From contig JADFOW010000005.1 of assembly GCA_022562615.1 (NCBI GenBank), positions 1 through 42,293 on the forward strand: a stretch of 42,293 nt of DNA, read 5' to 3'. The stretch's first letter is position 1. Each line of letters starts with the position of its first letter. Positions 1 through 42,293 of this stretch are shown here, in pieces. A program made the translations under genes and the position numbers. Below the pieces are notes generated by a model that was not told the DNA's origin, did no database searches, and worked only from the letters and a program-made list of their open reading frames with translations. The DNA is from Nitrososphaerota archaeon. GTDB lineage: Archaea; Thermoproteota; Nitrososphaeria; Nitrososphaerales; Nitrosopumilaceae.

Positions 1-81
1 AACGTGGTTGGGCTAAAACATAATCCTACTATAGATTATGAAAATGATCCGAGTCTATATGGATTCGTTCTTAGTCAGTAA
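1..81 (+). CDS. C-terminal end of a truncated CDS (...NVVGLKHNPTIDYENDPSLYGFVLSQ*)
   Basis: Frame 1 open from the window edge to TAA at 79-81; function not determinable. Confidence 0.5.
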   Translation, partial: NVVGLKHNPTIDYENDPSLYGFVLSQ

Positions 82-413
82 AAAATAGGAAGTCATTTCT
101 CCTGGTGATTTACCTGTCTAACTAATTTCCATTCTTCCAAATTGTTGGAATATTTTCTATTTGCTCAATAACCTCAAAGGCCCTTTGAATCCTTCCATTA
201 CGTATAGACACGTAGAAATCGTATCCCAAGATCCTGGATTCTAAATTCAGTTCCCTTTCCCTTGTCAAAACCTTTCCTTCTTTTTTACTTCGTTCTCCCA
301 CGCACAAAAATCCCGCAATAACCAGCGTTATGATCATACTCTGAAAAGTTTGGAATTGTTTAAGATTATGATTTTTAAAAAAGATAAGTAAGATATTACA
401 AATAAAAAGTGAA

Positions 414-923
414 TTGGGCAAAAGAGTAATAATTTTTTCATCAATATTATTTTCAGTAATTTTTCTTTTTTCGATTAATTTTGGTGAGGCATCTGCACAA
501 GGGGATGAGAATAAAGCATTCGAGGGGTTGGAGGGCATTGATCAAGCATATCGAGAAAATTGTGTAATAGCTACTGCATCATATGGCTCCCCAATGGCAA
601 AAGAAGTTCAGATGTTGCGTGAAATTAGGGATAATCAATTGCTTCAAACACAATCAGGGTCTGCATTTATGAGCGGGTTTAACACAGTTTACTATTCATT
701 TGCACCAACTATAGCCCAGTGGGAGCAGGAAAACCCTGCCTTCAAAGAAATTGTAAAGACCACAATTACTCCTCTAATTACAAGCCTTTCTCTTTTGAAT
801 CATGTAAGTATGGATTCAGAAGCTGAGGTTTTGGGCTATGGAATAAGTTTGATTTTATTCAATTTTGGAATGTATTTTGCAATACCTGCAACAGTTGTAT
901 GGCAGATCAAAAAACGAATCTAA
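414..923 (+). CDS. CFI-box-CTERM domain-like secreted/membrane protein
   Basis: N-terminal hydrophobic signal, CVIATASYGSPMAKEVQMLREIRD motif, C-terminal hydrophobic segment; TTG start in the ORF track. Confidence 0.65.
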   Translation: MGKRVIIFSSILFSVIFLFSINFGEASAQGDENKAFEGLEGIDQAYRENCVIATASYGSPMAKEVQMLREIRDNQLLQTQSGSAFMSGFNTVYYSFAPTIAQWEQENPAFKEIVKTTITPLITSLSLLNHVSMDSEAEVLGYGISLILFNFGMYFAIPATVVWQIKKRI

Positions 924-937
924 TCTTTTTTTAAATT

Positions 938-960
938 CTCATCCTTCCCAAAAAATAATT
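938..960. repeat. Dispersed repeat copy 1: ctcatccttcccaaaaaataatt
   Basis: 23 bp identical to 1447-1469; degenerate relative at 13724-13743. Confidence 0.6.
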
Positions 961-999
961 TCGAAACAGATAAAAGTTCACCTAAAATACTTTGAAAAA

Positions 1000-1392
1000 A
1001 TGGCGGAGATAGACAATCTAGAGAAGGTACAAAAGATGGTCTTAAAGGCAATAAATCTATATGATGAAATAGGAACAAAATCTTTTGAACAGTTCGATAC
1101 AAGTCCAAAATTCCACGATGGCGCGCTTTATGTTTACGTGATAAGAGCAGATGATGCGCGAATGATGGTGCATGTGGATAAGTCTCTAATTGGAAAAAAT
1201 GTCCATGACCTAATCGATGTTGATGGAATTAACCTTGGAGAGTTATTCATTAAGGGAGCGACAGAAAGCGGCGCATGGGTATCTTACAAATTCAAACACC
1301 CAGTAAACCAAGAAATTCTTCCAAAAAAAGCATGGGTTATAAAACATGATGGTTTTGTCTTTGGAAGTGGGACTTACCTTCAAGAAAATTGA
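1000..1392 (+). CDS. Stand-alone single Cache (sCache_2-like) sensory-domain protein
   Basis: ORF 865-1392, likelier ATG at 1000; YVYVIRADDARMMVHVDKSLIGKNVHDL...GAWVSYKFKHP...KKAWVIKHDGFVFGSGTYL is Cache-like. Confidence 0.65.
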   Translation: MAEIDNLEKVQKMVLKAINLYDEIGTKSFEQFDTSPKFHDGALYVYVIRADDARMMVHVDKSLIGKNVHDLIDVDGINLGELFIKGATESGAWVSYKFKHPVNQEILPKKAWVIKHDGFVFGSGTYLQEN

Positions 1393-1446
1393 TGATACAA
1401 TAATCCAAAAAAAGAATAAAACCTTTCTTCTCTTCTTTTTTCAATG

Positions 1447-1469
1447 CTCATCCTTCCCAAAAAATAATT
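1447..1469. repeat. Dispersed repeat copy 2: ctcatccttcccaaaaaataatt
   Basis: 23 bp identical to 938-960. Confidence 0.6.
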
Positions 1470-1512
1470 CATAATCCTATACAAGATTAAAGATATTCAA
1501 ACTAAATTAATC

Positions 1513-1791
1513 TCAATTAGAATCTGCATATTCCTTAACCTTTTTAGCAAAATCTGTCAAATCATTAAAGACCAATTTGACTCCAGATAGTTCACATTGT
1601 TTTTTCAGGTCATCGTCACCTGTTAATATCACTAGGTTCTCCTCATTTGCAAATATTGCTACTGTTGAATCATCTGAGCCTTTTGGAGGGCAGTTTTCAT
1701 CTCCAATTTTTCTATACTTTATATCAAAAACATCAAGATATCTTCCAAGACCTAACACATTTTCATCTAATAGAAACTCGATGTCTGACAA
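1513..1791 (-). CDS. DUF5615-like PIN-like domain protein
   Basis: FLLDENV..., GSDDSTVAIFA, LVILTGDDDL acidic motifs typical of DUF5615 PIN-like proteins. Confidence 0.65.
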   Translation of the reverse strand: MSDIEFLLDENVLGLGRYLDVFDIKYRKIGDENCPPKGSDDSTVAIFANEENLVILTGDDDLKKQCELSGVKLVFNDLTDFAKKVKEYADSN

Positions 1792-1887
1792 CTGAGTATT
1801 TTTGAGGCCTTTTGAATTAAAATCTAACTATAATTTTTTGAAAAATAATTTGAAGGTGTATAAGGAACCAACTCTTGAAGAGAAAAA

Positions 1888-2190
1888 ATGTCGAGAAAGG
1901 GTAATTGGACTGAAAAAGATGAAGCTACCATTAAGGCAATCACGGTAAACATGATAAATCAAAAACAAATGTTTAGAGATCTTGGGGAAACCAGTGAATT
2001 ACATGATTCATTTGATGTTCAAAATTCCAGAGAATACGTCCTAGGTCTTTTCACAGGAATAGTAATCAATCTTTTTGCAAACTATTGGGTAGGCGAACAC
2101 GAAGCAGGCTTGTTGCCTGAAGATTTGAATTATCTTTATCATAAAATTGCCTTATTTCATGACATGATTGTTGAAGGATTATTTGAATAA
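1888..2190 (+). CDS. Hypothetical protein
   Basis: 100-aa ORF with ATG start, no overlap with neighbours. Confidence 0.55.
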   Translation: MSRKGNWTEKDEATIKAITVNMINQKQMFRDLGETSELHDSFDVQNSREYVLGLFTGIVINLFANYWVGEHEAGLLPEDLNYLYHKIALFHDMIVEGLFE

Positions 2191-2319
2191 CTCTTTATTT
2201 TATCTCAGAAAATTCGATGATTATTGAAACAATTTTTGTGCTTGGACCCATTATCCTACGTGCCATGCTACTGAATATTGATTCATTAGAAAAATATATG
2301 TCAATTAAGTAACAAGTTT

Positions 2320-2553
2320 ATGTCTGAAAAAATAACTCCTGACGATCGTGAACGTGTTACTCTATTACGACTAATTACAAACTCAAAGCAGGAATTCAAT
2401 AAACTTTCACTAGCACAATTGAAAAGATTAGAAAACCTAGTTGAAAAAAAAGATTATAGCCACAATAAAAAAGCACATAAATCCAAATTAAAACTTTTGA
2501 GAAAAATTAACGTAAGACTTTACGAGTTAGAGGAAGGAAGATCTATTCTTTAG
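2320..2553 (+). CDS. Hypothetical basic helical protein
   Basis: 77-aa ORF, lysine-rich. Confidence 0.5.
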   Translation: MSEKITPDDRERVTLLRLITNSKQEFNKLSLAQLKRLENLVEKKDYSHNKKAHKSKLKLLRKINVRLYELEEGRSIL

Positions 2554-2601
2554 ATTTAAGATTTCAATTAGATACAAATAGTAAAAAGAATATGTTGTAG
2601 C

Positions 2602-4632
2602 GTGACCAAAAACCAACTTGCAAATGAGACTAGTCCCTACTTACTTCAACATGCAGATAATCCTGTTCATTGGTTTGCATGGAATAATGATGCACTAAAG
2701 AGAGCACGGGATGAAAACAAACCAATTTTTCTTAGTATTGGTTATAGTGCGTGCCATTGGTGTCATGTGATGGCTCACGAGTCATTTGAAAATGACGATG
2801 TTGCCAAATTTATGAATGAAAATTTTGTAAACATTAAGGTAGATAGAGAAGAGCGACCTGATATTGATGATATTTACCAAAAAGTTTGCCAAATATCTAC
2901 CGGACAAGGAGGTTGGCCTCTGAGCATTTTTCTAACACCGCATCAAAAACCATTCTATGTAGGAACATATTTTCCTGTTTTGGATTCTTATGGTCGTCCT
3001 GGATTTGGAAGTATCATTCGACAGTTATCACAAGCATGGAAAGAAAAACCAAAAGATATTGAAAAAACGGCAAACAATTTCCTAGAGGCACTACAAAAAA
3101 CAGAGAAAATCAAAGTTCCAACAAAATTAGAAAGACCCTTGCTAGATGAAGCAGCTATGAACTTATTTCAAATGGGTGATTTCTCTTATGGTGGATTTGG
3201 TGGGGCCCCAAAATTTCCAAATGCTGCCAATATTTCTTTTTTGTTTAGGTATGCAAAACTTTCAGGACTCTCAAAATTCAACGAATTGGCCCTAAAAACC
3301 CTAAACAAAATGGCAAAGGGAGGGATTTTTGATCAAATCGGTGGAGGATTTCATAGGTATTCTACCGATGTAAAATGGCTGGTGCCACATTTTGAGAAGA
3401 TGCTTTATGATAACGCATTGATTCCAGTAAATTATTCTGAGGCTTATCAGATAACAAAGGATCCCTTTTACCTTGACATTCTCAGAAAAACCCTAGATTT
3501 TGTTTCCCGTGAAATGACTTCTTCTGAAGGAGGATTCCTTTCAGCATATGATGCTGATTCTGAAGGTGAGGAAGGAAAATTTTATGTTTGGAGTAAAAAT
3601 GAAATTAAAAATATTCTCGGAGATGATGCAGAATTATTCTGCCTATATTATGATGTAACTGATGGGGGAAACTGGGAAGGAGAAAATATTTTATGTAATA
3701 ATATTAACATCTCCACCGTAGCATTTAATTTTGGAACAACAGAGGACAAAGTTAAAGAAATTATATCTTCTTGTTCTAAAAAACTACTAGATGTTCGTTC
3801 TAAACGTGTTTCTCCAGGTTTAGATGACAAAATTCTCACATCTTGGAATGCTTTAATGGTTACAGCCTTTGCCAAAGGGTATCGTGTTACTGGGGATGTA
3901 AATTATCTTAATGCTGCAAAAAACTGTATTACATTTATTGAAAAAAATCTTTTTGTTGATGGTAAATTGTTGAGAACTTATAAAAATGGCACCGCAAAAA
4001 TCGATGGATATCTAGAAGATTATTCATATTTTGTAAATGCCTTGCTTGATGTTTTTGAGATTTATCCTGATTCAAAATATCTAAACCTTGCATCACAATT
4101 AGGACATCATCTAGTTGATCACTTTTGGGACGAAGAACACGACTCCTTTTTTATGACTTCTGACACTCATGAAACCCTAATCATTAGGCCAAAGAGCAAC
4201 TATGATTTGTCTTTACCCTCGGGAAATTCAGTTTCATGTTTTATAATGCTTAGATTGTTTCATCTTACTCAAGAACACAAATTCTTGGAAATTTCTACAA
4301 AAATTATGGAATCTCAGGCACAAATGGCTGCCGAAAATCCATTTGGATTTGGATTTTTGCTAAACACCATTTACATGTATTTACAAAAACCTCTTGAGAT
4401 TACAATCCTAAACGACGCTAACAAAGAAATTACCGATTTTTTGACAAAATCATTTCTACCAGAGTCTATTTTGGTTTCAATAAACAATTCAAATCAATTG
4501 GAGGCCTTGTCTAATTATCCATTTTTTGCTGGAAAAAATTTTGATTTTAATACAACTAATGTTTTTGTTTGCAAAGATTTTACTTGTTCATTACCTCTTC
4601 AAACAGTCGAGGATATAAAAAAAGTATTATAA
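2602..4632 (+). CDS. Thioredoxin domain-containing protein (DUF255 / YyaL / SPATA20 family)
   Basis: [70 protein letters not shown] motifs. Confidence 0.95.
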
Positions 4633-4647
4633 CAATTCTAAAATTCA

Positions 4648-4968
4648 TTAAACTTTTCTCAAATCAATATTTAATACATCACCAACTTGAGGTCTTCCAA
4701 TATGTTCGTATCTCTTTTTTGGCATGGACATTGTAATTTGAGTTTGTTGATAGCTTTTCATCCTTATTGTAGGTTGAGCTTGAAGAATTGCCTCTAATAG
4801 AGGCATAACCTGCTCCTTTGTTTCAGAGTCTAGTTTTTTGGAAACATTTTCAATAATCATCTGCTTTTGAGAGATAGGTTCGGTTGTTACATTTTCAATT
4901 AATGTCATTTGTATCATTAAACCATTATCCACAATTTGTGATATTTTGAATTCATTTGTATCTGACAA
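4648..4968 (-). CDS. Hypothetical protein
   Basis: 106-aa ORF, convergent with the DUF255 gene. Confidence 0.55.
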   Translation of the reverse strand: MSDTNEFKISQIVDNGLMIQMTLIENVTTEPISQKQMIIENVSKKLDSETKEQVMPLLEAILQAQPTIRMKSYQQTQITMSMPKKRYEHIGRPQVGDVLNIDLRKV

Positions 4969-4999
4969 TAAATTGATAGACTATCCTTGTGATTTATCT

Positions 5000-5110
5000 T
5001 TACCGTAGGGCAAAAAATAATGAAACAAATGCTATAGCTACACATCCTGATACCCCTAACCCAAAAATGATTTTGCTTCCGTCTATCTTCACAGCATTTG
5101 TAATTCTCAA
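5000..5110 (-). CDS. Possible 36-aa single-TM microprotein
   Basis: TTG start, MRITNAVKIDGSKIIFGLGVSGCVAIAFVSLFFALR*; below the ORF-track length cutoff. Confidence 0.3.
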   Translation of the reverse strand: MRITNAVKIDGSKIIFGLGVSGCVAIAFVSLFFALR

Positions 5111-5293
5111 TTCAAATTAAATTGTATCCATGGTTTCCCAATTTTTTTAGTCATCTAACCATTCATTTTCAAGTGTTTTGGTACAAAATTGATTCTTCTG
5201 TATGTCTAAAACTAGGCAAATTTCTTTCAAAGATCCGCAAAAGCAACCATGCCCCTAAAACTGTGAATTTTCATGTGGATATTCCCCAAAATG

Positions 5294-5632
5294 TTATTTA
5301 GACTTGAGCTCAGTTTTTGATTCGGTATTTCTTTCTTTTTCAAGGGTGAGTTTGGGGGGATCAATTAATGATTTTTTGATTAATGCGGCACGTTTTTTTA
5401 GAATCTGATTAAATTCATTCATGTCCTCTAATCCTGGTGTTTGTTGTTGATTTTGATATGCTTGCAAGAATCCAGAGTAAACGCAGCCCACAATTATTCC
5501 AAACGCGGTATCTGAGACCGATTCAATTTCAGGAAAGTAATTTTCTGCGATTTGCTTGTATGATTGAGATTCACTAATGTAATAATCGATTAAACCTTCT
5601 ATGAATTCCCTGTTCTCTTTTGAGATTGTCAT
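5294..5632 (-). CDS. Hypothetical protein
   Basis: 112-aa ORF, helical and charged C-terminus. Confidence 0.55.
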   Translation of the reverse strand: MTISKENREFIEGLIDYYISESQSYKQIAENYFPEIESVSDTAFGIIVGCVYSGFLQAYQNQQQTPGLEDMNEFNQILKKRAALIKKSLIDPPKLTLEKERNTESKTELKSK

Positions 5633-5700
5633 TATTTTACTTCCTTTTTTGTTTATTTAACTATCACAAGTAAATTGTTATTTATTCATGAACTATTGTT

Positions 5701-6162
5701 TTGTTGTTGTGGAAATTAGATTTAGACGAAGAATATTTTAGAATTTTTGATTCAAAAAAACTAATTGCGGGATATTTTGATCCTGACTATGGAGACCTTT
5801 ATCCAAAGGAAAACTCGGAAGAAATTATTTCTCAAATGTTGAAAAATCATGATAAAATAACGGGGGGATTTATTATGGTACCAATGGTAAAATTTGGATT
5901 GTTTGATTCTGATTTAAAAACTGACCTTGATAAAGTAGAGACTCAAGTCAATTCGGTTCTGGATAGATTGAAAAGATGGAGGAAATTTCTTTCAAAAACT
6001 AATATCAAAATTCATTACGTAAGAATATCTCATACAGATCAAGATATGCTTACTATTACATTTCCATTCAAATTTTCCAAAGCGACTCCATTGGATAAAA
6101 AAGAAATGATTGTAGAAATGGCTCCTACCTTGGATTTGTTGCAGAAATTAAATTTGTTATAA
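5701..6162 (+). CDS. Hypothetical protein
   Basis: 153-aa ORF with no strong family motif. Confidence 0.55.
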   Translation: MLLWKLDLDEEYFRIFDSKKLIAGYFDPDYGDLYPKENSEEIISQMLKNHDKITGGFIMVPMVKFGLFDSDLKTDLDKVETQVNSVLDRLKRWRKFLSKTNIKIHYVRISHTDQDMLTITFPFKFSKATPLDKKEMIVEMAPTLDLLQKLNLL

Positions 6163-6883
6163 TCCTGTTAGAACATCTAGTGATTATAATGTATGTTGAA
6201 ACTGAACCTGCAAGTAAAAACAATGATCCAAATGGGAATTCCGGAACTGCAGCATATTCTTCTGATTCTGCAACTATAGTATAATCAGTTATTTTTGGAA
6301 TTTGATTCTTGTCTAACACAGATACTACAAAAAACATGTTATCTTTTGAACCCAAATAGTCTGGTTCTGGATAGATTCTAGACACAGCTGCAACATTTCC
6401 ATCTCTATCATATAGAGTGACAACTACAGCTACAGTGTTTGCAGTGCTATCTCCGTTGTTTTCTACAATTCCAGAAATTATTAGATTGTTGTGACTATCC
6501 ATTGATAGTTCCGAATATGTAATGTCGATTACCTGACCCTTTGGTTTGCTTATCGAGTAATACACCTCTAATGAGTATGATTTAATTTGTTCCGGTTTAA
6601 TTTGGGTAAAAATAAAATCAAATGGTCCTTTCATTTCTGGCATTATTGTATTGACTAGAGTTCTGGTTTCTTTGGTTAAAACAACATTGTTGTGTTCATC
6701 ATATAGAGTTACAAACACCTCAACTTGGGTTAGGGGTGATTTTAGGTTATTTTGAATTTCCCCTATTACATGAAATGTTCCATCATCTCCAATGTAATGC
6801 TGATCATTTTGTATAGTTACTTCTGCAAATGCTACTGGGATTACAATTGATAATACAAATAATGTTATGAAATATTTTTTCAC
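6125..6883 (-). CDS. Secreted FxLYD-like protein with PEFG/PEF-CTERM-type sorting signal
   Basis: Signal peptide MKKYFITLFVLSIVIPVAFA; two LYDxxxNV beta-domain repeats; C-terminal AVPEFPFGSLFLLAGSVSTYIIITR. Confidence 0.75.
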   Translation of the reverse strand: MKKYFITLFVLSIVIPVAFAEVTIQNDQHYIGDDGTFHVIGEIQNNLKSPLTQVEVFVTLYDEHNNVVLTKETRTLVNTIMPEMKGPFDFIFTQIKPEQIKSYSLEVYYSISKPKGQVIDITYSELSMDSHNNLIISGIVENNGDSTANTVAVVVTLYDRDGNVAAVSRIYPEPDYLGSKDNMFFVVSVLDKNQIPKITDYTIVAESEEYAAVPEFPFGSLFLLAGSVSTYIIITRCSNRIITNLISATNPR

Positions 6884-6986
6884 ATTTTTTTTGATATCTG
6901 ATCTTTAAAGAAGTTTATGGTATTGAGATGTTTGTTCTTTTATTATGTGACTTATAATTGAGATATGATTTATTCACAAATCAACC

Positions 6987-7337
6987 TTGTTTATGCTGAA
7001 AATATTTGAAATTAAAAAATTAAATACTTCTCAGAAAATTATTCTCAATATGTTACAACAAAAGCAAATAGATGGTGCTCTCACTTTTGATTCTTTACAA
7101 TGGTTACCTATACCTGTAAATGATCCAAAAGGCTTGGCGCACTTGGTTGGCAAACTAGAAAAGTATTCTAAGGGTAAAAGAATACTTAGTATATCTGATA
7201 ATTCTGAACTTGAGTTCAAAGATTCAACGAGAGAACCATGCGTAATTGTTTTCAAAAGAGGCTCACTTGTAGCATATGAAAATGGATCTCTGTTTTATAA
7301 GGATGAGGATGTCTTATCTATCAATCCAAATATTTGA
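6987..7337 (+). CDS. Hypothetical protein
   Basis: 116-aa ORF. Confidence 0.5.
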   Translation: MFMLKIFEIKKLNTSQKIILNMLQQKQIDGALTFDSLQWLPIPVNDPKGLAHLVGKLEKYSKGKRILSISDNSELEFKDSTREPCVIVFKRGSLVAYENGSLFYKDEDVLSINPNI

Positions 7338-7425
7338 AAACGATCTCAGAATTATATTTTTTAATCAATGTTTTATTACCTTTTTACATAAACAAAAGGT
7401 CATACAAAAAATACTGATAAGGAAA

Positions 7426-7920
7426 TTATGGCTTCAAACCTGTTTTAGCTGAATAGTATTCTACTAGTCCTGTCATTTCATATTCTAGAGCTTGCTGATA
7501 CTGTGAATCTGATCTAACCTTGAAGGATTCATCACCTGTCCTCATCCACTCTATGTACTGCTTATCGCTGTCTAATTGCGTCTGAGAAGACAACTTTAAC
7601 AAATCTACTGCCGACTGAAAGGTCTTTGGTGGTACTAATTTATCATATTGAGAAATAATTTCTTCAAACTTCTCGACGTGTTTTTCATAGTATTGGAACA
7701 ACTCATCTTTGGTTATGGATCCCTCTTCCCACTGTGCTTTTTCTGAATAAAATTGATTCTGTAATTCTTTAACGTCTGTTTGAATTTTTTCTAGTTCATT
7801 TCCAAATATGAATCCTTTTTGCCTTGTTTGCTCTGCAGAATAGTTATAGCTTACAATCCCTGTGATTATCACTACCACAATTACTAAAATAATAATATTT
7901 TGTTTCTTTTTCTTTTTCAA
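7426..7920 (-). CDS. Membrane-anchored hypothetical protein
   Basis: N-terminal KKKKKQ-hydrophobic anchor followed by a helical extracytoplasmic region. Confidence 0.6.
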   Translation of the reverse strand: MKKKKKQNIIILVIVVVIITGIVSYNYSAEQTRQKGFIFGNELEKIQTDVKELQNQFYSEKAQWEEGSITKDELFQYYEKHVEKFEEIISQYDKLVPPKTFQSAVDLLKLSSQTQLDSDKQYIEWMRTGDESFKVRSDSQYQQALEYEMTGLVEYYSAKTGLKP

Positions 7921-8275
7921 AACTAATCGGTAATAAATAAAGATTAACGTGATATTAAATTACTTTTTGAAGCCAACACAGGCACAAAATTTTAAGAAAT
8001 GTTGCTTTCCTTTGATACTTTACTGTAATCAAAAGTTGACAAAATAAAATTCCAAAGAATATTCTTTTTTACTTTCCAAAAAGTAATTCAGTCCAGCAAG
8101 GGGAACGGTAGTTTTGGTTCAATCTCTATATTTTTCAAAAAATAATTTGTAAAGAACCGATGTTTCGTCAACTCTCTTTATACTTTTAATTCATCAAGAA
8201 TTTTTGAAATATTGGTTCTTCGAGAATGGTTCTACATTAGTTTTTCATTTAATTCCATTCGATGATAAAAATTAA

Positions 8276-8379
8276 CGACAAGGGTATGGGAGGGAAACTC
8301 AAGATATCGGAAGTCCAAGCCTTGTCCCAGTTTCCCTTTTGTCTTACCTGTATGCTTGGTGGATGACAGGCCCTTGTCG
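8276..8379. ncRNA. Candidate structured non-coding RNA (three-way junction), family unknown
   Basis: Perfect 9-bp closing helix CGACAAGGG(8276-8284)/CCCTTGTCG(8371-8379); AGGGAAACT(8291-8299)/AGTTTCCCT(8329-8337); CCTGT(8347-8351)/ACAGG(8366-8370); 53/104 G+C in an AT-rich intergenic region; no ORF in the track. G-U extension of the second helix slightly favours the + strand. Confidence 0.5.
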
Positions 8380-8514
8380 AGTTTTGGCACCTAAATTAAA
8401 ATTTAAGTCATCCTAAATCAATTTCTAAAATTTGTTAAAAATAATTGCAAAAATTTAACATCTGTTCAACATATTCTCACCATACTTTTTGTTTAAGACC
8501 TACTTATTTCACAT

Positions 8515-8616
8515 ATGAAGAAAAGCGATGACAAGGTTAAACAAATCAAAGATTCTTTGGATGAGGATTGGAAACGTTTAGAAAAATGGCGGATTGGTAG
8601 AGCAAATTTTCCCTAA
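8515..8616 (+). CDS. Possible 33-aa microprotein
   Basis: MKKSDDKVKQIKDSLDEDWKRLEKWRIGRANFP*; charged amphipathic, below track cutoff. Confidence 0.35.
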   Translation: MKKSDDKVKQIKDSLDEDWKRLEKWRIGRANFP

Positions 8617-8650
8617 AATCATTTGTTAAAGAAACAGTATGAATTACAAA

Positions 8651-9124
8651 TTAATTTAGTAAAGAAAATTCTCTTTGAATAGAATATAGATAGTCAAGGT
8701 TAATTTCTTCGGATATTTCAAACCACACTTTACCGTCATTTTTTATTTCATAAATTCTGAAGAGCATCTTTTGATCCCGAGTCAGGAAAACAATGTTTTT
8801 TTTATTTGGAATCCCATTTAGTTCTAAAATTGTACCTATTTTCCTTCTTTTTTGCAACAAATCTTTCACTATAAAGGGAGGCAGGGTTTTTCTATCAAAT
8901 TTAATGACTGCTCTAATTAATGGCAATCCTCCTGCTGACACGGTAATTTTTCTTTCAAACTCAGTTCCAGGTTTTGGGGTATTTTGCTCTATTAAATCAA
9001 GATAAATTTTACAATTCAAATTTTCTACAAGAACTGTCACAACTTCACCTAAAGAGGCATTTAGAATTTTTTTTAAAAGATCATTATGTGGTTTAAATTG
9101 TGTTATGGACATTGACACTCTCAT
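8651..9124 (-). CDS. Chorismate pyruvate-lyase-like (DUF98/UbiC-like fold) protein
   Basis: FERKITVSAGGLPLIRAVIKFDRKTLPPFIVKDLLQKRRKIGTILELNGI resembles the R-x-L-x-A-x-S-x-LP...DL...IG..L pattern of chorismate lyase-like proteins; recognised by eye only. Confidence 0.5.
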   Translation of the reverse strand: MRVSMSITQFKPHNDLLKKILNASLGEVVTVLVENLNCKIYLDLIEQNTPKPGTEFERKITVSAGGLPLIRAVIKFDRKTLPPFIVKDLLQKRRKIGTILELNGIPNKKNIVFLTRDQKMLFRIYEIKNDGKVWFEISEEINLDYLYSIQREFSLLN

Positions 9125-9834
9125 CTTAGATGATATTTTAAATTGTCAATAGTAGATTTTACAATTTCAGCAATTCTTTCGTACATATCAAGAGTCGAAC
9201 CCTCTACAAAAAGATCTTTTTGGAATTTCCACTTTGATTCTATTACAATTTTGGAATTCGTTGAATATGCCTTTTTTTCTTTTGGAGGGGAGTATCGTGA
9301 AACTAGGATTACTCGTTCTTTTAACAAACATTCGGTCATTAATTTTTTAAGCAATTGATCAGAATATAATGTATCAGCAACATTATCTCTAATTAATCCT
9401 GGAGGTAAAGTTGTAAGTTTTTGGTATCCGCTCCAAAAAAAACTCTCTACCTTGGACCGAAGCAAGCCTTTCTTAATGGTTGAAATGGTTCCAATATCAA
9501 AAGGACCTAACTTTATGTAATCTGGGAAGGAAATAAAAAATCTCATTTTCCACCAAGAATGAAGGTGGACCCCCATTCCTACAGAACCTCCCATCGCAAA
9601 ATCACATTTAACAAATTTTTGTTTTTTTACAATGTTGATATAATTAATTGGGGAATCAAATAGTTTTAGGGAACCTACACTACCAACACCATCCGTAGTT
9701 CCAAGGAAGTCTGCATTCAAGTAATCCTGTTCAAAATCTAACTTTTCACCTACTATGGATGACAATAGTCCGTACTCCTCTAGATGCTTTTGTATCTTCC
9801 CTAAAATTGGATTTGTTGTAATTAACATAGTCAT
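9121..9834 (-). CDS. Hypothetical protein, translationally coupled to the chorismate-lyase-like gene
   Basis: 237-aa ORF; 4-bp overlap (9121-9124) with the downstream ORF. Confidence 0.65.
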   Translation of the reverse strand: MTMLITTNPILGKIQKHLEEYGLLSSIVGEKLDFEQDYLNADFLGTTDGVGSVGSLKLFDSPINYINIVKKQKFVKCDFAMGGSVGMGVHLHSWWKMRFFISFPDYIKLGPFDIGTISTIKKGLLRSKVESFFWSGYQKLTTLPPGLIRDNVADTLYSDQLLKKLMTECLLKERVILVSRYSPPKEKKAYSTNSKIVIESKWKFQKDLFVEGSTLDMYERIAEIVKSTIDNLKYHLR

Positions 9835-9850
9835 TAGTATTACTAAATCT

Positions 9851-9908
9851 TAGATGAATATAAGATATATTGAAAAAAAAGGTTAAATCTGTATAGATAA
9901 TTCATCTA
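9851..9908. promoter_or_regulatory. Inverted repeat in divergent promoter (TAGATGAAT ... ATTCATCTA)
   Basis: TAGATGAAT 9851-9859 and its exact reverse complement ATTCATCTA 9900-9908; the right arm is itself in the near-palindrome TAGATAATTCATCTA 9894-9908, just upstream of TATA-like CTTAAATAT. Confidence 0.45.
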
Positions 9909-9940
9909 TTCTTAAATATCCGTATGACTACATAAAATAT

Positions 9941-10384
9941 ATGAATTTTGATGAAAAAGATGAAAAAATTCTAAAACATCTGCTAGTTGATGCCAGACAA
10001 TCTGCAAGACATTTAGCTAACCAACTAAATGTTTCTACAGTTACCATGATTTCAAGAATCAAAAAATTAGAAGAAAAAAAAATTATTGAGGGATATTCAG
10101 TTAGACTAAATCATGAAGCTTTAGGATATGATATAACTGCAATAATTGAAGTAACAACAACAAAGGGAAAAATGATAGAAATAGAAGAGCAAATTGCAAA
10201 AATTGAAAATGTTTGTGCAGTTTATGATATTACCGGTAATGCTGATACTTTAGTGATAGGAAAATTTAAGGATAGAAAATCACTAAGTAAATTTGTAAAA
10301 AAAATATTGAGCATTCCAAATGTAGAAAATACCATTACACACTTGGTATTAAACACTGTAAAAGAGGATAATCGATTTATCTAA
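9941..10384 (+). CDS. Lrp/AsnC family transcriptional regulator
   Basis: N-terminal HTH (DEKILKHLLVDARQSARHLANQLNVSTVTMISRIKKLEEKKIIEGYSVRL) plus RAM domain. Confidence 0.93.
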   Translation: MNFDEKDEKILKHLLVDARQSARHLANQLNVSTVTMISRIKKLEEKKIIEGYSVRLNHEALGYDITAIIEVTTTKGKMIEIEEQIAKIENVCAVYDITGNADTLVIGKFKDRKSLSKFVKKILSIPNVENTITHLVLNTVKEDNRFI

Positions 10385-10395
10385 AAAAAGCATTA

Positions 10396-10677
10396 TTATA
10401 AAGTATTAGAATATGTCAATTGTTCTTGCAAATAGTTGTAATGTACTCTTAAAAAAACCATGAATTTTTTATAATCTTTTTTATCCATTTCTGTACTGTT
10501 TACAAGAACCATCAAATATTTTAGATCGGATCTTAATTCACCTATGGATTTTTTCACTAATTCTTTTTTATGGGGTTGGTAAAATTTTAACATTACGTTT
10601 TCAATCTGTAAAATATCGTTTTCCAGATTTTCAATATTTTGAATTGGATTTTCTGTCGTATACTTTACCTTCCTCAA
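10396..10677 (-). CDS. Hypothetical helical protein
   Basis: 93-aa ORF, TTG start overlapping the stop of the upstream small ORF. Confidence 0.5.
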   Translation of the reverse strand: MRKVKYTTENPIQNIENLENDILQIENVMLKFYQPHKKELVKKSIGELRSDLKYLMVLVNSTEMDKKDYKKFMVFLRVHYNYLQEQLTYSNTL

Positions 10678-10814
10678 GCCTTTGGAAATTCACATACACA
10701 ATCTGGATTACCACAGTAAGGACATTTACAATGGCAATGAGGAAGAGTATTTTTGCATTCTGGACAATTAGGATACTTACTTTCTTTCATGTGTAACTCA
10801 AAATCTTGTGCCAT
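10674..10814 (-). CDS. 46-aa Cys/His-rich zinc-ribbon-like protein
   Basis: MAQDFELHMKESKYPNCPECKNTLPHCHCKCPYCGNPDCVCEFPKA*; overlaps the start of the 10396-10677 ORF by 4 bp; missed by the track. Confidence 0.65.
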   Translation of the reverse strand: MAQDFELHMKESKYPNCPECKNTLPHCHCKCPYCGNPDCVCEFPKA

Positions 10815-10824
10815 TTTCCTATCT

Positions 10825-11031
10825 CTAATATTGACCTTCTATCCAACCTCCGCAAAAATTACAAATAATCATATCATCTTTATTTAGATAACTAGGGGAG
10901 TCTGGAGGGCATTTGCATTTTTGAATATCCATAGTTACAGTTACGCACGATAATATTATAGTGAAATTTCTTAAAACTTTAAGTTTATTCAATAATTTTT
11001 TTTTTAATGTATGAATTTTTAGTTTCTTCAT
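10825..11031 (-). CDS. Small zinc-ribbon-like protein; true start probably internal (MDIQKCKCPPDSPSYLNKDDMIICNFCGGWIEGQY)
   Basis: CxC...CxxC cysteine pattern near the C-terminus. Confidence 0.5.
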   Translation of the reverse strand: MKKLKIHTLKKKLLNKLKVLRNFTIILSCVTVTMDIQKCKCPPDSPSYLNKDDMIICNFCGGWIEGQY

Positions 11032-11167
11032 AATACTCCATAAATTATATTATGAATAATATTGACTTAGAGTGGATAGAGAGCAAAAAAGAAGAGAAGA
11101 AAAAGAAAAGTTTGCCGAAAAAGTAGCCAAAGGCGAAGTAATGGCTTTCACATAACTTGTAAAATCG

Positions 11168-11698
11168 TTATTTTCTAAAACCTTGATTTTCTACTACATT
11201 TAATGTAATTGTAGATTTGATATTCTTTATTTTACGAAATTTATTGCTAACTACATCAGAAATTTCATTATAGGTTGGAGCAACAATGGTACATAGGATT
11301 TCAAAAGAACCAATTAAAATATCTGCTTCCACTACTTCAGGAATCTCTTTTAGTTTGTTTAACACTGCAATTTCATCTGAAGAACGACAGTGAATAATTA
11401 CAAAAGCTTGTGCCATGTGTTTTTCCAAAACTTCTTTCTCTACTTCATTAATTTTAGAAATTCCACCAGTTTCATTTACTAATAAGGTCAAAGTTGAACG
11501 AATTTTAGGAATTTTTCGAATCTTTTTGGAAATATCTTGTTCTATTTTTTGTAGATTATCTGAATGAAGTTTGATTAAAATGTCATAAGCACCAAATGTT
11601 CCATGTGCTTCCTTTATGCTATCTATTCTATTGAGGTTTGTAATAATAGAGTCCTCAGAACCTGACTCACTTGAGATCAAAACATAGGCTTTATTCAT
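11168..11698 (-). CDS. Tandem RAM (Lrp/AsnC ligand-binding) domain protein without HTH
   Basis: Two alpha-beta RAM repeats (KAYVLISSESGSED.. and QAFVIIHCRSSDE..); no DNA-binding domain. Confidence 0.8.
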   Translation of the reverse strand: MNKAYVLISSESGSEDSIITNLNRIDSIKEAHGTFGAYDILIKLHSDNLQKIEQDISKKIRKIPKIRSTLTLLVNETGGISKINEVEKEVLEKHMAQAFVIIHCRSSDEIAVLNKLKEIPEVVEADILIGSFEILCTIVAPTYNEISDVVSNKFRKIKNIKSTITLNVVENQGFRK

Positions 11699-11936
11699 AA
11701 TTTACCCCTTCTATAGATGTCTGTGTCAAAGTTGCGCGAATCAAAGCAATATTTCGAATCTTCCAAGTTATCTCTTTTCTTAATGAATCAGCTTCATTAG
11801 TTGATATCTCTACTATAATGTCATTTGCACCAAATGTTCCATGTGCTTCCTTTTTAGACTTTAATTCTCTAAATTCATGTAGAATTTTCTCTTCTTTTCC
11901 TAAATCACAGTTTATCAGTACATCTACTTTTTTCAT
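11691..11936 (-). CDS. Single RAM-domain protein (stand-alone Lrp/AsnC effector domain)
   Basis: VDVLINCDLGKEEKILHEFRELKSKKEAHGTFGANDIIVEI RAM pattern; overlaps the next ORF by 8 bp. Confidence 0.75.
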   Translation of the reverse strand: MKKVDVLINCDLGKEEKILHEFRELKSKKEAHGTFGANDIIVEISTNEADSLRKEITWKIRNIALIRATLTQTSIEGVNYE

Positions 11937-12070
11937 TTTACCACCAAAAATTTTTCATTCAATTTTCCTACATATTACCGAGGTAATACTGTATTTTAGT
12001 TAAATAGAAAAAAACTTTAAAGAAATAAACTATTTTCCTAACAAATTAAATAAATTTTAATATTTTTTGT

Positions 12071-12541
12071 TTACTCTTTATTGTTCTTTCTTTCCTTGAT
12101 AATTGAGGCCCATGATTTAATTAATTCTTTATTCATACCAGCAAAGGCATCAGAATTTTCATTGAATGCCTGAATATTTTTTGATAAAGCCTCAAGGGAT
12201 TTTATCATCAATTGATTTTGAAAATTCCATACCTTGTTGGTCTGCTCAGTAAAGTCGGAAACAATTTGAAGTGACTCGTCAGGTAATTTGACATCGGAAT
12301 TTGTTTTACGTGTAAGATATTTTTGAAGCAATATAGCAGATATTGCATTCTTTTTTCTCGATTCTATTATTTCTAGTTGAAGATCAGACACTGATTGGAG
12401 ATAGCTCGCAGTATTGACACTTACATTTTTAAAATACTTGTCAATGCTTTGCTGAAATACCTCAAATGTTTTATTTTCGGTTAAAATTTTAGAGTCTTCC
12501 TGAGATTCTATTTTTCCTTTTGATTGTTTTGGAGCATTCAT
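12071..12541 (-). CDS. Phasin-like helical protein (tentative)
   Basis: Long amphipathic helices: FEVFQQSIDKYFKNVSVNTASYLQSVSDLQLEIIESRKKNAISAI... KVWNFQNQLMIKSLEALSKNIQAF. Confidence 0.35.
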   Translation of the reverse strand: MNAPKQSKGKIESQEDSKILTENKTFEVFQQSIDKYFKNVSVNTASYLQSVSDLQLEIIESRKKNAISAILLQKYLTRKTNSDVKLPDESLQIVSDFTEQTNKVWNFQNQLMIKSLEALSKNIQAFNENSDAFAGMNKELIKSWASIIKERKNNKE

Positions 12542-12786
12542 GGTTTGATCTTCTCTTGTAATAGGAAATACTTTGATTTAAAGTAATTTGGAGTTTTTAT
12601 ATTAATGGGGTTTAAATTTTTTTAAAAATTAAAATCATTTTAAACATTTGTTTTATGTTTACTTCAATCTAAAATATTGAAAAACTCACATTATTTCATT
12701 ACTGCAAAAGACTATTGTGTAATGCAAAGAAAGGTTCAATGATTTTAGGCCTAAATCCAACATTAAATATTCTTTTTTTCTTCCAA

Positions 12787-13584
12787 TCAATCCGTCTCCT
12801 TACCTATAGTCAAAATAGAATCAGAACCTTTCTTCCATTTTTGAACTAAAATGCCAAGCACAGCACCAAATGCTAAATGAGCTATCAATGTTATTACAAA
12901 AATATTGTAACCATACATGTGTTCTACACCAAATGGACCTTTCATAATTATCAAATATGGTGCCACCATCATAACCATCTCAATTATTACTGCCCAGATA
13001 ATTCCATACCACCATTTTCCTTTTCCGATTAACAAAGCATAGATAATTCCGAATGTAGCCCCGTTCCAAAAGTGCCAAAGACCTCCTGCAATAAATGCAT
13101 CAAGGGGGGCATGGTAAAGATTCATTGCAACTCCTGATTGCATTACTGTTTGTTTTACTTCAGATAACATGGTAATTTTTTCAGTAAGAAACAATCCCGG
13201 TACTGAAATCATGCTATCCATTGGTAACCATTTTGCAAACATGTAGCCTGGAATACGTATCACTTCAAGGGCTAGTGATGCAATGGCACCCGCTGCCATT
13301 CCCTTGAACAATCTGTTTGTCAATCTAGGAAATTTTGAGCGTGACAGTATTCCTATTGCAAATATTATGATAACTGATGGAATTATTGCAATGTCTCTGA
13401 AAGTGGCATAGGGGATTATTCCTAATGGTGGAAGTAGAAGTAAACTAGCTGACGCACCACTGAGTATTATTGTTAATATTGTTAACCATAATTCAAATTT
13501 ATTTTTCTGAACTTGCAATGCATTACTACTAAATTCAAAGTATTTAATATCCAATGTTCGTAGTCTAGAAGTGACTTTGAACAA
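12787..13584 (-). CDS. Multi-pass membrane protein, function unknown
   Basis: 265 aa with about six hydrophobic spans. Confidence 0.65.
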   Translation of the reverse strand: MFKVTSRLRTLDIKYFEFSSNALQVQKNKFELWLTILTIILSGASASLLLLPPLGIIPYATFRDIAIIPSVIIIFAIGILSRSKFPRLTNRLFKGMAAGAIASLALEVIRIPGYMFAKWLPMDSMISVPGLFLTEKITMLSEVKQTVMQSGVAMNLYHAPLDAFIAGGLWHFWNGATFGIIYALLIGKGKWWYGIIWAVIIEMVMMVAPYLIIMKGPFGVEHMYGYNIFVITLIAHLAFGAVLGILVQKWKKGSDSILTIGKETD

Positions 13585-13794
13585 TCATAGTAATACAGTT
13601 TGTGTGTGCCGGTGAAATCAAAAAAAAAAGATGTTAAACGCTGGAGATAATTCTATCATAAATAATATTTACTAATTTTTGAATATATTTTCTACTGGAT
13701 CATCTTGATTGGAATTTTCAATTCTCATCCCAGAAAATAATTTCTTCAATTTTACTATAGGTTATTTGTGTAAACGAGTTAAACTAATTTTATT

Positions 13795-14154
13795 TTAGCA
13801 GTATATTTCTCTGTAAACCATAATGGTTTGAAATCTTGAAGGCTTTGATTCAACTGAATGTATTCTAAATTTTAGTAATTCTTTGACTTCAATCTCCATG
13901 AATTTCAGTACACTAACAACTACTTCTTTTTTCAACTCGGAAGGTCTTTCATTTTTTAAATTACGAAGAAATTGCATTCCGGTGTAATCTGGCATGAACA
14001 TGTCAAGTAGGATTAAATCATAATCATTTTTGACTGCAAGCTCTAGTCACTTTTTTCCAGAATTGACACTTCTAACAGAGTAATTGTCTACAGTAAACAT
14101 GTCTGAATATAATTCACATATTTATGTGGAATCATCCATATGGAGTAACTTCAC
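13795..14154 (-). pseudogene. CheY-like response-regulator receiver pseudogene
   Basis: In-frame reading from GTG 14152-14154: MKLLHMDDST*ICELYSDMFTVDNYSVRSVNSGKK*LELAVKNDYDLILLDMFMPDYTGMQFLRNLKN...; stops at 14122-14124 (TAA) and 14047-14049 (TGA) in one continuous frame. Confidence 0.75.
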
Positions 14155-14590
14155 ACTGTAATTGACCACTAAAATGATTAGAACAAACCTGTGTTCATTT
14201 TAAACAAAATATCTTGTATTCTGGGTATAAATCAGGCATGACAAACCACCAGGATTTCGAGCAGGACCTGACTTCCCAGAATCTACCTTATCTGAATGAT
14301 AAATTTAAGGTCATGTAGATTTTATTTGAACACAGAAATATGAAAACTGATTTTTAATTATGACAAATTATAGAAGAAATAAAACAGACCTTATTTTAAA
14401 CGGAGATAGTTTTTTTGAATATTATATGAAAATAAGGATTTTGTAGATTTCTATGATTCTAAAGCCTTTTTTAAATTTCCTTTCAGAACATTTACTCTGT
14501 TTTTATGTTTAATCGGTGATTTTTTCTAATTTTACAAAGGGAAAAGGTCATGCCAAATCTTTTGACCTGTCTGTATCCCCAAAAGTGGAA

Positions 14591-14666
14591 TGCTCCCGTC
14601 GGGATTTGAACCCGAGATCACTGCCTTGAGAGGGCAGTATGCTTAGCCGGACTACACCACAGGAGC
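14591..14666 (-). tRNA. tRNA-Glu (anticodon CUC)
   Basis: Reverse complement GCTCCTGTGGTGTAGTCCGGCTAAGCATACTGCCCTCTCAAGGCAGTGATCTCGGGTTCAAATCCCGACGGGAGC(A); anticodon stem CTGCC/GGCAG, loop CTCTCAA, T-loop GGTTCAAATCC. Confidence 0.95.
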
Positions 14667-14778
14667 TTGAAGAAAACGAGATGTTTTCATAATTTAAAGG
14701 AAATGCTTTCACATTGAATTCTTTGGTAAAAATTATCGAGTTTGATCCTTTATACAAAATTCAGATTGTAGAATTATC

Positions 14779-15663
14779 ATGAACTATGAAGACCTAATCA
14801 ATGAAAAGTCTTGGTCTGATTATCCGGTGGGCTTGGGTGGATGTAGAACTAGTGATACTTTTTTTGATTCATGTGATTACGATATTACTGTTTTTGATGA
14901 CAAATCTCAGAATGATGAGATTATTCAATTTCAAAATAAATTTGTAAAAATTTATCATGGTTCGTTGTCCGAATCTCAATCAAAGAAACTTATTCAATAT
15001 GATAACATGCGGATTATCCATGATGAGTCTTGGGATCTACGCATGCTTCTCTCAAAGGTTAAAGAAAAACGATTAACCCTCTACAAAGACCATGCAAAAA
15101 ACTCACTTATTGAATCGCTTTTTTGTTGTGAAAAAACTAAACAAGGAATTAAAGAATCAAGTGTTTTTGCACCATGTTGGCAAAAATGCGCATCATTTTT
15201 TTTGGCAGACGGTATTTTGGCACTAAACCAATGCAAGTCCAGCCCAACACACATGCTTGATTCATTGAGAAGATTGAAAAAAAATTCGGTCAACGAAAAA
15301 ATATCCGTTGTAAATGAAACAGTTGGTATTGAAAGGTCAATCCCTTCTTTGTTAGTGCGGATGCTAAAGTCAACAATCGGCTTCTCTGACCTCGTTGAGA
15401 AAAATAATCACTCTTTGCTGATCCAACAAAAACACGACTATTTTGTTAAGAATTCAATGCTATCTGACTGTTATTTTTATTTGGGATATATCAACAAGGA
15501 AAACTTTGTAAAACTCAAGGATTCCATTGAAAAACAACCTGATCTTATCCATATTTTGAAAATATCCTTTGACATAGATGCTGACCCCAATCTAATAGAA
15601 CGACAGGCAGATCTAATCCACAAGTCCTCAAATGAAATTTTAGATAACATTTCTAGGCGATAG
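14779..15663 (+). CDS. Conserved hypothetical protein
   Basis: 294-aa ORF; N-terminal GLGGCRTSDTFFDSCDYDITVFDD is weakly nucleotidyltransferase-like, not confident. Confidence 0.7.
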   Translation: MNYEDLINEKSWSDYPVGLGGCRTSDTFFDSCDYDITVFDDKSQNDEIIQFQNKFVKIYHGSLSESQSKKLIQYDNMRIIHDESWDLRMLLSKVKEKRLTLYKDHAKNSLIESLFCCEKTKQGIKESSVFAPCWQKCASFFLADGILALNQCKSSPTHMLDSLRRLKKNSVNEKISVVNETVGIERSIPSLLVRMLKSTIGFSDLVEKNNHSLLIQQKHDYFVKNSMLSDCYFYLGYINKENFVKLKDSIEKQPDLIHILKISFDIDADPNLIERQADLIHKSSNEILDNISRR

Positions 15664-15714
15664 TTCTTTGGGTCTGGGCTAAACTTATAAAATGAGCGAA
15701 TTGTCTGTCTAGAT

Positions 15715-15867
15715 ATGGTAGATCAAGCATGTGGATGCGAAGCCGATAGCGGCGATCCAGATTATTCGTGCGATTGTGCAATGCAAGGACATTGCATATG
15801 TAGCGCAGATTGCAAGTGTACTACAGACGTTTGTAAAGAAGCTGTTGGACCAATGTCTAAACAGTAA
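15715..15867 (+). CDS. 50-aa Cys-rich metallothionein-like protein
   Basis: MVDQACGCEADSGDPDYSCDCAMQGHCICSADCKCTTDVCKEAVGPMSKQ*; nine Cys mostly as CxC; the track's 15731-15925 ORF is a different frame over the same DNA. Confidence 0.7.
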   Translation: MVDQACGCEADSGDPDYSCDCAMQGHCICSADCKCTTDVCKEAVGPMSKQ

Positions 15868-15895
15868 CTTTCAATTTTATTTTTTATTATTAACC

Positions 15896-16063
15896 TTAAT
15901 CGTCCTCGCTCTCAAAACCCCATGACTTTACCAGTTCTCGTTGGAATTTGTCGGCTTGTTTTTCTCCAAGGGCAAAACCACAATTCTTGTGTGTTGGAAC
16001 GGTTTTCATTCCGTCTAGCTTAAACTCTACTTCAAACATATGGACTTTGGAGCATTCACACAT
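15896..16063 (-). CDS. 55-aa small protein with N-terminal CxC
   Basis: MCECSKVHMFEVEFKLDGMKTVPTHKNCGFALGEKQADKFQRELVKSWGFESEDD*; missed by the track. Confidence 0.55.
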   Translation of the reverse strand: MCECSKVHMFEVEFKLDGMKTVPTHKNCGFALGEKQADKFQRELVKSWGFESEDD

Positions 16064-16142
16064 TTCTAGAATCTAATTAAGTTTTCCTCTATATTTGCTT
16101 ATTTGAATAACCTTTAACTAGCTAATTTCGTCATTATTTTCT

Positions 16143-17471
16143 GTGATTCGGCATGTTATAGTTTTTGTATTTCTGACAATTGTCTTTGGTCTTGGTTTTT
16201 CAAACCTTGCGTTTGGTCAGGGCACTATGTCATCAGGTGGTGTAGATGTTGAGGGTACGTGGTATCTAGGAGAAGGTCTCAAAGTGGGAGATTATTTTGA
16301 GTATGCTTTGTGTGAATTAGATCTTAATGACTGTGCACCTATTACATTGAAATTTTGGATAGCCGGAGAAGTAACAAATGTCAGTGAACAATTATGGGAT
16401 ACAAAAGTTGTAGTTGTGGATGGCAATAAAATTATCAAAGGCTCAATGGGCCTTGGTAAAGTTTCCCCCGAACCGGTTCTATTTGATGATGATCTTTTTG
16501 AATACGCTATTGCATTCAAATCTTCTTTGTCTTGGTTAGGTGCTTTTGCTACTTCACAGGAAGGTGATCTTATTCATGGGCCAAAAGCGTTCAGTTCTCC
16601 CGCATGGGGGAAAATCGGAGCAATTGGCGGTGCTCAATTAATTCCAATATATACAGAAACAATAGTTACTCCTCTCGGAGTTGATGATACAGTTGTTGTT
16701 GGTTGGTATAGTGGTGATGTTAACAAAATCTGGATTTTAGATGATTTTCCTTTTCCACTTAAAGCATTAACTTATGCATGGGTTACCACAGGTATTGCTC
16801 CAATTCAGGTACAATACACCTTGTTAGATTACCAAGAAAATGTGACGGAGGATCCTTTCAAAGATGTTGTAGAGACAATTACAAAAGAAGAGATGTTGGG
16901 ATGCCCTACAGTGTATTATGAGTATGTCAGCAAGTCAGTTGCTACAGACACATTCTCCATGGGGGTTCAGTATAATTATTCTCCTCGATATCCTATGGAA
17001 GGCTGTGATATTGACTGGAAAATAAACTTCAAGAAAAAGTTTGATCCCAAAAATTTTGTAGATCAAGTTCATTATGATATTTGGGTTCAGGCTGAGGATG
17101 GCTCCATAGTGCGCTCATTTGCAGAAGAGCAAGGACGAACTGAACTGTATAACGGATTTGGCCAGGTTCACCTTCTTCTTCCAGTAAAAGAAAAACCAGG
17201 AATTGTCAAATATCTCATATGGGTTCATGGGACAGGACCAGAATATCAAACACCTGATCCAGAAGATGCGGGATTTGTGACAGTCGAAATTGAAATCGTA
17301 GAGAATCCTCTCCTTAAAGAATTAAATGATGATGTTGTTCCACCCGCTGCAATTCCAGAGTGGATCAAGAACACTGCTGGATGGTGGGCAGAGGGGGCCA
17401 TTGGAGATTCAGATTTTGTTCAAGGATTACAATTCCTAATCAAAGAAGGCATTATGAAAATTACTTCCTAG
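16143..17471 (+). CDS. Secreted protein with C-terminal IPEWIKNTAGWWAEGAIGDSDFVQGLQFLIKEGIM motif
   Basis: N-terminal signal peptide; terminal motif recurrent in thaumarchaeal extracellular proteins. Confidence 0.75.
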   Translation: MIRHVIVFVFLTIVFGLGFSNLAFGQGTMSSGGVDVEGTWYLGEGLKVGDYFEYALCELDLNDCAPITLKFWIAGEVTNVSEQLWDTKVVVVDGNKIIKGSMGLGKVSPEPVLFDDDLFEYAIAFKSSLSWLGAFATSQEGDLIHGPKAFSSPAWGKIGAIGGAQLIPIYTETIVTPLGVDDTVVVGWYSGDVNKIWILDDFPFPLKALTYAWVTTGIAPIQVQYTLLDYQENVTEDPFKDVVETITKEEMLGCPTVYYEYVSKSVATDTFSMGVQYNYSPRYPMEGCDIDWKINFKKKFDPKNFVDQVHYDIWVQAEDGSIVRSFAEEQGRTELYNGFGQVHLLLPVKEKPGIVKYLIWVHGTGPEYQTPDPEDAGFVTVEIEIVENPLLKELNDDVVPPAAIPEWIKNTAGWWAEGAIGDSDFVQGLQFLIKEGIMKITS

Positions 17472-17540
17472 AGGTATCTTTCATTACATGAACATTCCAA
17501 TTAATTAAATTGGGCGATTTCATAGAAGTTTTGATTTAAA

Positions 17541-17900
17541 ATGGTGGGCTTGGTAATTTATCCAAAACGTCATCTTCGAAAATTAATCCACGAGGGAGAA
17601 TACATTGAGGCAATTAAATATGCAAAAAGCCTAGAGCTAAAATTTGAAAACGATTCTGATTTCTGGTTTATGTTTGGAAGCATCTACCATATTCTTGAGG
17701 ATGCAAAAATAGCAATTAAGTACTTTGAAAAATCCTTGGAACTAAAGAACGATGATGTTGAAGTTTTGACAATGAAAACAAACGCACATCTTTTCTTGAA
17801 GCAAAAAGACGAAGCTATAGAGTGCTGTAAAAGGATAATCCAGTTAGAGCCTGATAATTATGAGGCCCACGGGCTATTAGAAAAACTAGAAAATGTCTAG
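17541..17900 (+). CDS. Tetratricopeptide-repeat protein
   Basis: DSDFWFMFGSIYHILEDAKIAIKYFEKSLELKNDDVEVLTMKTNAHLFLKQKDEAIECCKRIIQLEPDN. Confidence 0.85.
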   Translation: MVGLVIYPKRHLRKLIHEGEYIEAIKYAKSLELKFENDSDFWFMFGSIYHILEDAKIAIKYFEKSLELKNDDVEVLTMKTNAHLFLKQKDEAIECCKRIIQLEPDNYEAHGLLEKLENV

Positions 17901-17906
17901 ACTCAA

Positions 17907-18389
17907 TTATTTCTCTTTACTTTTCATTTCATATACGTTTTCAAGTAGCCAATCACAAAATTTTGTAACCTTCTCATCAAATTCAGTCCAAATATGAACT
18001 GAATGAGGAAGAATGTCTATCTTCCAATCTTTGGTAAATACTCGTACGCCTTCTTTACCTTCATACATGTAAGCATCTTCAATTTGAACGTCTTCTAAAA
18101 TTTCTTTTGCCTTTTCCTTTATGATATTCCTATCAATTGGGAATCTCTTTTTTTTTTGGTCAATAATTAAGCTAAGGTCGCGTTTACCATACATATCATA
18201 CTCGTCAATTCTTCCTGCTTTTGGAAAATTGACTACTAGATTGATACTGTATTTCGTACCTACTTTTTTTCCAATTTCAACTATTTTCGTATATCCCATC
18301 GCCGGATTTTTCTTTAAAAGAAAGCGAATTAATGCCAAATCCCTTTTCAACTGTTGCTGCAGATCTAAAACTATATCAGAAAACATCAT
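17907..18389 (-). CDS. Hypothetical protein
   Basis: 160-aa ORF. Confidence 0.6.
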   Translation of the reverse strand: MMFSDIVLDLQQQLKRDLALIRFLLKKNPAMGYTKIVEIGKKVGTKYSINLVVNFPKAGRIDEYDMYGKRDLSLIIDQKKKRFPIDRNIIKEKAKEILEDVQIEDAYMYEGKEGVRVFTKDWKIDILPHSVHIWTEFDEKVTKFCDWLLENVYEMKSKEK

Positions 18390-18470
18390 GATTTTACCAA
18401 GTCGAATCCTATTATAATCATTAATTTTCAGCAGGATTGGTTTTTTTAGAAGTTTGATTTAGAGTCAACA

Positions 18471-19115
18471 ATGGCATTACCGATGGATTATGATGGCTTA
18501 CGTGTTGATGAAGCATCCCTGAGAACTGATAATGTAAATGATTACAAAGTAACTTGCATTGATTTTATTAAAGACATATCAAATGACTATTTTGCCTGGG
18601 TGGATTATTACAAACTTCCTGAAGAGGAGGACAAACGAAGACGTGCAGGAATTAAAGCTACAATAGAGAGAACAAATGAATGGATTGCAAAAGTGGCACA
18701 GACCATAAAGGCAGTTGACGTTGTAATGAATGATGGCATTCAAAAAATGGCAGAATGCACTGCAGGAAAACCATTTCAAATTGGTATTTTTGTAAATGGC
18801 AAATCAAGCTATACATTGGCAAAGCCTGAAGTTATCGATGTCAATATAAAAGCAACAGGCAGGAAAGGAAGAAAAACAAAGCTTGGATTTCATTTTAAAA
18901 GTGACCGATTTAGAATTGAATCTACATGTGAGGCATTCATTGATGAAGTAAATTTGCCTGACCATGAATTTGAATTAATGGACATTCATCTAAAACTTCA
19001 TGCAGAAAACGCAAAACAAAGAGATGTCATTTCATTTACTGTAACTGTATGTGAAATAGAAAATGATGTGGAACTTGACCGCAGGGGTCTAACTACAGTT
19101 GTTCATCTAGTGTAA
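18471..19115 (+). CDS. Hypothetical protein
   Basis: 214-aa ORF. Confidence 0.65.
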   Translation: MALPMDYDGLRVDEASLRTDNVNDYKVTCIDFIKDISNDYFAWVDYYKLPEEEDKRRRAGIKATIERTNEWIAKVAQTIKAVDVVMNDGIQKMAECTAGKPFQIGIFVNGKSSYTLAKPEVIDVNIKATGRKGRKTKLGFHFKSDRFRIESTCEAFIDEVNLPDHEFELMDIHLKLHAENAKQRDVISFTVTVCEIENDVELDRRGLTTVVHLV

Positions 19116-19419
19116 TTTCAATGGCCACCCTTTTTTCATTAGCTTTTTTCTCACCTGGGAATTTTAGCTGAGATATTTTCTTATTTAATACCTCATCCGT
19201 TACAGTTTTTGCGATACCTGAATATTCGGAATCATGATATCTGATTACTACAGTTGAGTTTGATATGATGTTTTTGAACCAATCACTATTTGGTTTGTGT
19301 CTTGAAAAGTAGATTTTATCGTTGAATTTTACTCCCCTGAGTATTACTGAATGAGGTTGCCCTGAAACCCTTCCTCTTGTAACTAAAACTGCACGAAATA
19401 GACTCTCCTCAATGGTCAC
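19093..19419 (-). CDS. Deazaflavin/F420-dependent nitroreductase-like (DUF385) split-barrel protein
   Basis: LVTRGRVSGQPHSVILRGVKFNDKIYFSRHKPNSDWFKNIISNSTVVIRY. Confidence 0.6.
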   Translation of the reverse strand: MTIEESLFRAVLVTRGRVSGQPHSVILRGVKFNDKIYFSRHKPNSDWFKNIISNSTVVIRYHDSEYSGIAKTVTDEVLNKKISQLKFPGEKKANEKRVAIEITLDEQL

Positions 19420-19507
19420 GCAGCAAATGTACTTGTCAAGGAATTTAACCCCATTGATAGAAATTTCTAATATTTGGTATGATAAGCAAATCTTAACACA
19501 CTAGAGC

Positions 19508-19960
19508 ATGTCAGTAAAACTAGAAGGAACACCTGCAAATATGGTGACAGCCAGTTCTTTTGCTGGAAAAAAAGTCATAGACAGGGAAGGAATAGAATAT
19601 GGCAAAGTAAAACACATTCACATTAACCAAAATACCTTATGTGTTTGTGGAGTTACTATTCATCAGGGCTTTCGTAGGGATTATTTTCTATCAGAAGATT
19701 ACATTGACAAGTTTAGTGAAAAAACATTACTTCTTAGCAGACCTCCAGTCAGAATAGGCATACAAGTAATTGACACTGATAGACGTAAAATAGGTAAGGT
19801 AAAACGTATCCATCGAAATCCTGACACAAATGAAATAGAATCAATTGAAATTGCCCATGGACTATCACATTCTAAAATTCTATCAAAGTCTGAAATTTGG
19901 GGAGTAGGAGAGAAGGTAATTCTTGACATGACCAAAGATCAATTCAAGAAACTCGAATAA
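19508..19960 (+). CDS. Tandem PRC-barrel domain protein
   Basis: Two repeats: GKKVIDREGIEYGKVKHIHIN... and GIQVIDTDRRKIGKVKRIHRNPDTNEIESIEI. Confidence 0.75.
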   Translation: MSVKLEGTPANMVTASSFAGKKVIDREGIEYGKVKHIHINQNTLCVCGVTIHQGFRRDYFLSEDYIDKFSEKTLLLSRPPVRIGIQVIDTDRRKIGKVKRIHRNPDTNEIESIEIAHGLSHSKILSKSEIWGVGEKVILDMTKDQFKKLE

Positions 19961-19971
19961 TTTTATTATTT

Positions 19972-20046
19972 TTATGTTTCTGTAGTCATTCTTTTCATTA
20001 ACCAAGCCCATTCGGGTCTTTCTTCGTCGTCGTCATTTTGATCCAT
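19972..20046 (-). CDS. Possible 24-aa microprotein
   Basis: MDQNDDDEERPEWAWLMKRMTTET*; too short to be sure. Confidence 0.25.
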   Translation of the reverse strand: MDQNDDDEERPEWAWLMKRMTTET

Positions 20047-20414
20047 TTAAAATTTCTAGTTTTGATTCATGATAAGAATTGTCGCAATAATTGTTTTTTA
20101 CAAAAAAGGTTCTTTTAGGAATTTTTCTTGACAGAATTATTGGATAAAAAATTATAAAAAAAGGAGATCAAACCGGATCAAATATCGGGCAATAGTGAGA
20201 AGGGCTTGATTCCTTAGTTGTTATATTTCTTTTTTACATATAAAGAACACGTAGAATTTATCAGTACAATCTGCGTGTGGTCAATCTAGAGAAAATAAAT
20301 TCATGGCATTAGATATTTTTCACCATAAATCCAATACCATGTTGTGCTAGGTAGATAGTTCTTGCAAAATTTCTATTTAACGCCGATGGACGATTTATCA
20401 GCAAAGTCAAAATT

Positions 20415-21164
20415 TTACTTCAATGATTTGTTGTTATTTTGATTGATTGACTTTTTTAATTCTTCATAATGTTTTATAGATTTTAACAACTCTTCTTTAG
20501 ATATCATTCCCTCTGAAATTATTTTCTGGTATAATTCGGGATAGATGAACTCTCGTTCAGAATATTCTATTATTTTGCTATAGTTTCCTTGAAAATAGTG
20601 GAGAATTTCACCCGAACCAAGCGTTGATTTTACTGGAAAGCCATAGGCGTATGCCAAAACATCGTGCCTAAGTCCCTTTGTTTTAAAGTCATTTAATGGT
20701 AGGTGGGTTTGAAGAAAGTCAATAACTTCAGGCTTGTTTATTATCCACTGGTGCAGCCATTTTTCTTCTTCAATTTTGTGATGCTTCATTCTGTTGTATA
20801 TAAAAAACAAATCAAACCGCAAAATGTTGTGTCCTATTATTTTTAATCTGTCAGTCCCAAATCCTCGTTGCAAATCTACTAGAAGGTCATAGAATTTTTT
20901 TAACATCTCTTTTTCTCCCATCTCCCATTCTTTTAATCGAAAAACGTGACCGTTGTTAATTTTGTAGGTGATGAGGATCACCTTACCCTCAAATGGAGTT
21001 AAACCACCTCTATCAAATCTCCAAAAGAGATCTCTGTCTTTTGAATTTCTATCTAATTTTCCTGAATCTATTTTCTCTTTAGTTTGAAAATATTCCTCTT
21101 TTGTGAACAAAGGAGCAGTCTCAATATCTAAAAAAAGATCTGGCATTGATTTGATGCACTTCAC
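20415..21164 (-). CDS. DEDD/RNase H-fold 3'-5' exonuclease-like protein
   Basis: DLFLDIETAP (DxE), later GHNILRFDLFFIYNRM, LRHDVLAYAYG exonuclease motif order. Confidence 0.7.
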   Translation of the reverse strand: MKCIKSMPDLFLDIETAPLFTKEEYFQTKEKIDSGKLDRNSKDRDLFWRFDRGGLTPFEGKVILITYKINNGHVFRLKEWEMGEKEMLKKFYDLLVDLQRGFGTDRLKIIGHNILRFDLFFIYNRMKHHKIEEEKWLHQWIINKPEVIDFLQTHLPLNDFKTKGLRHDVLAYAYGFPVKSTLGSGEILHYFQGNYSKIIEYSEREFIYPELYQKIISEGMISKEELLKSIKHYEELKKSINQNNNKSLK

Positions 21165-21206
21165 ATAGAAGATTAATTTTTCGAAATAAAAAAAATTGAG
21201 TTTTGA

Positions 21207-23990
21207 TTAGCTTGGAGTTACCGTGAAACCGCCAACTAAAGCTCCTCTGGAAGAATCAGGGTTTGTTATAGTTAAATCCCAAGAAGTAAGACGTGGAGGA
21301 CCGCCATTTTTAGTTGTAATTGTAGCAGTTATACTATTGCCCTCTAAGGAAACTTCAACATTAGAAACAGTTGGTGTTGGGCCACTTCCATTGGTTAATG
21401 TAACTGAGGCTCCTAGTGAGAATCCACTTCCTGAAATTGTAACAGAAACTGATGAACTCTTAGAGGTGGAATTGGGAGTGATATCCTCTATGGAAACTTC
21501 TGCTGAGACATCATTAACAGTAACAATGGTTGATGAAATATCAGATACAATTCCGTCACTTACGACTAAAGAGACTGTAAAGTCTCCAGTTGAAGTATAT
21601 GAGTGAGTGGTGATAACACCTGATCCTGTTAACGTGTCACCAAAGTCCCACGAATAATTTAGGGTTTGATCATTGATTTCCGTCTCATCTTGATTATCAG
21701 GATCATATGATGCAGAGCCATCAAATGTTATTGCGTTGTTTACAGTTCCGGTGTATGGGCCACCTGCATCAACTATTGGCGTATCATTGACTTCTGTAAT
21801 TGTAGCCAAAGAAGTTGCAGTATCGCTACCTCCTTTACCATCACTCACTGTTAGCGTAACTGTGAAAGTATCTCCCCAACCATATGCATGAGTGGGAGAT
21901 TGACCTGAACCTGTTGAATCATCACCAAAATCCCAAGAGAACGTCAAAGAATCGTTATCTGGATCTGAGGAACCTATTCCATCAAATGAAATGGCCGAGT
22001 CTTCGATTCCGCTGTAAGGTCCATCTAAAACTGCTATTGGAGGACTGTTTGTTGTACTGCCCAATCCTTGTGGTTTAATCTCGATCCCAATTACATGCCA
22101 ATCACGGAGCTGAGAAAATGTTCCATCAAATGACTCTGTAGATATTGGTACATTTGGTTTTTGGACTACTGATAATCCAACATCATTGAATTTTGTAACC
22201 CAGTGAAAAATTTCTACAAATCCTGGACCTGGTGTATGTTGATATCCATTTTGTTCTTGAGATGCACCTATTACTCCAAACAACATTGAATTTTGGTTTT
22301 CAATATTCATTTGGATATTATAATTATTAGTAACATTTCCATCTGAACATGAACCATTTTCTCCATAATAATTACCAGAAAATATTGTACCAAATGGATC
22401 TTGTGGATTTATTCCAGATATCCTACTAGCGGAAACCACCATTGATTTTGCACCAGAGGCAAGTTGAGCAGTGATAACTCCATCTGATGTTGTTTCATTC
22501 CCTATTGCATACCATACTTCAGTTTGTGATCCTCCCATTGATCCGCACTGAGAACGGAGTGGCATCCAACCTAAATTCATGCCTGTAACTGATTCTACAT
22601 CGATATTGGGATTTACCGATATTGATGTAATGTAAAGATTGTTTGAGATTCCTAAAATTGAATCACTTGTTGTTACACTAGTTACAATTTTTCTATCCAA
22701 AAACCCAGAAGATGTTTCTTCAATAACACTTGGAGTTGTATTTACTTGGATTGTGACGTTTACAATATTGCTAGTAAAATTTCCATCAAAAGCGCTATAG
22801 CTAAAGGAATCTATACCAAGGAAATCAGAATTTGGGATATACCAGAACGAACCATTTGGATTAAGCGTTAAGTCACCATTACTTGTAGTAGAATCAAGTA
22901 TTGCTGTCATGGTATCTCCATCGGGTTCAATATCATTTAACAAAACTCCTGGTGAAGGTATGTTCAAAGTATTTAGCACATTAACAGAATAACTGTCAGG
23001 ATTAGCTAGAGGTGGTCCTGAAGGGGGTGGTGGAACATCTAGAACTTCATAAATCGCATTTAACAAAGATGTATCATCATATGTATCCTGGCCCAAATTC
23101 CAAATCATTACTCCAGCATAATTGCTGTTTAAAACAAACTGGCTTTTTTGTTTAACTAAGTCAATTCCATTGAAAAAATAACCATTACAATAATTATCTG
23201 ATGGTGAAAGATTGCAAGTAGCTACAATGTCTTCATATTTCATGGCCTTTGCTTGATCATTTCTTCCATAAAACGGAATCCCCAGTGCAAGTTTCTCTTC
23301 TGGAATTCCTTCAGCAACATATCTTTCTAATGCTGCCACCGCATCATCAAAATTTGAGTGCTCCCCGTGTCTCCAATTCATATCATATGCCATAAGATTC
23401 ACCCAATCAACATCATCTGCTGAATCTGGGTAAAGATCTAACCTTTCGGCATTTACTGCAACTGTCACAAGTTTATCAGGCAGTGCAGTTTTCAAGACAT
23501 CTAACAATATTGCCTGATTATTTTTTTTAGTTTCAGTATCAATTGGCTCCCAATCAATATCCACACCATCAAGTTCATAATAATCTAAGAACTGTACAAT
23601 ATTGTTAACAAAATTCTCTCTTGCAACCTCGTCAGCAGCCATAGGAGAAAATCCATTAGATACCCCCCAACCACCAACTGCAATCAACACCTTTACTCCT
23701 GCAGCAGTTGCATTATTACGAATGTTATAGAGATCTTCTTCTACTACTGCACTTGTATCAAGTGTTCCATCTGCGTTTGGCCAAATGTGAAAATAAATGA
23801 TATGAGTTAGTTTAGTATAATTAATAGCAGATACATCTGCAGATTCCCATTCCGGAAAGTATCCGATTATTTTTTTAGAATGCACTGCTTCTGCTGTTTG
23901 AACAGTCATTGGTGCAAACTGAAATCCAACTGTACCAGTTAAAATCAAAATTCCAAATATTATCGGTACTGTTTTTCTTACACTATTCAC
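21207..23990 (-). CDS. Secreted multidomain GH18 glycoside hydrolase (chitinase-like)
   Basis: KKIIGYFPEW, VLIAVGGWG, catalytic DGVDIDWEP (DxxDxDxE), MAYDMNW; then tandem-95/cadherin-like domain, unassigned domain, two PKD repeats, IPT/TIG-like C-terminus. Confidence 0.9.
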   Translation of the reverse strand: MNSVRKTVPIIFGILILTGTVGFQFAPMTVQTAEAVHSKKIIGYFPEWESADVSAINYTKLTHIIYFHIWPNADGTLDTSAVVEEDLYNIRNNATAAGVKVLIAVGGWGVSNGFSPMAADEVARENFVNNIVQFLDYYELDGVDIDWEPIDTETKKNNQAILLDVLKTALPDKLVTVAVNAERLDLYPDSADDVDWVNLMAYDMNWRHGEHSNFDDAVAALERYVAEGIPEEKLALGIPFYGRNDQAKAMKYEDIVATCNLSPSDNYCNGYFFNGIDLVKQKSQFVLNSNYAGVMIWNLGQDTYDDTSLLNAIYEVLDVPPPPSGPPLANPDSYSVNVLNTLNIPSPGVLLNDIEPDGDTMTAILDSTTSNGDLTLNPNGSFWYIPNSDFLGIDSFSYSAFDGNFTSNIVNVTIQVNTTPSVIEETSSGFLDRKIVTSVTTSDSILGISNNLYITSISVNPNIDVESVTGMNLGWMPLRSQCGSMGGSQTEVWYAIGNETTSDGVITAQLASGAKSMVVSASRISGINPQDPFGTIFSGNYYGENGSCSDGNVTNNYNIQMNIENQNSMLFGVIGASQEQNGYQHTPGPGFVEIFHWVTKFNDVGLSVVQKPNVPISTESFDGTFSQLRDWHVIGIEIKPQGLGSTTNSPPIAVLDGPYSGIEDSAISFDGIGSSDPDNDSLTFSWDFGDDSTGSGQSPTHAYGWGDTFTVTLTVSDGKGGSDTATSLATITEVNDTPIVDAGGPYTGTVNNAITFDGSASYDPDNQDETEINDQTLNYSWDFGDTLTGSGVITTHSYTSTGDFTVSLVVSDGIVSDISSTIVTVNDVSAEVSIEDITPNSTSKSSSVSVTISGSGFSLGASVTLTNGSGPTPTVSNVEVSLEGNSITATITTKNGGPPRLTSWDLTITNPDSSRGALVGGFTVTPS

Positions 23991-24180
23991 TTGATCATCT
24001 CTATCGCCAAAATTCCAATATGAAAAATTCCTATTAAACCCGATCTATTGTAATATTCATTTTTTACACAAGTCCTGCCGGAAGCATTTTAGTATGCCTA
24101 TTTCCAAAATGTGGCAATCAATTTTTTTTGAAAAAATCTTCCTAATTAAAATATACAAAAAATTAAAAAATTTTTAAATT

Positions 24181-24282
24181 TTAATTATGGATTGTTTTTT
24201 TACATCCAGTACATGTGGGAACTCCTGTTTCCAATGTTATTTCTACATTTGATGAGTGACACACTTGACAAAGACCTTTCAT
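24181..24282 (-). CDS. 33-aa zinc-ribbon microprotein
   Basis: MKGLCQVCHSSNVEITLETGVPTCTGCKKTIHN*; two CxxC knuckles; missed by the track. Confidence 0.55.
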   Translation of the reverse strand: MKGLCQVCHSSNVEITLETGVPTCTGCKKTIHN

Positions 24283-24354
24283 GCAAAAAAAGATTCTGTA
24301 GGCCCTTAAATTGTTTATGAGGATCGGCTGCATTCAACGATTAGCAATTTATAA

Positions 24355-25374
24355 TTGAGATTAACGATCAAAGTGTTGTATTCAATTGAAACAAGGTCTC
24401 TTTCAAAATCCTTTGGAGATCTAAAGGCAGTCGATGATATTTCATTTAATGTTGAGAAGGGTGAAATTTTTGGATTCCTTGGACCTAACGGTGCTGGAAA
24501 AACCACAACAATTATGATTCTAACTACACTGCTTAAACCCACATCAGGTCAGGGGTTAGTTTCGGGTTTTGATGTAAGGATTCACCCAAAACAAGTTCGA
24601 CAAAGCATTGGGTATGTTCAACAAGAAACAACAGTAGACGAGTATCTTACAGGTCGAGAGAATCTCTTACTTCAGGCTAGACTAAATCACATTCCAAAAG
24701 ATAAAATCGAAAACAGGATCGATGAGATTTTAGAATTAATTGAATTATCTGAAAAGCAAAACCAAACAGTAGTAACCTATTCTGGTGGTATGAGAAAACG
24801 GCTGGATATTGCAGGCGGTCTCCTGCATAGGCCTAAAGTCTTGTTTTTAGATGAACCGACAGTTGGTCTTGATATTCAAACGAGAAGGAAAATTTGGGAA
24901 TATATTAAAAAAATCCGCAAAGAGTTTGAGATTACGATTTTTTTAACTACTCACTATATGGAAGAAGCAGACCAACTCTGTGATAGAATTGGAATAATTG
25001 ACGGTGGAAAGATTCAGGTAATTGATTCTCCTCAAAACTTGAAAAGTGCAATGGGAAAGGAGGTAATCTCCCTAACGATTGAAAATGGAGACGCTGAAAA
25101 AGTGTTCCTTTCGGAATTAGGAAAAATTGAATTAATCAACAAGATAAATCAGGATAAAAACAAGATTACATTATTTGCATCAAAGGGAACTGAAGTCATT
25201 CCAAAAATTTTTCAGATATCATCTAATTTGAAAGTAAAAATAAATTCCATCTCTCTGACCCAACCAACACTTGATGATGTTTTTATTTCATACACTGGTC
25301 ATGAAATACGAGATGACGAGGGTGGATTTAATCGCAAACTAGAACATGCAAAGATGAAGAGGTTACGCGCATGA
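24355..25374 (+). CDS. ABC transporter ATP-binding protein (DrrA-type)
   Basis: Walker A GPNGAGKTTT, signature YSGGMRKRLDIA, Walker B VLFLDEPTVGLD, H-loop TTHY; start may be GTG near 24373. Confidence 0.95.
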   Translation: MRLTIKVLYSIETRSLSKSFGDLKAVDDISFNVEKGEIFGFLGPNGAGKTTTIMILTTLLKPTSGQGLVSGFDVRIHPKQVRQSIGYVQQETTVDEYLTGRENLLLQARLNHIPKDKIENRIDEILELIELSEKQNQTVVTYSGGMRKRLDIAGGLLHRPKVLFLDEPTVGLDIQTRRKIWEYIKKIRKEFEITIFLTTHYMEEADQLCDRIGIIDGGKIQVIDSPQNLKSAMGKEVISLTIENGDAEKVFLSELGKIELINKINQDKNKITLFASKGTEVIPKIFQISSNLKVKINSISLTQPTLDDVFISYTGHEIRDDEGGFNRKLEHAKMKRLRA

Positions 25375-26156
25375 GCTTGTTGCTCTACGATACTTATACT
25401 ATTTTTTGGCGTGAACTCAAACGATATAAAAAATCAAGAAGTGGTATTTTAATTAGATTCATTCAACCTGCAATTTGGATTATCGTCGTTGGAAATACTT
25501 TCTCTGGAACTCAACCATTGATTCAATCAGTCGGATTTGATGGCGAGTACATTGAGTTTATGACACCTGGTATCATTATACTAACTGCAATATTTACTAG
25601 CATATTTGGTGGAGTTAATACTCTTTGGGATAGGCGGTATGGATTTATGAACAAAGCCTTAACATCTCCAATATCTCGCCCTTCTATCGCACTTGGAAAA
25701 ATGTTCGCAATCTCCTTGGTTGCTGCCCTTCAAGCTAGTTTGATTTTAGGAATAGCTTTGGCAATAGGTGTGAGGTTTCCAGACCCTCTGATGATTGCAC
25801 CTATTATGGGAATTGTAATTTTGTTTTCATTGGGATTTTCTGGAATATCTGTAGCGGTGGCAGCTACTGCAAAATCTCAGGAGACATTCTGGGGAATGAT
25901 TAATTTTCTTGGCTTGCCTTTGTTTATGCTCAGCCCTGCTCTATTTCCCTTGGAATTGCTTCCTGATTGGCTTGCATTTGCTGCAAGACTAAACCCTGTT
26001 ACATACGCGGTTTTACTAATAAGAGAAATGATGACTGGAGTTTCTGAGGGAGGGATTCCGATAATTCTGAGCATTGTGGTGATCTCTATCTTTGTTTTGA
26101 TTATGGTGGGTATTGCAAGCTATGTCTTTACTCGTGAAGTAAACAAACCATTTTGA
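25371..26156 (+). CDS. ABC-2 type transporter permease
   Basis: Multi-pass; ABC-2 pattern; 4-bp overlap with the ATPase gene. Confidence 0.92.
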   Translation: MSLLLYDTYTIFWRELKRYKKSRSGILIRFIQPAIWIIVVGNTFSGTQPLIQSVGFDGEYIEFMTPGIIILTAIFTSIFGGVNTLWDRRYGFMNKALTSPISRPSIALGKMFAISLVAALQASLILGIALAIGVRFPDPLMIAPIMGIVILFSLGFSGISVAVAATAKSQETFWGMINFLGLPLFMLSPALFPLELLPDWLAFAARLNPVTYAVLLIREMMTGVSEGGIPIILSIVVISIFVLIMVGIASYVFTREVNKPF

Positions 26157-26385
26157 TTTATTTCAATTATGGCATTTTTCATAATTATCTTTTGATCTTT
26201 TAATTTGATTCTAGATTATGGAAATCATGGAAGTTCATTGATCTAAGAAACTGGAATAAAAATTTTATTGATTCAAATAAAACTTAGGTTTTTTTTAGAC
26301 TTTGTTTTTTTTCAAACACATTGATCGCACACTAAAATTATTGTTTATGTAAATTCTTGAAATTTGTTGAAACCAATTTTCTAAA

Positions 26386-26419
26386 GTTGCTATATAGACA
26401 CATAGGTAGTATATACAAC
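26386..26419. promoter_or_regulatory. Imperfect palindrome upstream of DUF47-PiT operon
   Basis: GTTGcTATATAGacacataggtAGTATATAcAAC; arms GTTG/TATATA mirrored with 1-nt offsets. Confidence 0.3.
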
Positions 26420-26439
26420 ATAAATAACTAATATTTTAT

Positions 26440-27081
26440 TTGGGATTCATTATGGGACAATGGTTTTCTTGGATAAAATCCAATGAGAAACAACTTTTAG
26501 CGATTCTTGACAACCTTGCAAAAAAGGCAGTTGAGACATCTGAAGAACTAGTACTGGTACTATCTGATCTTAAAAATGAGGATTATTCAAAAAAAATTCG
26601 TTCACTTGAGAAAGAGGGAGATGTCCTTACCCGTGAAATTTTTTTTGAATTAAACAAGACATTCATCACTCCCCTAGACCGTGAAGATATGCAAAGAATA
26701 GCCTCAAAAACCGACGATGTCATTGATTTCATTGATGGAATTGCAGCTAGGTTATCCAGTTACAAAATTACCACAGCTCCTCCATATTCGTTAGAAATAG
26801 CAAATGAACTTGTAAAGGCTACAAAGGAAGTTGAATACATGATATCAAAGTTACAACACATCAAAAATCCTCAAGATATGATACGTCATTGCCGAAATAC
26901 CAGTGACATTGAGCATAAAGTAGATGATCTATACCGAGATGCAATAAGCGAACTCTTTACTTCTAAGGACGCAATACATATCATTAAACTCAAAGATATC
27001 TATGAAACAATGGAAACTGCATCAGACAGATGTGTGGATGTTGCCGACGTCATTGAAGACATAGTTCTGAAATATACCTAG
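26440..27081 (+). CDS. DUF47 / PhoU-like phosphate transport accessory protein
   Basis: LEKEGDVLTREIFFELNKTFITPLDREDMQRIASKTDDVIDFIDGIAARL; ATG at 26452 is an alternative start. Confidence 0.92.
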   Translation: MGFIMGQWFSWIKSNEKQLLAILDNLAKKAVETSEELVLVLSDLKNEDYSKKIRSLEKEGDVLTREIFFELNKTFITPLDREDMQRIASKTDDVIDFIDGIAARLSSYKITTAPPYSLEIANELVKATKEVEYMISKLQHIKNPQDMIRHCRNTSDIEHKVDDLYRDAISELFTSKDAIHIIKLKDIYETMETASDRCVDVADVIEDIVLKYT

Positions 27082-27090
27082 AGTGGAATT

Positions 27091-28077
27091 ATGATTGAAG
27101 TCGCAATTGCTGCAATAATTATAGCATTAATCTTTGATTTTGTAAATGGATTTAATGACTCTGCAAATTCGGTTGCGACAGTAATTGGGACACGTGTGCT
27201 TAAACCTCTTCAAGCAGTCATGCTATCTGCTGTTGCAAATTTTATTGGCCCGTTTATTTTTGGTGTAGCAGTAGCAACAACAATTGCGAAAGGGATTGTC
27301 AGTCCTGACGACATTACAGTTTACATGATTATTGGAGGTTTAGTAGGTGCAATAGTCTGGAGTACTTTGTGCACATACTTCGGATTACCTATTTCTAACA
27401 GCCATTCTTTAGTTGGTGGAATAATGGGGGCAGGCATCATGGGATTAGGTTTTGAAAAACTTGTTTTTGACGGTTTATCAAAAGTATTTACTGGAATAGT
27501 CATTGCTCCAGTAGGTGGAATCATTATCGGCTTTCTGTTAACGGGGCTAATAATCGCGATTTTTGCGAATCGCCGACCTGGAAAAGTAAACAAGACTTTT
27601 GGTAGATTACAAATAATTTCTTCAGCTTGGTTTGCTTTAACTCATGGTGCAAATGATGGTCAAAAAACTATGGGAATAATTGTTCTAATTTTGTTTTCAG
27701 CTGGATTAATTCAAGAATTAGAAATGCCGATTTGGGTAATCTTTGCGGCCGCAACTGCAATGAGCTTGGGTACCTTCTTTGGAGGATACAAAGTCATAAA
27801 GACGCTCGGGGTTAGAATTACCAAACTTAAACCATATCAGGGATTTGCAGCTGAAACTGGTGGCGGATTGATGTTGGCCATTTTTGCCACACTCGGAATT
27901 CCTGCAAGTACCACTCATGTCATTACTGGCACAATCATGGGAGCCGGATCTGTAAGAAGGCGGCGTGCAGTAAGATGGAATGTAGGAAAACAGATTGTAT
28001 TTGCATGGATAATCACCATTCCTGGTAGCGCTGCTTTGGGAATTGCCTTTACATACCTGATTGGGCTGTTTACATAA
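27091..28077 (+). CDS. PiT family inorganic phosphate transporter
   Basis: FDFVNGFNDSANSVATVIGTRVL, GLPISNSHSLVGGIMGAG, ALTHGANDGQKTMG, GIPASTTHVITG. Confidence 0.96.
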   Translation: MIEVAIAAIIIALIFDFVNGFNDSANSVATVIGTRVLKPLQAVMLSAVANFIGPFIFGVAVATTIAKGIVSPDDITVYMIIGGLVGAIVWSTLCTYFGLPISNSHSLVGGIMGAGIMGLGFEKLVFDGLSKVFTGIVIAPVGGIIIGFLLTGLIIAIFANRRPGKVNKTFGRLQIISSAWFALTHGANDGQKTMGIIVLILFSAGLIQELEMPIWVIFAAATAMSLGTFFGGYKVIKTLGVRITKLKPYQGFAAETGGGLMLAIFATLGIPASTTHVITGTIMGAGSVRRRRAVRWNVGKQIVFAWIITIPGSAALGIAFTYLIGLFT

Positions 28078-28089
28078 TCAAGTGAGGAT

Positions 28090-28335
28090 TTGGTTTTTAT
28101 TTTACCCAAAAAGTTTTTGAATCAATCAAATGGCAATCTTGGAGCTTATTCAATCAAATCTGTAAACATGAGATGTATAGAACAAGAGTCATGTACTTCA
28201 TTGTTTGTAAAAGATATGCTGGAAAGTAGCATTGCTGATCCTAAAGGAAAAACAATTGATGAGGTGAGAAAGATTCAAGACCAAATAGGATCAAAAATCT
28301 TGACATTGATAAAAAAACTTGAAGATGATTTATGA
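28090..28335 (+). CDS. Hypothetical protein; likely internal start (MRCIEQESCTSLFVKDML...)
   Basis: ORF overlaps the aquaporin start by 4 bp. Confidence 0.5.
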   Translation: MVFILPKKFLNQSNGNLGAYSIKSVNMRCIEQESCTSLFVKDMLESSIADPKGKTIDEVRKIQDQIGSKILTLIKKLEDDL

Positions 28336-29012
28336 CATATTCAAATCCACAAATCTTTACAGTTGAACTGATTGGAACATTTATTCTTGTAATCTTTGCA
28401 ACGGGGTCTATAGTTTATGATATGCAGATTGGTGGAGCATATGGAATTTGGTTTGTAGCAGTTACTCCATTTATTGCATTAATTATTGGCGTGTATTCTT
28501 TTAAAAAAATTTCACTTGCGCATTTCAACCCCGCAGTTACAATTGGATATTATATCACAGGTCATATTACTAAAATTCAGATAGCTTGGTATTTGACAGC
28601 AGAAATCATTGGTGCAATACTTGGCTCTTTATTTGTAATGACTTTTATTGGAACAGAGGCAAATCTTGGAGCAAATGTTCCAAACTATGACTATTCAATT
28701 TTTTTGATATTTCCTGTAGAAGTACTAGCATCAGGATTATTGATGGCAGTAATCTTTACTGTAGTTTATACCAAAGGCCTCAAGGGGTTTAGTGGAATTG
28801 CAATTGGTGGAATAGTGGGCCTTGACATTTTCTTTTTAGCTGTAATCTCTGGTGCAGCAATGAATCCCGCACGCGCACTGGCACCTGCTTTGTTATCTGG
28901 TTCGATTAATGATTTATGGCTTTATTGTACAGCCCCATATGTTGGTACAACACTTGTGGCATTTTTGTTTAGAGGCAAATTTGCAAAGCAGCGAAAGTCA
29001 GGAAATTCCTGA
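28332..29012 (+). CDS. MIP family channel (aquaporin)
   Basis: Two NPA boxes: AHFNPAVTIGYY and GAAMNPARALAPAL. Confidence 0.93.
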   Translation: MTYSNPQIFTVELIGTFILVIFATGSIVYDMQIGGAYGIWFVAVTPFIALIIGVYSFKKISLAHFNPAVTIGYYITGHITKIQIAWYLTAEIIGAILGSLFVMTFIGTEANLGANVPNYDYSIFLIFPVEVLASGLLMAVIFTVVYTKGLKGFSGIAIGGIVGLDIFFLAVISGAAMNPARALAPALLSGSINDLWLYCTAPYVGTTLVAFLFRGKFAKQRKSGNS

Positions 29013-29026
29013 TATTACGAATAATA

Positions 29027-30328
29027 ATGGCCCAAATACACAATCAATTGTTGACTAGTTCTAAGAAATTATTTACTAATGCAAAAAAGGTAATTCCATC
29101 TGGTGTCAACAGCCCAGTAAGGTATTTTGAACCATATCCGTTCTTCACAAAAAAATCCGACGGGGCATACATTTGGGATGAAGATGGAAATCGTTACATA
29201 GACTATTGTATCGGGTATGGTTCTTTACTTTTAGGACATGGAAGAAAAGAAATTCTCAAAGCTGTAACAGATCAATTAAAACACGGGACATTGTACTGTA
29301 CTCCAACTTCTGCTGAAATTGAATTATCAAAATTAATTTGTACAAACTTTCCCTCCATTGAAAAGGTTCGACTGGTTAACACTGGCGGTGAGGCAACCAT
29401 GACTGCAATAAGATTAGCGCGTGGTTTTACAAAAAAGAAAAAGATCATAAAATTTGAAGGATGTTATCATGGGGCCCATGACACTGTTTTAGTTAAAGCA
29501 GGTTCGGGTTCTGCGCATAATGGAATATCAGTTTCTGACGGTGTGATAGATGAAGTATCAAGAAATACCTTGGTAGTGCAATACAATAATTTTGAAGATT
29601 TGGAAAGCACAATTAGAAAAAACAAAGACGTAGCAGGTGTTATTGTCGAACCCATCTTAGCAAACATGGGCTTAATTTTACCTAAAAAAAATTTTCTACA
29701 TGACTTGAGAAAAATTACAAAACAACATGATATTCCACTAATTTTTGATGAAGTTGTAACTGGCTTTAGAGTTTCTTCTGGTGGCGCGCAGCAATACTTT
29801 GGAATTAAAGCCGACATTACTACACTTGGAAAAGCCTTGGGAAACGGATTTACTATTGCTGCAGTTGGAGGCAAGAAGGATATTATGGACTTGCTTTCCC
29901 CAGGAGGTAAAGTTTATCAGGCATCTACCTTTGCTGGAAATCCAATATCAGTCTCAGCTGCGATAAGTTCTGTTAACACAATAAACAAAATCAAAAACAA
30001 ACTTTATTCTAAACTTGAGCGTTATAATGCAAGATTTGTCCACGCATTAGATGATATTGCAACGGACCTCAAGATTCCGCATCAGATAAATTTTATCTCT
30101 TCAATGTTTCAGATATTTTTTACAAATAAACCTGTAACAGATTATGCCACATCAAAAAAGGCTAACTCCAAAAAATTCCAAAAAATGTTTAAAACATTAC
30201 TGAAAAATGGAATATTTATTGCACCTTCTCAATTTGAAGTTATTTTTCTATCTAATGCCCACACACAAACTGATCTAAATCAAACTCTTGATGTTTATCA
30301 AAAGGCTCTCAAGTCGGTGAAAAATTGA
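29027..30328 (+). CDS. hemL: Glutamate-1-semialdehyde 2,1-aminomutase
   Basis: VNSPVRYFEPYPFF, GEATMTAIRLARG, IFDEVVTGFR, TTLGKALGNG PLP lysine motif. Confidence 0.96.
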   Translation: MAQIHNQLLTSSKKLFTNAKKVIPSGVNSPVRYFEPYPFFTKKSDGAYIWDEDGNRYIDYCIGYGSLLLGHGRKEILKAVTDQLKHGTLYCTPTSAEIELSKLICTNFPSIEKVRLVNTGGEATMTAIRLARGFTKKKKIIKFEGCYHGAHDTVLVKAGSGSAHNGISVSDGVIDEVSRNTLVVQYNNFEDLESTIRKNKDVAGVIVEPILANMGLILPKKNFLHDLRKITKQHDIPLIFDEVVTGFRVSSGGAQQYFGIKADITTLGKALGNGFTIAAVGGKKDIMDLLSPGGKVYQASTFAGNPISVSAAISSVNTINKIKNKLYSKLERYNARFVHALDDIATDLKIPHQINFISSMFQIFFTNKPVTDYATSKKANSKKFQKMFKTLLKNGIFIAPSQFEVIFLSNAHTQTDLNQTLDVYQKALKSVKN

Positions 30329-31260
30329 AGTATGTAGTTGGAGCAAGAGGAAGTCAACTATCTCTTGCACAAACAAACGGCATAATATCTGAGCTAAAAA
30401 AAATCAATCCTGATTTAGAATTTGAAATTAAAACAATAAAGACTAAAGGTGATATTGATGATAGACCTTTATTCACTATTGACCAAAAAGGAATATTTGA
30501 AAAAGAAATTGATAGAGCAGTAGCGGAAAAAAAGATAGACTTTGCAGTTCATAGTCTTAAAGATGTCCCCTCTACATTAGATGAAAACTTAGTTTTGGCT
30601 TGTATTCCAAAAAGAGAAAAAGCAAACGATATTTTTATCTCCTCGGATGGCACCACCTTGGATACAATAAAACCGGGAGCTATAATTGGTACTAGTTCTT
30701 TACGGCGTGCTGTACAGGTAAAAAGAAAACGCTCTGATGTGATTGTTAAACCAATACGGGGAAATATTGAAACTCGAATTAGAAAAGTGTCTGGAAGTGA
30801 TTACGATGCAGTTGTTCTCGCCCAAGCTGGAATTACGAGACTAGGGCTTGATGTAAAGTACTCTACTCTGTCTATTGATGATTTTTCTCCATCTCCTGGT
30901 CAGGGTGCACTCGCCCTTGTTGCAAGGGCAGATGATTTTGATACCCTTTCTATGCTAAAAAAAATTGAAGATGCCAATTCTAGGTTGGAAATTGAGGCAG
31001 AACGTGCTTTATCTGATTATGTCGATTCTGGATGCAGATTTCCCATTGGTGCATATGCCCAATCAACTGTAGGGGAGATGAGTCTTAGTGTGTCGGCATT
31101 TTCAGTTGATGGAAAAAAATCAATTCTTGTAAAAAAATCAGGACCCAAAAATGATCCTGTTTCATTAGGTCAAAGAGTAGGAGAAGAACTTCGTGAGAAA
31201 GGAGTAAATCATCTTGCATTAAATTGGAGAGAGAAAGTAGAGGAATGGAATAAAAAATGA
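30325..31260 (+). CDS. hemC: Porphobilinogen deaminase (hydroxymethylbilane synthase)
   Basis: VGARGSQLSLAQT, FAVHSLKDVPS, GTSSLRRAVQ, PSPGQGALA; TTG start. Confidence 0.96.
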   Translation: MKYVVGARGSQLSLAQTNGIISELKKINPDLEFEIKTIKTKGDIDDRPLFTIDQKGIFEKEIDRAVAEKKIDFAVHSLKDVPSTLDENLVLACIPKREKANDIFISSDGTTLDTIKPGAIIGTSSLRRAVQVKRKRSDVIVKPIRGNIETRIRKVSGSDYDAVVLAQAGITRLGLDVKYSTLSIDDFSPSPGQGALALVARADDFDTLSMLKKIEDANSRLEIEAERALSDYVDSGCRFPIGAYAQSTVGEMSLSVSAFSVDGKKSILVKKSGPKNDPVSLGQRVGEELREKGVNHLALNWREKVEEWNKK

Positions 31261-32006
31261 CAGGAAAAGTCTATCTTGTCGGTGCAGGTCCGGGTGACAG
31301 TAAATTAATTACATTAAAGGCAGTGGAATTATTACAAAAAGCTGACGTGGTACTTTATGATAGGTTGGTAAGCAAAAAAATAATTTCCTTAATTCCAAAA
31401 TCTGCAAAAAAAATCTACGTTGGACGAGCAGTAGGAGATGATACAACTCATCAAAATATGACAAATGACTTGATGTTGAAACATGCAAAATCTGAAAAAA
31501 ATGTTGTTAGGTTAAAAGGTGGTGATCCAATTATTTTTGGACGTGGTGGAGAAGAAGCAGAATTTCTAAAGGAACACAAAGTGAAATATGAAATTGTTCC
31601 CGGAATTACTTCTGGAATTGGTTCAGCTACATATGCTGGAATCCCACTTACTCATAGAAACTATTCTTCTTCGGTAGTTTTTGTTACAGGTCATGAAGAC
31701 CCAGAAAAGAAAAAAGAAGCTGTAAAATGGAAAAGGCTTGCAAAATCAGTTGACACTATTGTAATTATGATGGGATTATCCAGAATTGATATTATTTGCA
31801 AGCAGCTAATTGCTGGAGGGATTGATAAAAACACCCCTGTTGCTGTAATACAAAACGGAACTACTCCACAACAAAAAATGGTTAAAGGAAATGTGTCAAA
31901 TATAGCAAAATATGTTAAGGCTGCAAAAATTACACCACCTACCAATATTATAATAGGCAAGGTAGTGGATTTGTCAGATACTTTAGGATGGAGAAAAAAT
32001 GCTTGA
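31257..32006 (+). CDS. cobA: Uroporphyrinogen-III C-methyltransferase
   Basis: VYLVGAGPGDSKLITLKAVELLQKADVVLYDRLVS, RLKGGDPIIFGRGGEEAEFL. Confidence 0.96.
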   Translation: MTGKVYLVGAGPGDSKLITLKAVELLQKADVVLYDRLVSKKIISLIPKSAKKIYVGRAVGDDTTHQNMTNDLMLKHAKSEKNVVRLKGGDPIIFGRGGEEAEFLKEHKVKYEIVPGITSGIGSATYAGIPLTHRNYSSSVVFVTGHEDPEKKKEAVKWKRLAKSVDTIVIMMGLSRIDIICKQLIAGGIDKNTPVAVIQNGTTPQQKMVKGNVSNIAKYVKAAKITPPTNIIIGKVVDLSDTLGWRKNA

Positions 32007-32796
32007 AGGAAAGATAATTGCTATCACCAGATCCAAAGAAGACTCTTCAGAATTTATTGAGATGGCTACAAAAAATAACGTAAGACCTCTTCCATTACCT
32101 ACAATTGAACTGGTAAGTAAGGGTGAAAAAATAGTTGACGAATTTTTAGATTCGCTAAAACAATATGATCCTGATTATTCAGTATTTATGAGCTCAAAAG
32201 CTGTAAGACTCCTTTTTGATACTGCAAGACAAGTTTCAAAATTTGAAAAATTACAATTAGCAGTGGCAAACACAATAGTGATAGCCGTAGGCCCTAAAAC
32301 TAAAGATGCACTGGAAAAAGAAGGAATCAAAGTTGCACATATGCCAAATACCTTCTCTTCAGTTGGTGTAGGGGAATTATTTACAAAATTACATGCAGTT
32401 GGGAAAAAAATAATTGTGCCCCGAAGCGGAGCCTCCACTCCATTTTTGAAAGAACTATTAAACAAAATAGGAATTGATGTAAAAGAAATTCTTCTATATG
32501 ATGTATGTGCGTTTAGGGACACGACCCAATGGAATGAATTTAGAGAACTTTTTGCTCAAAATAAAATTGACGGAATTGTATTTACAAGTGCATCATCAGT
32601 TAGAGCCTTTTTTGAGATAATGTCCAAGGATCATGAGAAAAATTCATTATTGGAAAATTTGCAAAAATCTTCAATTGTGGCTATAGGACCATTTACTGCT
32701 GATGAGCTAAAAAATTTCAATGTGAAAAACACTGTAGCTGAAGTGCATACGGTTCTTGGATCCTTTGACAAAATCAAAGAAACATTATTGCAATAG
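31999..32796 (+). CDS. hemD: Uroporphyrinogen-III synthase
   Basis: IIAITRSKEDSSEF, DGIVFTSASSVRAFFEI, SSIVAIGPFTADEL; operon position. Confidence 0.88.
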   Translation: MLEGKIIAITRSKEDSSEFIEMATKNNVRPLPLPTIELVSKGEKIVDEFLDSLKQYDPDYSVFMSSKAVRLLFDTARQVSKFEKLQLAVANTIVIAVGPKTKDALEKEGIKVAHMPNTFSSVGVGELFTKLHAVGKKIIVPRSGASTPFLKELLNKIGIDVKEILLYDVCAFRDTTQWNEFRELFAQNKIDGIVFTSASSVRAFFEIMSKDHEKNSLLENLQKSSIVAIGPFTADELKNFNVKNTVAEVHTVLGSFDKIKETLLQ

Positions 32797-32838
32797 CCTT
32801 GCAACAATCTTTTAAGCCACACTTTTGTACTGATTACA

Positions 32839-33735
32839 ATGCATTCTAAAAAGAAAATAATGCTAGATTCATTTTTGATACTGTTTACAATCTCTATAAT
32901 TGTTGTTGCAAGTCCTGCATTTGCAGATCATGCAACTGTGAGTGTTAGCGCTCCACAAGGGACTTCGGTTCCAGGATGTGAGGTGACAAACGAATGTTTT
33001 GTTCCATATGAGGTAACAATCGATGTTGGCGGCGAGGTAACATGGTCCAACGATGACACGGCAGCTCACACCGTTACTGCTGGAAGCGCAGCACAGGGAC
33101 CCTCTGGTGAATTTGACAGTAGCTTGTTTATGGCAGGAACAACTTTCTCACACAAATTTGAATCAGAAGGTGAATTTACTTACTTTTGTATGGTTCACCC
33201 ATGGATGGCAGGAGTAGTAACTGTTCAAGCAACTGAAGGAACAGAAATCGCACCAGGAACAATTATTGTTGGTGCTCCTCCGGAAGATGAAACAACAGTT
33301 TCTGGAATCTCTGAAGATGGCAAAGTACGTGCAGAAATTATAGTAAGTAATCCGGTAGCCAATGAAGAAATGTCACTTGAAATAAAATTTAGAGATTCAA
33401 GTGGTGGGGCTGTAATAAAAGATGCAAACTATGATCTTTTGGTTTCACAAAATGGTCAAGAGATTCTTTCAATTTTGGGGGCATATGAAGATGAAGGAAC
33501 TGGTATCCATTCAACTATACCTTTAGATTCAGTTGATCCAGTGGACATCAAAGTAACTATACTTGGTTTTGGACTACCAGGTGACGAAGAAAATTGGAGT
33601 GGACCACGAGGAGAAATTTTGATGTTTAATGTGATTCCTGAATTTGGAGTAATTGCAACAGTTGTAATGTTTGTTGCAATAGGAGCTGTTGTGTTGATGT
33701 CTTCCAAATACACTAGAGCCATACCAAAACTATAA
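32839..33735 (+). CDS. Plastocyanin-like blue copper protein with PEFG-CTERM-like tail
   Basis: GGEVTWSNDDTAAHTVTAG...GEFTYFCMVHPWMAG (type-1 Cu H-C-H-M ligands); C-terminal VIPEFGVIATVVMFVAIGAVVLMSSKYTR. Confidence 0.93.
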   Translation: MHSKKKIMLDSFLILFTISIIVVASPAFADHATVSVSAPQGTSVPGCEVTNECFVPYEVTIDVGGEVTWSNDDTAAHTVTAGSAAQGPSGEFDSSLFMAGTTFSHKFESEGEFTYFCMVHPWMAGVVTVQATEGTEIAPGTIIVGAPPEDETTVSGISEDGKVRAEIIVSNPVANEEMSLEIKFRDSSGGAVIKDANYDLLVSQNGQEILSILGAYEDEGTGIHSTIPLDSVDPVDIKVTILGFGLPGDEENWSGPRGEILMFNVIPEFGVIATVVMFVAIGAVVLMSSKYTRAIPKL

Positions 33736-33798
33736 CCTCTTTTTTTATTTTCTTCCGAATCTTTGGCTTCCTAACAAATAATTCAAAACTAAGTTAGA

Positions 33799-33836
33799 TT
33801 AGCTTCATGCGCTAGTTTAGCTCTGCCTATTTAGCT
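33799..33836. promoter_or_regulatory. Three direct TTAGCT repeats upstream of suf operon
   Basis: TTAGCT at 33799-33804, 33817-33822, 33831-33836, followed by a TATA-like TTTATAATATA before sufB. Confidence 0.3.
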
Positions 33837-33876
33837 GAACCTATTTTTCCGCATCTATTTATAATATAACGGGGTT

Positions 33877-35286
33877 ATGTTCAACATGGCAATTGAAAAT
33901 CTTGATATGGATCATTCAAAATATGATTTTAAAGATTCAACTGACATGTATGTACATCTCAGCAAAAAAGGACTCTCAAAGGATACTGTAATCGCAATCA
34001 GTAAAATGAAGGATGAGCCACAATGGATGCTTGACTTTAGACTAAGATCCTATGAGATATTTATGAAAAAACCCATGCCTACTTGGGGCGGAAATCTCAG
34101 TGCAATTGATTTCCAAAATATCTACTATTATGCAAAAGCAACTGAGAAGGTTGAAAAAAATTGGGACGATGTTCCTGCAGAAGTAAAAAGTACTTTTGAC
34201 AAGCTAGGAATTCCAGAAGCTGAAAAGAAATTCCTTGCAGGTGTTGGGGCACAATACGAGTCAGAAGTTGTTTATCATAGCTTAAGAGAAGATTTAGCAA
34301 AACAAGGAGTCTTGTTTTTAGATACTGATTCAGCTCTAAAAGAACAACCAGAGATTTTTAAGAAATACTTTGCTAAAATTATTCCTCCAGAAGACAACAA
34401 ATTCGCAGCACTAAACAGTGCAGTATGGAGTGGCGGCTCATTCATCTATATCCCACCTGGCGTAAAAGTTGACATGCCTCTACAAGCATACTTTAGAATC
34501 AATGCAGAAAACATTGGTCAATTTGAAAGAACATTGATCATTGTAGATGAAGGTGCAGAAGTGCATTACATTGAGGGATGTACCGCTCCTGTCTATTCTT
34601 CAGAATCACTACACGTTGCTGTTGTAGAACTAGTTGCACACAAAGATGCAAAACTAAGATACACGACAATCCAAAACTGGAGTAACGATGTTTACAATCT
34701 TGTAACAAAACGTGCTTATGCATATGAAGGTGCAACAGTAGAATGGATTGATGGCAACATTGGAAGCAGACTCACAATGAAGTATCCTGGCATATATCTG
34801 CTGGGTGAGCGTGCATATGGTGAAACACTATCAGTTGCATTTGCAGGAAAAGACCAACATCAAGATACAGGAGCTAAAATGATCCACCTTGCACCAAACA
34901 CTACCTCAAAAGTTACTTCAAAATCTGTAAGCAGACTTAATGGAAAATCAACATACAGAGGATTGCTAAGCGTTGCAAAGGGTGCTACCAATGTAAAAGC
35001 AACTGTAAGATGTGATGCCTTGCTATTAGATGACACATCAAAGACTGAGACTTATCCATACATGGAAATCAACCAAGAAGACGCCACCATCACTCACGAG
35101 GCGACTGTAGGAAAAATTGGTGATGATCAAATCTTTTACCTTATGAGTAGAGGATTTTCCGAAGACGAATCCCTTTCATTAATTGTAAATGGATTCATGG
35201 AACCATTTACAAAAGAGTTACCAATGGAGTACGCAGTAGAATTAAACCGACTCATCAAAATAGAGATGGATAATTCAGTCGGTTAG
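33877..35286 (+). CDS. sufB: Fe-S cluster assembly scaffold SufB
   Basis: [57 protein letters not shown]. Confidence 0.97.
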
Positions 35287-35302
35287 ACTAAAATGTTTAG
35301 TC

Positions 35303-36700
35303 ATGTCTCAAACCCTTTCGACTATTAGTATTAGCCACATTGATGAAATTTCTTCATCTAAAAATGAGCCAGATTGGCTAAAAGAATACAGGAAAAATTC
35401 TCTATCTGTTTATGAGAGCCTTCCAATTGAGACATCCCCACTTTACAACAAATACACTGATGCCAAAAAAATGGACCCACAACAAGTATCCCTGTCATTA
35501 TCAACAACTGATGCAATCCCAAGTTTTCTGCAAAAACGATTAGGAGAATTAGAAAAGGAAACCTGTGTTATACAAATTGGAACTCATATTCACAAAATCA
35601 ATATCTCTGATGAACTAAAATCAAAGGGACTTATAATCTCATCAATTGAGGATGCAATAAAAAATAATCCTGATCTAGTAAAAAAATCACTCGAATCCTC
35701 CGACTCTAAAAACGATAAATTTACAGCACTAAACAATGCAGCCTTTAATTCGGGAATTTTTATTCATATTCCAAAAAATCTCATACTAGACAAACCAATT
35801 CACATCCTAACTTGTTTGTCTGATGATGGCATATCTATAATATCCAGAAACATTGTATATGCAGATGAGAGTTGCGAGGGAACAATTGTTCAAGAACTCT
35901 ACTCAACAAAATCAGAAAAACAGCAAGCATATCTTGAATTATTTAACACAAATGTCGCGTCCAATGCTCAACTCGATGTGACAACCTTGCAAATGATGAA
36001 CCAAAGCACAGTTAACTTTTGTACTAGAAGAACAGACCTGGGACAAGATGCCAAAGTAAACTGGTATTCTGGATTGTTTGGTGCTATTTTGTCTAGGTAC
36101 CAAATAGAATACAATCTTAATGGTTCAGGTGCTTCTGCCAATGACTCTGAAGTAATCTTTGGAAACAATGAACAATCATTTGACATTCAAATAAACATAA
36201 ATCATGAGGCCCCCGCAACTGAGGGAAGAGTCGTTGAAAAGTCTATCCTTAGAAATAAATCCAAATCGCTGTTCAAAGGAATGATTAGAATTAAGGAGAA
36301 TGCAAAAAAATCAAACTCATTTTTGTCAGGACGGTCGATTCTATTGGACAAGGATGCAAAATCAGATTCAATTCCGGGTTTAGAGATTCTTACAAATGAT
36401 GTCAAGGCCACTCACTCTGCAACTGTAGCTCAGATTGACGAGGAACAACTCTTCTATCTTGAAACAAGATGTTTAAGCCATGATGAGGCAGAAAAAACAA
36501 TTATTGAAGGATTCTTGGAACCATTATCAAGAAAAATGTCTTTCCAAGTAAGAGCATGGATTGCATACCTAATTGAATCAAAATGGAATGACAAAGAATT
36601 AACAATAAACACTGATGAAGAACTTGCAAAATTTGTTGAAATTGAAGAAACTCGATACAACGAAGATGCGGAGATTGAGCAGCACTACAAATACAGGTGA
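35303..36700 (+). CDS. sufD: Fe-S cluster assembly protein SufD
   Basis: SufBD-fold paralogue downstream of sufB; FTALNNAAFNSGIFIHIPKNLILDKPIHIL, HSATVAQIDEEQLFYLETRCLSHDEAEKTIIEGFLEP. Confidence 0.93.
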   Translation: MSQTLSTISISHIDEISSSKNEPDWLKEYRKNSLSVYESLPIETSPLYNKYTDAKKMDPQQVSLSLSTTDAIPSFLQKRLGELEKETCVIQIGTHIHKINISDELKSKGLIISSIEDAIKNNPDLVKKSLESSDSKNDKFTALNNAAFNSGIFIHIPKNLILDKPIHILTCLSDDGISIISRNIVYADESCEGTIVQELYSTKSEKQQAYLELFNTNVASNAQLDVTTLQMMNQSTVNFCTRRTDLGQDAKVNWYSGLFGAILSRYQIEYNLNGSGASANDSEVIFGNNEQSFDIQININHEAPATEGRVVEKSILRNKSKSLFKGMIRIKENAKKSNSFLSGRSILLDKDAKSDSIPGLEILTNDVKATHSATVAQIDEEQLFYLETRCLSHDEAEKTIIEGFLEPLSRKMSFQVRAWIAYLIESKWNDKELTINTDEELAKFVEIEETRYNEDAEIEQHYKYR

Positions 36701-37014
36701 TTAAGTTGTCTCAGTGGATTAAAGCTTGTAGTTTAGACCAAGTGAAAGATGGACAGCTGTTTGGATTTCATACTGATGATAAAAAAATTCTTTTGGCAAA
36801 CCTAAAGGGAAATATTTACGCAACTGATATGATATGTACACATGCAGAGGCCGACTTGTCAACTGGATTTCTTAGCGAAGAAGGAGTTCGATGTCCCTTG
36901 CATCTTTCTGTGTTTAATTTAAAAGATGGAAAACCGCAAAATCTTCCTGCTGAAAATCCACTAAAGACGTACAATGTTAAAATAGAACAAAACAAGATTT
37001 ACGTGGAGGTTTAG
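36697..37014 (+). CDS. Rieske-type [2Fe-2S] ferredoxin
   Basis: CTHAEADLSTGFLSEEGVRCPLHLSVFNLKDGKP (CxH...CxxH). Confidence 0.93.
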   Translation: MIKLSQWIKACSLDQVKDGQLFGFHTDDKKILLANLKGNIYATDMICTHAEADLSTGFLSEEGVRCPLHLSVFNLKDGKPQNLPAENPLKTYNVKIEQNKIYVEV

Positions 37015-37017
37015 ATA

Positions 37018-38262
37018 ATGCAAAGCTCACAAACATCTTTTGAAAATATTAGAAAAGACTTTCCAATTTTAAAGAGGACTGTTAGAGAAAATAAGGATCT
37101 TGTTTATTTGGACAATGCATCTACCACACAAAAACCGAACCAAGTAATAGATGCAATAACCGATTTTTATCGAAATCATAATGCTAACATTCACAGAGCA
37201 GTTTATGCATTAGCAGAAGAGGCGACTGAACTATACGAACAAACACGAGATAAGGTTGCAGATTTAATCAATATTAAAAACAGGAAAGAAATTATTTTTG
37301 TTAGAGGAACAACCGAGGCAATTAACCTAGTTGCATATGCATGGGGAAGAGATCATTTGAAGGAAAGCGACATCATCGTTACTACTGAGTATGAGCATCA
37401 TAGTAATATTGTTCCCTGGCAATTATTGACCAAAGAAAAAGGCGCAAAATTAGAGTACATTGGCATGGATGACGATGGTGAATTAATTTTAGATGACCTT
37501 GACAAATATCTTGCCACAGGTAAGGTTAAACTGGTTACCTTCAGTCTGGTGTCAAATGTTTTGGGAACAATTTCTGATGCTGAGAAAATAATATCCAAAT
37601 GTAAGGCTGCAGGAGTATTGACCTTGATTGATGGTGCCCAAGCAGTACCTCACATGAGGGTAGATGTTGAAAAATTAGGCTGTGACTTTTTTGCATTTTC
37701 CGGACATAAAATGCTAGGTCCCACTGGCATTGGAATTTTGTGGGTTAGAACATCAGTTTTAGAGACTATGAATCCATTTCAAGGCGGCGGTGACATGATA
37801 AGAGAAGTTCACAAATACGAAACAACTTGGAATGATTTGCCATACAAGTTTGAAGCCGGAACACCAAGCATTGCCGATGTTGTTGGATTTGGTGCCGCAA
37901 TCGACTATCTTTTAAAAATTGGAATGGATAACATTAGACAACACGAAATTGAATTGACCTCCTATGCTCTGGAGAAACTATCTAGTGTTAAGGGACTACA
38001 CATCTATGGAACAAGGGATATCTCAAAACGTGGTGGAGTAATTTCATTTAATTTTGCAGATGTCCATCCACATGATGTAGCCCAAATAGTAGATGGAGAA
38101 GGAATAGCAATAAGATCCGGACACCATTGCGCTCAAGTGCTTATGGAAAGACTAAACGTTGCTGCTACATCCAGAGTAAGCTTTTACATTTACAACACAA
38201 AAGAAGAGATTGATAAATTAATCAACTCATTAAACAAGGTAGCGAGGATTTTCAAACTTTGA
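37018..38262 (+). CDS. sufS: Cysteine desulfurase SufS
   Basis: VYLDNASTTQKP, FVRGTTEAINLVA, FFAFSGHKMLGPTGIGILW, IRSGHHCAQ. Confidence 0.97.
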   Translation: MQSSQTSFENIRKDFPILKRTVRENKDLVYLDNASTTQKPNQVIDAITDFYRNHNANIHRAVYALAEEATELYEQTRDKVADLINIKNRKEIIFVRGTTEAINLVAYAWGRDHLKESDIIVTTEYEHHSNIVPWQLLTKEKGAKLEYIGMDDDGELILDDLDKYLATGKVKLVTFSLVSNVLGTISDAEKIISKCKAAGVLTLIDGAQAVPHMRVDVEKLGCDFFAFSGHKMLGPTGIGILWVRTSVLETMNPFQGGGDMIREVHKYETTWNDLPYKFEAGTPSIADVVGFGAAIDYLLKIGMDNIRQHEIELTSYALEKLSSVKGLHIYGTRDISKRGGVISFNFADVHPHDVAQIVDGEGIAIRSGHHCAQVLMERLNVAATSRVSFYIYNTKEEIDKLINSLNKVARIFKL

Positions 38263-38699
38263 GCAACGCTGACATTTATCATGAGATGATTATTGACTAT
38301 TCAAGAAATCCAATCAATTATGGAAAAATCGAAGACCATGATGTTACTTTTCATGACTCTAACCCATTATGTGGGGACAGCATCGATATTGACATGAAAT
38401 TTAATGATAACAAAGTATCGGATATTAAATTTCATGGCAAAGGCTGCGCTATTTGCATGGCTTGCTCGTCAGTATTGACAGAAATTGTAAAGGGCAAAGA
38501 AATCGATGAGGTCAGAAACATCTCAAAAAATGATATTCTAAGTGAACTGGGCCTTGAACATCTACAAGCGGTACGAATAAAATGTGCATTACTCTCACTC
38601 AAAGTTCTAAAATCTGCTCTTTACTCTTATCTTGGAAAGCATCTGAAAGATTCTCAAGATGTAGATACGTTAAAAGAAGAGGCAGCAAACCTATACTAG
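38259..38699 (+). CDS. sufU: Fe-S assembly scaffold/sulfurtransfer protein SufU (IscU-like)
   Basis: HDSNPLCGDSIDIDMKF, GKGCAICMACSSVLTEIVKG, RIKCALLSLKVL cysteines. Confidence 0.94.
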   Translation: MSNADIYHEMIIDYSRNPINYGKIEDHDVTFHDSNPLCGDSIDIDMKFNDNKVSDIKFHGKGCAICMACSSVLTEIVKGKEIDEVRNISKNDILSELGLEHLQAVRIKCALLSLKVLKSALYSYLGKHLKDSQDVDTLKEEAANLY

Positions 38700-38702
38700 T
38701 AA

Positions 38703-39050
38703 ATGAGTACATTTACTCCATCTACTCCAATTCAACTACAAATTAGAAAAATTATTTTTGAAAAATACAATAATGTTGATACTAAATTTACCAACGATGA
38801 AATCTTTGAAACAATAAAGCTGGGAGGAGATTTTGATTCTTCTTGGTTAATTGATGATTTAGAACCCTACATCAATGAGATTTGTGATTCCGGTCTTGCA
38901 AGAAACATTGCACAAAACTTTACAACAATCTGGCTTAAGCTCTTTGATTCTGTTAAAAAACGTCATTGTAATTCTTGTAACAACGAAATCTATCTGAGTG
39001 AATCTGAAAAACAAATATGCCCTAATCCTTCCTGTAAGGAAACACTTTAA
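38703..39050 (+). CDS. Hypothetical protein with C-terminal zinc ribbon
   Basis: HCNSCNNEIYLSESEKQICPNPSCKETL; follows sufU by 3 nt. Confidence 0.75.
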   Translation: MSTFTPSTPIQLQIRKIIFEKYNNVDTKFTNDEIFETIKLGGDFDSSWLIDDLEPYINEICDSGLARNIAQNFTTIWLKLFDSVKKRHCNSCNNEIYLSESEKQICPNPSCKETL

Positions 39051-40270
39051 CTTCTATGTCTTATTGCAGCCTCTTCCAATGCTTTGATCATTGGAAGCCT
39101 TTCACCGGTAAGATAAAGAACTAGTGCACCACCTGCTGTGCTGACATGATTTATCTTATCTGTTAATCCTAGGCTCTTTAGAACTGAATTCAAATGTCCT
39201 CCACTAACTATTGTGGTTGCCATTGAATTTGCCACCGTCTCTAGCAATCCTTTTGTTCCAAAGCTAAAGTTTTCTTTTTCAAAAAATCCTGCGGGACCAC
39301 TGATGAAAACAGTTCCGGCACCTGCAATTAATTTTGAATAGAAATCTAATGTCTTCGGACCTAAATCATAAATTTTATCTCCCTTGGAAATTTCTCTTAC
39401 GTCCATCTCCACTCTTTCTCCATCCTTGTCAATGGCAATATCTACTGGTGTGGAAAAAACATCTGGATACTCTCCTATTAGAAAATGAGCCTTTGCTACT
39501 ACCTCTTCTTCTCTTTCTATGCCTAGCGGAAACTTGATTCGTGCCTGGGCACGCATGAATACATTTCCAATTACTCCTGTAAGTAAGACGTGGTCTGCAC
39601 GTCCGTTTTGAATCAACAGTTGGATTGCCTCAAGTCTATCTTGCACCTTTGAGCCTCCTAAGACAATAACATGTGGTGCCTTGGCAACTGTCATTATTTC
39701 ATCAAGATTTCTAACCTCCCTTTCGGTAAGACGTCCTGCACATGAGGGCAAAATTTGTGGAAATCCCACAATTGACGGATGTGATCTGTGAGCGCTTGGA
39801 AATGAATCTAAAACACAAAGATCAAAGAGTTTGGCTAGTCTACTTACCATGATGGTTTTTGAGGCAGCTTCGGGTGAGAATTCATAATTTTCTTCAGCAC
39901 ACAAACGTAGATTATCTAAAAGTAACACTTCACCATTTTTCAAATTTTTAATTTCATTTTGTGCAGCAATTCCAATTACATCTTCAATATACTTTACTTT
40001 TTTATTCAATAGTTTTTCTAAAACTTTGGCGTGCTTGTCCATTCTTGTATAGTCTTTGTTTCCAACTCTTCCTTGGTGGGACGCAACCACTACTTTAGAT
40101 TCCTTTAATGATTGAATTGTTTCAATTACTTCTTCAATTCTTTTGGTCCCAGTAATTTCCAAGGTTTCGGAATCTATTGGACAATTCATATCTACTCTTA
40201 AAAAAACGGTCTTATCTTTAAGATCAAAATCATCTAGTGTGAGGACCTTCACGATCCCTCTATTATCCAC
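39047..40270 (-). CDS. pgk: Phosphoglycerate kinase
   Basis: KTVFLRVDMNCPID, VVVASHQGRVG, HRSHPSIVGFPQ, HVIVLGGSKVQDR, VSTAGGALVLYLTGERLPMIKALEEA. Confidence 0.96.
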   Translation of the reverse strand: MDNRGIVKVLTLDDFDLKDKTVFLRVDMNCPIDSETLEITGTKRIEEVIETIQSLKESKVVVASHQGRVGNKDYTRMDKHAKVLEKLLNKKVKYIEDVIGIAAQNEIKNLKNGEVLLLDNLRLCAEENYEFSPEAASKTIMVSRLAKLFDLCVLDSFPSAHRSHPSIVGFPQILPSCAGRLTEREVRNLDEIMTVAKAPHVIVLGGSKVQDRLEAIQLLIQNGRADHVLLTGVIGNVFMRAQARIKFPLGIEREEEVVAKAHFLIGEYPDVFSTPVDIAIDKDGERVEMDVREISKGDKIYDLGPKTLDFYSKLIAGAGTVFISGPAGFFEKENFSFGTKGLLETVANSMATTIVSGGHLNSVLKSLGLTDKINHVSTAGGALVLYLTGERLPMIKALEEAAIRHRS

Positions 40271-40387
40271 TTGGTTAAATTCTTTGAGCCGATCAGATTT
40301 CTGAAATCTCCATAGGAACCAGATGATTTATTTCAAACTTTTTTTAACTAGGAAAAATTAAAAATGATGTCTATGTGGTTTAACTAA

Positions 40388-41056
40388 TTGCAAAATTGGA
40401 TTTTTGATTTTAGGTCTCGTTCATTTGTTCTTTTAGTAATTTTATTTTTGATTGTTCTTGGCTTGGTGTATTTTGAAATTTCTGAAGGTTTTGACCAAAG
40501 TGTAATCTCTTTTGTTGCAGAGAATGTTGGAAATCCAGTTTTAGATATCATAATGCAATCAATAACTGAAAGTGGGGATACCTTTTACATGCTAGGATTT
40601 GGAGTCATTATTCTTCTGATAAAAAAAACCAGAAGAATTGGCATTACCCTGATGATTCTTATGCTTCTCTCCACATTGCTTACAGGTTACATAAAATGTG
40701 GCGTGGACCGAGATAGGCCTTCTTTTGATTATGAAGGAGTGCCGTTTCCAGTAGAAATTAGTCGTGATACCTTTGCTATGTTCTGTGAAGGCGGATTGGA
40801 CGCATCATTCCCATCAGGCCATGCTGCAAGATCTGTTATTTTTGGAATTGTCTTGGCATATGTCTTATCTGATAGATTCCCTAGAGGATGTTATTTGTTA
40901 TTTGCCTATCCGATTTTGGTGTCACTTAGTCGAATCTATGTTTTACAGCATTTCCCAATGGATGTAATTGGAGGAGCGATTTTGGGAATTTTGTTGACTG
41001 GAGTCCTTGCACACATGACCAAACTGTACAATATTTTTGATAAATCAAAAACCTAG
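40388..41056 (+). CDS. PAP2-family membrane phosphatase
   Basis: KCGVDRDRPSF, ASFPSGHAARS, SLSRIYVLQHFPMDVIGG motifs. Confidence 0.93.
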   Translation: MQNWIFDFRSRSFVLLVILFLIVLGLVYFEISEGFDQSVISFVAENVGNPVLDIIMQSITESGDTFYMLGFGVIILLIKKTRRIGITLMILMLLSTLLTGYIKCGVDRDRPSFDYEGVPFPVEISRDTFAMFCEGGLDASFPSGHAARSVIFGIVLAYVLSDRFPRGCYLLFAYPILVSLSRIYVLQHFPMDVIGGAILGILLTGVLAHMTKLYNIFDKSKT

Positions 41057-41368
41057 ATCTTCAAGAACCTTATTGCTTATCAAAACCATGGCATAGTGCT
41101 CACTGTCATAATGATATGTCCAATACTTTATGTCACAAACTTCTTTTTTTTTCCTTAATCCATAGTTGACACCAGTTGTAATTGAAAATCCAATCCTTTT
41201 TGCAAGTTTTGTTTTTTTTGGCATCAAAACTTTGAATCCTTCTTTTCTATTGCTAAATCCAAGATCTACCATATCGTTTACTGCATCTGATGCATCCTTT
41301 TCGTCTTTTAGATCATATGTTTTAAAAATTGGCAAATCCTTTGGATGAAAATCCATATCTTTAAACAA
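41045..41368 (-). CDS. Hypothetical protein
   Basis: 107-aa ORF, convergent 12-bp overlap with the PAP2 gene. Confidence 0.55.
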   Translation of the reverse strand: MFKDMDFHPKDLPIFKTYDLKDEKDASDAVNDMVDLGFSNRKEGFKVLMPKKTKLAKRIGFSITTGVNYGLRKKKEVCDIKYWTYHYDSEHYAMVLISNKVLEDLGF

Positions 41369-41493
41369 ATTCGTTTACTAATATTTTTTTTAAATATGAA
41401 TTATTGCGATCAAAGTATGTTAATTTTCTTTACACCCAAGTCAAATCCTGATCATATTAACAACTTAATCGAGCCTAGTTTTGAATTAATTCA

Positions 41494-42293
41494 TTGGCCT
41501 CACTTGAAAAATTAGTCCTACAATTAAGACAAAGAAAACAAGACGTTTCAAAGGTTAGATTAAAAGTAGAAAAACAACTCAAAGAATCAAGATCGATTGA
41601 GAGAAGATCCTCCTCTGGGTTAGTTTCTTTGGATAAAAAAATTGAATCAGAAAAAGAAGATTCTTCAGGTGTTTCTGATATTTTAACTCAAAAAACCGCT
41701 CAGCTGGAAAGCATCCAAAGATTAGTTACAACAGCAGAAGAGCGCCTAGAAAAGGAAAAAGAAATTCTAACAGATACCGAACAAGAGATAGAATTTGCTG
41801 AAAATCCTGAAGAAAAAGATTCTGCTGAGGCTAAAATTAACTCCATCAAAGCACATATTGAGGAATTAAAATTTGAAATTAAATCTAGACAAAAAACTGC
41901 TAAAAAAATTGCTGAGCAAGTTGTAAAAAATAGTGAAATAAAATTAAAAATCACTTCCAAGCTTAAAAAACAATCTCAATCAAAACCATCACTCCAGAAA
42001 ACTATGACTTCAAGTCATAAGGCTGCAGAAAAACTTGAAAAGGAATTAGACAAACGCATTAAAGCTGAGGAAACTGCAGTAAAATCTCTAGGTAAAGTTG
42101 TAGTAAAACTCCAAGAATTACAAGCAAAAAAGAAAAAATCTGTAAGGAAGATCAAAACTGCAAGAAAGGCACCAAAAAGAAAAGCACCAAGAAAACCAGC
42201 TAGAAAAACAGCAGCAAGAAAGGCACCAAAAAGAAAAGCAGCAAGAAAACCAGCTAGAAAAACAGCAGCAAGAAAGGTACCAAAAAGAAAAGC
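41494..42293 (+). CDS. Truncated coiled-coil protein with histone-H1-like K/R/A/P-rich repeat tail
   Basis: Open frame from TTG 41494 to the window edge: ASLEKLVLQLRQRKQDVSKVRLKVEKQLKESRS...KSVRKIKTARKAPKRKAPRKPARKTAARKAPKRKAARKPARKTAARKVPKRK...; not in the track because it runs off the end. Confidence 0.85.
   Translation, partial: MASLEKLVLQLRQRKQDVSKVRLKVEKQLKESRSIERRSSSGLVSLDKKIESEKEDSSGVSDILTQKTAQLESIQRLVTTAEERLEKEKEILTDTEQEIEFAENPEEKDSAEAKINSIKAHIEELKFEIKSRQKTAKKIAEQVVKNSEIKLKITSKLKKQSQSKPSLQKTMTSSHKAAEKLEKELDKRIKAEETAVKSLGKVVVKLQELQAKKKKSVRKIKTARKAPKRKAPRKPARKTAARKAPKRKAARKPARKTAARKVPKRK
42163..42293 (+). repeat. 54-bp in-frame tandem repeat (18-aa RKAPKRKAPRKPARKTAA unit)
   Basis: Units start at 42163, 42217, 42271; near-identical at nucleotide level; third unit cut by window end. 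Confidence 0.9.

Follow-up and report, generated by a model that had tools for sequence, protein, structure and literature searches.

The window, by which we mean the whole 42,293-nt stretch that was analysed, contains a standalone gene for a small protein with nine cysteines (Table 1). The protein has 50 amino acids, a pI of 4.1 and a net charge of −6; it lacks tryptophan and consists of 18% cysteine, with the layout C-G-C-x10-C-D-C-x5-C-x-C-x3-C-x-C-x4-C. This agrees with the translation quoted in the preliminary description, which had listed 50 residues, nine cysteines (four CxC pairs and a single cysteine) and one histidine. Upstream of the gene, the motif CTAAC-CTTTTAAAA recurred at a constant place in each of about 106 different upstream sequences, with the TATA box at −30 to −23, and positions −29 to −23 were 87-99% conserved. 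Given the usual archaeal distance between TATA box and start site, a TATA box at this position implies that the transcript would be leaderless or nearly so. Within this conserved promoter no site for a regulator was identified.

The neighbourhood was compared over 72 standalone loci, and no metal genes were found beside the nine-cysteine gene in any of them. The 294-aa protein upstream looks by eye like a nucleotidyltransferase and had no Pfam match. The 55-aa protein that converges on the gene is extremely conserved across the family of the window and belongs to no Pfam family; its set of cysteines and histidines could be a metal site. Next after it comes a secreted protein of about 490 amino acids in 70 of the 72 loci, and then others. 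One contig carried two further standalone copies, and between them lie genes for putative secreted or membrane proteins and a relative of the outer domain of a fused protein described below.

Table 1. Positions of the nine-cysteine gene, its neighbours and related features (window positions unless a contig or locus is named)
Feature	Position	Strand	Remarks
Small cysteine-rich ORF, MAQDFELHMKESKYPNCPECKNTLPHCHCKCPYCGNPDCVCEFPKA	10674-10814	−	46 aa, 8 Cys, zinc-ribbon-like; Pfam matches sub-threshold only
Upstream 294-aa protein	14779..15663	+	syntenic in 68/72 loci, median gap 53 nt
BRE-like CTAAAC and TATA box TTATAAAA	15679..15692	+	−36 to −23 from ATG
Standalone nine-cysteine gene	15715..15867	+	ATG...TAA, 50 codons; translation MVDQACGCEADSGDPDYSCDCAMQGHCICSADCKCTTDVCKEAVGPMSKQ
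Out-of-frame 64-aa ORF overlapping the nine-cysteine gene	15731..15925	+	spurious; frame interrupted in 92/95 relatives
T-rich stretch behind the stop codon	15868..15895	+	possible terminator, perhaps common to both converging genes; nearly every locus is T-rich 3' of the gene
Converging 55-aa protein, MC(E/D)CxKxH...VVPTHKNCG...KSWG	15896..16063	−	syntenic in 54/72 standalone loci, median gap 39 nt
Fused form in the genome of the window	G000:C94:33973-34113		87% identical
Conserved stretch 3' of the fused gene	L062 about 5187-5500; L064/L065/L080/L089 about 5300-5500
Two further standalone copies	L150 (G347:C12:7500-16000)		about 4.5 kb apart
Shorter nine-Cys paralogues near CopA, DsbD/CcdA-like and thioredoxin-like genes of a copper-export locus	L201 1632-1748 and 5193-5366; L202 4622-4738

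The 50-codon frame is a real gene. It had been predicted that annotation filtered by length would miss it, and this is supported: the overlapping 64-aa ORF lies in another frame, and a 60-aa filter would keep that ORF in place of the 50-aa one. Frame 0 was open in all 95 relatives, while the competing frame had stops in 92 of them. The median NG86 dN/dS was 0.10 over 3074 pairs. All nine cysteines were invariant in the 95 distinct standalone sequences, and each cysteine codon varied between TGT and TGC. Both checks that had been set beforehand, conservation of the frame and purifying selection on the cysteines, are thus passed, the latter with nine invariant residues despite codon drift. Among 48,234 ORFs of 35-70 aa from 200 first-order Markov windows, none had at least nine cysteines and at least four CxC.

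Relatives were gathered without any requirement for cysteine, by protein and profile searches of whole genomes. The domain set for the codon analysis was defined by a nine-cysteine regular expression, which all 141 loci found by then passed, and the nine cysteines in the order (CxC)4-C were invariant in 118 of 118 distinct domain sequences. Further relatives were sought in genome contigs with the peptide pattern CDCxMQ[GS]xC, which gave 226 confirmed stretches. The best 80 of these were, by title, from Nitrosopumilus, Nitrosopelagicus, Nitrosotenuis, Nitrosarchaeum, Cenarchaeum, Thaumarchaeota or similar. One pattern stretch labelled Nitrososphaeraceae appears to be the record of G002, a genome of the window's own genus, and the label is probably wrong. 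Besides the cysteines, A5, G7, D20, M23 and Q24 are near-invariant, and CDCxMQG is conserved. Every member is acidic, with a mean net charge of −6.5 (range −2 to −9). The histidine noted in the preliminary description is present in the window protein but is not a conserved ligand: position 26 of the standalone protein is H in 74 sequences, A in 17 and T in 4.

Within the ammonia-oxidising archaea, the gene belongs to the core set of a single family, by record titles the Nitrosopumilaceae. In a draw of 398 genomes from the phylum it was present in 63, all 63 from this family, and in none of the 335 sampled genomes outside it. An order-level sample had the gene in 81 of 82 family genomes, and the only family genome without it (G585) has a shorter paralogue. 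Elsewhere in the order there were four partial matches (E 0.04-0.1), which covered only 14-27 positions and were rejected. In another set 34 of 37 family genomes were positive; the misses were two genomes that are 90-91% complete and one that is 72% complete. No relatives were found in viral contigs.

In many family genomes, including that of the window, the nine-cysteine domain also occurs at the C-terminus of a membrane protein of about 460 amino acids. This protein begins with a signal sequence; an outer domain, a transmembrane stretch, a Pro/Gln-rich linker and the cysteine tail come after it. Since Arg/Lys residues follow the transmembrane stretch, the tail is probably cytosolic by the positive-inside rule. 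The predicted structure of the fused protein was confident for much of residues 31-210. A Foldseek search against the PDB gave nothing at E<=0.001 (best 5.8e-3, TM 0.11), so that the outer domain, confidently predicted in part, is like no solved structure, and a sub-threshold match to the lectin family PF18483 was judged to be noise. The fused gene adjoins cofD/cofC-like genes, to which a functional link is not obvious. Even among diverged genomes the stretch 3' of the fused gene is conserved, in a frame that is not protein-like, and it is possibly a non-coding RNA.

Members of the family of the 460-aa protein (L002 and L147 of G000:C94; L151-L176) carry interchangeable tails: some have the nine-cysteine domain, others finish in RGSMPKGWKP or (L166) in a C-terminal extension unrelated to either. 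Outside a few residues, the standalone and tail types of the domain are only loosely alike (about 50% identity). The ancestral-looking tail is EEAACGCAAS..., and several genomes have instead the standalone type including its initiator methionine (TPTMVDQACGC...). In some genomes a copy of the standalone gene has taken the place of the tail and has brought its start codon along. In the isolates L19a and B12T1B11, out of 95 standalone genes compared, the one nearest to the tail was that of its own genome, at a nucleotide identity of 94.7% (a tie with one other gene) and 97.7%, respectively. This points to gene conversion. For six other genomes, the window's included, the tail was closer to standalone genes of relatives, and therefore the exchange would be older or between strains.

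The preliminary description called the protein metallothionein-like. As the best reading of a thiolate protein with an invariant (CxC)4-C order this holds, but the protein belongs to no described metallothionein family. It has the general metallothionein features of small size, high cysteine content mostly as CxC, and conserved cysteines. No Pfam model matched the window protein above cut-off, and NCBIfam gave no families for three members. At the gathering cut-off of PF00131 there were no members: the window protein had no match, and three of 26 members matched at E<=1, with a best score of 15.6 bits against 23. The match to PF02067 was weak and sub-threshold. A profile search of solved structures gave none at E<=1. 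The best PDB match of a single member, the UBR2 zinc box (E=0.042), was not significant and was put down to cysteine composition, as was a match to Pfam GULLO2.

The order of the cysteines is that of the vertebrate metallothionein beta domain. Compared with what we take to be the vertebrate beta-domain sequence, the archaeal domain shares nine cysteines as (CxC)4-C (118/118), small size, an acidic or neutral character, the lack of tryptophan and an expected M3Cys9 cluster. However, none of the 118 domains fits the vertebrate spacing, which is x5, x3, x2, x2 as opposed to x10, x5, x3, x4 in the archaeal protein. The archaeal protein also has no alpha domain, and it has conserved non-cysteine residues and a membrane-fused form. 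Bacterial SmtA/BmtA (PF02069) are likewise small prokaryotic cysteine-rich proteins with a presumed buffering role, but SmtA uses cysteine and histidine, and the archaeal histidine is not conserved. PF02069 did not match the window protein or any of 200 phylum genomes, whereas a Synechococcus control did match. Fungal copper thionein of the Neurospora type (PDB 1m0j) has similar CGC...CxC...CxC cores, which wrap Cu(I) in the fungal protein, but it is a protein of 25-28 aa with seven cysteines and its match was at chance level (E=3.7).

Two further families share a feature with the archaeal protein. The CXC domain of tesmin/TSO1/LIN54/MSL2 (PF03638) also has nine cysteines, with three Zn expected; the archaeal domains are acidic, not basic, and 0/118 fit its published spacing, CX[C/H]X2-13CX4-7CXCX5-60CX2-4CX1-2CX2-15CXN (PMC3447885). 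Csp3 (DUF326, PF03860) is a cytosolic thiol-rich copper store, a role that we propose for the archaeal protein, but Csp proteins are four-helix bundles (PMC7558416), unlike the nine-cysteine protein. As judged from sequence, the nine-cysteine proteins are a new metallothionein-like family and not a member of any known metallothionein family tested, because they match no Pfam or NCBIfam model, vertebrate spacing, SmtA profile or CXC consensus. The AlphaFold model of the protein had no confident fold (pLDDT 58, pTM 0.28). A low pLDDT is expected for a metal-thiolate protein without its metal, so the prediction does not bear on the best explanation.

A shorter relative of 38 aa, MACGCSSNNEGCVDANCDCQKTGTCTCGSDCNCAANKK, has the identical core CDC-x5-CxC-x3-CxC. 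Profile comparison with the nine-cysteine family gave a probability of 94% and an E value of 1.7e-7 for one comparison, which suggests kinship, as seen over a short cysteine-rich sequence. Two genomes that share a genus (G020 and G235) have this paralogue close to a copper-translocating P-type ATPase of the CopA type, with 28-31 bp between the end of the paralogue and the ATPase. The ATPase matched TIGR01511 with 574-577 bits (cut-off 397) and has HMA domains and a CPC motif. The opposite flank holds a DsbD/CcdA-like membrane protein, with a thioredoxin-like protein beyond it. The paralogues in these copper-export loci include a second cysteine-rich ORF of 57 aa, MDSCGCDKRGCIDTSCDCLDSQVCMCGEHCNCNAKSK... 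In a third genome a single gene separates the paralogue from a CopC-CopD protein. The other copper ATPase loci that were scanned had no convincing short cysteine-rich gene nearby besides G020 (G235 was found otherwise). Since both CopA-linked genomes belong to one genus, the link to CopA is probably one evolutionary event. The copper link across the three genomes is guilt by association and probably stands for no more than two independent events.

Ammonia-oxidising archaea, which rank with the most abundant nitrifiers, require copper both to oxidise ammonia and to respire. The host had been assumed to be an ammonia oxidiser, and a match to archaeal AmoA in its genome (E=4.7e-116) bears this out. 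In this genome, a 95% complete assembly, neither an HMA domain (E 0.01, as judged by one family model) nor a copper ATPase (E 1e-20) was found. HMA domains were present in 15 of 61 family genomes, all inside ATPase-sized frames of 812-845 aa, and therefore no free CopZ-like chaperone was seen in these 61 genomes. Copper ATPases scored above cut-off in 13 of 61 family genomes, a sample partly different from the HMA sample, and the DUF326 motif of Csp was found in none of 61. Ammonia-oxidising archaea have been described as copper-centred (PMC7490402, PMC13003922), and CopC/CopD and multicopper oxidases are candidate parts of copper uptake (PMC12448741). On intracellular copper, PMC13003922 names only likely homeostasis mechanisms and putative Csp proteins. 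Our literature search did not find the term archaeal metallothionein, nor Nitrosopumilus, cysteine-rich and copper together, and it found nothing usable on expression of the nine-cysteine gene in Nitrosopumilus.

We favour, with moderate confidence, the reading that the nine-cysteine protein is a metallothionein-like thiolate buffer, likely for Cu(I) and possibly for Zn, that would exist in soluble and membrane-tethered forms. The nine thiolates, as four CxC pairs and a single cysteine, would wrap a small cluster of metal ions, which by analogy would be M3Cys9 with Zn or would hold several Cu(I). The small soluble form would buffer or detoxify metal in the cytosol, and the tail of the one-pass protein of about 460 amino acids would buffer metal at the inner face of the membrane. 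Cu(I) appears the likeliest ligand, and we prefer it over Zn for two reasons: the enzymes on which ammonia-oxidising archaea depend use copper, and the shorter paralogue adjoins a CopA pump. Two points weigh against the buffer reading: the standalone gene has no metal gene as its neighbour, and the link to CopA probably goes back to one event.

The strongest competing reading is that of a structural zinc adaptor, in which the domain would fold around two or three Zn and dock on a partner, either as a soluble protein or as a cytosolic tail, and would not buffer metal. It is the main rival because several non-cysteine residues are nearly invariant. The near-invariance of A5, G7, D20, Q24 and M23 exceeds what is normal for metallothioneins and hints at a defined fold or partner, and the conservation of CDCxMQG points the same way. 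The repeated exchange between soluble gene and membrane tail would also suit an interchangeable docking module, as would the other tails found at the same place in relatives. However, identity between the two domain types falls to about 50% outside a few residues, the cysteines dominate the invariant columns, and the shorter paralogue, located at copper-export genes, retains only the cysteine core. We therefore consider the adaptor rather unlikely. A redox or sulfur-handling thiol protein, whether a thiol buffer, an Fe-S scaffold or a persulfide carrier, is less likely still. The DsbD/CcdA-like and thioredoxin-like genes beside the paralogue would fit such a role, but the same gene cluster contains a copper ATPase, and Fe-S family matches were absent in Pfam and NCBIfam. 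The invariant cysteines are moreover odd in number and stand in tight CxC pairs, as is usual for metal-thiolate clusters and not for dithiol enzymes.

A DNA-binding Zn3Cys9 domain of the CXC type acting in gene regulation is very improbable. It would share the nine cysteines, and one paralogue had a sub-threshold match to PF03638 (15.6 bits, cut-off 23.5), but the misfit to the published spacing and the strong acidity of every member, which leaves no basic DNA-binding surface, led us to reject it, and membrane-tethered copies also speak against it. That the frame is a chance ORF and no gene, as its shortness and its loss in length filters might suggest, is refuted by its conservation, codon pattern, promoter, synteny and distribution.

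Returning to the thiolate buffer, the Nitrosopumilaceae, whose copper enzymes operate in cells that for the most part have no HMA chaperone or CopA exporter, may rely on a copper buffer of their own, soluble and membrane-tethered and kept alike by gene conversion, an idea that we put forward tentatively. If true, a thiolate buffer in two places would be a way of handling copper that has not been described for any cell. The family, with its soluble and membrane-bound members, lies outside the family databases and offers a concrete and easily expressed candidate, so the question is directly testable. Intracellular copper protection in ammonia-oxidising archaea is poorly known, and where the usual chaperone and pump are missing a thiolate buffer would fill a gap.
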